Part shown: one piece after another, positions 1 through 64,000 of the stretch | Layout of the letters: every line of letters begins with the position of its first letter | Position numbering within the stretch: the first letter of the stretch is position 1 | From: Avibacterium volantium | GTDB lineage: Bacteria; Pseudomonadota; Gammaproteobacteria; Enterobacterales; Pasteurellaceae | Length of the DNA stretch: 64,000 nt | NCBI RefSeq assembly: GCF_900635775.1 | Contig: NZ_LR134167.1 | Coordinates: 839,001-903,000, forward strand | Direction of reading: 5' to 3' | Made by a program: the position numbers and the translations under genes | Notes under the pieces: model-generated | What the model was told of the DNA's origin: nothing | Seen by the model: only the letters and a program-made list of their open reading frames with translations | The model's database searches: none

Positions 1-1475
1 TTAAAGCGCAGGAAATTCTTGATGCGGATCATTATGGCTTAGAGCGCGTGAAAGATCGCATTTTGGAATATTTAGCGGTTCAAAGCCGTTTAAATCAGCT
101 TAAAGGGCCTATCCTTTGCTTAGTTGGGCCACCAGGGGTAGGGAAAACTTCCCTAGGACAATCTATTGCCAATGCTACAGGACGTAAATATGTGCGTATG
201 GCGTTAGGCGGCGTGCGTGATGAAGCGGAAATCCGTGGGCATCGCAAAACCTATATCGGCTCATTGCCGGGTAAATTGATCCAAAAAATGGCAAAAGTGG
301 GGGTGAAAAATCCGCTATTTTTACTTGATGAGATCGACAAAATGGCATCGGATATGCGTGGTGATCCTGCCTCTGCGTTGTTAGAAGTGCTTGATCCAGA
401 ACAGAACGCCAACTTCAACGATCATTATTTAGAAGTGGATTATGATCTTTCTGATGTGATGTTCGTGGCAACCTCAAACTCAATGAATATCCCAGGGCCG
501 CTGCTTGATCGTATGGAAGTGATTCGTTTATCGGGCTATACGGAAGATGAAAAACTCAATATCGCCACACGCCATTTGCTTAACAAACAAATTGAGCGTA
601 ACGGGTTGAAAAAAGGCGAGTTGAAAATCGAAGATAGTGCCATTTTAGATATTATTCGCTATTACACCCGTGAAGCGGGCGTGCGTGGTCTTGAACGTGA
701 GATTTCTAAAATCTGCCGTAAAGCAGTGAAAAACTTACTATTGAACCCGAAATTAAAATCGATCACGGTAAACAGCGATAACCTGAACGAATATTTGGGC
801 GTAAAACGCTTTGAGTTTGGCCGTGCAGATACACAAAATCGCGTGGGTGAAGTAACGGGCTTGGCGTGGACGCAAGTAGGCGGTGATTTACTCACTATCG
901 AAGCCACTTCTGTTATCGGTAAAGGCAAATTAACCTACACAGGATCGCTAGGCGATGTGATGAAAGAATCCATTCAAGCAGCGATGACCGTGGTGCGTTC
1001 CCGTGCAGAAAAATTAGGCATTGCGCCTGATTTCCACGAAAAACGCGATATTCATATTCACGTTCCAGACGGTGCAACACCAAAAGATGGCCCAAGTGCA
1101 GGGATCGCAATGTGTACCGCCTTGGTGTCTTGTTTAACGGGAAATCCTGTGAAGTCTGAAGTGGCGATGACAGGGGAAATCAGCTTGCGTGGTAAAGTGC
1201 TGCCAATTGGCGGTTTGAAAGAGAAACTACTCGCAGCACACCGTGGCGGCATTAAAACGGTGATTATTCCAAAAGATAATGTAAAAGATTTGGAAGAAAT
1301 CCCAGAGAATGCGAAAAACAGCTTAGATATTCGTCCAGTGGAAACCATTGATGAAGTGCTAAGCATTGCCTTAGAAAATCCGCCTGAAGGAGTTGATTTT
1401 TCTCACTTGATTGCAAAAGAAGAAAAAACAACGCCACGCCGTAAAAGTAAACGTGCGGAAAGTGCGGTGAATTAA
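1..1475 (+). CDS. lon: Lon ATP-dependent protease, 3' part (5' end outside window)
   Basis: Cytoplasmic AAA+ serine protease that degrades misfolded and short-lived regulatory proteins. The reading frame is open from base 3 with no stop, and the first residues ([20 protein letters not shown]) match the interior of Lon just before its ATPase domain, so the gene starts upstream of the window. About 490 C-terminal residues remain of a protein usually near 800. Visible parts in order: Walker [10 protein letters not shown] near base 126-160, Walker [10 protein letters not shown], the helical AAA lid, then the protease domain with catalytic Ser in DGPSAGIAM (codon 1095) and Lys in GGLKEKL (codon 1218). 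A terminator hairpin follows and ppiD is next, as in many gammaproteobacteria, but I see no hupB between them. Confidence 0.97.
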
Positions 1476-1494
1476 TTGTAAGTTTTTTAATAAT

Positions 1495-1535
1495 AAAGTC
1501 GGTAAAGAACAATCTTTGCCGACTTCTTTATTTTT
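1495..1535 (+). terminator. Rho-independent terminator after lon
   Basis: A 13-bp stem, aagtcggtaaaga at 1496-1508 against tctttgccgactt at 1513-1525 (one G-U pair), with a 4-base loop. It is followed by a T-rich run ending at 1535. It lies 20 bases after the lon stop. Confidence 0.85.
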
Positions 1536-1538
1536 ATG

Positions 1539-1567
1539 CTGGCAATCAAAGCACTTTCGATTATAAT
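1539..1567 (+). promoter_or_regulatory. candidate ppiD promoter
   Basis: A perfect -10 TATAAT at 1562-1567 stands 17 bp after CTGGCA at 1539-1544, directly behind the lon terminator and about 40 bp before the ppiD start. This suggests ppiD has its own transcript. Inferred from consensus match only. Confidence 0.5.
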
Positions 1568-1608
1568 TCTCAAGAATTGTCTTAATCTTACATTTAAGGA
1601 TAACTTCA

Positions 1609-3468
1609 ATGTTAATGGAAAAACTCAGCGATGCGTCAAACAGCATCTTGTGGAAGATTATTTTCGCACTAATTGTGGTTTCATTCGTATTAAGTGGCGT
1701 GGCAGGCTATATGTTCACACGCGTTGATACTTCTGCTGCCAAAGTAAATGGTGAAGAAATTTCCCAACAAATTTTCTTAGAACAATATAACCAAGAATAT
1801 CAACGTTTTAGTGAACAGCTCGGCGCACAATTTACCGCAGTAGCAGATTCTCCAGAATTTATTAATGGTTTACGCAGCTCCATTTTAGAGCGTTTAATTA
1901 ACCAAGAATTATTGCGCCAATATGCTGCGGAATTAAAGCTTGACGTGAGCGATAGCCAAATTCAACAAGCTATCGTGACCAGCCCAATTTTCCAAAAAGA
2001 CGGCAAATTTGATAACGCGCTTTATCAACAAATGTTATCAAACAATGGGTTAAGCGGTGAACGATATGCACAATATTTACGCCAAGGATTAACCTTACAA
2101 CAGCTTAATGACGGTATTGCGCGTTCTGCATTTACCGTATCTAGCCAAAATGAACGTGTAGCCCAGCTATTTTTCCAACAGCGTGATGTCCGTTTGGCTG
2201 AGTTTCCTTTAGTGTCTACTGTGGCGCAACAACTGGTGAATGAAGAAGAAATTAGCGCTTACTATAATGCGAATAAAGCTGCATTTGCTGTGCCTGAGTT
2301 AGTGAAAGTGCAATATCTTGATTTAACCCAACAATCTGCGGAAAAAAATGTGAAGGTTACTGATGTAGAAATTGCGCAATATTATCAAGATAACAAAGTG
2401 CAATATATGACTCAGCATTTAGCCCACATTCAACTGCCAACGGAGCAAGAAGCCCAAGCAGTTTATGCGGATTTACAAAAAGGCGAAAGCTTTGCGGCGT
2501 TAGCGAAACTTTACTCTAGCGACAAAATTTCTGGTGCAAATGGTGGTGATTTAGATTGGGTTGTGGCAGGAATGATGCCCCCACAATTTGAAGCCGCAGC
2601 GCGTGAATTAAAAGCGGGGGAATATAGCCAACCAGTTAAAGTGGATAACGCTTACCATATCATCAAAGTGGAAGATGAAAAATTCCTGCCGTTAGAACAA
2701 GTGAAAAACGATATTGCAGCCAAACTTCGTAGCGAATTAAGCGCGAAAGAATTCTACGCAATGGAAAAACAAGCCAATGAGAAAGCCTTTGAGCAGCCAG
2801 ATTCCTTACAAGCAGCAGCACAAGCGGCGGGTGTGAGTGTACAAGAAACGGGTTATTTCTCACGCAACGATATTCCAGCTGCCCTTAATTATGGCAATGT
2901 GGTTTCTGCATTATTTGATTCTGAATTAACCCAAGGCGGAACAAACTCAGAAGCCATCAATGTGGGCGATCAGCATTCTTTGATTGTTCGTGTGGTGGAA
3001 CATAAACCAGAAGGTGTGAAAACACTTGATGAAGCAAAAGATGAAATTGCTCAATATTTAAAACAGCAAAAAGCGGAAAAAATTGTGCTAGCTCAAGCTG
3101 AAAAAGTGGCGCAAGCGCTAAATGAAAATAGCAATGTCGCTCTACCAAATGGCATTAAATTCGGCGAGAAAGCGCAATGGGTTTATGCTGAAAATAAAAA
3201 TCCACAATTGCGTGATGTGATCTTCGCAATGAAAAAAGACACTGATAAACCTGTTTATACCGCAGCGAAGAGTGGCGATAATAGCATTGTGGTGATTGAA
3301 CTTGCTAATGTTAAAGATGGTGAGTTAAACGCAGAACAGCTTAAACAGTTTGATGCACAGCTAAAACAAGCACAGCAAGTAGAGCTACAACAAGCGTTAT
3401 TACAAGCGTTACGTGCGAAAGCAAAAATTGAAATTAACCAAGAGTTTTTAGCTCAGCAAGAGCAATAA
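1609..3468 (+). CDS. ppiD: Periplasmic chaperone / peptidyl-prolyl isomerase D
   Basis: Inner-membrane-anchored folding factor at the periplasmic exit of the Sec translocon; it receives newly exported proteins. The 619 residues match the usual PpiD length (about 620). A short cytoplasmic N-terminus is followed by one membrane segment (about residues 16-36, IIFALIVVSFVLSGVAGYMF), a SurA-N-like chaperone region, a single parvulin domain around residues 264-355 (AHIQLPTEQEA to YHIIKVED) and a long C-terminal chaperone region. The start at 1609 follows an AAGGA ribosome site at 1597-1601. Parvulin domains of this family are often catalytically weak, and activity cannot be judged from the sequence. 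It sits downstream of lon as in E. coli. Confidence 0.95.
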   Translation: MLMEKLSDASNSILWKIIFALIVVSFVLSGVAGYMFTRVDTSAAKVNGEEISQQIFLEQYNQEYQRFSEQLGAQFTAVADSPEFINGLRSSILERLINQELLRQYAAELKLDVSDSQIQQAIVTSPIFQKDGKFDNALYQQMLSNNGLSGERYAQYLRQGLTLQQLNDGIARSAFTVSSQNERVAQLFFQQRDVRLAEFPLVSTVAQQLVNEEEISAYYNANKAAFAVPELVKVQYLDLTQQSAEKNVKVTDVEIAQYYQDNKVQYMTQHLAHIQLPTEQEAQAVYADLQKGESFAALAKLYSSDKISGANGGDLDWVVAGMMPPQFEAAARELKAGEYSQPVKVDNAYHIIKVEDEKFLPLEQVKNDIAAKLRSELSAKEFYAMEKQANEKAFEQPDSLQAAAQAAGVSVQETGYFSRNDIPAALNYGNVVSALFDSELTQGGTNSEAINVGDQHSLIVRVVEHKPEGVKTLDEAKDEIAQYLKQQKAEKIVLAQAEKVAQALNENSNVALPNGIKFGEKAQWVYAENKNPQLRDVIFAMKKDTDKPVYTAAKSGDNSIVVIELANVKDGELNAEQLKQFDAQLKQAQQVELQQALLQALRAKAKIEINQEFLAQQEQ

Positions 3469-3487
3469 TTCTCAGCACCAAAATTAA

Positions 3488-3521
3488 AGCGGCAATTTGT
3501 GATGACAGATTGCCGTTTTTT
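3488..3521 (+). terminator. terminator after ppiD
   Basis: Stem CGGCAAT (3490-3496) with ATTGCCG (3509-3515), followed by six T residues at 3516-3521; 21 bases after the ppiD stop. Confidence 0.85.
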
Positions 3522-3552
3522 ATTGGCTTTTAAAAAATTCTCTAGTTTTTCA

Positions 3553-3577
3553 CCGCACTTTGTGGTATAAAGTGCGG
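3553..3577 (+). repeat. inverted uptake-signal pair
   Basis: CCGCACTTT at 3553-3561 and AAAGTGCGG at 3569-3577 form a 9-bp hairpin with a 7-base loop. The pair consists of two opposed Hin-type uptake signal cores lying between the ppiD terminator and rpsB. It may act as a second terminator. Confidence 0.75.
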
Positions 3578-3664
3578 CGTTATTTTGGCTAGAATTAGAA
3601 AGCAATTTTTATTTTAGACGAAATAATTTCAAACTTAATTTTTAACAATAAATCACACACATAT

Positions 3665-3743
3665 CGCACGGATAAATCGGGGTGCCAAACGGTCGATTTA
3701 TTTGGTATGTGGAGGCTAAACCCCAAACAAAAGGAAAATTATT
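3665..3743 (+). promoter_or_regulatory. rpsB mRNA leader, candidate S2 autoregulatory element
   Basis: The 79 bases before rpsB can form an 8-bp stem ATAAATCG (3672-3679) with CGATTTAT (3694-3701). The loop side GGGGT (3679-3683) is complementary to ACCCC (3720-3724) just before the ribosome site AAGGA, a pseudoknot-like arrangement. In gammaproteobacteria the rpsB leader is known to be conserved and to mediate repression by ribosomal protein S2. This fold fits that idea but was drawn by eye. Confidence 0.55.
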
Positions 3744-4472
3744 ATGGCACAAGTTTCAATGCGCGAAATGCTACAAGCTGGCGTTCACTTCGGTCACCAA
3801 ACTCGTTACTGGAACCCAAAAATGAAACCATTCATTTTTGGACCACGCAACGGCGTTCATATCATCAACCTTGAAAAAACCGTTCCAATGTTCAATGCTG
3901 CATTAGCAGAATTAACTCGCATTGCGGGCAACAACGGTAAAATCTTATTTGTTGGTACAAAACGTGCAGCAAGTGAAGCAGTGAAAGCAGCAGCATTAGA
4001 CTGTCAGCAATACTATGTAAATCACCGTTGGTTAGGTGGTATGTTGACTAACTGGAAAACAGTACGTCAATCAATCAAACGCTTAAAAGATTTAGAAACT
4101 CAATCTCAAGATGGTACTTTCGACAAATTAACTAAGAAAGAAGCATTAATGCGTAGCCGTGAGATGGAAAAACTTGAATTAAGCCTTGGCGGTATCAAAG
4201 ATATGGCGGGTCTTCCTGACGCATTATTTGTTATCGGTGCAGATCACGAACACATCGCAATCAAAGAAGCAAATAACCTTGGTATTCCAGTATTTGCAGT
4301 GGTTGATACAAACTCTGCGCCAGACGGTGTTGATTTTGTTATCCCTGGTAACGATGATGCAGCACGTGCAATTCAACTATATCTTGCAGCAGCAGCGGCA
4401 GCAGTAAAAGAAGGTCGCCAACAAGAAGTGGTAGCCGAAGAGAAATTTGCTGAAGCAGAAGCAGCTGAATAA
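3744..4472 (+). CDS. rpsB: 30S ribosomal protein S2
   Basis: Structural protein of the small ribosomal subunit, needed for S1 binding to the 30S particle. 242 residues, the usual length; it begins [19 protein letters not shown] and contains the family stretches [20 protein letters not shown] and [16 protein letters not shown]. The C-terminus is an acidic, alanine-rich tail. Start ATG at 3744 follows AAGGA at 3731-3735. It is the first gene of the rpsB-tsf operon. A hairpin between the genes probably lowers tsf readthrough, and the structured leader suggests feedback by S2. In E. coli pyrH and frr follow tsf directly; here they are 35 kb away. Confidence 0.99.
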
Positions 4473-4522
4473 TTCAGGTGAATGCGGCGAAAGCCCTTAT
4501 TAATCACAACGATTAATTGGTT

Positions 4523-4551
4523 AGCAGGGGGCTTATGTTCCCTGCTTTTTT
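4523..4551 (+). terminator. intercistronic attenuator between rpsB and tsf
   Basis: AGCAGGG (4523-4529) pairs with CCCTGCT (4540-4546), followed by TTTTT. It stands in the rpsB-tsf gap, so it probably trims rather than ends operon transcription. Confidence 0.7.
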
Positions 4552-4603
4552 ACATAAGTGCGGTCAAAAATCGCATCAAATTTTGTGGATAGAGGATTTT
4601 AAA

Positions 4604-5449
4604 ATGGCTGAAATTACAGCATCTTTAGTAAAAGAACTTCGTGATCGTACCGGTGCTGGTATGATGGAATGTAAAAAAGCATTAGTAGAAGCAAACGGTG
4701 ATATCGAATTAGCGATTGATAATATGCGTAAATCAGGTCAAGCAAAAGCGGCTAAAAAAGCAGGCCGTGTTGCTGCTGAAGGTGTTATCATCGCGCGTGT
4801 TGCTGGCGACTACGGTGTAATGATCGAAATGAACTGTGAAACTGACTTCGTAGCAAAAGACGCTGGTTTCTTAGGCTTAGCGAATGAAGTAGCAGATTAC
4901 GCATTAAACAACAAAGGCGTAACTATCGAAGCATTACAAGCTGAATTTGAAGAAAAACGTGCTGCATTAGTGGCAAAAATCGGTGAGAATATGACAATTC
5001 GCCGCGTTGGTTCAGTACAAGCGCCTGTAGTAGGTTCATACTTACACGGTGCGAAAATTGGGGTATTAGTGGGCGCAGTAAACGCTGATGAAGAATTAGT
5101 GAAACACGTTGCAATGCACGTTGCAGCAAGCCGTCCAGAATATGTAAATCCAAGCGATGTACCTGCAGACGTTGTTGAACACGAGCGCCAAATTCAAGTG
5201 GATATTGCAATGCAATCTGGTAAACCACGCGAAATCGCAGAAAAAATGGTTGAAGGTCGTATGAAGAAATTCACTGGTGAAGTGTCTTTAACTGGCCAAC
5301 CTTTCGTAATGGATCCTTCTAAATCAGTAGGTGAATTATTAAAAGAGAAAGGTGCAGAAGTGGTTTCATTCTTACGCTTTGAAGTGGGCGAAGGTATCGA
5401 AAAAGTTGAAACTGACTTCGCAGCAGAAGTTGCTGCAATGACTAAATAA
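4604..5449 (+). CDS. tsf: Translation elongation factor Ts
   Basis: Nucleotide exchange factor that recycles EF-Tu from the GDP to the GTP form. 281 residues (E. coli 283). It starts [20 protein letters not shown], with the family motifs [11 protein letters not shown] in the N-terminal UBA-like domain and CETDFVAKD in the core. I chose ATG 4604, after AGAGGA at 4591-4596. The frame stays open to 4517, but that extension covers the attenuator and an uptake signal (about 4556-4565) and has no family similarity. Second gene of the rpsB-tsf operon; a strong terminator follows. Confidence 0.98.
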
Positions 5450-5470
5450 TCATTATAAAAGCATAAATAG

Positions 5471-5503
5471 AAAAAGCAGATCTTATTAGATCTGCTTTTT
5501 TAT
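5471..5503 (+). terminator. terminator after tsf
   Basis: AAAAAGCAGATC (5471-5482) pairs with GATCTGCTTTTT (5489-5500) around a 6-base loop; 21 bases after the tsf stop. The A/T flanks let it work in both directions. Confidence 0.9.
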
Positions 5504-5522
5504 TGGGGAATATAATCTGTAA

Positions 5523-5573
5523 GATTACTATTTATTCAAATAAATTGATTAATTATTCATTTTAAACTATGCT
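5523..5573 (+). promoter_or_regulatory. argD promoter with two tandem ArgR boxes
   Basis: Promoter TTGATT (5545-5550), 17-bp spacer, TATGCT (5568-5573). Two ARG-box-like 18-mers lie at 5523-5540 and 5544-5561, separated by 3 bp, the usual tandem layout. The core of the second, TGATTAATTATTCA, differs at one position from TGAAT-WWWW-ATTCA. The first, TTACTATTTATTCA, differs at two. Box 2 overlaps the -35, so bound ArgR-arginine should repress. Confidence 0.6.
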
Positions 5574-5596
5574 ATCCTCACTTTTGGAAAATTTAA

Positions 5597-6808
<1,212 letters not shown>

Positions 6809-6825
6809 TAGATTGTATTACAAAG

Positions 6826-6853
6826 AAAAACCTCGCATTTGGCGAGGTTTTTT
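6826..6853. terminator. bidirectional terminator between argD and rho
   Basis: AAAAACCTCGC (6826-6836) and GCGAGGTTTTTT (6842-6853) form a GC-rich stem flanked by A and T runs. It serves argD on the plus strand and rho on the minus strand. Confidence 0.9.
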
Positions 6854-6859
6854 ATGGGC

Positions 6860-8122
6860 TTAAGAACGCTTCATAATCTCGAAAAACTCTTCATTGGTTT
6901 TGGCAACGGCGAGTTTGTCAATAAGGAATTCCATTGCTTCCACTTCACCCATTGGATTAAGGATTTTGCGTAGAATCCACATTTTTTGTAGTTCGTCAGG
7001 GGTAGTGAGTAAGTCTTCTTTACGCGTACCCGAACGGTTAAAGTCAATGGCTGGGAACACGCGTTTTTCAGCGATTTTACGCGAAAGATGTAGCTCCATA
7101 TTCCCCGTACCTTTAAATTCTTCGAAGATCACTTCATCCATTTTTGACCCTGTATCTACAAGTGCGGTCGCAATAATGGTTAAACTTCCGCCTTCTTCCA
7201 CGTTACGCGCTGCACCGAAGAAACGTTTTGGACGATGTAACGCATTGGCATCTACACCACCAGAAAGGATTTTACCTGAAGCAGGGGTTACGGTGTTATA
7301 AGCTCGGGCAAGACGCGTGATACTATCTAATAAAATCACTACATCTTTTTTATGTTCAACTAAACGTTTTGCCTTTTCGATAACCATTTCAGCAACTTGA
7401 ACGTGGCGCGAGGCGGGTTCATCAAAGGTTGAAGCAATCACTTCGCCTTTTACCGAGCGCTGCATTTCCGTTACTTCTTCTGGACGTTCGTCAATTAATA
7501 ACACGATAAGCACACATTCTGGATAGTTATGGGTAATGCTCTGTGCAATGTTTTGTAGCAACATTGTTTTCCCTGCTTTTGGTGGGGCAACAATCAAGCC
7601 ACGTTGTCCTTTCCCGATAGGAGAGGCTAAATCTAAAATACGCGCGGTTAAATCTTCTGTTGAGCCGTTACCACGTTCCATTCTTAAACGTGAATTGGCG
7701 TGAAGTGGGGTTAAATTTTCAAATAAAATTTTGCTGCGTGAAACCTCAGGTTTGTCATCATTAACTTGATCCACTTTTAGCAAAGCAAAATAACGTTCCC
7801 CTTCTTTTGGCGGACGAATTTTCCCTTCAATTTTATCCCCAGTTTGTAAATTGAAACGGCGAATTTGGCTTGGGGAAACATAGATATCATCAGGACCAGC
7901 AAGGTAGGAGCTGTCAGCGGAACGTAAGAAACCAAAGCCATCAGGCAGGATTTCTAACACACCACCACCGAAAATATCCTCACCGCTTTTGGCGTGTTGT
8001 TTTAGGATTGCGAAAACAATATCTTGCTTGCGTAAACGGGCTAGATTTTCTAAACCCATTTGCTCTTCACCGAGTTTTACCAGCTCGGAAACAGGCATAT
8101 TTTTAAGTTCTGTTAAATGCAT
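6860..8122 (-). CDS. rho: Transcription termination factor Rho
   Basis: Hexameric RNA-dependent ATPase and helicase that ends transcription of untranslated RNA. 420 residues (E. coli 419). N-terminal helical region [20 protein letters not shown]; cold-shock-like RNA-binding domain with GFGFLRS and [18 protein letters not shown]; ATPase domain with P-loop [12 protein letters not shown] (about residues 175-188) and [17 protein letters not shown]- and R-loop regions [21 protein letters not shown] near the central pore. Start ATG 8122. The 278-base gap before the neighbouring divergent small ORF is AT-rich and could hold a leader, as in E. coli where rho is self-attenuated. I do not see a clear structure there. 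Confidence 0.99.
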
Positions 8123-8400
8123 AATAATTTGAAATGTTGGTTAGATTGGAAAATGAATTTGTTATGAAGATGCTTGAATATAGAATGGGCGTAAAGTTAC
8201 CATTAAATAGCGGTGATGTCTAGAAAATAAAGGGGCAAATAATAAAAAAATTGGCTAGTTAGGGCTAAACAGTAATACAGTAATAAATCGCATAAACATT
8301 GTCAGATAATCTTAATGTATTCCGCTTGATCTTACCATTCTTATGCTATCTTATGTTATCACTTAATTACTGATATTAAGGTTTTCAAAGTAGCAAGGTG

Positions 8401-8556
8401 ATGCAAGAATTGGTTCAATTCCAAGATTTTTCGCTATTTCATTTGATCCCACAGCAAGGATTATTCGTTAAAGGTTTTGGTCAAGCCTTCCAAGTTGCAC
8501 CGAATAATCAAGTTGATGTGGTACATTTAGATCAAGGTCATATCGAACAACACTAA
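8401..8556 (+). pseudogene. small ORF resembling the C-terminal end of HugZ/HutZ haem-utilisation protein
   Basis: A 51-residue ORF (MQELVQFQDFSLFHLIPQQG, then LFVKGFGQAFQV, ending VVHLDQGHIEQH) that I recognise as similar to the last ~50 residues of the FMN-binding-split family haem-degrading proteins HugZ/HutZ. Those end with a DF-x-L-(F/Y)-x-L-x-P-x-x-G-x-(F/Y)-V-x-GFG motif followed by a histidine-rich tail. The upstream frame closes at a TAA at 8377 and contains only a few more residues, so the catalytic body is absent. It is followed by a strong terminator. Most likely a remnant of a deleted gene, though a real small protein cannot be excluded: the ribosome site is weak (AAGG at 8395-8398). 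Confidence 0.5.
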
Positions 8557-8570
8557 GCCAAAAATAACGA

Positions 8571-8605
8571 AAAAAAGCCCCGCACTTTATTTTGCGGGGT
8601 TTTTA
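8571..8605. terminator. bidirectional terminator
   Basis: CCCCGCA (8578-8584) pairs with TGCGGGG (8593-8599), flanked by AAAAAA and TTTTT. It lies between the HugZ-like remnant and the convergent lipA. The loop holds part of an uptake-signal-like CGCACTTT. Confidence 0.88.
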
Positions 8606-8680
8606 TTATGCAGAAAAAGAGCGGTGAAAAATCTTGAAATTTTCTACCGCTCTTTGTATTAGAGTCATTTAGTTGCTGGA

Positions 8681-9643
8681 TTATTTCACCAATCCGCCGC
8701 TGGCTTGGAGATCAGCGTGGTAAGAAGAACGCACGAAAGGCCCACAGGCGGCGTGTTCAAAGCCCATTTCGTTGGCTTTATCACGGAACTCATCAAATTC
8801 TTCAGGCGGAACATAGCGCGCAACAGGTAAATGATGGCGGCTTGGTTGCAAATATTGCCCGAGTGTGAGCATTGTTACACCGTTGGCGCGTAAATCTTGC
8901 ATCACTTGCAAAATTTCTTCGTTGGTCTCGCCTAAGCCCACCATTAAGCCTGATTTGGTTGGAATATCAGGGAACATTGCTTTGAACTCACGCAATAATT
9001 TGAGCGACCATTCATAATCTGCCCCTGGGCGAATATCACGATACAAGCGTGGCACATTTTCCAAATTGTGGTTGAACACATCTGGTGGATTATCTTTTAA
9101 TTTTTCTAGCGCTTGTTCGATACGTCCACGGAAATCAGGCACAAGGATTTCAATTTTGATCCCTGGATTAAGCGCGCGGATTTCTTTCACACATTCGGCG
9201 AAATGCCCAGCCCCACGATCAGGTAGATCATCGCGATCCACCGAGGTAATCACCACATAACGTAATTTCATATCCTGAATAGTTTCGGCTAATTTGCGAG
9301 GCTCTTCCGGATCAGGCGGCAATGGCTTGCCGTGTGCCACATCACAGAATGGACAACGACGGGTACAGATCGCCCCTAAAATCATAAAGGTTGCCGTGCC
9401 GTGGTTAAAACATTCGTGCAGGTTAGGGCAAGAGGCTTCTTCACACACAGAATGCAAGCCGTGGCGGCGCATTCCATTTTTGATGCTATCAATTTTTGCT
9501 GAATTGGCTGGCAGTTTGATTTTCATCCACTCAGGCTTTTTCAATAAAGGCTGGTTGGGATCAATATTTTTTACTGGGATAATGGAAGTTTTTGCGGCAT
9601 CACGATATTTTACGCCACGTTCCATTTTAAAAGGCGTTGCCAT
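8681..9643 (-). CDS. lipA: Lipoyl synthase
   Basis: Radical-SAM enzyme that inserts two sulfur atoms into octanoyl groups on lipoyl domains of 2-oxoacid dehydrogenases and GcvH. 320 residues (E. coli 321). The auxiliary cluster cysteines are in [12 protein letters not shown], the radical-SAM CxxxCxxC is CTRRCPFC, and the conserved C-terminal RSSY serine ligand is in FVRSSYHA. Start ATG 9643. It is the last gene of a minus-strand run lipB-lipA, 17 bases downstream of the lipB stop; order and function match E. coli. LipB makes its substrate. Confidence 0.98.
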
Positions 9644-9660
9644 TAACGCTCCTATTTTTG

Positions 9661-10314
9661 TTAAGAATTTGTTACGGAATTATACCCCAATAATTGGGTG
9701 AAGTGTGTAACTAATTTGGGCGAAACCTTGTCTGGTTGTGCTTCTTCTGGCGGGATAAAATCTGCCATTTGACACATTTCAAGCCCGGCATAACCACAGG
9801 GGTTAATGTATAAGAAAGGCGTAAGATCCATATTAATATTTAGCGCTAGACCGTGGAAAGAACAGCCTTTGCGAATGCGTAAACCGAGCGAGCAGATTTT
9901 TTTGCCGTCCACATACACCCCTGGTGCATCGGCTTTGGGATAGCCTTCAATGCCGTAATCTGCCAGCGTTTGCACCACCGATTGCTCAAGGGCGGTAACC
10001 AGTTGGCGTACATTGAGATCTTTGCCTTGTGCTTTTAGGCGTTTAATGTCGATCAACACATACATAACTTGCTGACCCAATCCGTGATAGGTGATTTGTC
10101 CGCCACGATCCGATTGCACCACAGGGATCGCGCTTTGTTGCAATAAATGTTCAGGCTTGCCCGCAGAGCCTTGGGTGAACACCGCAGGGTGCTGAACGAG
10201 CCAGATTTCATCTTGGGTATTTTCATCACGATTATCGGTAAATTGCTGCATTTTATGCCAAATTTCTTGATAATCTTGCACGCCAAGTTGGCGGATAATA
10301 ATGGATTGGGTCAT
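9661..10314 (-). CDS. lipB: Octanoyl-[ACP]:protein N-octanoyltransferase
   Basis: Moves octanoate from acyl carrier protein onto lipoyl domains, the first step of de novo lipoate assembly. 217 residues (E. coli 213). Motifs: [14 protein letters not shown], the [14 protein letters not shown] substrate loop, the catalytic lysine region [12 protein letters not shown] and the thioester-forming cysteine in NPCGYAG. Start ATG 10314. ybeD lies 26 bases upstream and lipA 17 bases downstream, so the three are probably cotranscribed. Confidence 0.98.
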
Positions 10315-10340
10315 CGCCTTTACCTTATTGTTTATGCAGA

Positions 10341-10643
10341 TTAAAGCACCATTCTTACGCCGTTAATTTTGGCAAGTTCGCTATAAAGGGTTTCCACTTG
10401 CTCAATATTTTCAGCCACAATATCCACTGAAATAGATTTGTATGTGCCTTTTCCGCTCACATTTTCACGTGGATTATGATCGCCTTTGGCATATTTTTGC
10501 ACCACAGCGATCACATCATCTGCTAAATCTGGGCGGTTTGCGCCCACCACTTTGAAAGTGAAATCACAAGGGAATTCAAGAAGATCTTTAAGTTGTTTCT
10601 GTGGAATATCTTCAAGTTTTACGACTTTTTCTTGTTCTGCCAT
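10341..10643 (-). CDS. ybeD: DUF493 family protein YbeD
   Basis: Small cytoplasmic protein with the ACT-like fold of family DUF493; in enterobacteria it sits between dacA and lipB as here. 100 residues. The core [20 protein letters not shown] and the [17 protein letters not shown] segment are characteristic. Its biochemical role is not established to my knowledge. The fold suggests small-ligand sensing or a regulatory role connected to lipoylation, which is inference from context. Start ATG 10643 with a purine-rich AGGAC site just upstream on the minus strand. Confidence 0.93.
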
Positions 10644-10673
10644 TTTTTGTCCTCAAATTTGTTAAAAATTTAG

Positions 10674-10696
10674 ACCGCACTTTGTTTAGTGCGGCC
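10674..10696 (-). repeat. inverted uptake-signal pair after dacA
   Basis: CCGCACTTTGTTTAGTGCGG forms a short hairpin built from two opposed uptake-signal cores, between ybeD and dacA. On the minus strand it follows the dacA stop by about 40 bases and is trailed by an AT-rich run, so it may partly end dacA transcription. Confidence 0.5.
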
Positions 10697-10736
10697 ATTT
10701 GAGCTTTAGATTGGGAAGATTTTACCAATTTCAAGT

Positions 10737-11924
10737 TTAGCTGAATAAACTTTTTACAGTTAGCACTAACCAATCCCAGATTTTGCCAAAGAAACCGCCT
10801 TCTTCAACATTGTTCATTACTTGTAAATCCACTTTAGCAATGTCTTTACCATCAAGCTGATAAGTGATTTTTCCCACCACTTGACCTTTTGCTAATGGTG
10901 CTTCAAGGTATTTTTTGTCTAAATCATAACGGGCTTTCACTTCCGCTTGGCGACCTTTTGGCAAGGTGATAAATTGATCTTGCAACACGCCAAGTTGCAC
11001 TTTGCTGTTATCGCCATAATAAACGCTTTGTTCAGAAACGGTTTTGTTGGCTTCTAAGGCTTTGAAGGTTTCAAAGTTAGCAAATCCCCATTGCAATAAT
11101 TTTTTGCTTTCAATTTCACGGCCTTTGTAAGTTGGTACGCCCATCACCACCGAAATTAAACGCATATTGCCGTTGCCCAATGCAGAAGCTACAAGGTTGT
11201 AGCCTGCTTTGTCTGTATGGCCTGTTTTCATACCATCAACTTTAAGGGTTTTATCCCACAATAAGCCATTGCGATTTGGTTGGCGGATTTTGTTGAAAGT
11301 GAATTCTTTTTCCGCATAGATTTTGTATTCTTCAGGTAAATCACGAATGATATGCGCGCCAATTAGTGCCATATCACGGGCGGAAGAATATTGATTTTCG
11401 TCATCTAAGCCGTGTACGGTGGTGAAATGGGTATTTTTTAGGCCAAATTGTTCCACATATTTATTCATTGCATTGATGAAATTTTGTGTTGAGCCTGAAA
11501 CGTGTTCCGCCATTGCCACACAAGCATCATTGCCTGATACCACGATGATCCCGCGATTAAGATCGGCAACGGAAACCTGTTGGTTTAAATTTAGGAACAT
11601 TTTTGATGAACCCGGGAAATTTTTACCCCAAGCGCTATTACCAATGGTAACCATATCTGAATCGTGGATTTTACCTTGTTTTAACGCATCGCCGACCACA
11701 TAGCTTGTCATCATTTTGGTGAGTGAAGCTGGATATTGGCGTTGATCAGGGTTAAATGCCGCTAACACTGCACCAGAATTGTAATCCATTAAAATATAGG
11801 TTTGCGCATTAAGTTGTGGTGCGGCAATGCCATATTGAATATCTTCTGCCATTACAGAATGACTTGCACATAATGTAGCAGTGATAAGGGCAAATTTGGT
11901 TTTTTTAAGCATATGTTTAAACAT
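10737..11924 (-). CDS. dacA: D-alanyl-D-alanine carboxypeptidase (PBP5/6 type)
   Basis: Periplasmic low-molecular-weight penicillin-binding protein that trims the terminal D-alanine from peptidoglycan pentapeptides. 395 residues. Signal peptide to about residue 26 (SHSVMA), then the serine active-site motifs SLTK (in YPASLTKMM), SGN (VVSGNDACVAM) and KTG (DGMKTGHTDKAG), the C-terminal beta domain, and an amphipathic anchoring helix at the very end (GKIWDWLVLTVKSLFS). The start at 11924 could instead be the methionine four codons later. First downstream gene of rlpA in the conserved rodA-rlpA-dacA run. Confidence 0.96.
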   Translation of the reverse strand: MFKHMLKKTKFALITATLCASHSVMAEDIQYGIAAPQLNAQTYILMDYNSGAVLAAFNPDQRQYPASLTKMMTSYVVGDALKQGKIHDSDMVTIGNSAWGKNFPGSSKMFLNLNQQVSVADLNRGIIVVSGNDACVAMAEHVSGSTQNFINAMNKYVEQFGLKNTHFTTVHGLDDENQYSSARDMALIGAHIIRDLPEEYKIYAEKEFTFNKIRQPNRNGLLWDKTLKVDGMKTGHTDKAGYNLVASALGNGNMRLISVVMGVPTYKGREIESKKLLQWGFANFETFKALEANKTVSEQSVYYGDNSKVQLGVLQDQFITLPKGRQAEVKARYDLDKKYLEAPLAKGQVVGKITYQLDGKDIAKVDLQVMNNVEEGGFFGKIWDWLVLTVKSLFS

Positions 11925-11953
11925 AGTTCATTACGTCCTAAATAGAGTTAAAT

Positions 11954-12790
11954 TTATTTGTGGCTATAAATAATCACTGGCTTAGTGCCATTTAATTTAT
12001 GAAGTTTGGCTTTAAATTGTTGTGCTTCACGTTTAGTTTTAAATGGCCCAAAGGAAATACTGTGAGATTTTTTATTTGAGTCAATTTTTGTTTTGACTTT
12101 TAAGCGTTTGGCTTGTTTCACCATTTGTATTGCTTGTTTGTAGGTTAAGTTTAGCATTTTTACTTTATAACCTGAAAAATCGGTGTCAGAAAGCACCGCA
12201 CTTTGTTTTGCGGATAGATCCAAACGCTTTGCAGCCTCAGGTGTTTTCGCCATTTTAGCAAGGCTGTGCGTTCCTGCACCGAGAATTTTCCCTTTATGAT
12301 TAACGTGCAGCGCCTCAACGCGAACTTGTCCAACACCACGATGAATAATCCCCAGTTCTTTTGCGGCAACAAGGGAAAGATCGATAATTCTTCCTTTTAT
12401 AAAAGGCCCACGATCGTTGATTTTTACGATCACTTTTCTACCGTTGTGTAAATTGGTGACCAAGGCGTAAGAATTTAATGGCAGAGTTTTGTGTGCTGCC
12501 GTATAGCGATTAGGATCATAATATTCGCCATTGGAGGTTTTACGCCCTGAAAATTTTTGGTGGTAGTAACTTCCTCCCCCTGTTTTGGCGTAGTGCTTAG
12601 CCGTACTCGGGTGTTTGGTGGTGTAACTGACGCCATTGACCACATAGGTGTAGGTCTTATCAGACATTTTTTGGTGCACCAGTTTAGGGCCTTTCACCCC
12701 ATATAATTTTTGCGTTTCGGCATTGCTATTCACACTCGCTAATGTGAGTAGAAATGCCAAACTCAGCTTAATTATTTGTGTTAATTTCAT
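11954..12790 (-). CDS. rlpA: Septal ring lytic transglycosylase RlpA, apparently without lipobox
   Basis: Periplasmic enzyme or binding protein that acts on glycan strands lacking stem peptides. 278 residues. Signal peptide MKLTQIIKLSLAFLLTLA with cleavage near SNA-ETQ. A double-psi beta-barrel domain at about residues 68-160 includes GGGSYYHQKFSGRKTSNGE and the active-site region NDRGPFIKGRIIDLS. A divergent SPOR-like domain for binding denuded peptidoglycan occupies about residues 207-278. No cysteine follows the signal peptide, so this copy looks soluble rather than a lipoprotein, unlike E. coli RlpA. It lies between rodA and dacA as expected. Confidence 0.93.
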   Translation of the reverse strand: MKLTQIIKLSLAFLLTLASVNSNAETQKLYGVKGPKLVHQKMSDKTYTYVVNGVSYTTKHPSTAKHYAKTGGGSYYHQKFSGRKTSNGEYYDPNRYTAAHKTLPLNSYALVTNLHNGRKVIVKINDRGPFIKGRIIDLSLVAAKELGIIHRGVGQVRVEALHVNHKGKILGAGTHSLAKMAKTPEAAKRLDLSAKQSAVLSDTDFSGYKVKMLNLTYKQAIQMVKQAKRLKVKTKIDSNKKSHSISFGPFKTKREAQQFKAKLHKLNGTKPVIIYSHK

Positions 12791-12848
12791 TTCGATTATT
12801 CACTTTAGTTAAAATTTTGTTGGAATACTGGTTAAGAACAATAAATTC

Positions 12849-13964
12849 TTAGTTAGTTCCCCTAAAGAAATGTTCTTTATGGCTATGAATGGACATAATC
12901 AAGCCAAAGCCTGCCATTAATGTAACAAAAGATGTTCCACCATAGCTCATTAGCGGGAGCGGCACACCCACCACAGGCAAAATGCCGCTCACCATTCCAA
13001 TATTCACAAAAACATAAACAAAAAAGATCAGCGTTAATGCTCCAACGAGGGTGCGACCGAAAGCACTTTCGGCCTCCACGCCAATCACCAAACCTCTTGC
13101 CACAACAAATAAATAAAGGCACATCAAAACGGCGAAACCAACCATTCCGTGTTCTTCACTTAATACGGCAAAAATAAAATCGGTATGGGGTTCAGGCAAA
13201 AATTCTAGCTGGGACTGCGTGCCTTGCATCCAACCTTTGCCCCAAATACCACCCGAACCGATGGCAATTTTTGATTGCAAAATATGGTAACCCGCGCCAA
13301 GGGGATCTTTTTCTGGATCAAGTAAGGTTAACACCCTTGTGCGTTGATAATCGTGCATTAGGTAAAACCACATTATAGGGATAAAACCAGCCAACCCAAT
13401 CACCGCAATTAAAATTAGCCACCAGCTCATTCCTGCTAGAAAAACGACAAAAATTCCAGACGCACTTACCAGAATTGATGTGCCTAAATCGGGTTGAATG
13501 GCAACCAATAGGGTAGGCACAATAATGATAAAGAGTGCAATAAAGGTATGTCTTAAGGTTGGCGGAAGCGGATGTTTACCTAAATACACCGCCACCATTA
13601 ACGGCACGGCAAGTTTGACGATTTCCGAAGGCTGAAAACGGAATAAGCCGAGATCTAACCAACGCTGCGCCCCTTTACTGGTGGTTCCCACCAAATCCAC
13701 TAAAATCAGCAATATAATGCCAATACCAAATAAATAAGGGGCAATGGACTGATAAAAGCGTGGAGAGAATTGTGCCATAACAAACATCACCACAAAGCCT
13801 AGGGTAACTTGAATGATGCGGTTGCGGAACATCACTTCATTGCCACCAGAGGCGCTGTATAGCACGAATAATCCATAGGCGGAAATCATTACAAGACCAA
13901 GAAATAGCCAGAAATCAATGTGTAAACGCTGCCACAAGCCGAGCCAGATTTTCCTTTTACTCAT
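12849..13964 (-). CDS. rodA: Peptidoglycan glycosyltransferase RodA (SEDS)
   Basis: Polytopic inner-membrane polymerase that extends glycan strands from lipid II in the elongation complex, working with PBP2. 371 residues (E. coli 370), about ten membrane segments. SEDS motifs are visible: [17 protein letters not shown], the AIQPDLGTS segment holding the catalytic aspartate, [26 protein letters not shown] and the C-terminal PLMSYGGTS. Its ATG overlaps the stop of mrdA by one base (TAATG), so the two partners are translationally coupled. Confidence 0.98.
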
Positions 13965-15901
13965 TATTCTGTTTCCTCTTGTTGGGGTTGTGCTTCGTTC
14001 TGTTTATTTTCCATTTGGTTTACTTGTGGAAGCCGTTGATTAAGATAATAATCCATAATTTTTCTTACCACGGGGCCGGCGTTGCTACCGCCACCGCCTG
14101 CATTTTCTAAAATGATAGAAACCACTATTTTCGGGTCTTCATAAGGGGCATAGCCGATAAACCACGCGTGATCGTGCAATTCTTTGCTCAGCGATTTAGC
14201 GTTATAGGTTTGGTTTTCTTTTAAGCTGAAAACCTGCGCTGTGCCTGATTTACCAGCAACGTGATAGTTCGTGCCAGCAAAGGCTTTACGCCCTGTCCCG
14301 TTGCTCGCATTAATCACGTTATACATACCACGTTTGGCTTGCGCCCAATAACTATCATTGGCTTTAATGTCGGGATATAAAAAAGGATCTTGGTAAGGTT
14401 CAAAGAAAGAGCCTTCTACCCCTTTCATTAAGTGCGGTGTATTTACCTTGCCATTATTAATTAAGATGGCTAAGGCTTTTGCCACTTGCAATGGCGTTGC
14501 TGTCCAATAGCCTTGTCCAATACCCACGGAAATGGTATCACCTTGCAGCCAAGGTTTTTTATAGCGTTTTTGTTTCCACTCGCGCGAAGGCATAATTGCC
14601 GAGGTTTCTTCCCGAATATCTAAACCCGTTGGCAGGCCAAAACCAAAGGCTTTCATCCAACCAGAAAGTTTATCAATCCCCATATTGTAAGCGAGCTGAT
14701 AAAAGTAAGTATCGGAAGATTCGGTAATCGCTTTATTGAGATCCGTATAACCGTGGCCTGATTTTTTCCAGTCACGGAAACGTTTGGTGCTATTTGGCAA
14801 CATCCAATAGCCCGGATCAAACACCGTTGTGCTTGGCGTGATCAAGGCTTCTTGCAACCCAGCTACCGCAATAAACGGTTTTACCGTAGAAGCTGGCGGA
14901 TAAGCCCCTTGCGTAACGCGGCTATAAAGCGGACGCTCAGGATCTTCAAGCAAGCGTTTGTAATCTTTACCTGAAATGCCATCTACGAAAAGGTTATTGT
15001 CATAACTTGGGGTTGAAACCATCGCTAAAATGCTGCTATCTTTTGGATCTAGCACCACCACCGCGCCTTTATGTCCCGCTAACAGATCAGTGATATAACG
15101 TTGCAATTCTAAATCAATGGTGAGATGAATGCTTTTACCCGCTACTGCAGGCTGTTCGCGCAATTTACGGATCACCTTACCACGGTTGTTAATTTCTACT
15201 TCTTCAAAGCCCACTTCACCGTGTAATTGTTCTTCGTAATAGCGTTCAATACCGAGCTTGCCGATATTGTGCGAGCCAGCATAATTGGCGTATTTGTCTT
15301 CTTTTTTCAGGCGTTCCACATCTTTATCATTAATTTTTGCCACATAACCTAAAATATGGGTGAGCGGTTCGCCGTACAAATAATGACGTTTAAAATAAGG
15401 TTTAACGGATAAACTCGGGAATTGATGCTGATTTACCGCAAAACGTGCGATCTGTTCTTCGGTGAGATCGGGCTTGAGTAAAATGGACGTATAGCGCGAA
15501 GAACGGCGGCGCTCTTTCTTAAAATTCGCAATATCGTCTTCATTTAAGCCCACCATTTTTTTGAGCTGTTCAAAAGTGCGGTCTAAATTTTCTACTTTTT
15601 CTGGCACGATATATAAGCCAAAAAAGGTGAGATTTTCGGCAAGCAATTTGCCATAGCGATCGTAAATCAAACCGCGTGTTGGTGGCAACGGCAATAATTT
15701 GATACGGTTGCCATTAGAACGGGTTTGATAAGTGTCATAATTGACGATTTGCAGATGGTATAAATTGGTGAGCAAAATTGCAGACAGCCCAAGCACGCCT
15801 AAAAAAGACACCAAGGCGCGGCGAATAAATAGATTGCGCTCCGCTTTTTTATCGCGGATCGGCTCCATTGTTGGCTGAGAAAGCAATTTCTTTAAATCCA
15901 T
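13964..15901 (-). CDS. mrdA: Penicillin-binding protein 2 (class B transpeptidase)
   Basis: Elongasome DD-transpeptidase that cross-links new peptidoglycan and sets rod shape. 645 residues. One N-terminal membrane anchor (about residues 30-48), the PBP dimer/pedestal domain with [15 protein letters not shown], and the transpeptidase domain with nucleophile motif STVK ([10 protein letters not shown]), SSD in [11 protein letters not shown] and KSGT ([11 protein letters not shown]). The tail is a glutamine/glutamate-rich cytological linker. rlmH ends 3 bases upstream and rodA overlaps by one base downstream, so rsfS-rlmH-mrdA-rodA is one transcript. Confidence 0.98.
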
Positions 15902-15904
15902 TGA

Positions 15905-16372
15905 TTACTCTCGATGATAAGGGTGATTGGTAGTAATCGACCAAGCACGATACAAACTCTCTGCCACCACCACGCGCACTAAAGGGTGGGGTAAGGTTAA
16001 AGGGGAAAGCGACCAGCTTTGTTCGGCGGCAGCTTTACATTCTGGCGATAAACCTTCAGGCCCGCCGATCAATAGGCATAAATCCCGTCCATCATTTTTC
16101 CAACCCTCCAGCTGTTGTGCCAGTTGTTCGGTTGTCCAAGGTTTACCGGGAATGTCTAAGGTCACAATCTTATTGCGCCCACAAGCCGCCAGCATTGCTT
16201 TGCCCTCTTGCTCCAAAATGCGTTTAATGTCTGCATTTTTGCCACGTTTGCCCGCAGGGATTTCGATTAGTTCAAAGGGCATATCCTTTGGGAAACGGCG
16301 TTGATATTCTTCAAAGCCTGTGGTTACCCAAGCAGGCATTTTTGTGCCTACCGCAATTAATTGGATTTTCAT
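15905..16372 (-). CDS. rlmH: 23S rRNA (pseudouridine1915-N3)-methyltransferase
   Basis: SPOUT-class methyltransferase that methylates pseudouridine 1915 in helix 69 of 23S rRNA on assembled 70S ribosomes. 155 residues, exactly the E. coli length. The knotted SAM site is visible as [13 protein letters not shown] and [20 protein letters not shown], with the usual ending NHPYHRE. Its start codon is immediately adjacent to the rsfS stop (no gap), giving coupled translation. Confidence 0.98.
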
Positions 16373-16684
16373 TTAGCCCCAAAGTTTCTCTAATTGATAC
16401 ATTTCACGGCTGTCTGCTTGCATAATATGCACCATCGCTTGCCCGAAATCGACCACCACCCAATCTGCAGTAGCTTTGCCCTCTTCACCGAAAGATTCAA
16501 ACCCCGCTTGCTTGCTTTCATCAATTAGTTTTTGCGCCAAAGAACTAATATGGCGGCTTGATGTGCCTGTGCAAATAATCATATTGTCCGTTACGCTTGA
16601 TTTGCCTTGCACATCTAAATGCAAAATATCAACGGCTTTTAAATCGTCTAATTTGTTAATTAAAAAATCTACTAATGTTGTCAT
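16373..16684 (-). CDS. rsfS: Ribosomal silencing factor RsfS
   Basis: Binds ribosomal protein L14 and blocks subunit joining in slow growth. 103 residues (E. coli 105). Family features: [23 protein letters not shown] and [14 protein letters not shown], close to the DUF143 signature. First gene of the minus-strand run rsfS-rlmH-mrdA-rodA. Start ATG 16684. The 150-base gap to rhlB upstream carries the rhlB terminator. Confidence 0.97.
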
Positions 16685-16760
16685 ACGAAATGTTATCGCT
16701 CATTAAATTTGTGTGTTAAAAATCCGTCAATTCTATCACGAGATAAAACAGAAATAATAG

Positions 16761-16811
16761 AAAAAATCACCGCACTTTTCTTGTTTATGTTTTGTTTATA
16801 AAAGTGCGGTG
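16761..16811 (-). terminator. uptake-signal-based terminator after rhlB
   Basis: CACCGCACTTTT (16768-16779) and AAAAGTGCGGTG (16800-16811) form a 12-bp stem of opposed uptake signals. On the minus strand it is followed by a T run (complement of the A run at 16761-16766), making a textbook terminator for rhlB. Confidence 0.8.
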
Positions 16812-16833
16812 GAATTTTAGCGATTTTTTGAGA

Positions 16834-18081
16834 TTAATAACGCTTTTTAAAATTGCGTTTATTATTTTGATAATGGCTTTGTCCAGTGCGTTTGCGGTAA
16901 GGTTTTGGCAAATCACTGAGTAGCGCTTGCGGATCATATTGGCTCACTGGAATGGAGTGGCCAATATATTCTTCAATGGCAGGTAAATTCATTGCATATT
17001 CTTCACAAGCAAAACTAATGGAAACGCCACTTTCGCCTGCGCGCCCTGTGCGGCCAATGCGATGCACATAATCTTCGCGATCATCAGGCAAATCATAGTT
17101 GAAAACGTGCGTAACATCAGGAATATGCAAGCCACGCGCAGCAACATCGGTGGCCGCTAAAATATCTAATTTGCCTTCAGTGAATTGTTGCAATAAGGCA
17201 AGGCGTTTTTTCTGTGCCACATCGCCTGTGAGTAGCCCCACACGATGCCCATCAGCGGCTAAATAGCCCCAAATTTCTTCGCAGCGATGTTTGGTGTTCG
17301 CGAAAATAATGCAACGCTCAGGCCATTCTTCTTCCAACAATGTCATTAATAACGCCATTTTGTCTTGGTTAGACGGATAAAACAGTTCTTCTTTAATGCG
17401 GTGGCCTGTTTTTTGCAGCGGCTCAACTTCCACATACTTTGGATCATTCATATCTTCAAAGGCAAGCTCACGCACTTTATAAGAAAGAGTCGCGGAAAAG
17501 AGCATTGTTAAGCGTTCAGCAGGGGGCGGACATTTTCGCAGTAAGTAGCGAATATCCTTGATAAAGCCTAGATCGAACATTCGATCTGCTTCATCTAGCA
17601 CCACCACTTCAATATCCGTTAAGCGAATAATGCCTTGTTTGACGTAATCAATCACGCGTCCTGTTGTGCCGATTAAAATATCAATGCCTTGCTCAATCAC
17701 TTTAAGCTGTTTATCGTAGCCATCGCCCCCATACGCTAGCCCCATTTTTAGCCCAGTGGCTTGTGAGAGCGCCGCGCCATCATTGCTAATTTGCACGGCA
17801 AGCTCGCGCGTGGGCGCTAAGATTAACGCACGCGGTTGCGTGGCATTATGCTGCGAATTTTCGCTTAATAAATGATGAAAGGTGGCGGTGAGAAAGGCCA
17901 TTGTTTTGCCTGTGCCTGTTTGCGCTTGCCCTGCTACATCACGCCCTGCAAGGGTGATAGGCAAAGAAAGGGCTTGGATTGGTGTGCAGTATTCAAAACC
18001 GTTTTTTTCTAAACACTGTAATACGCTTGGATTTAGCGGTAAATCAGCAAAACGTTGCTGAGTTAAATGATCATTTTGCAT
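16834..18081 (-). CDS. rhlB: ATP-dependent RNA helicase RhlB
   Basis: DEAD-box helicase of the RNA degradosome that unwinds structured RNA for RNase E. 415 residues (E. coli 421). Q motif [10 protein letters not shown], motif I AQTGTGKT, Ia [15 protein letters not shown] ([14 protein letters not shown]), [18 protein letters not shown]. The [16 protein letters not shown] stretch is specific for RhlB among the E. coli paralogues. A basic C-terminal tail (KRNFKKRY) ends the protein. Start ATG 18081. Single-gene unit, divergent from nrfA. Confidence 0.96.
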
Positions 18082-18556
18082 AGTTATCTGACTATTTTAG
18101 ATTTGACGAAAAAATTGTGCTAAGCATAGCACGAAGGGCAGAAATCCCCAAAAATTCTTCTTTTCTCTCTTCTTTATTTCTAAGAAAGGAAATAAATAAA
18201 ATGCGGTTAAAAATGTAGCATTTATTGGTTGTTTTTTATTACTTTTTATTTTGTTTTGTAGCAAAGGTAAATTACCCCGTTATGCTTAGAAAAGGCAAAT
18301 TTCCTAGGATTTTAATAACTCTTAATGGTTATTTTTATGTAGCAAAAATAACTCAAAAGGGTTATTCCTAATAAAAACATTGATCAAACGCAAAGAATAG
18401 CAAAATAGCGCTGAAAAATGAGAATGAATTTGTTATTTTTAAGCGTGAAAAACTTTCTCTTAATTCATTATCATATTGTTTTTAATGAGAAAAATTATCA
18501 TTTATTGCTTAAGTTTATTTGTTGTACAACATTGATCAATGTATGGAGTAATTATC
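18082..18556. promoter_or_regulatory. divergent rhlB/nrfA intergenic region with candidate FNR-type and palindromic sites
   Basis: This 475-base AT-rich gap holds no convincing gene. TTGATCAAACGCAA at 18380-18393 matches the left FNR half site (TTGAT) fully and the right half (ATCAA) at three of five positions. AATGAGAATGAATT (about 18417-18430) and TTCATTATCAT (about 18464-18474) recall Fur-type repeats. Two abutting perfect 10-bp palindromes, GTTGTACAAC (18521-18530) and ATTGATCAAT (18531-18540), end a few bases before the nrfA ribosome site. Oxygen and iron control of nrf is expected from other species; the sites themselves are guesses. Confidence 0.35.
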
Positions 18557-20050
18557 GTGAACATTTTCAGAAAAACTTTAGCTTCTCTGGCAATTGCTGG
18601 ATTGACTTTAGTGTCTGCGCAACCTTTGATGGCGGCAGATAATAGTGTAGCAGAAAAGCGAGCTCCAACTCGTGAGGAATTAGCAAAACCAAATCCTGAT
18701 TTGAAAATTCAAGCGATCAGTGAACAATTTGCTGAAAAATATCCAAAACAATATAACAGTTGGGCTGCAACCGCAGAATCTACGGAAATTGTTCCGGCAA
18801 TTGAAGTTGATCCTAGAATGATCGTAATGTGGGGCGGCTATGCGTTCTCAAAAGAATATAACAAACCGCGTGGCCACTTTTATACTGTAACTGACGTGCG
18901 CAATATCTTGCGTACAGGTGCGCCATTTGATGCTAACAGCGGCCCACAACCAATGGCGTGTTGGACGTGTAAAGGCCCCGATGTACCACGTTTGATTGCT
19001 GAATGGGGTGAAGAAGAATACTTCAACGGCAAATGGGCAAAAGGTGGGGCTGAAGTGGCAAATTCTATCGGCTGTGCTGATTGTCACGACACCACATCAA
19101 AAGATTTTGCAGAAGGTAAACCTGCTTTACGTATTGCTCGTCCGCACGTTTTACGCGCCTTAGATGCGATCGGAAAAGACTTCGCTCATTTAGATAAAAC
19201 AGACAAACGTGGCGCAATTTGTGCTAACTGTCACGTTGAATATTACTTTGATAAAAAAGTGGTAAACAATGTGGTATTCCCTTGGATGAAAGGGGTAGAT
19301 GTGGATAGTATGGAACAATACTATGACAATATCGAATTCTACGATTGGATTCACTCTATCTCTAAAACACCAATGTTAAAAGCACAGCACCCAGACTATG
19401 AAACTTGGTTACAAGGTACACACGGCAAAAATGGCGTAACCTGTGTGGATTGTCATATGCCAAAAGTACAAGGGGCTGATGGCAAAGTTTACACAGACCA
19501 CAAAATTGGTAATCCGCTTGATTCTTTTGAAAACACCTGTGCAAACTGCCACGATCAAAGTAAAGAAACTTTAACCAAAGTGGTAGCAGGTCATAAAAAA
19601 GACATCAAAGATGTGATGATTAAACTTGAAGACCAAATCGTGAAAGCGCACTTTGAAGCGAAAGCGGCTTGGGACGCAGGTGCCACAGAAGAAGAAATGA
19701 AACCAGCATTACAAGCTATCCGTCACGCACAATGGCGTTGGGATTATTCTGCTGCAGGCCACGGTGGTCATATTCACGCACCAGATATTATCTTAAAAAC
19801 CATCGCAACAGGCTTAGATCGTATTGCTGACGCGCGTACTAAATTAGCCATTATTCTCACCAAACACGGAGTGAAACAGCCAATCAATTACCCAGATATT
19901 TCAACTGCGGATAAAGCGTGGAAAGCAATGGGCATTGATATTGAAAAAGAACGTGCAGCGAAAGCGAAATTCCTCAAAGAAGTTGTTCCACAATGGAATA
20001 AAGAAGCGTTAGAAAAAGGCTTAATGGAGAAAGCTCCACCAGCAAAATAA
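18557..20050 (+). CDS. nrfA: Cytochrome c552 nitrite reductase, catalytic pentahaem subunit
   Basis: Periplasmic enzyme that reduces nitrite to ammonium with six electrons during anaerobic respiration. About 497 residues. The active-site haem has the unusual lysine-ligated CWTCK motif (18960-18974). Four normal CxxCH motifs follow: CADCH, CANCH, CVDCH, CANCH. I prefer the GTG start at 18557, because GGAG (18543-18546) is then correctly spaced and a clean signal peptide results ([20 protein letters not shown], cleaved near PLMA-ADN). An ATG six codons earlier (18539) would place the GGAG inside the gene. Followed by nrfBCD; a USS hairpin separates nrfA from nrfB. Confidence 0.97.
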
Positions 20051-20061
20051 GCCAAAAAGTA

Positions 20062-20126
20062 ACCGCACTTTATTAAGTGCCGACTTAGGAAGAAACCTTA
20101 AAGTGGGAAGAAAACTAAAGTGCGGT
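20062..20126 (+). repeat. inverted uptake-signal pair between nrfA and nrfB
   Basis: ACCGCACTTTA (20062-20072) and TAAAGTGCGGT (20116-20126) are exact inverted copies 43 bases apart, with a smaller GCACTT/AAGTGC hairpin nested at the left. The stem could lower readthrough into nrfB or protect the nrfA message 3' end, giving more NrfA than NrfB. Confidence 0.6.
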
Positions 20127-20158
20127 CTATTTTGAACGAAAATTTGAGGTAATAAGAA

Positions 20159-20782
20159 ATGAACGTTGTATTAAAGAAAATGGTAAAGCTTACCGCCTTA
20201 TTAGGGGCGATGATCTTGGCTTTGCCTACACAAGCTAATACAGAAAACTCTGAATTAAGCTATCAACCTACGTTAGAAAATCAGCGTAATCCAAATGAAT
20301 ACTGTGCGAAATGCCACAAATTAGAAGCCACTGATGAACAATCTGGCGGTGATTTACATTTTGGTAAATTCCACGGTACGCACTTATCGAAAACCAATCC
20401 AAGCACAGGCAAACCCATTACTTGTGTGAGCTGCCACGGTAATATTTCGGAAAATCACCGCCGTGGTGCAAAAGATGTAATGCGTTTTGAAAGCGATATT
20501 TTCTCGGATAAAAAACCAATGTTCTCAGTGCAAGAGCAAAATCAAGTTTGTTTCTCTTGCCACCGTCCTGAAAAATTACGCGAGAAACTTTGGGCGCACG
20601 ATGTTCACGCAATGAAATTGCCTTGTGCTGCGTGCCATACCTTGCACCCAGAAAAAGACGCAATGAAAGGCATTGAGAAAAAACAACGCGTTAAACTTTG
20701 CGTGGATTGTCACGGAGAACAACAAAAACGCAAAGCCTTAAAAGATCTTGACCCGACCAGCGAACAAAAGGATAACAAATGA
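20159..20782 (+). CDS. nrfB: Pentahaem c-type cytochrome NrfB
   Basis: Periplasmic electron carrier between the membrane NrfCD quinol dehydrogenase and NrfA. 207 residues. Signal peptide to about residue 26 (LPTQA-NTEN). Five CxxCH haem motifs: CAKCH, CVSCH, CFSCH, CAACH, CVDCH, matching the pentahaem family. Start ATG 20159, preceded by GAGG at 20147-20150. Its stop overlaps the nrfC start (ATGA). Confidence 0.96.
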   Translation: MNVVLKKMVKLTALLGAMILALPTQANTENSELSYQPTLENQRNPNEYCAKCHKLEATDEQSGGDLHFGKFHGTHLSKTNPSTGKPITCVSCHGNISENHRRGAKDVMRFESDIFSDKKPMFSVQEQNQVCFSCHRPEKLREKLWAHDVHAMKLPCAACHTLHPEKDAMKGIEKKQRVKLCVDCHGEQQKRKALKDLDPTSEQKDNK

Positions 20783-21456
20783 CAACTTGCTCACGCCGTA
20801 ATTTTGTTTCTGGAATGGGCGCTTTGATCCTAATGACAGGAACAACAATTAAGTCAGTAGCACAAGATAAGGCAGAAGAAAAGCCAATTCGTTATGCAAT
20901 GTTGCACGATGAAACCGCTTGTATTGGTTGTACCGCTTGTATGGACGCGTGTCGTGAAACCAACCAAGTGCCAGAAGGCGTTTCACGTTTAGAAATTATT
21001 CGTAGCGAACCTTATGGCGAATTTCCTGACGTGAAATATGAGTTTTTCCGTCATTCGTGCCAGCATTGTACCAATGCACCTTGTGTTGCTGTGTGTCCAA
21101 CAGGGGCTTCATATATTGACGCTTCCACTGGTATTGTTGATGTCAACAAAGATCTCTGTGTTGGCTGCCAATACTGTATTGCCGTATGTCCATATCGCGT
21201 GCGCTTTATTCACCCGGTGTATAAATCCGCCGATAAATGTAATTTCTGTCGCGATACGAATTTGGCAAAAGGCAAACAACCCGCTTGTGTAGAAGCTTGC
21301 CCAACCAAAGCTCTAACCTTTGGTGATACCAATGATCCGCAAAGTGAAATTTCTTTGAAACTGAAAGAAAAACAAACGTATCGTACAAAAGTTGAATTAG
21401 GTACAGATCCAAATCTTTACCACGTTCCAGCTAGAGCAGGGGAGATCAGACGATGA
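20779..21456 (+). CDS. nrfC: Nitrite reductase 4Fe-4S subunit NrfC
   Basis: Ferredoxin-like subunit that passes electrons from membrane NrfD toward the periplasmic cytochromes. 225 residues. A twin-arginine signal (CSRRNFVSGMG) indicates folded export by Tat. Sixteen cysteines fall in four cluster motifs: CIGCTACMDAC, CQHCTNAPCVAVCP, CVGCQYCIAVCP and CNFC..CVEACP. The start overlaps nrfB by 4 bases and the end overlaps nrfD by 4 bases. Confidence 0.97.
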   Translation: MTTCSRRNFVSGMGALILMTGTTIKSVAQDKAEEKPIRYAMLHDETACIGCTACMDACRETNQVPEGVSRLEIIRSEPYGEFPDVKYEFFRHSCQHCTNAPCVAVCPTGASYIDASTGIVDVNKDLCVGCQYCIAVCPYRVRFIHPVYKSADKCNFCRDTNLAKGKQPACVEACPTKALTFGDTNDPQSEISLKLKEKQTYRTKVELGTDPNLYHVPARAGEIRR

Positions 21457-22415
21457 ACAGTCCATTTCATTTCCCATCTTTAGTATGGGACGGGCCGATT
21501 GCGATTTATCTCTTTTTATTAGGGATTTCCGCAGGGGCAACAATGCTTGCGGTATTGTTAAAACGTGCAGGATTAGCAGGGGAACGCCCGGAAGAAAACA
21601 ATATCTTAAAGGTTAATGCCTTGCTCGCACCGATTAGCATTACCATTGGCTTATTGTTATTGATTTTCCACTTAACCAAACCTTGGACATTCTGGTACTT
21701 AATGTTCAATTATCACCACACTTCAATTATGTCTGCAGGGGTGATGTTGTTCCAAGTGTATATGTTGTTCTTGGTATTATGGTTAGCGATTATCTTCAAA
21801 TCACTGGTGTTGAGCCTTGTGAAACGCTTTGTGCCGAAACTTGCGAATCTTGCAGAGAAAATCATTGATATTGCAGCTAAATTTACTAACGCCATTGAGA
21901 TTATTACTTTATTGCTTAGTGTGGCACTAGGGGCATATACTGGTTTCCTACTTTCTGCATTAGTGAGCTATCCAATGCTAAATAACCCTGTCTTGCCGGT
22001 GTTATTCTTGGCATCAGGTACGTCATCGGGCATTGCGGCATTGATTTTCTTCACCATTTTATGCACCAAAGAAAGCACTCATTCCAAAGGCTTGGCGTTC
22101 TTGCATAAATTTGAACAGCCAGTGGTATTGATTGAAGCCTTCTTATTGTTCGCTTTCTTCTTTGGTTTATACCTTGGTGGCGGACAAAAAACCGTGGCAT
22201 TTCACACCGCACTTTCGGGGGGCTTCTGGGCGAATGTCTTCTGGATCGGCGTGGTAGGCATTGGGATTGTGTTACCCCTCTTACTCAACGCTGTTGCAGG
22301 TGAGAAGCTCAAACACCAAAAAGGCTTTATGCTGATTGTGGCAGGATTGGGCTTAATCGGGGTACTTTGCTTGCGTTACTTCATTTTATACGCAGGGCAA
22401 ATGACTTTGGCCTAA
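21453..22415 (+). CDS. nrfD: Polytopic quinol-binding subunit NrfD
   Basis: Inner-membrane subunit thought to oxidise menaquinol and hand electrons to NrfC. 320 residues with about eight to nine hydrophobic helices. The N-terminus (VWDGPIAIYLFLLGISAGA) is typical of the NrfD/PsrC family. Start ATG 21453 overlaps the nrfC stop. A terminator hairpin follows 24 bases after its stop, closing the nrfABCD transcript. Confidence 0.96.
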   Translation: MNSPFHFPSLVWDGPIAIYLFLLGISAGATMLAVLLKRAGLAGERPEENNILKVNALLAPISITIGLLLLIFHLTKPWTFWYLMFNYHHTSIMSAGVMLFQVYMLFLVLWLAIIFKSLVLSLVKRFVPKLANLAEKIIDIAAKFTNAIEIITLLLSVALGAYTGFLLSALVSYPMLNNPVLPVLFLASGTSSGIAALIFFTILCTKESTHSKGLAFLHKFEQPVVLIEAFLLFAFFFGLYLGGGQKTVAFHTALSGGFWANVFWIGVVGIGIVLPLLLNAVAGEKLKHQKGFMLIVAGLGLIGVLCLRYFILYAGQMTLA

Positions 22416-22436
22416 TCAAAACAATCAATGATTATC

Positions 22437-22468
22437 AGGGCGAACCAAGGTGTTCGCCTTTATTTTAA
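22437..22468 (+). terminator. terminator after nrfABCD
   Basis: GGCGAAC (22439-22445) pairs with GTTCGCC (22452-22458), followed by TTTATTTT. The rest of the 256-base gap to nrfE contains one uptake signal (about 22541-22549) and AT-rich sequence that should include an nrfE promoter, which I could not fix. Confidence 0.75.
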
Positions 22469-22671
22469 TGGCGTTTTTTGCTGTAAATCCCCTAATGGCA
22501 AAGGGAAAACTGACGAGAAAAGTTATTTGCAGAAAATAAAGTGCGGTGCATTTTTACGCATTTTATCACTGCTTGAATTGAGAATGAGCTTGATGATTTT
22601 TCTGCATAACACAATGACATTGCTACGCATTTTCTCTAAAATACACAACAAATTAACCAACGAATATTACA

Positions 22672-24591
22672 ATGATCCCAGAACTTGCTTTTCTTGCTTT
22701 ACTTTTTGCTCTTGTTTCCGCATTGCTGTTGGCGATTGTGCCGCATATTGGGATTAAACAAGGTAATCCACGTCTAATTACATCGGCGTGGAATTTGAGT
22801 TATCTGTTTGGGATTTTTACCACCCTTTCCTTGCTTGGGCTAGCTTATTGCTTTGCGACTGATGATTTTTCCGTGCAATATGTGGCGGCGCATTCCAATT
22901 CTGCCTTACCACGATTTTTCAAAATTGCTGCCACTTGGGGCGGACACGAAGGTTCAATGCTGTTTTGGCTATTTTCGTTGGGATTATGGACAATGGCTTT
23001 TGCCTTTTTTAGCCGTAAAATCGACCCTATTATTGCTAGCCGAACGCTGTCTATTTTAGGCTTGCTGTGTTTTGGTTTTGCGCTGTTTATCGTATTTTTC
23101 TCCAATCCTTTTGAGCGTTTATTTCCTAGCCCCTTGGAAGGGCGAGATCTCAATCCAATGCTGCAAGATGTCGGGCTGATTTTTCACCCGCCCCTACTTT
23201 ATTTCGGCTATGTGGGCTTTGCGGTGAATTTTGCTCTCACCCTCGCCGCCCTGTTCAGCGGACATTTTGATGCCGCGCTGGCTCGCTGGACACGTCCTTG
23301 GGTGCTGGTTTCTTGGTTCTTTTTAACCTTAGGCATAATGCTCGGCGCGTGGTGGGCATATTACGAGCTTGGCTGGGGCGGCTGGTGGTTCTGGGATCCA
23401 GTTGAAAACGCTTCATTAATGCCATGGTTGCTTGGGTTGGGGCTATTGCATAGTTTATCCGTAAGCGAACAACGTGGCGTTTTCCATTATTGGACGATTT
23501 TATTTTCCCTGTTTGCCTTTGCATTCAGTTTATTAGGTACGTTTATTGTGCGTTCGGGCGTGCTAACTTCTGTACACGCTTTTGCTATGGACGGAGAGCG
23601 GGGAATGGCCTTGTTAATGCTCTTTTTCTTGCTCACAACTTGCTCGCTCACCTTATTTGCGTTGAAAGTGAATGTACGCCCAAGTGAAAATAGTGCGGTG
23701 CATTTTTCCTTTTTTTCTAAAGAAAGCCTAATGCTCATTGCCAATATTTTGGTGGCGGTCGCCACGGCAAGCGTATTTTTAGGCACATTCTATCCAATGT
23801 TATTTAGCACAATGGGCTGGGGTTCGATTTCTGTCGGTGCGCCTTACTTTAACACCATTTTCTTGCCTCTTATTGTGCTGGCATTGCTGGCGATGATTTT
23901 TGTCGTCAGTGCATTTTGGAAAAAAATCCACCGCACTTTGTTGCGCCGCAATATCTTATTGCTGATTCCTGCCTGTGGGCTTGCTTATGCAATGATCGCA
24001 TTCACCATTCAAAATGATGAAACCTTACATTTTCAGACCTTGCCTTTTGCGTTAATTAGCTTGGCGTTTTGGTTGCTTGGCGTTACCCTTTGGGGGGCGT
24101 TGCGATCCCTTTCCTTAAAGCGTTGGGCAATGGTGATCGCCCATTGTGGGTTAGCACTTACGGTGATTGGCGCAACAATGTCGAGCTATTTTGCCAGTGA
24201 AATTGGCGTGCGTTTATCGCCTAACCAAAGCCAAATGCTCAACGACTATGCGTTTCACTACCTTGGTTTTCGTAATGAACTCGGGCCGAATTACACCAGT
24301 GAAGTGGCGCAATTTGAGATAACAAAAAACGGCGAAAAAATCACCGCACTTTATCCTGAACGCCGTTATTACGAAGTGCGCACGATGAATATGTCGGAAG
24401 TGGGGCTATATTGGAACTTGCTTGGCGATATTTATATTGTGATGGGGGATAAACTTGGCGCGGGCGAATTTTCGTTCCGTCTGCATTACAAGCCTTTTAT
24501 TCGCTGGCTATGGATTGGTGCAACCTTAATGGCGTTTGGTGCATTATTGAGCGCCTTTGCCTTACGCACAAGGAGAGCGAAAGATGAATAG
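22672..24591 (+). CDS. nrfE: Haem lyase subunit NrfE (CcmF family)
   Basis: Large membrane protein of the cytochrome c haem ligation system. In enterobacteria NrfEFG attaches haem to the CxxCK motif of NrfA, and CcmF does the same for CxxCH motifs. 639 residues, CcmF-type length, about 14-15 membrane segments. The tryptophan-rich haem-handling motif is [14 protein letters not shown], and the region [12 protein letters not shown] carries a conserved periplasmic histidine. From context, next to nrfABCD and with nrfF/nrfG downstream, I name it nrfE, but sequence alone cannot separate NrfE from CcmF, and it could do both jobs. No clear Shine-Dalgarno precedes the ATG. Confidence 0.85.
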
Positions 24592-25180
24592 AAAAATCAT
24601 TGTGTTTCTACCCTTATTCTTGATCATTGGCGTGTGTGGTCTTTTGTTGCTAGGACTGCATAATGATCCGAAAAAAATAGCGTCCGCGTTAATTGGCAAG
24701 CCCGTGCCTGAATTTTATCAAAGCGATCTGCTTGAACCTGAAATCAATGTGAGCAACGCATCTTTGCCGAAAGAAATTTATCTCATTAATGTATGGGGCA
24801 GTTGGTGTGCCTATTGCAAGCAAGAACACGCCTTTTTGATGCACTTGCAACAACAGGGCGTGCCGATTGTGGGGCTAAATTATCGAGATAAACGGCAAAA
24901 TGCCTTGCTAATGTTGCAGGAAATGGGCAATCCTTTTCATCAGGTGATTGATGATAGCAAAGGCTTATTCGCAATGAAATTGGGTGTAGACGGCGCGCCA
25001 GAAACCTATTTGGTTGATGCCAATGGCATTATTCGTTATCGCTACTCAGGGCCGTTGGATCAGCAAATTTGGCAACAAGAATTTCTGCCCTTATTGCAAA
25101 AATTAGCAAAAAATGCACCGCACTTAGCGTTGCAAGAAACAGCTAAGCAAGAAACGGCTAAACAGGAAGGAAAAGAATGA
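24584..25180 (+). CDS. DsbE/CcmG-type thiol:disulfide oxidoreductase
   Basis: Membrane-tethered periplasmic thioredoxin that keeps apocytochrome haem-binding cysteines reduced before haem attachment. About 198 residues. An N-terminal membrane anchor ([20 protein letters not shown]), the GKPVPEF motif of the CcmG family, the redox pair in [11 protein letters not shown], and the cis-proline region [12 protein letters not shown] chose ATG 24584 with AGGAG at 24571-24575; it overlaps the nrfE stop by 8 bases. The C-terminus has two copies of an ETAKQE sequence, an apparent recent short duplication. In H. influenzae the equivalent neighbour is sometimes called nrfX. Confidence 0.88.
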
Positions 25181-25647
25181 AAAAGTGGTGGTTAGCGGTA
25201 ATGACATTTTTCGCAATCAGTCAGCTGGCTCAGGCAGAAATGGTGGATACCTTTGAATTTAGCAATCCTGCCGAGCGTACCCGAGCCGTAGCCTTGGCGA
25301 AATCCCTGCGTTGCCCACAATGTCAAAATCAAAACTTGGTGGAATCCAATTCGCCTATTGCTTATGATCTGCGTATTGAAGTATATAAAATGGTGGAAGC
25401 AGGCAGCAGTAACGAGCAAATCATTGACGTGATGACGAACCGCTTCGGTGATTTCGTGCGTTATAATCCGCCAGTGAAATCCACCACCCTGTTATTGTGG
25501 GGCTTGCCTTTCTTCTTGCTATTGCTTGGGGCGCTAGCAATGTGGCGAATGTTGCGCGTGAAGCCAAAGCCGCAAAATTCAGCGCTCAGCGCAGAGCAAC
25601 AACAAGCATTAAACAGTTTATTAGCCAAAACGGATAAATCAGAATGA
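25177..25647 (+). CDS. nrfF: Haem lyase thiol subunit NrfF/CcmH
   Basis: Membrane-anchored periplasmic thioredoxin-like partner of NrfE/CcmF with an RCPQCQ active site ([17 protein letters not shown]). 156 residues. Signal peptide [20 protein letters not shown], a helical CcmH domain, and a C-terminal membrane helix ([20 protein letters not shown]). Start overlaps the upstream stop (ATGA) and the end overlaps nrfG in the same way, indicating strict cotranslation. As with nrfE, it could serve general cytochrome c maturation as well. Confidence 0.88.
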
Positions 25648-26516
25648 CTTTTTTCATCGGCGTAATCCTTTTACTCTTGATTAGCCTTGGGCTTTGGTTG
25701 CCTTTAGGACGTGGAATAAATTGGCAGAAAAATTATCGCCAACAGCAAAATATCGCCCTTTATCAGCAACAAACGAAAGGTCAGCTTGATCCAGAATTAG
25801 CGCAGGAATTTGCCCAACGTTTACTTGATGATGAAAAACAGCTTGAAAAACAACCGCACTTTGCGATGGTGTCAACATTGAAAAGCCGCCCTTATTTTAT
25901 GGCATTGAGCCTATTATTGATTGCGTTGCCTATGGGATATTATTTTTCCCTTGATCGCTTTTCTGCTGAACAGCAACATCAGCAGCAACTTCAAGCAAAA
26001 CAAACGATTACAACGCAATCTACCGATCCCTTTGCGGAATCATTTGATGGGCAAAGTGCGGGGCAAAAAAATGAAACTTATGCGGAAAAAATTGAGCAAC
26101 GTTTGCGCCAAAATCCCAACAATAGTGAGGCTTGGATCGAGTTAGGGCAGGCTTATATGCAAAATAATGAGTTTGATAATGCCTTGGTCGCCTATTCTTA
26201 TGCCGATCGCTTAACAGGCGGAAAACCTGCAATTTTAGGCTTGGCGGCAAATGCGTTGTATCAAAAAGCAGGGCAAAAAATCACTCCACAGGTGCAAGCA
26301 ATGCTTGATCAAGCGCTCTCGCAAGATCCGAAAGAAGCATCGAGTTTATCGCTGTTAGCTGGAGAAGCCTTTGTACAAACGGATTATCCCAAAGCCATTG
26401 CCCTTTGGCAAAAGGTGCTAGATTCTGAGAAATCAGGGATCGATCGGCGTACCATTATTCAAAGTATGCAAATGGCAGAAATGCTACAAAACGCCAAAAA
26501 AGGAGCCGCGCAATGA
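25644..26516 (+). CDS. nrfG: TPR-containing haem lyase subunit NrfG, with CcmI-like N-terminus
   Basis: Apocytochrome-holding subunit of the haem ligation complex. 290 residues, longer than E. coli NrfG (about 198). Two membrane helices (residues about 1-18 and 88-105) frame a basic cytoplasmic stretch as in CcmI. The periplasmic part then has TPR repeats (WIELGQAYMQNNEFDNALVAY and later AGEAFVQTDYPKAIALWQKV). This looks like a CcmI-type protein rather than a minimal NrfG. Start and stop both overlap neighbours by 4 bases. Confidence 0.82.
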   Translation: MTFFIGVILLLLISLGLWLPLGRGINWQKNYRQQQNIALYQQQTKGQLDPELAQEFAQRLLDDEKQLEKQPHFAMVSTLKSRPYFMALSLLLIALPMGYYFSLDRFSAEQQHQQQLQAKQTITTQSTDPFAESFDGQSAGQKNETYAEKIEQRLRQNPNNSEAWIELGQAYMQNNEFDNALVAYSYADRLTGGKPAILGLAANALYQKAGQKITPQVQAMLDQALSQDPKEASSLSLLAGEAFVQTDYPKAIALWQKVLDSEKSGIDRRTIIQSMQMAEMLQNAKKGAAQ

Positions 26517-27712
26517 CACCTTATTTTTCTGATACGCTGATTATTGGTGCAGGAGCAGCAGGGCTGTTTTGTGCAGGTCAGCTTGGCAAGCAAGGCAAAC
26601 AGGTAACGGTTTTAGATAGCGGTAAAAAAGCGGGACGGAAGATTTTGATGGCGGGCGGTGGCTTTTGTAATTTCACTAATTTAGAGATTACGCCACAGCA
26701 TTATCTTTCGCACAATCCTCATTTTGTGAAATCTGCTTTAGCACGTTTTACCCAATGGGATTTTATCGCATTAGTGGCGGAATATGGCATTGCTTATCAC
26801 GAAAAAGAACTTGGACAACTATTTTGTGATGAAAGCGCGCAACAGATTGTGGATTTATTGCTTGCGGAATGTGCGAAATATCAGGTTAATATTCAGTTAC
26901 GCCAGCACATAGAGCAAGTTTCCGCCTTGGAAAATGGTGGTTTTGCCGTGCAAGCGAATGGACAAACTTGGCATTGTCATCAGCTTGTGGTGGCAACGGG
27001 TGGGCTTTCAATGCCCGCTTTAGGTGCTTCTTCTTTGGGCTATCAAATTGCGGAACAGTTTGGCTTGGGCATGATCCCACCGCGTGCGTCCCTTGTGCCA
27101 TTCCGTTGGCGAGAAACAGAGCAATTTTACACCGCACTTGCTGGCGTTTCTTTGCCTGTGCGTGTGAGCGCTGAAAATGGGCAGTCTTTCTTCAATCAAT
27201 TATTGTTTACCCACCGCGGTATTTCTGGGCCAGCGATCTTACAAATTTCTAATTATTGGCAACCTAATGAGTGGGTGGAAGTGGATTTATTACCAAATCA
27301 ATCCATTGGCGATTATTTGCAAGAACTACGCCAAACTTCGCCGAAATTGCAGCTAAAAACCGCATTATCACGCATTCTGCCAACGAAATTAGTGGAGCTT
27401 TGGCAAGAGCGTGAAATGATTCCAGCGGAAACCTTGGCGAATTTAAGTAAAGTGCGGTTGGAAAATTTAGAAAATTTCATTCATCATTGGCAAATTTTCC
27501 CTAATGGCACGGAGGGGTATCGTACCGCAGAAGTAACAATGGGCGGTGTGGATACGCACGAAATTTCGTCAAAAACAATGGAAAGTAGCAAAGTCAAAGG
27601 GCTGTATTTTATTGGTGAAGTGCTAGATGTAACCGGCTGGCTCGGTGGTTATAACTTCCAATGGGCGTGGAGTTCCGCTTATGCCTGCGCAAATCATATT
27701 GCCAGTTTATAG
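26513..27712 (+). CDS. HI0933-like NAD(P)/FAD-dependent oxidoreductase
   Basis: Flavoprotein of the HI0933/YhiN family. 399 residues. N-terminal FAD-binding Rossmann motif DTLIIGAGAAGLFCAGQLG, then the family signature GRKILMAGGGFCNFTN, a second ATGGLSMPALGASSLGYQ, and the C-terminal FAD contact GEVLDVTGWLGGYNFQWAWSS (about residues 366-386). Related proteins reduce small organic or sulfur substrates, but the substrate here is unknown. Its ATG overlaps the nrfG stop by 4 bases, so it is the last gene of the nrfE-G operon. Adjacency with the nrf/ccm-like genes also occurs in H. influenzae around HI0933. A link to haem attachment is possible but unproven. Confidence 0.88.
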   Translation: MTPYFSDTLIIGAGAAGLFCAGQLGKQGKQVTVLDSGKKAGRKILMAGGGFCNFTNLEITPQHYLSHNPHFVKSALARFTQWDFIALVAEYGIAYHEKELGQLFCDESAQQIVDLLLAECAKYQVNIQLRQHIEQVSALENGGFAVQANGQTWHCHQLVVATGGLSMPALGASSLGYQIAEQFGLGMIPPRASLVPFRWRETEQFYTALAGVSLPVRVSAENGQSFFNQLLFTHRGISGPAILQISNYWQPNEWVEVDLLPNQSIGDYLQELRQTSPKLQLKTALSRILPTKLVELWQEREMIPAETLANLSKVRLENLENFIHHWQIFPNGTEGYRTAEVTMGGVDTHEISSKTMESSKVKGLYFIGEVLDVTGWLGGYNFQWAWSSAYACANHIASL

Positions 27713-27748
27713 GCTAATTTCGCACTTTTATTGCCTGCAAAAAGAAAT

Positions 27749-27776
27749 TTGATCCGCGCTAAAATCTCGTTAAAAT
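27749..27776 (+). promoter_or_regulatory. candidate dnaE promoter
   Basis: TTGATC (27749-27754), 16-bp spacer, TAAAAT (27771-27776), 55 bases before the dnaE start. An uptake-signal-like CGCACTTTT lies at 27721-27729, just upstream. Confidence 0.45.
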
Positions 27777-27831
27777 GGCAGGCTAATTTCCCTTTTTCAT
27801 CTCATCAATAGCAAAATAACAAGGATTTTTT

Positions 27832-30800
27832 ATGTCAGAACCGCGTTTCGTGCATTTGCGTGTGCATAGCGATTTTTCAATGATTAATGGTATTGCGAAA
27901 GTAAAACCGTTGGTCAAAGCCTGCGTGGAAAACGAAATGGTGGCAATGGCATTGACGGATTTCACCAACTTCTGCGGTTTAGTGCGGTTTTATGGGGAAG
28001 CTCTTGGCTCAGGGGTGAAGCCCATTGTTGGGGCTGACGTGCTAGTGAAAAGCGATTTGCTCGGTGATGAACATTTTGAACTCACCTTGCTTGCGAAAAA
28101 TAACACAGGCTATCACAACATCACCTTATTATTATCCAAAGCGTATGAACGGGGTTACACGGATTTACCTTATATTGATCAGCAATGGTTGGTGGAACAC
28201 CGCGAAGGCTTGATTATTCTTTCTGGCGGATGCAATGGCGATGTGGGGAAAAAATTACTGAAAAATAATCCTGCGGATGTAGAAAGTGCGGTGCGTTTTT
28301 ATCAAGAATTTTTCCCTGATCATTTTTATTTAAGCCTTTGTCGCACAGGCCGACCCGAAGAAGAGCGTTATATTCAAGCTGCCTTAAAATTGGCAGAAAA
28401 ACATCATATTCCTCTTGTGGCCACCAATGATGTGTGCTTTTTGTCTTCCGAAGATTTTGAGGCGCACGAGATCCGCGTTGCGATTCACGACAGCTACACG
28501 TTAGATGATCCAAAACGTCCAAAATTATACAGCGATCAGCAATATTTCCGCACTGAACAGGAAATGTGCGAATTATTTGCTGATATTCCCACCGCACTGG
28601 CGAATACCGTACAAATCGCCAAACGTTGTAATGTAACGATTCGTTTGGGCGAGTATTTCTTACCAAAATTTCCCACAGGGGATCTCAGCACGGAAGATTA
28701 TTTGGTACAAAAATCCCGCGAGGGCTTGGAAGAACGCTTGGCGTTTTTGTTCCCCGATGAAAAAGAGCGGTCAGAAAAACGCAAGGAATATGATGAACGC
28801 TTGCAAGTTGAGCTAGACGTAATTAACCAAATGGGTTTCCCTGGTTACTTCTTAATCGTAATGGAGTTTATCCAGTGGTCGAAAGATAATGATATTCCTG
28901 TTGGGCCGGGGCGTGGTTCTGGGGCGGGATCGCTGGTAGCTTATGCGTTGAAAATTACCGATCTTGATCCCCTTGAGTTTGATTTACTTTTCGAGCGTTT
29001 CTTAAATCCAGAACGGGTATCAATGCCCGATTTTGACGTGGATTTCTGTATGGACGGGCGAGATCGCGTGATTGAACACGTTGCGGAAACCTACGGACGT
29101 GGCGCGGTGTCGCAGATTATCACCTTTGGTACGATGGCGGCTAAGGCGGTAATCCGAGATGTGGGGCGTGTGCTTGGACACCCTTATAGCTTTGTGGATC
29201 GCATTTCCAAATTGGTGCCGCCCGATCCGGGAATGACCTTAGCCAAAGCCTTTGACGCAGAACCTCGCTTGCCTGAAATTTATGAAAGCGATGAAGAAGT
29301 CAAAGCCTTAATTGATATGGCGCGCAAGCTTGAAGGGGTAACCCGTAACGCAGGGAAACACGCTGGGGGCGTGGTGATTTCCCCAGGGCTGATTACCGAT
29401 TTTTCACCGCTCTATTGTGATAGTGAGGGCAAACACCCTGTTACCCATTTTGATAAAAATGATGTGGAATATGCAGGGCTAGTGAAGTTTGACTTCTTGG
29501 GACTGCGCACCCTAACCATCATCAAATGGGCATTAGATATGATTAACACGCGTCTTGCCAAAGAGGGTAAGCCGTTAGTGGACATTAATCGCATACCCCT
29601 TGATGATCCGCAATCTTTCCAAGTGTTACTCAATGCAGAAACAACCGCGGTGTTCCAGCTAGAGTCGCGCGGAATGAAAGATTTGATCAAACGCCTAAAA
29701 CCGGACTGTTTTGAAGATATTATCGCGTTGGTGGCGTTATTCCGCCCAGGGCCATTGCAATCGGGAATGGTGGATAACTTTATTCGCCGTAAACACGGTG
29801 AAGAAGAAATTTCCTACCCTGATGCGGAATATCAGCACATTTTGCTTAAACCAATTTTAGAGCCAACTTATGGCATTATTTTGTATCAAGAGCAGGTAAT
29901 GCAAATTGCTCAGGTGCTAGCTGGTTATACGCTCGGCGGTGCGGATTTATTACGCCGTGCAATGGGGAAAAAGAAACCAGAAGAAATGGCGAAACAGCGC
30001 TCGGTGTTTGAAGAAGGGGCGATTAAAAACGGAATTGACGGCACCCTTGCAATGAAAATTTTCGATTTGGTGGAAAAATTTGCAGGTTATGGCTTTAATA
30101 AATCTCACTCCGCCGCTTATGCCTTGGTTTCTTACCAAACGCTCTGGCTCAAAGCCCATTATCCTGCGGAATTTATGGCAGCGGTAATGACTTCTGAAAT
30201 GGATAACACAGAAAAAATCGTTGGGCTATACGATGAATGTTTGCGTATGGGCTTAACGGTTACGCCGCCAGATATTAATACCGGAAAACACCATTTCAGC
30301 GTGAATGATAATGGCGAGATTGTGTATGGCATTGGCGCAATTAAAGGGGTGGGTGAAGGCCCGATTGAAGCCTTGATTTCTGCGCGTGAGCAAGGAGGCA
30401 TTTTTAAAGATTTATTCGATCTTTGCGCCAGAGTAGATTTAAAGAAAATTAACCGCCGCACTTTTGAAAGCCTGATAATGTCAGGTGCATTCGATAAATT
30501 AGGCCCACACCGTGCTGCGCTGGCAAAAAATTTAGAAGATGCGCTCAAAGCCTCCGATCAATATGCTAAAAATGAAGCTATCGGGCAGGCAGATATGTTT
30601 GGCGTGCTAACTGAAACGCCAGAAGAAGTAGAGCAGGCTTATGCGAAAACCCCACGTTGGAACGAAAAACAAATTTTAGACGGCGAACGGGAAACTCTCG
30701 GACTTTATTTAAGCAGCCACCCGATTAGCCCTTATTTAAAAGAGATCGCCCATTACAGCTCAACAAGATTAAAAGATCTTGTGCCAAATTATCGTGGACA

Positions 30801-31308
30801 AATTAGCACAACTTGCGGTTTAGTGGTGAGTTCGCGTGTGGCGATCACGAAAAAAGGCAACCGCTTAGGCATTGCCACCTTAGATGACCGCTCGGGGCGT
30901 TTAGATCTCACGTTATTCGGTGAGAGCCTCGATCGTTTTGGTGAAAAATTGCAGAAAGACACCATTGTAATTGCTTCAGGGCAGGTGAGTTTTGACGATT
31001 TTACTCAGGGGTTAAAAATGTCAGTGCGTGAATTAATGACCCTTGATGAAGCGCGCAGTCGTTATGCCAAAAGTCTGGCAATTTGCTTAACGCAAGAACA
31101 GCTTTCACCACATTTTATTAAGCAATTTAAAGATACTCTTAGCCCATATAGTGGCGGTGCGTTACCCATTAATATTTATTACCAAAGTCCACAAGGACGC
31201 GCGTTAGTGAAACTTGGCGTGCAGTGGTCAGTGAATCCAAGTGATGAATTGATTAATACGCTAGTGGAAATGCTAGGCGAAAGTGCGGTGGAAATTGAGT
31301 TTAAATAA
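27832..31308 (+). CDS. dnaE: DNA polymerase III alpha subunit
   Basis: Catalytic subunit of the replicative polymerase. 1158 residues (E. coli 1160). N-terminal PHP domain ([18 protein letters not shown]). The palm aspartates are in [13 protein letters not shown], with [16 protein letters not shown] upstream. Fingers and the HhH region include [15 protein letters not shown]. Further on are an internal clamp-binding motif QADMF (near 30590) and a C-terminal OB fold and tau-binding region. Start ATG 27832 follows AAGGA. In E. coli dnaE lies close downstream of rnhB; here it stands alone between the nrf cluster and sdaA, which also holds for H. influenzae. Confidence 0.99.
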
Positions 31309-31319
31309 TTGAAATATAA

Positions 31320-31350
31320 AATAAGGCGGAACAAACCGCCTTATTTTTTC
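31320..31350. terminator. bidirectional terminator between dnaE and sdaA
   Basis: AATAAGGCGG (31320-31329) pairs with CCGCCTTATT (31336-31345), followed by TTTTTT on the plus strand; A-rich left flank for the convergent sdaA. Confidence 0.88.
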
Positions 31351-31360
31351 GCTGCAAATT

Positions 31361-32725
31361 TTAGGTACAAACCACTTTGATTGCCAAACCGCCTTGCGAG
31401 GTTTCGCGGTATTTGGCGTTCATATCTTTACCGGTTTCGTACATTGTTTCGATCACTTTATCTAAGCTCACGCGTGGGTTAGAGGTGCGTTGCAATGCCA
31501 TTCGGCTAGCGTTGATGGCTTTAACAGAAGCAATGGCGTTGCGCTCAATGCAAGGCACTTGTACTTGACCGCCCACAGGATCGCAAGTCAGCCCCAGATT
31601 ATGTTCCATCGCAATTTCAGCGGCCATACAAACTTGCTCGGGGCTACCGCCCAAAATTTCTGTTAAGCCAGCCGCTGCCATTGAGCAAGCAACCCCCACT
31701 TCGCCTTGACAGCCTACTTCTGCCCCTGAAATGGACGCATTCATTTTGTAAAGTGATCCGATCATTCCGCAAGCAAGTAAATAGCGTTCTACAATTTCAT
31801 CGGTAATTGGCGAAATGAATTTTTCATAATAAGACAGCACCGCAGGCACAATACCGCAAGCACCATTGGTTGGCGCAGTAACTACACGCCCACCTGCTGC
31901 ATTTTCTTCATTGACCGCAAGCGCATACATATTGACCCAATCGATCACTTTCATCGGATCGTTGGAAAGCCCATTATTAGCTTGCAATAAACGATGTAAA
32001 GTCGCCGCACGGCGAACTACTTTAAGCGGGCCGGGTAATAACCCTTCCGTAGCCAAGCCGTGTTCGATACATTCTTTCATCGTTTGCCAAATGCGTTTTA
32101 GGTGCGTTTGCGTGGCTTCTTTTCCGTGCAAGGCAATTTCATTTTGTAACATCACGCTCGATAAGGCTAAGCCATTTTCTTTGCAATGATGCAAAATATC
32201 TGCCGCACTTTGATAAGGGAAAGGCACATTGATGTCGGATTCTTCCTGCTGATTAAAATGGGCTTCATCAACAATAAATCCGCCGCCAATAGAATAATAG
32301 GTTTGCTGATAAAGCAAGTTGTCATTTTCATAGGCGGACAGCGTCATTCCGTTTTCGTGTAAAGGCAGAAAGGTTTGATGAAAGACCATATCGCTTTCAT
32401 AATCAAATTTCGCCACTTGCTGCCCTTGCGCTAATGGCAAAAGTGCGGTGCTTTTTACATCAGAAATAAATTTAGGAATTAAATCAATATCCACATCGTG
32501 CGGTAAATAGCCCGCTAAGCCCATAATAATGGCAATATCTGTGTTATGCCCACGCCCTGTCATTGAAAGTGAGCCATAAACATCGACCTTAACTTGGGTT
32601 ACTTTGGCGAGTAAATTTTTCGCCACCAAATCATCGACAAATTGCTTACCCGCTTTCATTGGCCCAACGGTATGAGAGCTAGAAGGCCCAATGCCGATTT
32701 TAAACATATCAAAAACACTAATCAT
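31361..32725 (-). CDS. sdaA: L-serine ammonia-lyase (iron-sulfur type)
   Basis: Deaminates L-serine to pyruvate and ammonia using an oxygen-labile 4Fe-4S cluster. 454 residues (E. coli SdaA 454). N-terminal beta domain begins MISVFDMFKIGIGPSSSHTVGP. Conserved cysteines sit in GACGIVPAVLSYYEK, EVGCQGEVGVACSMAAAG and CDPVGGQVQVPC. sdaC lies 64 bases upstream on the same strand, so serine uptake and breakdown form one unit. It shares a terminator with dnaE. Confidence 0.96.
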   Translation of the reverse strand: MISVFDMFKIGIGPSSSHTVGPMKAGKQFVDDLVAKNLLAKVTQVKVDVYGSLSMTGRGHNTDIAIIMGLAGYLPHDVDIDLIPKFISDVKSTALLPLAQGQQVAKFDYESDMVFHQTFLPLHENGMTLSAYENDNLLYQQTYYSIGGGFIVDEAHFNQQEESDINVPFPYQSAADILHHCKENGLALSSVMLQNEIALHGKEATQTHLKRIWQTMKECIEHGLATEGLLPGPLKVVRRAATLHRLLQANNGLSNDPMKVIDWVNMYALAVNEENAAGGRVVTAPTNGACGIVPAVLSYYEKFISPITDEIVERYLLACGMIGSLYKMNASISGAEVGCQGEVGVACSMAAAGLTEILGGSPEQVCMAAEIAMEHNLGLTCDPVGGQVQVPCIERNAIASVKAINASRMALQRTSNPRVSLDKVIETMYETGKDMNAKYRETSQGGLAIKVVCT

Positions 32726-32789
32726 ATAATTTCTTTACCTTGCGTTGCCTAATGTTTCATTTCACAAAAAGGGGGCTATTCTAGCGGAA

Positions 32790-34031
32790 TTAATAAAATA
32801 ATCCATAGATTACCGCAGAGATGGCAATTAAGCCCATTATGGTAACGAAAACATTGCTAGCATAGCCTTGATAACGCGCCATCGCAGGCACTTTACGAAT
32901 GGCATACATTGGCATTAAAAACAGAATTGCGGCGATAATTGGCCCGCCAATGGATTCAATTAAACCAAGAATGCTTGGATTGATAATTGCCACCGCCCAT
33001 AAGGTCAATAAAAAGAAAAGTGCGGTGAAAAAATTCAATTTTTTTCGATTCGTAATGTCTTGTTTGCCCGAAAATTTCAAATATAGCCCCTGAATGCCTT
33101 CTCGCGCGCCTAAATAATGGCCAAAGAAAGAGCTGGTAATAGCAAGAAACGCCACTAAAGGCCCAAAGTAGGAAATATAAGGGTTATCAAATTTATTGGC
33201 TAAAAAAGAAAGGATACTGATATTTTGCGCTTTGGCTTGCACTAAATCTTCTGGGGTGAGAGTTAGCACGCAGCTAAACACGAAAAACATCACGAAAAAT
33301 AGCAGTAAGGTTGAGGTGTTTTTCAACGCTTGGTTTGCGTGGCATTCGGTCAGCTCTGGCAATTTGTATTCCCGTTGTTGTGATTGCGAAAAGCAAGAAA
33401 TCGCAGGGGAATGATTAAAAGAAAACACTAACACCGGAATGGTGATCCACAGCGTACTAATAAAACTGGTGGCATCAGGCATTTGGTGAAGCATTGCGGT
33501 GTTCCATTGCGGAATTAAATAAATGGAAAGAGAAAATAAAATGAAAACAAGGGGATAGACCAAAAACTCAGTCATTTTGAGCATTATTTTTTCGCTCATC
33601 AGCATCACCGAAATCAGGCTTGCAATCAAAATGAAAGAAAGCAAAATGCGGTTTGGGGCGCTTAGTCCTAACTGGTTGATAATAAAGGATTCCACCGTAT
33701 TGGTGATGCCATTACCATAAATTAACAAAATAGGAAAAATCGCAAAAAAGTAGAGCAGCGTGATAATTTTCCCTGCGCCTTGCCCAAAATGTTCTTCCAC
33801 TACTTCTGTAATATCGCTGCCGGGTTTGGAAGATGACAGCACAAAGCGAGATAACGCACGGTGTGAGAAATAAGTCATCGGCCCAACCAACAGCATAATG
33901 GCGATTAACGGCCAAAATCCGCCCATTCCAGCATTTATCGGCAAAAACAGTACGCCAGCTCCCACCGCCGTGCCGAATAAATTTAACGTCCAAAGTAAAT
34001 CGAATTTGTTTGTTATTGTTGTTTTAAACAT
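32790..34031 (-). CDS. sdaC: Serine/proton symporter of the HAAAP family
   Basis: Inner-membrane amino-acid transporter. 413 residues with about eleven membrane helices. The N-terminus [20 protein letters not shown] and [20 protein letters not shown] are characteristic of the SdaC/TdcC group. Pairing with sdaA supports serine over threonine. Start ATG 34031 has CGGAG just upstream on the minus strand. A CRP-like half site lies about 110-125 bases before it. If real, that would fit the CRP activation known for E. coli sdaC. Confidence 0.92.
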
Positions 34032-34414
34032 TGTTTAACTCCGTAATATAAACTTGGATTAGTGTATGTGAATACCCTAATCTCACCGCCGCAGATGATA
34101 TAGCGGCTGCGAATACGAAACAGGACAAAATATGGAATTTGTGAGAATGATCGACTTTTGCTGGAGTAATTGACTAGAAAATAGCGAAGTGTTTACTTAT
34201 TTTTAACATTTTGTCTTTTTAGACTTTCGATTTCGCGATATTTTGCTTCGACAAGCAACAAAGTTGAGTATTTTTTATTTATTAAGAATGGGTTATCAAA
34301 AATTGTAAATATTTCGTTTTATTGAATGATTAGAGCGAAGGCAGCGCAAGATTGTTAATAATTGGATAAAAAGCACTTTTAATGGCAATAAAAGAGCTTA
34401 CAACGAGAGAATAA
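34032..34414. promoter_or_regulatory. sdaC upstream region, 383 bases without a gene
   Basis: AT-rich gap between sdaC (reading left) and the end of the YafJ-like gene, also on the minus strand. On the minus strand TCACA within 34137-34160 matches the right half of a CRP site with correct spacing, but the left half is poor. A short inverted repeat GCCGC/GCGGC occurs near 34088-34107. I see no ORF, RNA gene or uptake signal in it. Confidence 0.3.
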
Positions 34415-35242
34415 TTAAGCGGCTTTCGCATTACCTAATGTGCCATCATCAATAGCTTCTTTCGGCGTGCCAAGTACTTCGTAAACTTTATCGCCATCTT
34501 TGAAAAACACAAAACCGCCGTGTTCCATTTTTGTCCAGATTTCATCTTTAGTGAGTGGAAAGGTGGTAATAATGGTTACTTTATCTTTTTCTGTGGTATG
34601 TTGGCGGAAGTCGATCACGCCGTCATCATCAATGCGTTGCGCTGTACCAAAAGGGGCTTTGCGCGTGATGTAATGCAAATTGGTGGAGCAGTGGGCGATC
34701 ATCCATTCCCCGTTCGAGAGAATAAAATTAAACGTGCCGCCTTGTGCTAATTCTTTAGTAATTTCTTGAATGACTTGGAAAATTTGTTTTTCTGTGGGCT
34801 TTTTACGAAAGCGATTTTTTAACTGTTCAGCCATATAGCAAAAAGCGGCTTCTGAGTCGGTTGAACCAATGGGCTGGCAGAAACTTTCCGACATATCAGG
34901 GAAACTCGTCAGATTGCCGTTGTGCGCAAATACCCAGTTTTCGCCCCAAATTTCACGAATAAATGGGTGCGTGTTTTCAATGGTTACCTCGCCTTGTGTG
35001 GCTTTACGAATGTGGGCAATCACGTTGAAAGATTTAATATGATATTGTTTTACGCAATCTGCAATAGGGGAACTATGCCCGGCTTGGTTATCGCGAAAAA
35101 TACGCACGCCTTTGCCTTCAAAAAAGGCAATGCCGAAGCCGTCAGAATGGCTATCGGTGAGCCCCGCGCGGCGGCGAAATCCTTCAAAAGAGAACACAAT
35201 ATCGGTGGGAGTGTTGCAATTCATTCCTAATAGCTGACACAT
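34415..35242 (-). CDS. yafJ: Class II glutamine amidotransferase, YafJ-like
   Basis: Predicted Ntn-hydrolase with the catalytic cysteine at position 2 (MCQLLGMNC). 275 residues, a stand-alone GATase_4 domain like E. coli YafJ (255). Typical family residues follow: SDGFGIAFFEG, HIRKATQGEV, ENTHPFIRE, FAHNGNL and SDSEAAFCYMAEQL. Stand-alone members lack a partner synthase, so the acceptor of ammonia is unknown. Single gene with no obvious operon partner; the next upstream gene, ftsP, ends with its own gap. Confidence 0.9.
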   Translation of the reverse strand: MCQLLGMNCNTPTDIVFSFEGFRRRAGLTDSHSDGFGIAFFEGKGVRIFRDNQAGHSSPIADCVKQYHIKSFNVIAHIRKATQGEVTIENTHPFIREIWGENWVFAHNGNLTSFPDMSESFCQPIGSTDSEAAFCYMAEQLKNRFRKKPTEKQIFQVIQEITKELAQGGTFNFILSNGEWMIAHCSTNLHYITRKAPFGTAQRIDDDGVIDFRQHTTEKDKVTIITTFPLTKDEIWTKMEHGGFVFFKDGDKVYEVLGTPKEAIDDGTLGNAKAA

Positions 35243-35362
35243 AACGAAACCTTAACTGATTTTAACTTCCTAAATCTTGTTTGATTTAACAAAAAAATTC
35301 ACAAAAATTCAACCGCACTTTTAGATTAAAGGTGCATATCACATAACTTGGCGTTATTTCCT

Positions 35363-36772
35363 TTATTGCACCACCATTAAGCCTAAGCAACCTTTGTCTG
35401 CTGCCATCAGATCTGCCGCGCCAAAGGTGAAAGGGTGGCCGTTAGAAGACGGCTGTTGAAAGCGAACTAAAATCTGCACTTTGCCCTCAATCCAGAGGCT
35501 GTCTTTCCACGCCAGATCGCTTTCTGCCACAGGCTTATCATTAATGCTTTCAATGATAAATTTTGCTCCCTGAATTTTAAATCCTGCTGGCTCGTTGCTG
35601 GTGATTGTCCAGCGTTCCGTGCTGTTTAATTCGGCATTTACATCAATGCGTCTAGGGTCGAAACGTTGTTGATTGAGCATTCCATTATTCGCATCAAGTT
35701 GAAACTGGCGTTCACGGCGAACTTCCGCCTTTAATGCTTGCGGTGCATCGGTGTTAAACTGCATTGTGTTGTTTTGTGCAAAGGCACTGCTTAAGCCTTG
35801 TGGGCGTAGCTCAAGTACCGTGTTGTCGAGCAATTCTTCATCGCTGGCGAAAAAGCCCGTGAGTTTACTGAAGAAATTTCGTTTTTTCCCCACAATTAAG
35901 GTGGCGTTTTCCCCCTTATTGAGATTAACAAGAATTTCAGCGCGTTCGCTCGGTGCAAGAAAAAGCACCTTTGTGGTTTTTGCTTGCGGTAAAAAGCCCT
36001 GATCAAGTGCGATGATTTGGAAATCGCGCTCGTCATCAAAACGTAATTCATAACGGCGTGAAAGGGAAGCATTCAGCAAACGTAAACGCACAACTCCGCG
36101 CGGAACTTCTAAATAAGGCGCTTCTTGCCCATTGACAAATAAACGATTGCCGAAAAAGTGCGGTCGATTTTGTTGGAATAATTGCACCCCTTCGTCATTT
36201 AATTGCATATCTTGCAAAATCAAAGGAATATCGTTTACGCCATATTTTTGTGGCAGGCTCGATTTACGGCTTTCGTTATCTTCAATAATGCACAGTCCGA
36301 GCAAGCCGCGGTAGGTTTGATAAGCGGAATGCCCTAAGGTGCAAGCGGAATACCAGCAAGTGCAAGCAGGCTGAGTGATCGGCAGAATAGGCGACCAGCC
36401 TTGCCTTTGTTTGAAAGGGTGGGAAACGCCACCCAGTGATTCAGCACTCACTTGCAGTCCTTGAATGGCCAGCGCCACCATTTGCGACAAGCTATTGCGA
36501 TAGTTCAGCTTGGCAAAATCCCCTTGGCGCATTTTTAATGTTGGGCCTAAATAATTACCATTAAATCCCCACACTTCGCTGGCTTTTCCCCGCTCTAATT
36601 GGGTTTGCGCGCTGTTCATTTCTAAAAAAACAGGCTTACCACGGCGAGTTTCCATTAATGGTGGAACGCGCAAAGGCAGGCGATCGGCCGCCCATAATGG
36701 CGCAGGAATGGCTGAAAAAGCCCCCGCAGTGAGGGCAGTTTTAAAAAATTGACGGCGAGAAAAATGATTCAT
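35363..36772 (-). CDS. ftsP: Cell division protein FtsP (SufI), multicopper-oxidase fold
   Basis: Periplasmic Tat-exported protein that stabilises the divisome under stress. About 469 residues. The signal begins [20 protein letters not shown] with the twin-arginine motif SRRQFF. Three cupredoxin-like domains follow without a full set of copper ligands: the usual HxH motifs of true multicopper oxidases are missing. I prefer start 36772, one base after the plsC stop. An upstream extension to 36823 exists but lies inside plsC. The pair plsC-ftsP (ygiS-side plsC/sufI in E. coli) is conserved. Confidence 0.9.
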
Positions 36773-36773
36773 T

Positions 36774-37517
36774 TTATTTTGTGGCATCTTGTTGAGCTTG
36801 GCTAGCGGCAATTTCCGCATCAAGTTCGTTGATTCGTTGTTGCATTAAAGAATGGCAATAGCTCGCCAATTCACGCACATTGTCTTTGGTGTAAGCCGAA
36901 GTATCCACAGGTGGCAACATTTCACAGATCACTTTGCCATTATCCCAACGGTTAAGATCGATTTTATTTTGCGTGGTGGAACAAACCACAGGCACAATCG
37001 GCACACCAGCGGCAATGGCAGCGTGAAATGCGCCAGTTTTAAATGGCAGCAAACCACGCCCACGGCTACGCGTGCCTTCAGGGAACATCCAAATAGAAAG
37101 CTTATCACGGTTAATACGTTCAGCCAGTTGAGTCATTGTGCTATGTGCTTTGGAACGGTTATCACGATCTAAAAAAATGTTACCCGATGCCCAATATAAA
37201 ATGCCGAAGAACGGGATCCAAATCAGGCTTTTTTTCCCGACACTCACCGTACGCGGCATCACCATATAAGAAATGGTAACCATATCGTAGTTATTTTGGT
37301 GATTGCCAATGTAAATGCACGGCCCGATATTTTCCGCATTGGCAGGGAAACGATGTTCCACTTGCAAACCGAAAAGGGGATACAAACGCCCGAACCAACG
37401 CGCCACATCGCCCACGTTACTTGGATTTCTGAAACGAATGAGAGAATAAATCGTGCCGAGCAAACAAATTAAAATACAGCACAACACAACCACAATAATG
37501 CGAAGAAGTTTTAGCAT
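36774..37517 (-). CDS. plsC: 1-acyl-sn-glycerol-3-phosphate acyltransferase
   Basis: Inner-membrane enzyme that acylates lysophosphatidate to phosphatidate, the precursor for CdsA. About 247 residues (E. coli 245). N-terminal membrane helix ([19 protein letters not shown]), catalytic NHQNNYD motif (the HX4D block), and [12 protein letters not shown] chose the start at 37517 (MLKLLRII) because it lines up with E. coli PlsC and has AGGG upstream. An in-frame methionine ten codons earlier (37547) is less likely. A second, divergent acyltransferase occurs at 57507. Confidence 0.95.
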
Positions 37518-37637
37518 AAACACATACCCTGAAAAAAATTTGCTCAAGTATAGCGAAAATCCGCAAATATTTGTATCAATCCGCTAAAAAAATGCTAGGC
37601 TATCAAGCAATTTCATTCTTCCCAAAGATATTCAACA

Positions 37638-38408
37638 ATGGCAAAGACCTATTTTATTGCAGATTTACATTTAAGCGAAAATCGCCCAGATTTAACCGCA
37701 CTTTTTGTGGATTTTATGCAAAATCAAGCCAAAGAGGCGGAAAGTTTGTATATTTTAGGCGATCTTTTTGATTTCTGGATTGGTGATGATGAGCATTCCC
37801 CTTTGATTGATTTGGTGAAACAGCAAATTCGCCACTTAACGGAAAAAGGCGTGAAATGCTATTTTATGCACGGCAATCGTGATTTTCTTATCGGCAAAAA
37901 ATTTGCCCAATCTTGCGGTTTAACGCTGTTGCCAACTTATCAAGTGATTGATTTATATGGCACGCCTACCTTGCTTTGCCACGGCGACACCCTTTGCATT
38001 GATGATGTGGCTTATCAACGCTATCGTAAAAAAGTGCATCAAAAATGGCGTCAATGGCTTTTTTTACATTTGCCTTTAAAAGTGCGGTTAAAAATTGCCG
38101 AAAAAATTCGTGCTAAAAGCAAACAGGACAAGCAATATAAATCCAATCAAATTATGGACGTGAATGCGGATTTCGTGCTGCAAACAATGCAACAATTTAA
38201 CGTGCCACAGCTGATCCACGGACATACGCATCGGCAAAATTTGCATAAAACCCCACCGCACTTTGAACGAATTGTATTGGGCGATTGGGGCGAAACTTCT
38301 TCTGTACTAGAAGTCTCGCCGCAGGGAATGAGATTTATTAATCACTCGTTACAGAAATCAGTGAGTGATGATTTGGAATCACCACCGCTGGATCATCAGG
38401 TGCGGTGA
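37638..38408 (+). CDS. lpxH: UDP-2,3-diacylglucosamine diphosphatase
   Basis: Peripheral membrane metallophosphoesterase of lipid A synthesis; it cleaves UDP-diacylglucosamine to lipid X. 256 residues versus about 240 usual. All metal motifs are present: [27 protein letters not shown] and HGHTHR. The last ~17 residues (after RFINHSL) go beyond the family end and run into the opposite strand gene, giving a 71-base tail-to-tail overlap. No terminator is visible between the two. Start ATG 37638, divergent from plsC. Confidence 0.95.
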
Positions 38409-39930
38409 TTTTTTCAATTTTTTCTTTCAAACCGTAATCTGGCTGTGGCGTATCATCGAAAAGATCCGCATTGGGGTCAATGTTAGCGTTACGAATGCCA
38501 ATCCAATTCGCCAAGCCTTCCGCAAAATTCAAGCCTGATTTTGATACTTTTTTCTCTTGGCGTTGTTGATCATCACTGGAAATTTTAAACAACGGAATAT
38601 CGTAATGACGTTTACTTTTTCCATTGCTATTGTGAATGGCAATGTAATCATCGCCCATTTGATGGGCTAAACCGTGATCAGAAAAATAAACCATCGAAAA
38701 AGTGCGGTGGTTTTTTTGCTGATTTTTGACCAGATCCTGATAAATTTTATTCAACACTTCATCGGTTTTTTTGATCGAACTGATGTAGCAATTCACGTCC
38801 TGATATTTTTTAGCAATTTGATTTTCATCGAAAATTTTCTTGTAATCGGTAACGCGTTCGCAAACCAACGGGTGTGAGCCATATAAATGCACCACAATAA
38901 AACGCTTGCCTGTGGTTGGCGCTTGAATGAGTTGATCAAATCGGCTTAATAAGTTGAAATCGCTCACATCATTACTAATGGAATCGCCCGCGCGTAAAAA
39001 GATTTTTTCATCGCTTTTATTGGCAATGGCAGAAATTGGTGTGTCGTATTGCCCTAAATAACCTTGGTTGGAAAGCCAATAGGTTTTGATTCCTGCGGAT
39101 TTAATTAAGTCAATGAAATTTAAGCGATAATTCCCTTCCCAAGTTTGCTTGTTAGGCTTGGTGAACATTAATTTAAGCGAGGCGATGGTGTTTGTGCCAC
39201 CTGCGGTTAGACCATCAATTAACGTGCCTTTGGCTGTAGAAAGAAAAGGCGTGTTGGCAACAGGGTAGCCGTAAGCGTGGTGATAATCTTTTCTTGCACT
39301 TTCACCGATAACTAAAATGTAATCATCATAATGGGAACGGCTATCCAGTTGGCTTTCGCCCCATTCGCTTGGCACATCAAAGCGGTTGAGTAAGCGTAAT
39401 TCTTCGACCACTTTTTCCCCTGCTAAATAGCTTTCTTGCAGCGGTTGAAAGGGAATATTTCCCCAAAGTGCATTAACAAAAATGAGCGCCAATAACCCCT
39501 TATTTTTATAAAAAGCCAAGTGAAATTTTTGGCTTAACCAGCGATAAAGCAATAATCCCCCGATTATGGCAATCGGATAGGTATAGGCAATGAAAGGAAT
39601 TTGTGCGAAAAACTCTTTGCCTTCTTGTAAATCGGTGGCGAAAACTGAGGCAATATATTGATAAGAGGGCGCGCCAAAATGTAGCCCAATGGGCGCATAG
39701 CAGGCATAGATAAATAAAATAGGTAATGCAATGAAATAAAAGAGTTTTTTCGAGCTAGAAAAAATAATAATGAAAGACATAAAAAGGCTGATCTGTTGCC
39801 AATTTGGTTGCGGAAAATAACCTGAACCCTGTAGTGCCAACAGGCTGACAATATAAAGTAGCGCAAAACACACCGCACTTACTAGCAATGATGAAAGATG
39901 AAATGTTCCTTTTTTGTTCTTTTCTGCCAC
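38338..39930 (-). CDS. Phosphoethanolamine transferase (sulfatase superfamily)
   Basis: Inner-membrane enzyme with a periplasmic catalytic domain that adds phosphoethanolamine to lipid A or LPS core sugars. 530 residues. Four to five N-terminal membrane helices (to about residue 170), then the alkaline-phosphatase-like domain: [18 protein letters not shown], the threonine nucleophile in [14 protein letters not shown], and the metal site [10 protein letters not shown]. The overall look is closer to the YhbX/CptA group than to EptA of polymyxin resistance; I leave the symbol blank. Its end overlaps lpxH by 71 bases on the opposite strand. It could modulate surface charge. Confidence 0.85.
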
Positions 39931-40010
39931 AACATTGTTCCTTATTTTTTATTTCGCTTCATTTTACTGAATTTTTTTCATTGGTTCTATGCGATTTTTG
40001 CCTTGAGCTA

Positions 40011-40039
40011 TTTTCACTGCAAAGATGTTGCTCTATAAT
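40011..40039 (+). promoter_or_regulatory. candidate pyrH promoter
   Basis: Perfect -10 TATAAT (40034-40039), 17 bp after TTTTCA (40011-40016), 36 bases before the pyrH start. It would drive pyrH-frr. Confidence 0.5.
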
Positions 40040-40075
40040 ATGCAGAATTTTGTATCCAACTTTTGTGAGGAAAAA

Positions 40076-40792
40076 ATGAGCAAACCCGTATATAAAAGAA
40101 TCCTGCTCAAATTGAGTGGTGAAGCTTTACAAGGTGATGAAGGTTTTGGAATTGATCCTTCAATTTTAGACAGAATGGCGCTCGAAATTAAAGAATTACT
40201 AGAAATGGGCGTAGAAGTCGGGGTTGTGTTAGGTGGCGGAAATTTATTCCGTGGCGCAAAACTGGCTAAAGCGGGAATGAACCGCGTGGTGGGCGATCAT
40301 ATGGGTATGCTTGCCACCGTAATGAACGGCTTAGCAATGCGTGATGCCTTACACCGCGCAGAGGTGAATGCAAAATTAATGTCCGCCTTCCAGCTAAACG
40401 GCATTTGCGATACCTATAACTGGTCTGAAGCGATCAAAATGTTGCGTGAAGGGCGCGTGGTGATTTTCTCTGCGGGAACAGGTAGCCCATTCTTTACCAC
40501 CGATTCAGCGGCTTGCTTGCGTGGGATTGAAATTGAAGCCGATGTTGTGCTTAAAGCCACGAAAGTGGACGGCGTGTATGATTGCGATCCTGCTAAAAAT
40601 CCAGATGCAGTATTGTATGAAAAACTCACTTATGCCGATGTGATAGACAAAGAATTGCAAGTAATGGACTTGGCCGCCTTTACCCTTGCACGGGATCACG
40701 GAATGCCAATTCGTGTGTTCAATATGAGCAAACCAGGCGCATTACGCAAAGTCGTTTTAGGTGAGCGTGAAGGCACGCTAATTTGTAACTAA
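40076..40792 (+). CDS. pyrH: Uridylate kinase
   Basis: Hexameric bacterial UMP kinase, converting UMP to UDP; essential for pyrimidine nucleotides. 238 residues. Amino-acid-kinase fold with [38 protein letters not shown] and [13 protein letters not shown] 40076 after GAGGA (40067-40071) starts MSKPVYKRI; the longer frame from 40025 overlaps the promoter and is rejected. frr follows 30 bases later. Confidence 0.98.
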
Positions 40793-40822
40793 TTGATTAA
40801 ACTTAAATAAAAAGGAATATTT

Positions 40823-41380
40823 GTGATTAACGAAATTAAACAAGATGCGCAGTTGCGTATGGAAAAAAGCCTTGAAACATTCAAGCATCATATTGCCAAA
40901 GTAAGAACAGGGCGTGCGCAGCCAAGCTTACTGGACGGTATTCAAGTGGAATACTATGGCGCATTAACCCCATTGTGTCAATTAGCCAACGTAGTGGCGG
41001 AAGATGCGCGTACCTTAGCAGTAAGCGTGTTTGATCGTAGTTTGATTGGAGCAGTAGAAAAAGCGATTTTAACCTCTGATTTAGGCTTAAACCCATCATC
41101 AGCTGGCACAACCATTCGTGTACCACTTCCACCATTAACAGAAGAGCGTCGTCGTGATCTTATCAAGATCGTGAAAGGCGAAGCGGAGCAAGGCAAAGTG
41201 GCAGTGCGTAATGTACGCCGTGATGCCAATGATCAAATCAAAGCGTTGTTGAAAGAAAAAGAAATCAGCGAAGATGAAGAACGCAAAGCACAAGACGAAA
41301 TCCAAAAAATCACTGATCTTTATGTGAAAAAAGTGGACGAAGTGTTAGCGGACAAAGAGAAAGAATTATTAGATTTCTAA
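40823..41380 (+). CDS. frr: Ribosome recycling factor
   Basis: Splits post-termination ribosomes together with EF-G. 185 residues, the standard length. The family block [18 protein letters not shown] and the C-terminal [21 protein letters not shown] are present. The start is GTG at 40823 with AAGGA at 40812-40816. A strong terminator follows, which separates pyrH-frr from dxr. Confidence 0.98.
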
Positions 41381-41396
41381 TCCTCTTAAGGAAATA

Positions 41397-41427
41397 AAGG
41401 GCGAGCCAAGGGTTCGCCCTATTTTTT
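41397..41427 (+). terminator. terminator after frr
   Basis: AGGGCGAGCC (41398-41407) pairs with GGTTCGCCCT (41411-41420) (one G-U), followed by A and TTTTTT. Confidence 0.88.
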
Positions 41428-41506
41428 CTTGCTGAATTACAGGCTTTTGAGTATATTCACGACAATTTTAGCAACCTTAACCCTTTTAAAGTGCGGTCAA
41501 AAATTT

Positions 41507-42706
41507 ATGCAAAAACAACAAAAACTCGTCATTCTTGGTTCGACAGGCTCCATCGGCACTAGCACCCTTTCTGTGATAGAACACAACCCTGAGAAATATC
41601 AAGCGTTTGCCTTAGTGGGCGGACGTAACGTGCAATTAATGGTGGAGCAATGCGTTAAATTTCAGCCGACTTTTGCTGCCTTAGATGACGAAAGTGCAGC
41701 AAAAAATTTAACAGAAAAATTGACCGCACTTGGTCTAAGAACCCAAGTGCTAAGCGGACAAAAAGCCATTTGCCAGTTGGCGGCTCACCCTGAAGCGGAT
41801 CAAGTGATGGCTGCCATTGTTGGCGCAGCAGGTTTGTTACCCACCCTTTCAGCGGTGCAAGCAGGCAAGCGAGTGTTGTTGGCTAATAAAGAAAGTTTGG
41901 TTACCTGCGGGCAGCTTTTTATTGATGAAGTGAAGAAAAATCACGCTCAGTTACTGCCTGTGGACAGTGAACATAATGCGATTTTCCAATCTTTGCCACC
42001 GCAAGCGCAAGAAAAAATCGGTTTTTGTCCGTTGCAAGAATTAGGCATCAGCAAAATTGTACTCACGGGATCGGGCGGGCCTTTCCGTTATACGGATCTT
42101 TCAGAATTTGATCAGATCACGCCAGAACAGGCGGTAGCTCACCCCAATTGGTCAATGGGCAAAAAAATCTCAGTGGATTCCGCCACAATGATGAATAAAG
42201 GCTTGGAATATATTGAAGCCCGTTGGTTATTCAATGCCAGTGCAGATGAAATGGAAGTGATCATTCATCCGCAGTCTATCATTCATTCTATGGTGCGTTA
42301 TATTGATGGCTCAGTGATTGCGCAAATGGGCAATCCAGATATGCGTACGCCAATTGCGGAAACAATGGCTTATCCACAGCGTACCTTTGCAGGTGTTGCG
42401 CCACTGGATTTTTATCAACTCAATGGGCTGACTTTTTTAGCGCCAGATTATCAGCGTTACCCTTGTTTAAAATTGGCCATTGATGCCTTTGCCGCAGGGC
42501 AATATGCCACAACCGCAATGAATGCGGCGAATGAAATTTCCGTTGAAGCCTTTTTAAATCGTCAAATTAAATTTACCGATATTGCTAAAGTGAATACGCA
42601 AGTGGTAGAAAAAATTAGCCCGCAACAGATTCAATCTATTGATGATGTGTTAGACGTGGATAAAAACGCACGCGCTTTAGCGTGGCAAATTATTCAAGCA
42701 AAATAA
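41507..42706 (+). CDS. dxr: 1-deoxy-D-xylulose 5-phosphate reductoisomerase
   Basis: Second step of the MEP isoprenoid pathway (also called ispC); makes 2-C-methylerythritol 4-phosphate with NADPH. 399 residues (E. coli 398). NADPH-binding [18 protein letters not shown], metal and substrate residues in [18 protein letters not shown], and [20 protein letters not shown]. Start ATG 41507 lacks a clear Shine-Dalgarno: the space before it is taken by an uptake signal (AAAGTGCGGTC at about 41489-41499). An upstream extension to 41429 crosses the frr terminator region and is unlikely. Confidence 0.97.
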
Positions 42707-42725
42707 CATTTTGTTTTCGTTACAA

Positions 42726-42762
42726 ATAAATCAGGGCTAGCGAAAGTTCGCCTTGATTTTTA
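42726..42762 (+). terminator. weak terminator-like hairpin after dxr
   Basis: AATCAGGG and CGCCTTGATT with a bulge form an imperfect stem near 42727-42757, followed by TTTTT. Confidence 0.4.
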
Positions 42763-42780
42763 TACATAATTCTGTGCGTT

Positions 42781-42808
42781 TTCATAGTAAGTAATAGCAT
42801 ATTATGAT
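42781..42808 (+). promoter_or_regulatory. candidate uppS promoter
   Basis: TTCATA (42781-42786), 16-bp spacer, TATGAT (42803-42808), 42 bases before the uppS start. Confidence 0.35.
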
Positions 42809-42849
42809 ATATTCAGCCATTAATTTTGTAACTAGAAAATCCTTGATGA

Positions 42850-43578
42850 ATGACTGAGATTGACTTAAACAATATTCCCCAACACGTTGCCATTATTATG
42901 GATGGCAATGGGCGCTGGGCAAAACAGCAAGGAAAAATGCGTATATTCGGGCATAAAAATGGTGTGGCGGCAGTGCGTCAAGCGGTTTCCTATGCACGAA
43001 AAATTGGTGTTAAGGTGCTGACGCTTTATGCCTTCAGCAGTGAAAATTGGACGCGTCCTGAAACAGAAGTCAGTGCATTAATGACACTTTTTATGCAAGC
43101 ACTGGATTTAGAAGTGAAAAAATTGCATAAAAATAATATCCGTCTAAACATTATTGGGGATACATCCCGTTTTAGCGAAAAATTACAACAAAAAATCGAA
43201 AAAGCAGAAAAATTAACCGAAAATAACACCGCACTTACTTTAAACATTGCAGCTAATTATGGTGGAGACTGGGATATTGTGCAGGCAGCAAAACAGCTTG
43301 CAAGCCTTGTTAAAGCGGAAAAGTTAGCACTTGATGAGATCACAACAGAACGTTTTCAACAACATTTGGTTACTCAAGATCAGCCAATGGTGGATTTATT
43401 AATTCGCACCAGTGGTGAACAGCGAGTCAGTAATTTTTTACTCTGGCAAATAGCCTATGCAGAATTTTATTTTTCTGATGTGCTATGGCCAGATTTTAAC
43501 GAACAAGAATTTAATCAAGCTATTTTGGCTTATCAACAACGAAATCGCCGTTTTGGTGGAGCAGAACAAGAGGACTAA
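42850..43578 (+). CDS. uppS: Undecaprenyl diphosphate synthase
   Basis: cis-Prenyltransferase that builds the C55 carrier lipid for peptidoglycan and LPS. 242 residues (E. coli 253). [15 protein letters not shown] holds the catalytic aspartate and the diphosphate-binding residues. [11 protein letters not shown] and the C-terminal [20 protein letters not shown] are also family signatures. cdsA starts 3 bases after the stop, so the two are coupled. Confidence 0.97.
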
Positions 43579-43581
43579 ACT

Positions 43582-44445
43582 GTGCTTAAACAACGTGTTA
43601 TTTCCGCAATTATTTTAATTGCCATTGTTTGTGCAGCGCTATTTTTATTTTCGCCTTTTTATTTTGCCTTAGCCTTAGGCGCAGTGGCGAGCTTAGGGAT
43701 TTGGGAGTGGACACAATTTGCGCAAGTTAAAAATAAATTTTGGCGCATTGTGGTGGCAGGTTTAGCGGGTGCGGTGCTTTTTTTATGGATTTTAAGCGAA
43801 GCCAATTATCTCAATGCAGGCCGTGTGTTTGAACATTATGCGGAGCCAATTTTATTAAGCGCAGTGATTTGGTGGATTGTGGCACTTGGCTTTGTGGTGA
43901 GTTATCCAAATTCTGCCAAGTTATGGGCAAAATCGGTGATTTTGCAAGGCGTTTTCGCCATTGTAACCCTTGTGCCTTTTATTGTAGCCGTGTTGCGCTT
44001 GCGTTTAGATGGTTACGTTGCCAACCCTTATCACGGCTTAATGTTGCTCTTTTATGTGTTTATTTTGGTATGGGCAGCGGATTCTGGCGCTTATTTTGCT
44101 GGTCGCAAATTCGGAAAACATAAACTTGCGCCAAAAGTTTCCCCAGGGAAAACGTGGCAAGGTGTGTTCGGTGGGCTGATTACCGCTGGCGTGCTAGCAG
44201 GGATTTTTATGCAAGTCGCCCCACAAGATTTATTCAATGTACCAACTGCGCCTTTTATCACTTTATCTGTTGCTACAGTGGCAATTTCTGTACTGGGCGA
44301 TTTAACGGAAAGTATGTTTAAGCGCGAAAGTGGGATTAAAGACAGCAGTAATTTGATCCCTGGACACGGTGGGATTTTAGATCGAATCGATAGTCTTACC
44401 GCCGCCGTGCCATTCTTTGCGTATTTCTATTTTTATGTGTTGTAG
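43582..44445 (+). CDS. cdsA: Phosphatidate cytidylyltransferase
   Basis: Integral inner-membrane enzyme forming CDP-diacylglycerol from phosphatidate and CTP, the branch point for all phospholipids. 287 residues, about eight helices. The CDS signature is complete: SMFKRESGIKDSSNLIPGHG followed by GILDRID. GTG start at 43582, with GAGGA at 43570-43574 (inside the end of uppS) as ribosome site. rseP follows 12 bases later. A second cdsA-like gene (ynbB) lies at 58138. Confidence 0.97.
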   Translation: MLKQRVISAIILIAIVCAALFLFSPFYFALALGAVASLGIWEWTQFAQVKNKFWRIVVAGLAGAVLFLWILSEANYLNAGRVFEHYAEPILLSAVIWWIVALGFVVSYPNSAKLWAKSVILQGVFAIVTLVPFIVAVLRLRLDGYVANPYHGLMLLFYVFILVWAADSGAYFAGRKFGKHKLAPKVSPGKTWQGVFGGLITAGVLAGIFMQVAPQDLFNVPTAPFITLSVATVAISVLGDLTESMFKRESGIKDSSNLIPGHGGILDRIDSLTAAVPFFAYFYFYVL

Positions 44446-44457
44446 GAAAAAACAGAT

Positions 44458-45789
44458 ATGTCCTTTTTGTGGTCGCTAGGTTCATTTTTGATTGCCATTT
44501 GTGTACTGGTTTTTGTACACGAGTACGGACATTTTTGGGCTGCCAGAAAGTGCGGTGTAAAAGTTGAACGTTTTTCTATCGGTTTCGGCAAAGTGCTGTG
44601 GTCGTTCTTTGATAAAAAAGGCACCGAGTTTTCTATCTCACTGATTCCCTTAGGCGGCTATGTGAAAATGCTTGATGAGCGTAACGAAGCCGTACCAGAA
44701 GGGTTGAAATCTCAAGCCTTTAATAATAAATCTGTGGCACAACGTGCTTTTGTGATTGCAGCAGGCCCGATGGCGAATTTTATTTTTGCTATATTGGCTT
44801 ATTGGCTGGTGTATTCCATTGGGATTCCTAGCGTAAAACCTGTGATCGCAGAGGTTCGACCAGCGTCCATTGCGGCACAAGCGCAAATTCAACCTGATTC
44901 ACAAATTATCGCCATTGATGGCACAGCAACACCAGATTGGGAAACCATCAATATGGTGCTTGCCACCAAAATGGGCAATCCAAATGTAGAAATTACCCTG
45001 TCGCCTTTTGGTTCAGATGTAAAACAGCAACGAACTTTAGATTTAGCCAATTGGCGATTCGACCCTGAAAAAGAAAGTGCTTTTGGCGCGTTGGGTATGA
45101 TTCCAGTGCGAACTAAAGTTGAAATGACCTTGTCTAAAGTGGCGGAAAATTCCCCTGCACAAAAAGCAGGTTTGCAGGTGGGGGATAAATTTTATACCAA
45201 TACTGGCGAGCCAATGAATTGGCAAGATTTTATTCAAGATGTGCAAAAAGGGCAGCCTTTTACATTGAGAATTGAACGAGCAGGGGAAACCTTATATAAA
45301 ACCTTAACGCCAGTGTTAAATGAAAAAGGTAAATGGTTTGTTGGCGTATCGCCAACGGTTCAGCCCCTTGATGAAAAATATCGCACGGAATTAAAATATG
45401 GTGTTTTTGAGGCTTTACAGAAAGGCGTAGAAAAAACCAAGGATTTAATGCTACTGACGGTAAAAGTAATTGGTAAATTATTTACCGGTGATCTTTCTTT
45501 AAATAATCTAAGTGGACCGATTTCTATTGCCAAGGGCGCAGGGATTTCCTCGGGAATTGGTTTTGTTTATTATTTAAGTTTTATGGCATTAATTAGTGTA
45601 AATTTAGGCATTATGAATTTGTTCCCGTTACCTGTGTTAGACGGCGGACATTTAATTTTTCTTGCCGCTGAGGCGATAAAGGGCAAACCGCTTTCGCAAA
45701 AGGTGCAAGATACCGCTTATAAAATTGGTGCAATATGCTTATTAGCTTTAACAGCATTTGCTTTGTTTAACGATTTCTTACGTTTATAA
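44458..45789 (+). CDS. rseP: Site-2 protease RseP
   Basis: Intramembrane zinc metalloprotease that cleaves anti-sigma factor RseA and remnant signal peptides in the envelope stress response. 443 residues (E. coli 450). Active site HEYGH in the first helix ([17 protein letters not shown]), two periplasmic PDZ domains (about residues 120-290), and the second metal motif [13 protein letters not shown] near the C-terminus. Lies in the conserved cdsA-rseP-bamA order. Confidence 0.98.
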
Positions 45790-45818
45790 CTCTTTCTTTT
45801 ACAAGGATAAAAGTAACA

Positions 45819-48200
45819 ATGAAAAAACTTTTAATCGCAAGTTTATTATTGGGTTCAACCACGGTGATGGCTGCCCCTTTTGTTGTGCAAGATATTCGTG
45901 TCGATGGCGTTCAGGCTGGCACGGAAGGCAAAATTCTTGCGAATTTACCCGTTCGAGTTGGGCAACGAGCAACAGATAAAGATATTGCCAATGTTGTAAG
46001 AACCTTGTTCTTACAAGGTTATGAAGGGGTTAAAGCCGCACGAGAAGGAAATACGCTAGTTATTTCTGTGCAACAACGCCCAATTATTGCCGATGTGATT
46101 CTTGACGGTAATAGTTCAATTCCAAATGAAGCCTTGAAAGATAATTTAGATTCTAATGGCTTTGCCGTTGGTGATGTATTGAATTTTGATAAATTAGAGG
46201 CTTTCCGTCAAAGTTTACTTGATCATTATCACAGTGTAGGTCGCTATAACGCAAAAGTGGAAACGATTGTTACGCCATTGCCAAATAATCGTGCGGAAGT
46301 AAAAATCCAAATTAAAGAAAATGATGTGGCACTGTTAAAAGGGATCACCTTTGAAGGAAACAATGCCTTTAGCTCAAGTAAATTACAAGAGCAAATGGAA
46401 TTACAACCTGATGCTTGGTGGAAACTTTTTGGTAATAAATTTGATTCCGTACAATTTGGTAAAGATCTTGAATTGTTAAGAGATTTTTATTTAGAACGAG
46501 GATATGCTAAGTTCCAAATTACGGGTACGGATGTCAAGTTGAATAATGAAAAAACAGAAGCAAATATTTCAATTTCTCTTAATGAAGGTGCTGAATATAT
46601 TGTTAAGAGTGTACGTATAGTAGGTAATGTAGCAGGAATGGAGAAAGAATTGTCACCTTTACTGCGGTTGATTCGTATTAATTCATCTTTCCGTCGTAGC
46701 GATATAAATGCTGTAGAAAATGCTATTAAGGCGACATTAGGTGAGCAAGGATATGCTAATCCACAAGTTAATGTGTCCCCTGTATTTGATGACGAGGGCC
46801 GTGCAATTGAATTAACTTTTGTTGTTGATGTAGGGCATCGTTATTATGTTCGTCAGATCCGTTTTGAAGGTAACACGGTAAGTGCTGATAGTACGCTACG
46901 TCAAGAAATGCGTCAGCAAGAAGGTGCATGGCTTTCTTCTCAATTAATTGAATTGGGCAAAGTGCGATTGGAAAGAACGGGATTTTTTGAAACTGTAGAA
47001 TCTCGTACAGAGGTAGTCCCAAATATTAATGACCAGATTGATGTAATCTATAAGGTAAAAGAACGCAATACTGGTAGCATTAACTTTGGTGTTGGTTATG
47101 GCACCGAAAGTGGATTTAGCTATCAAGCTAGTGTGAAACAAGATAACTTCTTAGGAATGGGGTCTTCTATCAGTTTAGGTGGCTCACGTAATGATTATGG
47201 TACCAGTGTTAATTTAGGTTATACGGAACCTTATTTTACTAAAGATGGCGTAAGTTTGGGGGGGAATGCATTTTTTGAAAAATATGATAACTCAAAAAAT
47301 AATACTTCTGCTTCTTATAGTCGTACGACTTACGGCGTAAATGGAACGCTTGGGTTTCCAGTAAACGAAAACAATTCATATTATATCGGGTTAGGTTATG
47401 TTTATAATAAATTAAAAGATGTGCGACCTGAATATAATCGAGATCTTTACCGTGAGTCAATGAATATTGAGGATTGGACATTTAAGTCTCAAGATTTCGA
47501 TCTTTCTTTTGGCTGGAATTATAATAGCTTAAATCGTGGGTATTTCCCTACATCTGGTGCAAGAGCTTCTATTGGTGGAAAAATTACTATCCCTGGGTCG
47601 GATAATAAATATTATAAAGTATCTGCAGATGTACAAGGATTTTATCCACTAGATCGAGATCATCAATGGGTTATTTCTGCTAAAGCTTCTGCAGCTTATG
47701 CGAATGGTTTTGGTGGAAAGCGTTTACCGTTCTACCAAAATTATAGTGCAGGGGGCATGGGGAGCTTGCGTGGCTTTGCTAATGGAGCTATTGGTGCAAA
47801 AGCTATTTATTGGGCAGATGTTTGCAATAACGGTAACGGTGGTTATTGTCAAGCAGGAGTAAGTAATGATATCATTGGTGGCAATGCTATGGCCACTGCA
47901 AGTGTAGAAATTATTGTTCCTACACCATTTGTAGCAGATAAAAATCAACGTAGTGTCAGAACCTCACTTTTTGTTGACGCTGCAAGTGTGTGGAACACTA
48001 AATGGAAAAAAGAAGGTAAATCTGACTTCCCTTATTTACCTGATTTCAGTGATCCAAGTCGAATTCGTTCGTCTGCAGGCGTTGCGTTTCAGTGGCAATC
48101 ACCGATTGGTCCTTTAGTATTCTCTTATGCAAAACCAATTAAAAAATATGAAGGTGATGAAATTGAACAGTTCCAATTTAGTATTGGTGGTTCATTTTAA
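45819..48200 (+). CDS. bamA: Outer-membrane protein assembly factor BamA
   Basis: Central beta-barrel of the BAM complex that inserts outer-membrane proteins. 793 residues. Signal peptide [18 protein letters not shown], five POTRA domains to about residue 420 (start [12 protein letters not shown]), then a 16-strand barrel. The conserved LRGF motif in loop 6 is in [12 protein letters not shown] (about residue 650), and the chain ends in phenylalanine. The barrel half is more AT-rich in codon choice than the 5' third and lacks uptake signals, perhaps reflecting variable surface loops. AAGGA precedes the start. Confidence 0.98.
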
Positions 48201-48305
48201 TTGGAACTCATTTGATTTTTTATAGTCTAAGTGGAAGTTCAAAGCTGATAGTGTTTTATCTATCATAATACGATTAATAATTAACTTTTTAAAGGAAATT
48301 AAAAA

Positions 48306-48899
48306 ATGAAAAAAGCAGTGAAATTAACCGCACTTTCTTTGGCATTAGCATTCAGTTCTGTAGCGATGGCTGATGATAATACCGCTTTTGTTAATGTAGA
48401 TTACTTATTTGCAAATCATCCTGCGCGTCAGATTGAAATTAAAAAATTAGATGATGAATTTAAAGCACCATCTGAAAAATTACAGGCTGCGGAAAAAGCT
48501 TTGCAAGATAAGAAAACAGGATTTGAAAAAGAAGTTGATGGGAAAGTGAAAGCTTTGGAAAAAGAGGCATCTAAATTGCGTCAAGCTGATATCAAAAAAC
48601 GCCAAGATGAGATCTCACAATTATTACAAAAACGTGATGAAGAGTATAAAAAATTGGCGCAAGAATATCAGAAAGATTTAGCTAAATTCCGTCAAGATGT
48701 ACAAAAACGTCAAATTGAAGTTGAGCGTAAATTATTAACAGAAATTCAACAAGCTACAACAAAAGTGGCTAAAGATAAGAAATTTACGGCTGTACTTGAT
48801 GAAAAAGCGGCTATTTATGCAGTAGAAGGCAAAAATATTACTGAAGATGTGCTTAAAGCAATTCCTGTACCTGCGGCGGCTCCAGCACAGGCTAAATAA
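48306..48899 (+). CDS. skp: Periplasmic chaperone Skp (OmpH)
   Basis: Trimeric jellyfish-shaped holdase for unfolded outer-membrane proteins on their way to BamA. 197 residues, longer than E. coli Skp (161). Signal peptide to about residue 22 (SVAMA-DDN). A long basic/acidic coiled coil makes the tentacles (residues about 45-150). The extra length is an alanine/proline tail ([11 protein letters not shown]). An uptake signal (ACCGCACTT) is embedded in the signal-peptide codons. The stop overlaps the lpxD start (TAATG). Confidence 0.94.
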
Positions 48900-49930
48900 T
48901 GCAAAAGTCTTATTCTCTTGAAGAATTAGCACAACAAATTGGCGCTACCATTCGTGGTAACGCCAATGTGCTTATTGATAGTATCGCCCCGCTCGACAAA
49001 GCACAATCAAACCAGCTCACCTTTATTTCAAACATTAAATTCCGTGATTTACTTGCACAATCCCAAGCAGGGATTTTAGTGGTAAGCGAAAATGATGTGG
49101 AATTTTGTTCGCCTGAAAGCAACTTGCTTATTGTCAAAGATCCTTATGTGGCTTACGCCGTGCTAGCTCAATATATGGATTCTACGCCAAAAGCGGCTGC
49201 TGGCATTGCCCCAAGTGCGGTGATTTCTGCCACTGCAAAATTAGGCGAAAATGTGTCTATCGGCGCAAATGCAGTGATTGAAGATGATGTGGAACTTGGT
49301 GATAACGTGATTATTGGCGCAGGTTGTTTCATCGGTAAAGGCGCAAAAATTGGCGCCAATACTCAGCTTTGGGCAAATGTAAACATTTATCACCAAGTGC
49401 AAATTGGCGAACATTGCTTAATTCAATCTGGCGCTGTCATCGGCAGTGATGGCTTTGGCTATGCGAATGATAAAGGGCGTTGGATCAAGATCCCACAAAC
49501 AGGCACAGTGATTATCGGCAATCACGTTGAAATTGGGGCTTGCACCTGTATTGACCGCGGTGCGTTAGACGCAACGGTGATTGAAGATAACGTCATCATC
49601 GACAACCTTTGCCAAATTGCCCATAACGTGCATATCGGTACAGGTACAGCGGTCGCTGGCGGTGTGATTATGGCAGGTAGCCTAAAAGTGGGGCGCTATT
49701 GCTTAATCGGTGGCGCAAGCGTGATCAATGGCCATATGGAAATCGCCGACAAAGTTACGGTTACGGGAATGGGAATGGTAATGCGACCAATCACTGAACC
49801 GGGCGTGTATTCTTCCGGTATTCCATTACAGCCAAATAAAGAATGGCGCAAAACCGCCGCCCTGACTTTAGATATTGACAAAATGAACAAGCGTCTAAAA
49901 GCGGTAGAAAAAAAGCTCAATAATGCTTAA
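48899..49930 (+). CDS. lpxD: UDP-3-O-(3-hydroxyacyl)glucosamine N-acyltransferase
   Basis: Third enzyme of lipid A synthesis; adds the N-linked hydroxyacyl chain. 343 residues (E. coli 341). N-terminal uridine-binding domain, then a left-handed beta helix of hexapeptide repeats ([20 protein letters not shown]), the catalytic histidine in [10 protein letters not shown], and a C-terminal helix. Coupled to skp by one-base overlap. Confidence 0.97.
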
Positions 49931-49940
49931 TTCCTTTCTC

Positions 49941-49967
49941 AAACGCGCCACTTTATGTGGTGCGTTT
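49941..49967 (+). terminator. hairpin between lpxD and fabZ
   Basis: AAACGCGCCAC (49941-49951) pairs with GTGGTGCGTTT (49957-49967) (one G-T wobble), loop TTTAT. Only a weak T tract follows, so it is more likely an attenuator or message-end stabiliser than a full stop. Confidence 0.5.
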
Positions 49968-49995
49968 TGTATTAAACGATGAAATATCGTATAAT
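49967..49995 (+). promoter_or_regulatory. candidate internal promoter for fabZ-lpxA-lpxB-rnhB
   Basis: TTGTAT (49967-49972), 17-bp spacer, perfect TATAAT (49990-49995), 49 bases before fabZ and directly behind the hairpin. It suggests independent supply of the later lipid A genes. Confidence 0.55.
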
Positions 49996-50043
49996 TTGCA
50001 GCAATTTTATTTTCTATTATTTTTAAATTAAAAAGGTACTATT

Positions 50044-50493
50044 GTGACAACAGAACAAACCGCAAAAGTCATTGAAGCAAAAGAAATTATGACCTTACTT
50101 CCGCACCGCTATCCCTTTTTATTAGTGGATCGTGTAACTGATTTTGAAGAAGGGAAATGGTTAAAAGCAATCAAAAACATCAGCGTTAATGAGCCTTGTT
50201 TCACTGGGCATTTCCCCGGTGAACCTATTTTACCGGGTGTGTTAATTTTAGAAGCGCTAGCACAATCAATGGGGATTTTGGCGTTTAAAACTCACGAATT
50301 ACAGGGCGGAGAATTGTTCTATTTCGCAGGGATTGATGATGCGCGTTTTAAACGTCCCGTATTACCAGGGGATCAAATGGAACTTTATGTCGAAGTGATC
50401 AAAGAGCGCCGTGGTATTACCGCATTCACAGGCATTGCTACCGTGAATGGTGAAGTGGCTTGTGAAGCAAAGTTAATGTGCGCGCGCAGATAA
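50044..50493 (+). CDS. fabZ: 3-hydroxyacyl-[ACP] dehydratase FabZ
   Basis: Hot-dog-fold dehydratase of fatty acid elongation; competes with LpxA for hydroxymyristoyl-ACP. 149 residues (E. coli 151). [14 protein letters not shown], catalytic histidine in [13 protein letters not shown] and glutamate in [11 protein letters not shown] start at 50044. lpxA follows 28 bases later with AAGAGGT as ribosome site. Confidence 0.97.
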
Positions 50494-50521
50494 ACATTCA
50501 TTACAAAAACAAGAGGTCAAT

Positions 50522-51310
50522 ATGATCCATTCAAGTGCAAAAATTCACCCTACAGCCATTGTAGAAGAAGGGGCAAAAATTGGCGAAAACGTGGTGATTG
50601 GCCCGTTTTGTATTATTGGTGCTGATGTAGAAATTGGCAAAGGCACCGTGTTGCACTCGCATATCGTGGTTAATGGTGTGACCAAAATTGGCGAAGACAA
50701 TGAAATTTTCCAATTCGCTAGTATTGGTGAGAAAAACCAAGATCTGAAATACCAAAATGAGCCAACGAAAACCATTATCGGCAACCGTAACCGTATTCGT
50801 GAAAGTGTAACGATTCACCGAGGCACGGTGCAAGGTGGTGGCGTAACGCGCGTGGGTGATGATAATTTATTTATGATCAATGCCCATATTGCGCACGATT
50901 GTAAAATCAAGAATCGCTGTATTCTTGCCAATAACGCTACTCTGGCAGGACACGTTGAGCTAGATGATTTCGTGATTGTGGGCGGAATGTCGGCCATTCA
51001 CCAATTTGTTATTGTGGGCGCACACGTTATGCTTGGCGGTGGTTCAATGGTCAGCCAAGATGTTCCGCCTTATGTAATGGCGCAAGGCAACCACGCACAA
51101 CCATTCGGTGTAAACATTGAAGGCTTAAAACGTCGCGGTTTTGATAAGCCAACATTGCACGCCATTCGTAATGTGTACAAATTGATTTATCGCAGCGGAA
51201 AAACCTTAGAAGAAGTGATGCCAGAAATTGAGCATTATGCGAAAACGGAAAGTGCGATTAGCTTTTTCCTTGATTTCTTCAAGCGTTCAAAACGTGGCAT
51301 TATTCGCTAA
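50522..51310 (+). CDS. lpxA: UDP-N-acetylglucosamine acyltransferase
   Basis: First step of lipid A synthesis. 262 residues, exactly the E. coli length. Hexapeptide beta helix ([20 protein letters not shown]), catalytic histidine in [12 protein letters not shown] (E. coli His125 region), [13 protein letters not shown], and the helical C-terminal domain. Confidence 0.98.
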
Positions 51311-51347
51311 TTTAACGAACAACCGCGTATAAAAAGTTAAAAATTTT

Positions 51348-51401
51348 CACCGCACTTTGCTTATTGCTTAACGCTCGCAATATAAAGTGCGGTTGTTTTT
51401 T
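51348..51401 (+). terminator. uptake-signal terminator-like hairpin between lpxA and lpxB
   Basis: ACCGCACTTT (51350-51359) and AAAGTGCGGT (51384-51393) form a stem with a 24-base insert, followed by a GT and a run of TTTTTT ending at 51400. The lpxB start codons come immediately after. The hairpin may attenuate lpxB and rnhB. Confidence 0.6.
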
Positions 51402-51416
51402 ATGAGAAATTTATTC

Positions 51417-52592
51417 ATGGAACAAGCAAAAGTATTTCCAACCATCGGTATTGTCGCAGGTGAAGTTTCTGGCGATATTCTAGGAGGAGGGCTAATGCGT
51501 AGCCTGAAAATCCGTTATCCTAACGCACGTTTTATCGGCATTGCTGGTAAACAAATGTTGGCAGAAGGTTGCGAAACCTTGGTGGATATGGAAGAAATTG
51601 CCGTAATGGGCTTAGCAGAAGTGGTGAAACATTTGCCACGCTTGCTGAAAATTCGCCGCCAAGTGATCGACAAAATGTTGCAAGAAAAGCCCGATGTATT
51701 TATCGGCATCGATGCGCCCGATTTCAATCTTGACATTGAACTTAAACTTAAAGAACAAGGCATCAAAACCATTCATTACGTCAGCCCATCAGTGTGGGCG
51801 TGGCGACAAAATCGCATTCACAAAATTGCACGCGCCACCAACCTTGTTCTCGCATTTTTACCCTTTGAAAAAGTCTTTTACGATCGTTTCAACGTACCTT
51901 GTCGTTTTATTGGACACACAATGGCAGACGCCATTCCGTTAAAACCTGATCGCCTTGCCGCTTGCCAAATGCTTAATATTGATCCACAACAACGCTATTT
52001 AGCGATGCTGGTTGGCAGCCGTGGCTCAGAAGTGGAATTCCTTGCTGAACCTTTCTTGCAAACCGCCTTATTGCTGAAAGAACAATATCCAGACGTGCAA
52101 TTCCTCGTTCCCTTAGTGAATGAAAAACGTCGCCAACAATTTGAACGCATTAAAGCAAAAGTTGCCCCTGATTTACCAATGATCTTGCTTGATGGGCAGG
52201 CTCGCCAAGCGATGATCGCCGCCCAAGCCACCTTGCTTGCTTCAGGCACGGCAGCATTAGAATGTATGCTATGTAAATCGCCAACGGTCGTGGGCTACAA
52301 AATGAAGCCGTTCACTTATTTCCTAGCCAAACGCTTGGTGAAAACCCCTTATATTTCATTACCGAATTTACTGGCGAATGAAATGCTTGTGCCAGAAATG
52401 ATCCAGCAAGATTGCACCGCAGAAAAATTGGTAGAAAAGCTCGCCCCTTATTTTTCCACAGAAGAAAGTGCGGTGCAAAATCGCCACAATTTGGAGCAAC
52501 ACTTTATTGATCTGCATAAAATGATCCAATGCGATGCGGATAAACAAGCCGCCGAAGCAGTGATTGAATTATTGCAAGAGGAAAAACAATGA
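51417..52592 (+). CDS. lpxB: Lipid A disaccharide synthase
   Basis: Membrane-associated GT19 glycosyltransferase joining UDP-diacylglucosamine and lipid X. About 391 residues (E. coli 382). [20 protein letters not shown] at the start, [33 protein letters not shown] and [11 protein letters not shown] prefer ATG 51417 (MEQAKVF). ATG 51402 is also possible, and the GTG at 51387 lies inside the hairpin. Both ATGs have poor ribosome sites. rnhB starts within the stop (ATGA overlap). Confidence 0.96.
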
Positions 52593-53179
52593 GCGAATTT
52601 GTCTATCCTGATTATGAACTGATCGCAGGCGTTGATGAAGTGGGACGTGGGCCTTTAGTGGGCGCAGTGCTCACCGCCGCGGTGATTTTAGATCCTAATA
52701 ATCCCATTGAAGGCTTAACGGACAGTAAAAAACTCTCGCACAAAAAACGCCTAGCCTTAGCCGAAGAAATTAAACAAAAAGCCAAAGCTTGGGCTCTAGG
52801 GCGCGCTGAACCTGAAGAAATTGACGAACTCAATATTTTGCACGCCACAATGTTAGCGATGCAACGTGCAGTCAATCAGCTTAAAATCACCCCTCACTTT
52901 GTGCTAGTGGACGGCAACCGAATTCCCCCATTGCCAATGCCCGCCCAAGCGGTGGTGAAAGGGGACAGCCTTGTGGCAGAAATCAGCGCCGCCTCCATTC
53001 TTGCCAAAGTCGCCCGCGATTTAGAAATGGAAGAGTTGGATAAACGCTATCCCCAATACGCCTTCGCCCAACACAAAGGCTACCCAACAAAATTACATTT
53101 AGAAAAACTGGCAGAACACGGCCCCTTACCCCAACACCGCCGAAGTTTTGCCCCAGTAAGAAAATTGATTACAGAATAA
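52589..53179 (+). CDS. rnhB: Ribonuclease HII
   Basis: Removes ribonucleotides from DNA and RNA primers. 196 residues (E. coli 198). Active-site residues in [14 protein letters not shown] (Asp-Glu-Gly), the second aspartate in VLVDGNRIP and [15 protein letters not shown]. Overlaps lpxB by 4 bases. In E. coli the next gene is dnaE; here a tandem repeat array starts at the stop codon. Confidence 0.98.
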
Positions 53180-53205
53180 AGTGAGGTCGTTTTTCCCAAA
53201 AAATT

Positions 53206-53549
53206 CCACCGCACTTTAAATACAATTTAACGCAAAATAGAATGTGAACTATCGGACAATCAATCCCCTTGTAAATTGCCCGAATGGAAATAAAATTTTT
53301 AGAAAAGTAACGCCTGAACGCAGCGAAGCGAGTATGGGCTTACTTTTCGTCAAAAAAATTTTATTGGAACGAGGAAAAGCAATTTAGTAGGGGTTCCCTT
53401 TTCTTTGCTTCCTTTCTTTTGGGAACGCAAAAGAAAGGAAGTCGCTCAACGAGCGAAACCCGTTATATCAACAAAGAAAAATGCAATCAGCCAAAAGTAA
53501 AAATAAGCAACGACAAAGTGCGGTACTTTTTCAAAAAGTTTTTAAAATC
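53206..53549. repeat. array unit 1 (head type A)
   Basis: 344 bases. Head type A (AATACAATTTAACGCAAAAT, then TCGGACAATCAATCCCC). The 14-bp hairpin is at 53408-53421/53428-53441, and TCGCTC/GAGCGA at 53442-53447/53451-53456. Ends with an inverted uptake-signal junction. Confidence 0.88.
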
Positions 53550-53877
53550 CCACCGCACTTTAAATTTAAAATTAATGTGAAATATCGGGACAATCCCCTT
53601 GTAAATTGCCCGAATGGAAATAAAATTTTTAGAAAAGTAACGCCTGAACGCAGCGAAGCGAGTATGGGCTTACTTTTCGTCAAAAAAATTTTATTGGAAC
53701 GAGGAAAAGCAATTTAGTAGGGGTTCCCTTTTCTTTGCTTCCTTTCTTTTGGGAACGCAAAAGAAAGGAAGTCGCCAACGGCGAAACGCGTTATAGCAAC
53801 AAAGAAAATCACAATCAGCCAAAAGTAAAAATAAGCAACGACAAAGTGCGGTACTTTTTCAAAAAGTTTTTAAAATC
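53550..53877. repeat. array unit 2 (head type B)
   Basis: 328 bases. Head type B (AATTTAAAATTAATGTGAAA, then TCGGGACAATCCCC). The body is almost identical to unit 1 through the 14-bp hairpin, but the small hairpin is TCGCC/GGCGA. Confidence 0.88.
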
Positions 53878-54207
53878 CCACCGCACTTTAAATTAAAAAT
53901 TAAGCGTGAAATATCGGGACAATCCCCTTGTAAATTTCCCGAATGGAAATAAAATTTTTAAAAAAATCACGCCGAGCGAGTGCGAAGCGAACATCAGGCT
54001 GATTTTTCGTAAAGAAAATTTTATTGGAATGAGGAAAAGCAATTTAGTAGGGGTTCTCTTTTCTTTGCTTCCTTTCTTTTGGGAACGCAAAAGAAAGGAA
54101 GTCGGCAACGGCGAAACCCGTTATAACTACAAAGAAAAACGCAATCAGCCAAAAGTAAAAATAAGTAATAACAAAGTGCGGTACTTTTTCAAAAAGTTTT
54201 TAAAATT
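53878..54207. repeat. array unit 3 (head type B, altered stem)
   Basis: 330 bases. Head type B, but the A/T stem is AAAAATCA (53962-53969) with TGATTTTT (54000-54007), differing from the other units while remaining fully paired. The loop sequence also differs (CGAGCGAGTGCGAAGCGAAC). Confidence 0.88.
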
Positions 54208-54550
54208 CCACCGCACTTTAAATACAATTTAATGCAAAATAGATTGTGAACCATCGGATAATCAATCCCCTTGTAAATTGCCCGAATGGAAATAAAATTT
54301 TTAGAAAAGTAACGCCTGAACGCAGCGCAGCGAGTATGGGCTTACTTTTCGTTAAGAAAATTCTGTCGAAATGAGGAAGAGCAATTTGATCGGGGACGCT
54401 TTTCTTTGCTTACGTTCCTTTTGGGAACGCAAAAGAAAGGGAGTCGCCAACGGCGAAACCCGTTATAACAACAAAAAAACCACAATTAGCCAAAAGTAAA
54501 AATAAGTAATAATAAAGTACGATCATATTTTCAAAATCTTTTAAAAAATC
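54208..54550. repeat. array unit 4 (head type A, most diverged)
   Basis: 343 bases. Head type A like unit 1. The long 14-bp hairpin is disrupted: the left arm is TTACGTTCCTTTTG, leaving a short CGTTCC/GGAACG hairpin. The right junction uptake signal is decayed (AAAGTACGATC). Confidence 0.85.
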
Positions 54551-54838
54551 GCACCGCACTTTAAATTTAAAATTAATGTGAAATATCGGGGCAATCCCCT
54601 TGTAAATTGCCCGAATGGAAATAAAATTTTTAGAAAAGTAACGCCTGAACGCAGCGAAGCGAGTATGGGCTTACTTTTCGTCAAAAAAATTTTATTGTAA
54701 TGAGGAAAAGCAATTTAGTAGGGGTTCCCTTTTCTTTGCTTCCTTTCTTTTGGGAACGCAAAAGAAAGGAAGTCGCCAACGGCGAAACCCGTTATAATTA
54801 CAAAGAAAACCGTAATTAACCAAATAATAAACAAAACG
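54551..54838. repeat. array unit 5 (head type B, truncated)
   Basis: About 285 bases. Head type B, nearly identical to unit 2 up to the CGAAACCCGTTATAA stretch, then sequence similarity ends before the transporter ribosome site (CGGAGA at 54855-54860). It lacks the right junction signal. Confidence 0.85.
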
Positions 54839-54865
54839 ACCAAAACCCTAACCACGGAGACCCAA

Positions 54866-56713
54866 ATGCCCTCAATCACCAATATCCCCCTTGCTAGCGT
54901 TGTGATTTTTCTTGCCATCGCTGTACTCTTGTTTATCCACAACAAAATCCGAATGGACGTCATCGCCCTGTTGGTCATGCTTGCTTTTTGTGTGAGTGGG
55001 ATCTTGAGCGTACAGGAAGTCTTTGCAGGCTTCAGCGATCCGAATATTATTTTGATCGCCTTGCTGTTTATTGTGGGGGAAGCCTTGGTGCGCACTGGCG
55101 TAGCCTATCAAGTGAGTGAATGGCTGATGAAAGCGGCGAAAAATAGCGAAACCCGTGTGCTGATTTTAGTGATGTTAGCGGTAGCAGGGTTGGGATCTTT
55201 TATGAGTTCCGTGGGGATTGTGGCAATTTTTATCCCTGTGGTATTGGTGATTTGCCGCCAAATGCACATTTCGCCAAGACGCCTGATGATGCCGTTGAGT
55301 ATGGCTGGGCTAATCAGCGGTATGATGACCTTAATCGCCACTGCACCAAATTTGGTGATTAACGCAGAATTAATCCATCTCACCAAACAGCGTTTTGATT
55401 TCTTTTCCTTCACGCCGATTGGTATTGTGATTTTGTTGCTGGGCATTGTGTATATGCTGGTGGCTCGCCGTTGGTTAGGGCAAGCGGAAAATGAACAAAG
55501 CGAAGGCGTGAATCGTCATTCCATTCAAGATCTGATTGAAGATTATCAATTGCAAGCACGCACCAAACGTTTTGTAGTGCGAACAGGATCGGATTTTATC
55601 GGGCAGCCCTTAGAAGCCTTGCATCTGCGCTCTAATTATGCCTTGAACGTGCTGGCGATTGAGCGTTGGAAGCGTTTTCGTCCAAGATTTCTAGCTGATT
55701 CCTTAGGGAAAATCGAAATTCGTGAAAAGGATATTTTGCTGATTGATTGCGCTGATCCTGAGCTAGATATTAATGAATTTTGCCAACAACATCAGCTTGA
55801 GCCAACGGAATTGCGTCCTTACCACTTTGAACAACAAGCTAAGTTTATGGGAATGGTGGAAATCACGCCAATTCCTGAAGGGGATTATCTCGGCAAAACA
55901 GTGGCAGAAATTGGCTTTCGTTCACGTTTTGGTTTAAATGTGGTGGGCATTAAGCGTAATAATGAGATTTTGACGGGGAGTTTGATTGAACAGCCATTAA
56001 AGATTGGTGATTTACTGTTGGTGGTCGGATCGTGGAAATTGATCCAAGCAATGCGTAATAAAACAAAAGCCTTTTTCGTACTCGATTATCCTGCGGAAAT
56101 TGAACGCGCCGCGCCCGCGCAAAGCCAAGCGCCTTATGCCATTTTATCCATTGTCACGATGGTGGCATTAATGGTAACAGGCGTTGTGCCGAATGTGGTT
56201 GCTGCCCTGATCGCCTGTTTAATGTTAGCGAAATTCCGCTGCGTTGATGCGAAAAGCGCTTATGCGTCCATTCATTGGTCGAGCTTAATTTTAATTGTGG
56301 GAATGATGCCATTTTCCACCGCACTACAAAAAACAGGCGGGATTAATTTAATCGTAGAATTTATGATTAACACCGTAGGGGGAATGGGTAAACATTGGAT
56401 TTTAATCAGCTTGTTTACACTGACTGCGGTGATTGGTCTGTTTATTTCTAACACCGCCACTGCGATTTTAATGGCGCCGATAGCTATCACAATGGCGCAG
56501 CATTTGCAGCTTTCCCCATTGCCTTTTGCAATGACGGTAGCGATTGCTTCGTCCGCCGCCTTTATGACGCCGATTTCTTCGCCAGTAAACACAATGGTGC
56601 TGGGCGCAGGGAATTATAAATTTGGCGATTTCGTCAAAATTGGCGTGCCTTTTACTTTGCTGGTTATGTTGGCAACGGTGTTTCTTGTTCCAGTATTCTT
56701 TCCGTTTAAATAA
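54866..56713 (+). CDS. SLC13/DASS-type transporter with TrkA-C domains
   Basis: Inner-membrane carrier of the anion-sodium symporter superfamily. 615 residues, similar in layout to E. coli YfbS. Membrane helices in the first ~200 residues (DPNIILIALLFIVGEALVRTG; then SSVGIVAIFIPVVLVI), two cytoplasmic RCK_C/TrkA-C-type regulatory domains at about residues 220-400 (IGQPLEALHLRSNYALNVLA and LGKTVAEIGFRSRFGLNVVG), then more helices with SNTATAILMAPIAI. Substrate unknown; dicarboxylate or sulfate are typical of relatives. Start ATG 54866. It begins 28 bases after the repeat array, and ynbA follows 9 bases after its stop. Confidence 0.88.
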   Translation: MPSITNIPLASVVIFLAIAVLLFIHNKIRMDVIALLVMLAFCVSGILSVQEVFAGFSDPNIILIALLFIVGEALVRTGVAYQVSEWLMKAAKNSETRVLILVMLAVAGLGSFMSSVGIVAIFIPVVLVICRQMHISPRRLMMPLSMAGLISGMMTLIATAPNLVINAELIHLTKQRFDFFSFTPIGIVILLLGIVYMLVARRWLGQAENEQSEGVNRHSIQDLIEDYQLQARTKRFVVRTGSDFIGQPLEALHLRSNYALNVLAIERWKRFRPRFLADSLGKIEIREKDILLIDCADPELDINEFCQQHQLEPTELRPYHFEQQAKFMGMVEITPIPEGDYLGKTVAEIGFRSRFGLNVVGIKRNNEILTGSLIEQPLKIGDLLLVVGSWKLIQAMRNKTKAFFVLDYPAEIERAAPAQSQAPYAILSIVTMVALMVTGVVPNVVAALIACLMLAKFRCVDAKSAYASIHWSSLILIVGMMPFSTALQKTGGINLIVEFMINTVGGMGKHWILISLFTLTAVIGLFISNTATAILMAPIAITMAQHLQLSPLPFAMTVAIASSAAFMTPISSPVNTMVLGAGNYKFGDFVKIGVPFTLLVMLATVFLVPVFFPFK

Positions 56714-56722
56714 GGAGAAATA

Positions 56723-57517
56723 ATGAGCATTTACGATTTAAAACCGAAGTTTCAAAATTTACTTCGTCCCACGGTGGTGAAGTTAGAACGCAAAGGTGTT
56801 ACGGCAAACCAAGTTACCCTTGCAGCCTGTGGAATTTCAGTGATTTTAGGCTTATTTTTGACCGCACTTTCTGCGGTGCATTGGCTGTTTATTTTAATCC
56901 CTATTTGGCTTTTTGTGCGAATGGCGCTTAATGCCATTGACGGAATGTTAGCGCGAGAATTTCAGCAAAAATCGCGTTTGGGTGGTTATCTTAATGAAAT
57001 TACCGATGTGGTTTCTGATGCGGCGTTGTATCTGCCTTTTGCTTTTATCGCCCCTTTTGATCCCCTTGTTATCGGGCTGATTATTTGGCTCGCCGCCTTA
57101 ACGGAGTTTTGTGGCGTGTTAGGGCAAGTGCAAGGGCAAACACGCCGTTATGACGGGCCTTTTGGTAAAAGTGATCGTGCCCTTTTGTTTGGATTCTTTG
57201 GGCTACTTTATACCTTTATGCCGATTTTGCCGAGTTGGTTTTATGGACTGGCTTGGTCTGTGGTGTTGATGCTAATTTTGACTTGCGTGAAACGCGTGAA
57301 GTCAGGGCTGGCGGAAGGTAAGGCTTTAGATCAGAATGTTGAAAATCAGGCTGATCAAAACCAAGCACAAAATTTAGAAACGCACTCAGAAGCTATAATA
57401 ATAGAGGAACAAGCAGAAAATTGCACAAAAAACCAAGCAGAAAACCAAAGTGCGGTGGAATTTTCCGCAGAAAATTCCACGCAACAAAAGCCACAGGAGA
57501 ATGAAAATGCTCGCTAA
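56723..57517 (+). CDS. ynbA: CDP-alcohol phosphatidyltransferase family protein (YnbA-like)
   Basis: Membrane enzyme predicted to swap the CMP of CDP-diacylglycerol for an alcohol. 264 residues. The family motif is visible as NAIDGMLAREFQQKSRLGGY then LNEITDVVSD. The first aspartate of the usual D-x2-DG motif is asparagine, as I recall for YnbA-type members, so activity may differ. The C-terminus after residue ~200 is a glutamine/asparagine/glutamate-rich low-complexity tail. Followed by an acyltransferase and a CdsA homologue in one operon. Confidence 0.82.
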   Translation: MSIYDLKPKFQNLLRPTVVKLERKGVTANQVTLAACGISVILGLFLTALSAVHWLFILIPIWLFVRMALNAIDGMLAREFQQKSRLGGYLNEITDVVSDAALYLPFAFIAPFDPLVIGLIIWLAALTEFCGVLGQVQGQTRRYDGPFGKSDRALLFGFFGLLYTFMPILPSWFYGLAWSVVLMLILTCVKRVKSGLAEGKALDQNVENQADQNQAQNLETHSEAIIIEEQAENCTKNQAENQSAVEFSAENSTQQKPQENENAR

Positions 57518-58136
57518 ACTGGTTGATTTTCTTTTATGCCGTTTTACCTCTTTTATTAGCGGTGTTCGTCCTGCGAAAAATATCGCTCTGCTTTCCGCAG
57601 ATAAGCCAAGACTTTATTACGCTAATCACAACAGCCACGGAGATTTTATTTTATTCTGGGTGTCTTTGCCTTATGAAGTGCGTAAGAAAACCCGTCCTGT
57701 GGCAGGTGCGGATTATTGGACGAAAGGCAAAATTCGCCGTTTTCTTGCGGAAAAAGTGTTTAATATGCTGCTGATCGAGCGCGGCGGCAATGATCCTAAA
57801 GTCGTAACAGAACAAATTAGCCAAGCGCTACAAGAAAATTCGTTGATTATTTTCCCCGAAGGCACAAGAAAAACCAATGATGATCTTGCCCTCCAGCCCT
57901 TTAAAAGTGGTTTATATTATTTAGCCAAAGCCAATCCTAATGTGGATCTCGTGCCAGTTTGGATCAGCAATACCCATAATTTATTGCCGAAAGGTTTTAT
58001 TCTGCCAATTCCCTTGCTGTGTGATCTATATTTGGGCGAGCCGATTCATTGGCAGCCACAAGAAGATAAAACGCAATTTCTAGCGCGAGCAGAGCAGGCC
58101 TTGCTTAATCTTAACCCGAAACATCAAGGAGCATAA
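57507..58136 (+). CDS. PlsC-type acyltransferase, accessory copy
   Basis: Predicted lysophospholipid or lysophosphatidate acyltransferase. About 209 residues. The catalytic block is NHNSHGD (HX4D), followed by RGGNDPK and FPEGTRKTNDD. It is only distantly similar to plsC at 36774 and has no clear membrane helix. ATG 57507 has AGGAG at 57495-57499 and overlaps the ynbA end by 11 bases. ynbB follows after one base. E. coli has a different protein (YnbC) in the related operon. Probably acylates a special lipid made by its neighbours (inference). Confidence 0.83.
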   Translation: MLAKLVDFLLCRFTSFISGVRPAKNIALLSADKPRLYYANHNSHGDFILFWVSLPYEVRKKTRPVAGADYWTKGKIRRFLAEKVFNMLLIERGGNDPKVVTEQISQALQENSLIIFPEGTRKTNDDLALQPFKSGLYYLAKANPNVDLVPVWISNTHNLLPKGFILPIPLLCDLYLGEPIHWQPQEDKTQFLARAEQALLNLNPKHQGA

Positions 58137-58137
58137 A

Positions 58138-59067
58138 ATGGAAATGTGGAATTTATTTTGGGGATTAATTTGCACCTTGTTATTGGCATCAGGCATTGGT
58201 TATGCACTGAAATGGAAAGTGGGTTTTTCCACGCCCCATTCGATGATTGATAACCTAAACGCACGCATTAATGCGTGGTGGGTGATGATTTTAATTATCT
58301 TCGCCGCCGCGTATCTCGGCTTCTATGGCGTATTAGGTTTATTTTTTATCGTTTCTTTTATGGCGTTACGGGAATTTTTATCGCTGATTGAAATTCGCCG
58401 TGGCGATCATCTCGCTTTAGTGGCCTGCTTTTATTTCATTTTGCCTTTGCAATATTATTTTGTCGCGGTGGATTGGTTTAGTATGTTCAGCATTTTTATT
58501 CCTGTTTATGCGTTCTTATTTTTACCGATTTTATCCGCATTGCTAGGCGACACGGCACATTTTTTAGATCGTTCAAGCAAAGTGCAATGGGCGGTGATGA
58601 TTTCCGTGTTCTGTATTTCGCATATTCCTGCTATTCTCACCCTAAATATTGCAGGATTTGAAGGTAAAAGCTTATTATTAATGATCTTTTTGATCCTGAT
58701 TGTGCAGGCAAGTGATGTGTTGCAATATGTATGGGGAAAATTATTCGGTAAACATAAAATTGCGCCAACCTTATCTCCGTCCAAAACCGTAGAGGGTTTT
58801 GTCGGTGGCGTACTAAGCGCTTCAGCATTGGGCGGATTGCTTTCTTGGCTAACGCCATTTAGCGCCGTGCAAGCTACCTTAATTAGCTTGGTTATTTGTT
58901 TAATGGGCTTTTTAGGTGGGCTGGTGATGTCAGCAATGAAACGCAGTATGGGCGTGAAAGATTGGGGCAATATGATAAGTGGACACGGTGGAATGTTAGA
59001 TCGTATGGATAGCCTATGCTTTGCCGCACCGATTTTCTTCCATATTGTGAGATATTATTGGATTTAA
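58138..59067 (+). CDS. ynbB: Phosphatidate cytidylyltransferase homologue (YnbB-like)
   Basis: Second CdsA-family membrane protein of this window. 309 residues, about eight helices. The CDS signature is complete (SAMKRSMGVKDWGNMISGHG, then GMLDRMD), so it is probably active. With ynbA and the acyltransferase it forms a mini-pathway from lysophosphatidate to a CDP-activated lipid to a head-group exchange. Its product is unknown. The gap to mog is 18 bases, so these genes may be cotranscribed. Confidence 0.85.
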   Translation: MEMWNLFWGLICTLLLASGIGYALKWKVGFSTPHSMIDNLNARINAWWVMILIIFAAAYLGFYGVLGLFFIVSFMALREFLSLIEIRRGDHLALVACFYFILPLQYYFVAVDWFSMFSIFIPVYAFLFLPILSALLGDTAHFLDRSSKVQWAVMISVFCISHIPAILTLNIAGFEGKSLLLMIFLILIVQASDVLQYVWGKLFGKHKIAPTLSPSKTVEGFVGGVLSASALGGLLSWLTPFSAVQATLISLVICLMGFLGGLVMSAMKRSMGVKDWGNMISGHGGMLDRMDSLCFAAPIFFHIVRYYWI

Positions 59068-59085
59068 TAAAAAACAGAGGAAAAA

Positions 59086-60027
<942 letters not shown>

Positions 60028-60028
<1 letters not shown>

Positions 60029-61062
60029 TGGATAAGCGTTTGCCGATCAGCCAGTTATTAATGGCGTTGTCTGCCTTAGTGGTAATTCTGGCTGGTGTGA
60101 AATTGGCAGGGGAAATTGTCGTGCCATTTTTACTTTCCCTGTTTATCGCCATTATTTGCTCTCCTGTGGTGAAGTTTATGACACAGCGTAAAGTTCCCCA
60201 TTGGCTCGCACTTACCTTGCTATTTTTGATGATCTTGACGGTGTTTTTCTTTCTCGCCAGCCTTATTAATAGCACAGCACGGGAATTTACCCAGTCGATC
60301 CCGCAATATCGCCTATTGCTTTCGCAACGCTTAAACGAGCTTGCCACGATTACGCAGAGCTTGCATTTACCGCTGGATAATCTGCGCCAGCAAATTATGC
60401 AACACTTTGATCCCGCAATGATAATGAATGTTGCCAGCGGTTTTTTACTTAGTTTCTCTGGCGTGGTAACCAACGTTTTCGTACTGTTTCTCGTGGTGCT
60501 GTTTATGCTGCTAGAAGCCCCAACGGCAAAGCATAAATTTGCTGTGGCATTCAGCAAACCGAATCAAGTGGCACAGTACGAGGGCTACATTGACCGTATT
60601 CTAAAAGGTGTAATGGATTATCTCGGCGTGAAAACTCTCACCAGCCTTTTAACTGGCTTAGGCGTGTTTATTCTGCTGAAAATTTTTGATGTGCAATACG
60701 CCATTTTATGGGCAACGCTCAGTTTTCTGCTCAATTATGTCCCGAATATCGGCTCAATTATCGCCGCCATTCCTATTATCGTCCAAGCCTTATTGCTTAA
60801 TGGCTTTTTCACCGGCATAGGCGTAACCATTGGGGTTATCAGCCTAAATATGATTATCGGCAACGTGCTTGAACCGCGAATGATGGGCAAAACCCTCGGG
60901 CTTTCCACCCTCGTGGTGTTCCTCTCTCTCTTATTTTGGGGCTGGTTGCTCGGCTCGGTGGGAATGTTCCTCTCCGTTCCTCTTACAATGGTACTCAAAA
61001 TCGCCCTTGAAGCCAGCCCGGATACGGTGAAGTATGCCGCATTGCTTGGTGAAACGAAGTAA
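60028..61062 (+). CDS. tqsA: AI-2E family transporter (TqsA-like)
   Basis: Inner-membrane protein of the UPF0118/AI-2E family; E. coli TqsA affects autoinducer-2 export. 344 residues, equal to TqsA. Seven or more helices, with family motifs VVPFLLSLFIAIICSPVV and LNYVPNIGSIIAAIPI, and NVLEPRMMGKTLGLSTLVV near the C-terminus. The substrate is uncertain: relatives include ion/proton antiporters. Coupled to glnB by a one-base overlap. Confidence 0.88.
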
Positions 61063-61091
61063 TTTGATTAAATATTTTATAGGTGATCAAT

Positions 61092-62057
61092 ATGAATAAT
61101 GCTAAGAAAGTTTTTAATGAAGGCTGGAAATTTTATAAAAAGGGTAATTTAGATGCTGCGATAGAGGCTTGGTCAAGTATAACTCGTGAGGATGATAGGG
61201 AATATTATGCAAAGAGTCGTTTGGGCTTAGGTCTTTTATATAAAAAAGCGGATGAGCAAGAAAAAGCCATAGAAGCTTGGTTAAGTATAACTCGTGAAGA
61301 TAATAGGGAAATTTATGCAGGTAGTCGTTTAAATTTAGGTCTTTTATATAAAGAAATTAATAATCAAGAGAAAGCGATAGAAACTTGGTCAAATATAAGT
61401 TGTGAAGATAGTAAGGAGGCTTATGCGAAGAGTCGTTTTAATTTAGGTAATTTGTATAAAAATAATGGTGAAAGAGAAAAAGCAATAGAGGCTTGGTCAA
61501 GTATAACTCGTGAAGATGATAGAGAAATTTATGCAGATAGTCGTTTAAATTTAGGTCTTTTATATAAAGAAATTAATAATCAAGAGAAAGCGATAGAAAC
61601 TTGGTCAAGCATAAGTTGTGAAGATAGTAAGGAGGTTTATGCGAAGAGCCGTTTTAATTTAGGTCTTTTATATAAAGAAATTAATAATCAAGAGAAAGCG
61701 ATAGAAACTTGGTCAAACATAAGTTGTGAAGATAGTAAGGAGGTTTATGCGAAGAGCCATTTTAATTTAGGTGATTTATATAAAAATAATAATGAGGATA
61801 AAAAAGCAAAACAATGTTATAAAAATGTAATTAAAGTTGGGGATAGAGCTTTTGTTTATCAAGCTAATATCTTTTTAAGAATTTTAGAAATAAGTTCTGG
61901 TAATAATAAAGAGGAACTGGGAGAGTTATTTAAAAAAATAGATTTGATACTTGGAAATTTGTTTGTATATCCAAATAGGGGTTTAGTGGATTGTTCAGAA
62001 GTCGCTCACTATACTCGAGCTTCGACAGCACTTCTTTTATTGGAAAAAGATAAGTAA
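61092..62057 (+). CDS. TPR/Sel1-like repeat protein, N-terminal part of a gene split by a stop
   Basis: 321 residues. Seven tandem repeats of 36 residues with pattern KAIE(A/T)WSxI...YAxSRxNLGLLYK, matching TPR-type helix pairs. At DNA level the repeats have a period of 108 bp and some copies are nearly identical, e.g. from 61361, 61577 and 61685. After the repeats comes a short helical linker and EVAHYTRASTALLLLEKDK, then TAA at 62055. The frame continues past this stop into the next ORF. ATG 61092 follows AGGTGA. AT-rich codon use (many ATA, AAT, TTA) and absence of uptake signals differ from the neighbours, suggesting acquisition. No signal peptide; likely cytoplasmic. Confidence 0.75.
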   Translation: MNNAKKVFNEGWKFYKKGNLDAAIEAWSSITREDDREYYAKSRLGLGLLYKKADEQEKAIEAWLSITREDNREIYAGSRLNLGLLYKEINNQEKAIETWSNISCEDSKEAYAKSRFNLGNLYKNNGEREKAIEAWSSITREDDREIYADSRLNLGLLYKEINNQEKAIETWSSISCEDSKEVYAKSRFNLGLLYKEINNQEKAIETWSNISCEDSKEVYAKSHFNLGDLYKNNNEDKKAKQCYKNVIKVGDRAFVYQANIFLRILEISSGNNKEELGELFKKIDLILGNLFVYPNRGLVDCSEVAHYTRASTALLLLEKDK

Positions 62058-62114
62058 AAGGTTAGTAAGTTTCGATTAAGTTCAATCAGAGGCGTAAATG
62101 ATCCAAAAGAAGGA

Positions 62115-62888
62115 ATGATACTAAATGAATATTTAAACTTAGATAATTTCATTGAGCAAAGAGAGTTTATTTCTTTTATTAGTTGTTTTACTTTTAACCA
62201 TGATAGCCTTAATCAGTTTAGACTTTATGGTAAAGAAAATAATAGAGAAGCCTCTGGCGTTAGTTTGGTTTTTAATGTAGATAATTTTTTTAGTTCTGAA
62301 TATATAGATAGATTTTTACCTTTTTCAAATTTAGATAAGGATTCGGCTATTCTCGATGATAGTCCTGAAGAAAATAAGTTTCCTCTTTATCGTTGTATTT
62401 ATATTGATCCTAAAAGTGATTATCTATCTATTGCTAAAAGAAGTAAGATTACTTTCTTTAGGCAGTATGAAGGTGGGAGAGAGAAATGGGAAGAATATCA
62501 AGATAAGTTAGAAAATATAGAGGATACTGTAAGGGTAAGTTTTAAATTAATTAAGGATATTATAGGTGAAATTAATACGAGTGATGATGTAGTCAAAGAA
62601 TTATTACATGATATATTAATGCCTCTACAATATTTAGTTAAGCATTATGCTTTTGAGGAAGAACAAGAATGTAGAATGGTAAGCATACGTTCTTTAACAA
62701 AAGATTCGAACATAAAGGTTGATGAACAATTAAACTCTATGTATATAGAATATCCTGCTAGCGTTAGCGATGCTGTGAAAAAAGTTTATCTTTCTATTGG
62801 TGCTAGGGAGAAAGAGCATTTTTTCATTAGAAAATTGGGTGATCATAGAAAAGTTGTCCTTTCAGAAAACCCTTTCAGGCAAAAGTAA
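62115..62888 (+). CDS. DUF2971-like protein, C-terminal part of the same split gene
   Basis: 257 residues in the same frame as the TPR ORF. The stop at 62055 and this ATG are separated by 19 sense codons reading KVSKFRLSSIRGVNDPKEG. In DUF2971 proteins a typical start is HYT...LxSIL...FRxSSxxxxNDPxEG, and here the HYT part is before the stop and FRLSS..NDPKEG after it. Further features: FISCFTFNHDSLNQFRLYG and the C-terminal CRMVSIRSL. The function of DUF2971 is unknown to me. The ATG may not be used at all, and the ribosome site is weak (AAGGA at 62110-62114 is adjacent to the ATG). AT-rich as above. Confidence 0.7.
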   Translation: MILNEYLNLDNFIEQREFISFISCFTFNHDSLNQFRLYGKENNREASGVSLVFNVDNFFSSEYIDRFLPFSNLDKDSAILDDSPEENKFPLYRCIYIDPKSDYLSIAKRSKITFFRQYEGGREKWEEYQDKLENIEDTVRVSFKLIKDIIGEINTSDDVVKELLHDILMPLQYLVKHYAFEEEQECRMVSIRSLTKDSNIKVDEQLNSMYIEYPASVSDAVKKVYLSIGAREKEHFFIRKLGDHRKVVLSENPFRQK

Positions 62889-62904
62889 AAAATTTTCAAA
62901 AATC

Positions 62905-62990
62905 CCACCGCACTTTGTTTTTGAGATTTTATTGTTTTCTCTAAAATTTTTGCGATCGCTATCGCAAAGAAAGTGCGGTGGTTTTTCTTT
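62905..62990 (+). terminator. nested uptake-signal terminator after the DUF2971 ORF
   Basis: CCACCGCACTTT (62905-62916) pairs with AAAGTGCGGTGG (62970-62981), followed by TTTTTCTTTT. A second hairpin, TTGCGAT/ATCGCAA, is nested just inside the right arm. The remaining gap to rlmN is AT-rich and should hold its promoter. Confidence 0.75.
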
Positions 62991-63180
62991 TATTTTTCTT
63001 TTGGCTAAAATAGCGTTCAGGTTAGGCTGAAATTGCTAGATTAATCAAATAGAACTCTGTACAATCGCAACTCATTTTTTAAGCGGTAGAAACTTTCTTA
63101 ATTTATAGCGGGTAAACTTAGCCTGAAAAAGCGAAAAAGTTTAGCTATATCAATGCCGTAATGTGTAATAACGAGGCTTT

Positions 63181-64000
63181 ATGTTAGAACAGAATACAAC
63201 TCAACAAGAAGGCTGCCAGCCTTCAGCAGAACCTAAGAAAAAAATCAATTTAATGAATTTAACACGCCAGCAAATGCGTGAATTTTTTCAAGAGTTAGGG
63301 GAAAAACCGTTTCGCGCGGATCAATTAGTCAAATGGATTTACCATTTTGGTGAAGACAATTTTGACAATATGACGAATATTAACAAGAAGTTACGCGAAA
63401 AATTAAAAGCCGTAGCGGAAATTAAAGCGCCAGAAGTGGCGGTGGAGCAGCGTTCTGCGGACGGCACAATTAAATGGGCAATGCAAGTGGGTGATCAGCA
63501 GGTGGAAACTGTGTATATTCCTGAAGCCGATCGTGCAACTCTTTGTGTGTCTTCCCAAGTGGGCTGTGCGTTGGCTTGTACTTTTTGTTCCACCGCGCAA
63601 CAAGGGTTTAACCGCAATTTAACCGTATCAGAAATTATCGGACAAGTGTGGCGTGCATCAAAAATCATTGGTAATTTTGGTGTAACAGGTGTGCGTCCTA
63701 TCACGAATGTTGTGATGATGGGAATGGGTGAGCCTTTGCTTAACGTGGCAAATGTAGTGCCAGCTATGGAAATTATGCTTGATGATTTTGCTTATGGTTT
63801 ATCAAAACGCCGTGTTACCCTTTCCACTTCAGGGGTTGTGCCTGCGTTGGATAAATTGAGCGAAATGATTGATGTGGCATTGGCTATTTCTTTGCACGCA
63901 CCGAATGATGAATTGCGTGATGAAATTGTGCCGCTCAATAAAAAATATAACATCAAAACCTTGATTGATTCCGTTAATCGTTATTTATCGGTGTCTAACG
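63181..64000 (+). CDS. rlmN: Dual-specificity RNA methyltransferase RlmN, 5' part
   Basis: Radical-SAM enzyme that methylates C2 of adenosine 2503 in 23S rRNA and A37 in some tRNAs. The first 273 residues are in the window of a usual ~390. N-terminal domain with [20 protein letters not shown] (RlmN family), [18 protein letters not shown] holding the CxxxCxxC cluster motif, [20 protein letters not shown] and ISLHAPND. Start ATG 63181, with GAGG at 63172-63175 as ribosome site. The 3' end lies outside the window. Confidence 0.98.

Follow-up and report, generated by a model that had tools for sequence, protein, structure and literature searches.

The gap between rnhB and a transporter gene in Avibacterium volantium is occupied by five tandem copies of what is probably a mobile, non-coding, strand-specific and structured element resembling BIMEs, one that would spread as a divergent pair, appears to have been multiplied here by tandem duplication and probably acts as RNA. 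The fold of this element and the family that shares it are very likely real, and at the centre of the fold lies a predicted triple helix. Long natural triple helices are, to our knowledge, rare and come mostly from eukaryotic and viral RNAs.

In the window, by which we mean the whole stretch of 64,000 nucleotides that was analysed, the + strand carries rnhB at 52589-53179 and an ORF for a transporter at 54866-56713, names that come from an initial annotation of the same DNA and from the translations. That annotation had described a five-copy tandem array with high identity among units 1, 2 and 5, and both descriptions are borne out. A repeat search places five direct repeats in register in the gap, their cores extending over 53261-54809 with spacings of 330, 329, 343 and 329, and Tandem Repeats Finder reports the same interval with a period of 330, 4.7 copies and 87% matches. 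Core identity is 98.2% for units 1 and 2, 96.8% for 1 and 5 and 97.2% for 2 and 5, compared with 84.2-90.5% for the remaining seven pairs. The unit of about 330 bp that had been taken as the element is a real repeat, but it is a composite: each unit joins a dispersed element of ~205-220 nt to ~110 nt of locus-specific junction (Table), and the junction is a terminator-like pair of copies of AAGTGCGGT, which we take to be the uptake signal. This sequence occurs three times in 53180-54865 and its complement five times. Inverted uptake signals had been noted at most junctions, and an intact inverted pair is indeed present in three of the four inter-unit junctions, but these signals sit in the junction, outside the dispersed core. 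A single intact copy is left in the fourth junction (54553), and unit 5 has no such pair and no junction 3′ of its core. Elsewhere in the window, 61158-61790 looks like coding sequence, probably for a repeat protein, and contains tandem repeats of ~108 bp (5.8 copies with 80% matches).

Table. Positions in the window of the array and of the predicted structural parts of its reference copy
Feature	Position	Strand	Remarks
rnhB-side leader of array	53181-53260	+	one intact uptake signal at 53208, complement orientation
Element core, unit 1	53261-53480	+	model R1 match 53263-53467, 225.8 bits
Junction 1	53481-53590	+	intact inverted uptake-signal pair 53515-53561
Element core, unit 2 (reference copy)	53591-53808	+	model R1 match 53593-53795, 229.4 bits
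Junction 2	53809-53919	+	intact inverted uptake-signal pair 53843-53889
Element core, unit 3	53920-54138	+	model R1 match 53922-54125, 209.3 bits
Junction 3	54139-54262	+	intact inverted uptake-signal pair 54173-54219
Element core, unit 4	54263-54479	+	model R1 match 54265-54467, 198.3 bits; pseudoknot-1 strands mismatched
Junction 4	54480-54591	+	decayed uptake-signal pair
Element core, unit 5	54592-54809	+	model R1 match 54594-54796, 231.2 bits
Unit 2 domain A, long imperfect hairpin, CCCC 53595-53598 to GGGG 53720-53723	53595-53723	+	covariation
Unit 2 pseudoknot-1 strand a (TTCC), partner the B-hairpin loop	53724-53727	+	
Unit 2 third strand L1 (CTTTTCTTTG), parallel-matched to purine strand 53758-53767	53728-53737	+	
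Unit 2 B hairpin, 14-bp stem 53738-53751 / 53758-53771, loop 53752-53757	53738-53771	+	
Unit 2 3′ mini-pseudoknot, GCC/GGC stem, loop AAC 53777-53779 with GTT 53790-53792	53774-53792	+	weaker

The intact uptake-signal pairs in three of four junctions are what would be expected if the array served DNA uptake or transcription termination, its hairpins having been amplified for their own sake. We consider this very improbable: the part that is dispersed and conserved is the core and not the junction, the family is present far outside the Pasteurellaceae, and a scan of 53100-54900 for terminator-like sites returned four against 2.4 expected, every one on the - strand and none on the + strand of the array.

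To judge from covariation, one strand of the element is conserved to fold into a long 5′ hairpin (domain A) followed by an H-type pseudoknot (domain B), with a weaker 3′ mini-pseudoknot. For the core of unit 2 the folding energy is -75.3 kcal/mol, whereas 200 shuffles average -48.25 (sd 4.45), which gives a z of -6.1; the element core lies about 6 sd below its shuffles on both strands. The strong hairpins first noted in each unit are retained and are now read as parts of pseudoknots, one of them with a covarying triple helix. The structure was drawn on an alignment of 40 sequences, comprising 14 of the 24 own-genome copies together with 26 of the 29 taken from other genomes of the family, the three sequences L065, L066 and L068 having been omitted as odd. 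In the hand-drawn structure 93.9% of cells are paired, against 81.9% after shuffling and ~55% when slid by one column, a percentage that leans favourable because the structure was derived from those same 40 sequences. Doubly changed pairs number 30 of 56 against 20.3 shuffled, and further pair types, one of five covariation measures, show no excess (62 against 60.9). RNAalifold recovered domain A and the B stem unaided, and 29 of its 51 pairs show changes on both sides.

The two pseudoknots differ in strength. In pseudoknot 1, the four nucleotides that follow domain A form a helix with the B-hairpin loop; double-sided change is seen in all four pairs (in 8, 11, 32 and 7 sequences among 57 B domains from the family and the class), and the helix is fully paired in 75 of 135 domains, against a shuffled mean of 14.8 and maximum of 26, the shuffle controls for pairing and for the triplex alike taking no account of sequence relatedness. 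In pseudoknot 2 the loop of the mini-hairpin pairs downstream, as AAC/GTT in Avibacterium and ATC/GAT in many others. Its summed helix over 121 parsed tails is 388 against 325 shuffled (maximum 348), and a helix of 4 bp is attained in 37 of these tails, against 22.7 after shuffling (maximum 33); 70.9% of cells pair in alignment A2, a figure that partly reflects misalignment, and the support is weaker than for pseudoknot 1. Parts of the fold are broken in units 3 and 4 and in some other copies.

Between the two strands of pseudoknot 1 lies L1, a pyrimidine loop of ~10 nt. The first loop of an H-type pseudoknot occupies the stem's deep groove, and L1 can be matched in parallel to the purine strand of the B stem, as in CTTTTCTTTG / CAAAAGAAAG, CTTCTCTTTG / CAAGAGAAAG and CTTTCTTTTG / CAAAGAAAAG. 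The match was measured in 136 distinct B domains obtained from 230 matches by dropping 42 that overlapped, four with short stems and one without a linker, and by merging identical sequences. U.A or C.G combinations occupy 1009 of 1088 positions, whereas 2000 shuffles gave a mean of 883 (sd 9.3) and a maximum of 916; a perfect third strand is present in 93 of the 136 domains, and in no shuffle did that number exceed 49. Of the 77 domains whose purine strand is variant, 40 have a perfect third strand of their own, and none is perfect when the majority third strand is substituted. Where a T interrupts the purine strand, the third strand carries G in nine of 11 distinct combinations, several of them from related genomes and one non-homologous row being omitted from the count; G.T-A is the classical parallel triplet at a T interruption. 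C interruptions of the purine strand follow no clear third-strand rule. A later set was found with a second model, R2, which was built from the first set and contains no relation between L1 and the stem. Among its 61 usable distinct domains 39 have a perfect third strand, against 16.7 after shuffling (maximum 23), with the register optimised across a few offsets for data and shuffles alike. Rows in which L1 is poorly matched or unmatched occur in both sets.

By covariation only, then, L1 and the B stem are predicted to form about eight consecutive U.A-U/C.G-C base triples. The domain shows both marks of a triplex-bearing H-type pseudoknot, namely the pairing of the loop with a distant strand and, again from covariation, the third-strand match. 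Major-groove triplexes of this kind occur in the pseudoknots of the SAM-II and preQ1-II riboswitches and of telomerase RNA, and triplexes are also found in MALAT1/ENE. These pseudoknots place a loop rich in pyrimidines within the deep groove of their stem, as is predicted for the element; the element differs in having about eight consecutive covarying triples, in being dispersed and multi-copy, and in that no recurrent downstream gene was seen. Such a run of covarying triples in a multi-copy element offers many natural variants from which the triplex code can be read, including the recurrent G at T interruptions.

It is important to consider which strand, and which kind of molecule, the third strand follows. 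The two strands of the stem disagree at 20 positions; L1 matches the 3′ strand at 14 of these, the complement of the 5′ strand at four and neither at two. Since L1 follows the 3′ strand in most of these cases, a single-stranded fold is favoured, and duplex H-DNA is disfavoured as an explanation. G.T combinations exceed A.C by 35 to 11 in the B stems and by 24 to 10 in domain A, which marks the strand as drawn as the functional one. A further feature of the Avibacterium copies is a 3′ tail, CAAAGAAAA (window 53797-53808; at the same place in most own-genome copies), which is Watson-Crick complementary to L1. Pairing of this tail with L1 would compete with the triplex, possibly as a switch.

The element is far from confined to this locus. 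Unit 2 gives 52 BLAST matches in its own 2.23-Mb genome, and the part that recurs outside the array corresponds mainly to unit positions ~66-282. Genome-wide, 24 copies were delimited and aligned; besides the five that form the array there are 19, spread over eight stretches elsewhere (L031-L038), and partial copies consisting of the B half are present as well. The array is not a product of chance, because this core recurs elsewhere in the genome. There is a second array at L033:4356-6034, with four tandem copies and one inverted copy, between genes that from their translations we take to be gyrA-like and ubiG-like. An insert of ~100 nt is found in domain A of two of the 19 non-array copies (L034:2802-3121 and L037:2573-2890); it is hairpin-like, has its own inverted ends and lies within the 3′ arm, and such an insert also occurs in the rnhB-locus copies of the relatives G024, G025 and G028. 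A spacing of ~5 kb between some copies had raised the suspicion of rRNA or tRNA flanks; none were found in the eight stretches.

Beyond its own genome, the element is, by the searches made, widespread, and many genomes of the class have several dispersed copies of it. The tallies that follow are lower bounds, with 5-17 candidates scored per genome and only rough model E-values. BLAST finds it in at least 51 of 140 Pasteurellaceae genomes; the covariance model R1 finds it in at least 111 of these (30 of 43 genera) and, in a class sample of 369 genomes, in at least 86, which represent 70 of 272 genera. R2, which describes domain B only, has matches in at least 96 genomes from a phylum sample of 398; 50 of these belong to the class, and the other 46, with weaker scores, do not. 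Copies are dispersed through the genome, the family and the class, and an outcome that would have counted against the initial annotation, a lack of homologous units elsewhere, did not arise. Far from the main host range, the motif occurs at six places in a plasmid of the fusobacterium Ilyobacter polytropus (NC_014633.1, L261), and at the one place inspected L1 matches the stem. With the sequence of a single relative (L199) as query, four plasmid records matched and none of 50,697 phage records did. Domain B also appears with the exact B-type pattern in three IMG/VR viral contigs (L283:10238-10319, L284:4459-4540 and L285:2042-2123), near phage-like genes; these contigs may be prophage edges.

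The history of the array can be approached through the same locus in relatives. In place of the five full copies at rnhB in the present genome, G023, G025 and G028 have two each and G024 and G027 one each, with one additional B half in G023 and two in G025. Since five of six sister Avibacterium genomes carry one or two full copies in the orthologous gap, the array is, on this comparison, an ordinary local amplification of a single element copy, in keeping with the earlier suggestion that an intergenic element had been amplified. The single copy in G024 has a loop insert and is shared with a contig of A. endocarditidis that seems to be the same sequence. In the stretch of G026 that was analysed, neither the element nor the transporter start was found. 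Junction-like sequence lies directly 3′ of rnhB in all six sister genomes and in A. endocarditidis, whose RnhB is 97% identical; among 80 named rnhB loci, within the stretches covered, a copy is present only in A. endocarditidis. In the simplest history one copy would have come to lie beside the rnhB terminator, after which terminator and element would have been duplicated in tandem through unequal recombination.

Tandem repeats of 330 bp misassemble easily, and the array might for that reason be suspected as an artefact, or its hairpins as products of chance. Neither suspicion has more than a minimal probability in our view: the unit cores differ by up to 16%, tandem copies are also found in G023, G025 and G028 and at a second locus of the own genome, and chance hairpins are excluded by the covariation.

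How the element moves is suggested by the arrangement of neighbouring copies. Among 53 pairs of neighbours within 1.5 kb, 36 are divergent, with their 5′ ends facing, 17 are tandem and none is convergent; all 14 tandem neighbours less than 500 bp apart are in Avibacterium genomes. By eye, the divergent pairs of the own genome combine two distinguishable subtypes, and those at 1298k, 2123k and 2132k have a spacer sequence in common. In four other genomes units of ~550-890 bp recur with 77-87% mutual identity, some as full-length inverted repeats, and their similarity stops near the outer 3′ ends. The element would thus spread as a non-autonomous insertion, with the divergent pair as the usual moving unit, as in BIMEs, and with a putative mobilising enzyme as the driver. 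Mobility as a divergent-pair unit is, on these arrangements, likely. No target-site duplication was seen by eye at 40 unit ends and no clean empty site was found, the ilvC-ilvY and dapB loci having been rearranged by other insertions. A RAYT/IS200 partner was considered and rejected, there being no copy of the element in 20 stretches around Pasteurellaceae Y1_Tnp genes; a Y1_Tnp match is likewise absent from copy-rich genomes of the family such as G010 (15 matches). Three further observations concern genes near copies or near such enzymes. A divergent pair at L193:563-1483 surrounds a 306-aa ORF, and a pair at L281:978-1640 lies beside a 220-aa ORF with what we take to be an FRG-like start. 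Y1_Tnp-type genes are found in several Pasteurellaceae genomes (L288, L291 and L294), where their neighbours, from the translations, are presumably histidine-biosynthesis-like genes.

The folded molecule could be RNA or single-stranded DNA. Single copies between co-directional genes are in the sense orientation in 16 of 22 cases and antisense in six, a small bias (one-sided binomial 0.026, with a crude ORF finder). In our reading the fold would act as RNA, and in the simplest form of this it would be a plug in untranslated RNA that resists nucleases or polymerase; such a function as a stable plug is plausible, although we would not put it at an even chance. A somewhat unlikely alternative is that the fold works as single-stranded DNA, providing inverted structured ends for a recombinase or HUH-type enzyme in the manner of integron attC sites or IS200/IS605 ends, and that transcription is incidental. 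This would account for the divergent pairs with their 3′ ends outward, for the similarity of the recurring units stopping near those ends and for the ORF flanked by some pairs (L193), and an excess of G.T over A.C is expected from folding of single-stranded DNA too. No enzyme was found, however, with none of the 20 stretches around Y1_Tnp genes holding a copy, and attC or IS200/IS605 ends are not known to carry a long C.G-C/U.A-U triplex and two pseudoknots.

An RNA function need not be exercised in cis. The copies might be small RNA genes acting in trans, their dose raised by the array, and the strong structure on one strand, a match of the Rfam sRNA family AaHKsRNA22 to the insert of one Pasteurellaceae copy and a set of promoter-like sites could be cited in favour. 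There are nine such sites in 53100-54900 against 3.5 expected, five of them at the identical position in every core. These matches are weak, however, at nine of 12 bases, copy number and position vary widely, and copies are found in all gene arrangements, so that we judge a trans-acting role improbable. The plug in untranslated RNA remains the reading we prefer at the RNA level, and the direction of the original proposal, a structured RNA or a MITE-like passenger, is supported.

The element can be set against several known systems. No Rfam family fits the window copies in a search up to E 10 (best E 0.0014, 29 bits against a cut-off of 91), and in the accessible text of the open-access literature we recognised no published description of it. 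REPs are characterised by a length of 20-40 bp and GTAG or CGTC tags (PMC3733652). Like REPs and BIMEs, the element is intergenic and dispersed, occurs as inverted pairs and tandem arrays and contains imperfect hairpins, and with its divergent pairs, its lack of convergent ones and its recurring palindromic units it has the composite inverted arrangement of BIMEs. Unlike REPs, it is ~205-220 nt long and has pseudoknots and a predicted triplex, no RAYT link was found, and by eye no GTAG or CGTC tag is conserved at the hairpin foot in the family alignment. MITEs are small, non-coding, multi-copy, intergenic and structured (PMC10969869), all of which they share with the element; it stands apart in its conserved single-strand fold with triples and in that no target duplication was seen by eye and no parent transposase was found. 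Pam-1 of Pasteurella multocida is 155 bp long, present in 12 copies, strongly structured and contains uptake sequences (Cozzuto et al. 2008, PMC2267715). P. multocida also carries the present element, and Pam-1 may be an earlier, per-species sighting of it; the comparison is by description only, and the accessible text on Pam-1 describes no pseudoknot or triplex (PMC2267715).

A final comparison concerns the TwoAYGGAY RNA motif (RF01731), listed in Weinberg et al. 2010 (PMC2864571). Its covariance model has no match in the window copies at the gathering score or E 10, and none in the own genome. In several relatives, as at five of the first six loci, the motif lies within domain A just 5′ of domain B. 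Thirty TwoAYGGAY loci were drawn from a 339-genome class sample, and by eye domain B follows 3′ on the same strand within 100 nt at 18 of them (12 of 20 genomes), whereas 12 gave no domain B match, one of them being cut off at a contig end; the motif is therefore associated with the element and not identical to it. TwoAYGGAY covers only the tip of domain A, and domain B and the triplex fall outside its model. A wider reading, which we offer tentatively and hold to be nearly but not quite an even bet, is of a superfamily of selfish elements, present in one proteobacterial class or more, that would need a long triple-helix pseudoknot of RNA (or single-stranded DNA) at each outward 3′ end in order to move or persist, and in which TwoAYGGAY-like motifs would be exchangeable tips of the 5′ domain. 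The element would in that case bring unexplained repeats and an orphan RNA motif together as one family. It also opens to test what large intergenic repeats of bacteria do and how they spread.

As for other Rfam matches in relatives, that of AaHKsRNA22 lies at L046:512-613, inside a Pasteurellaceae copy of the element spanning 409-690.
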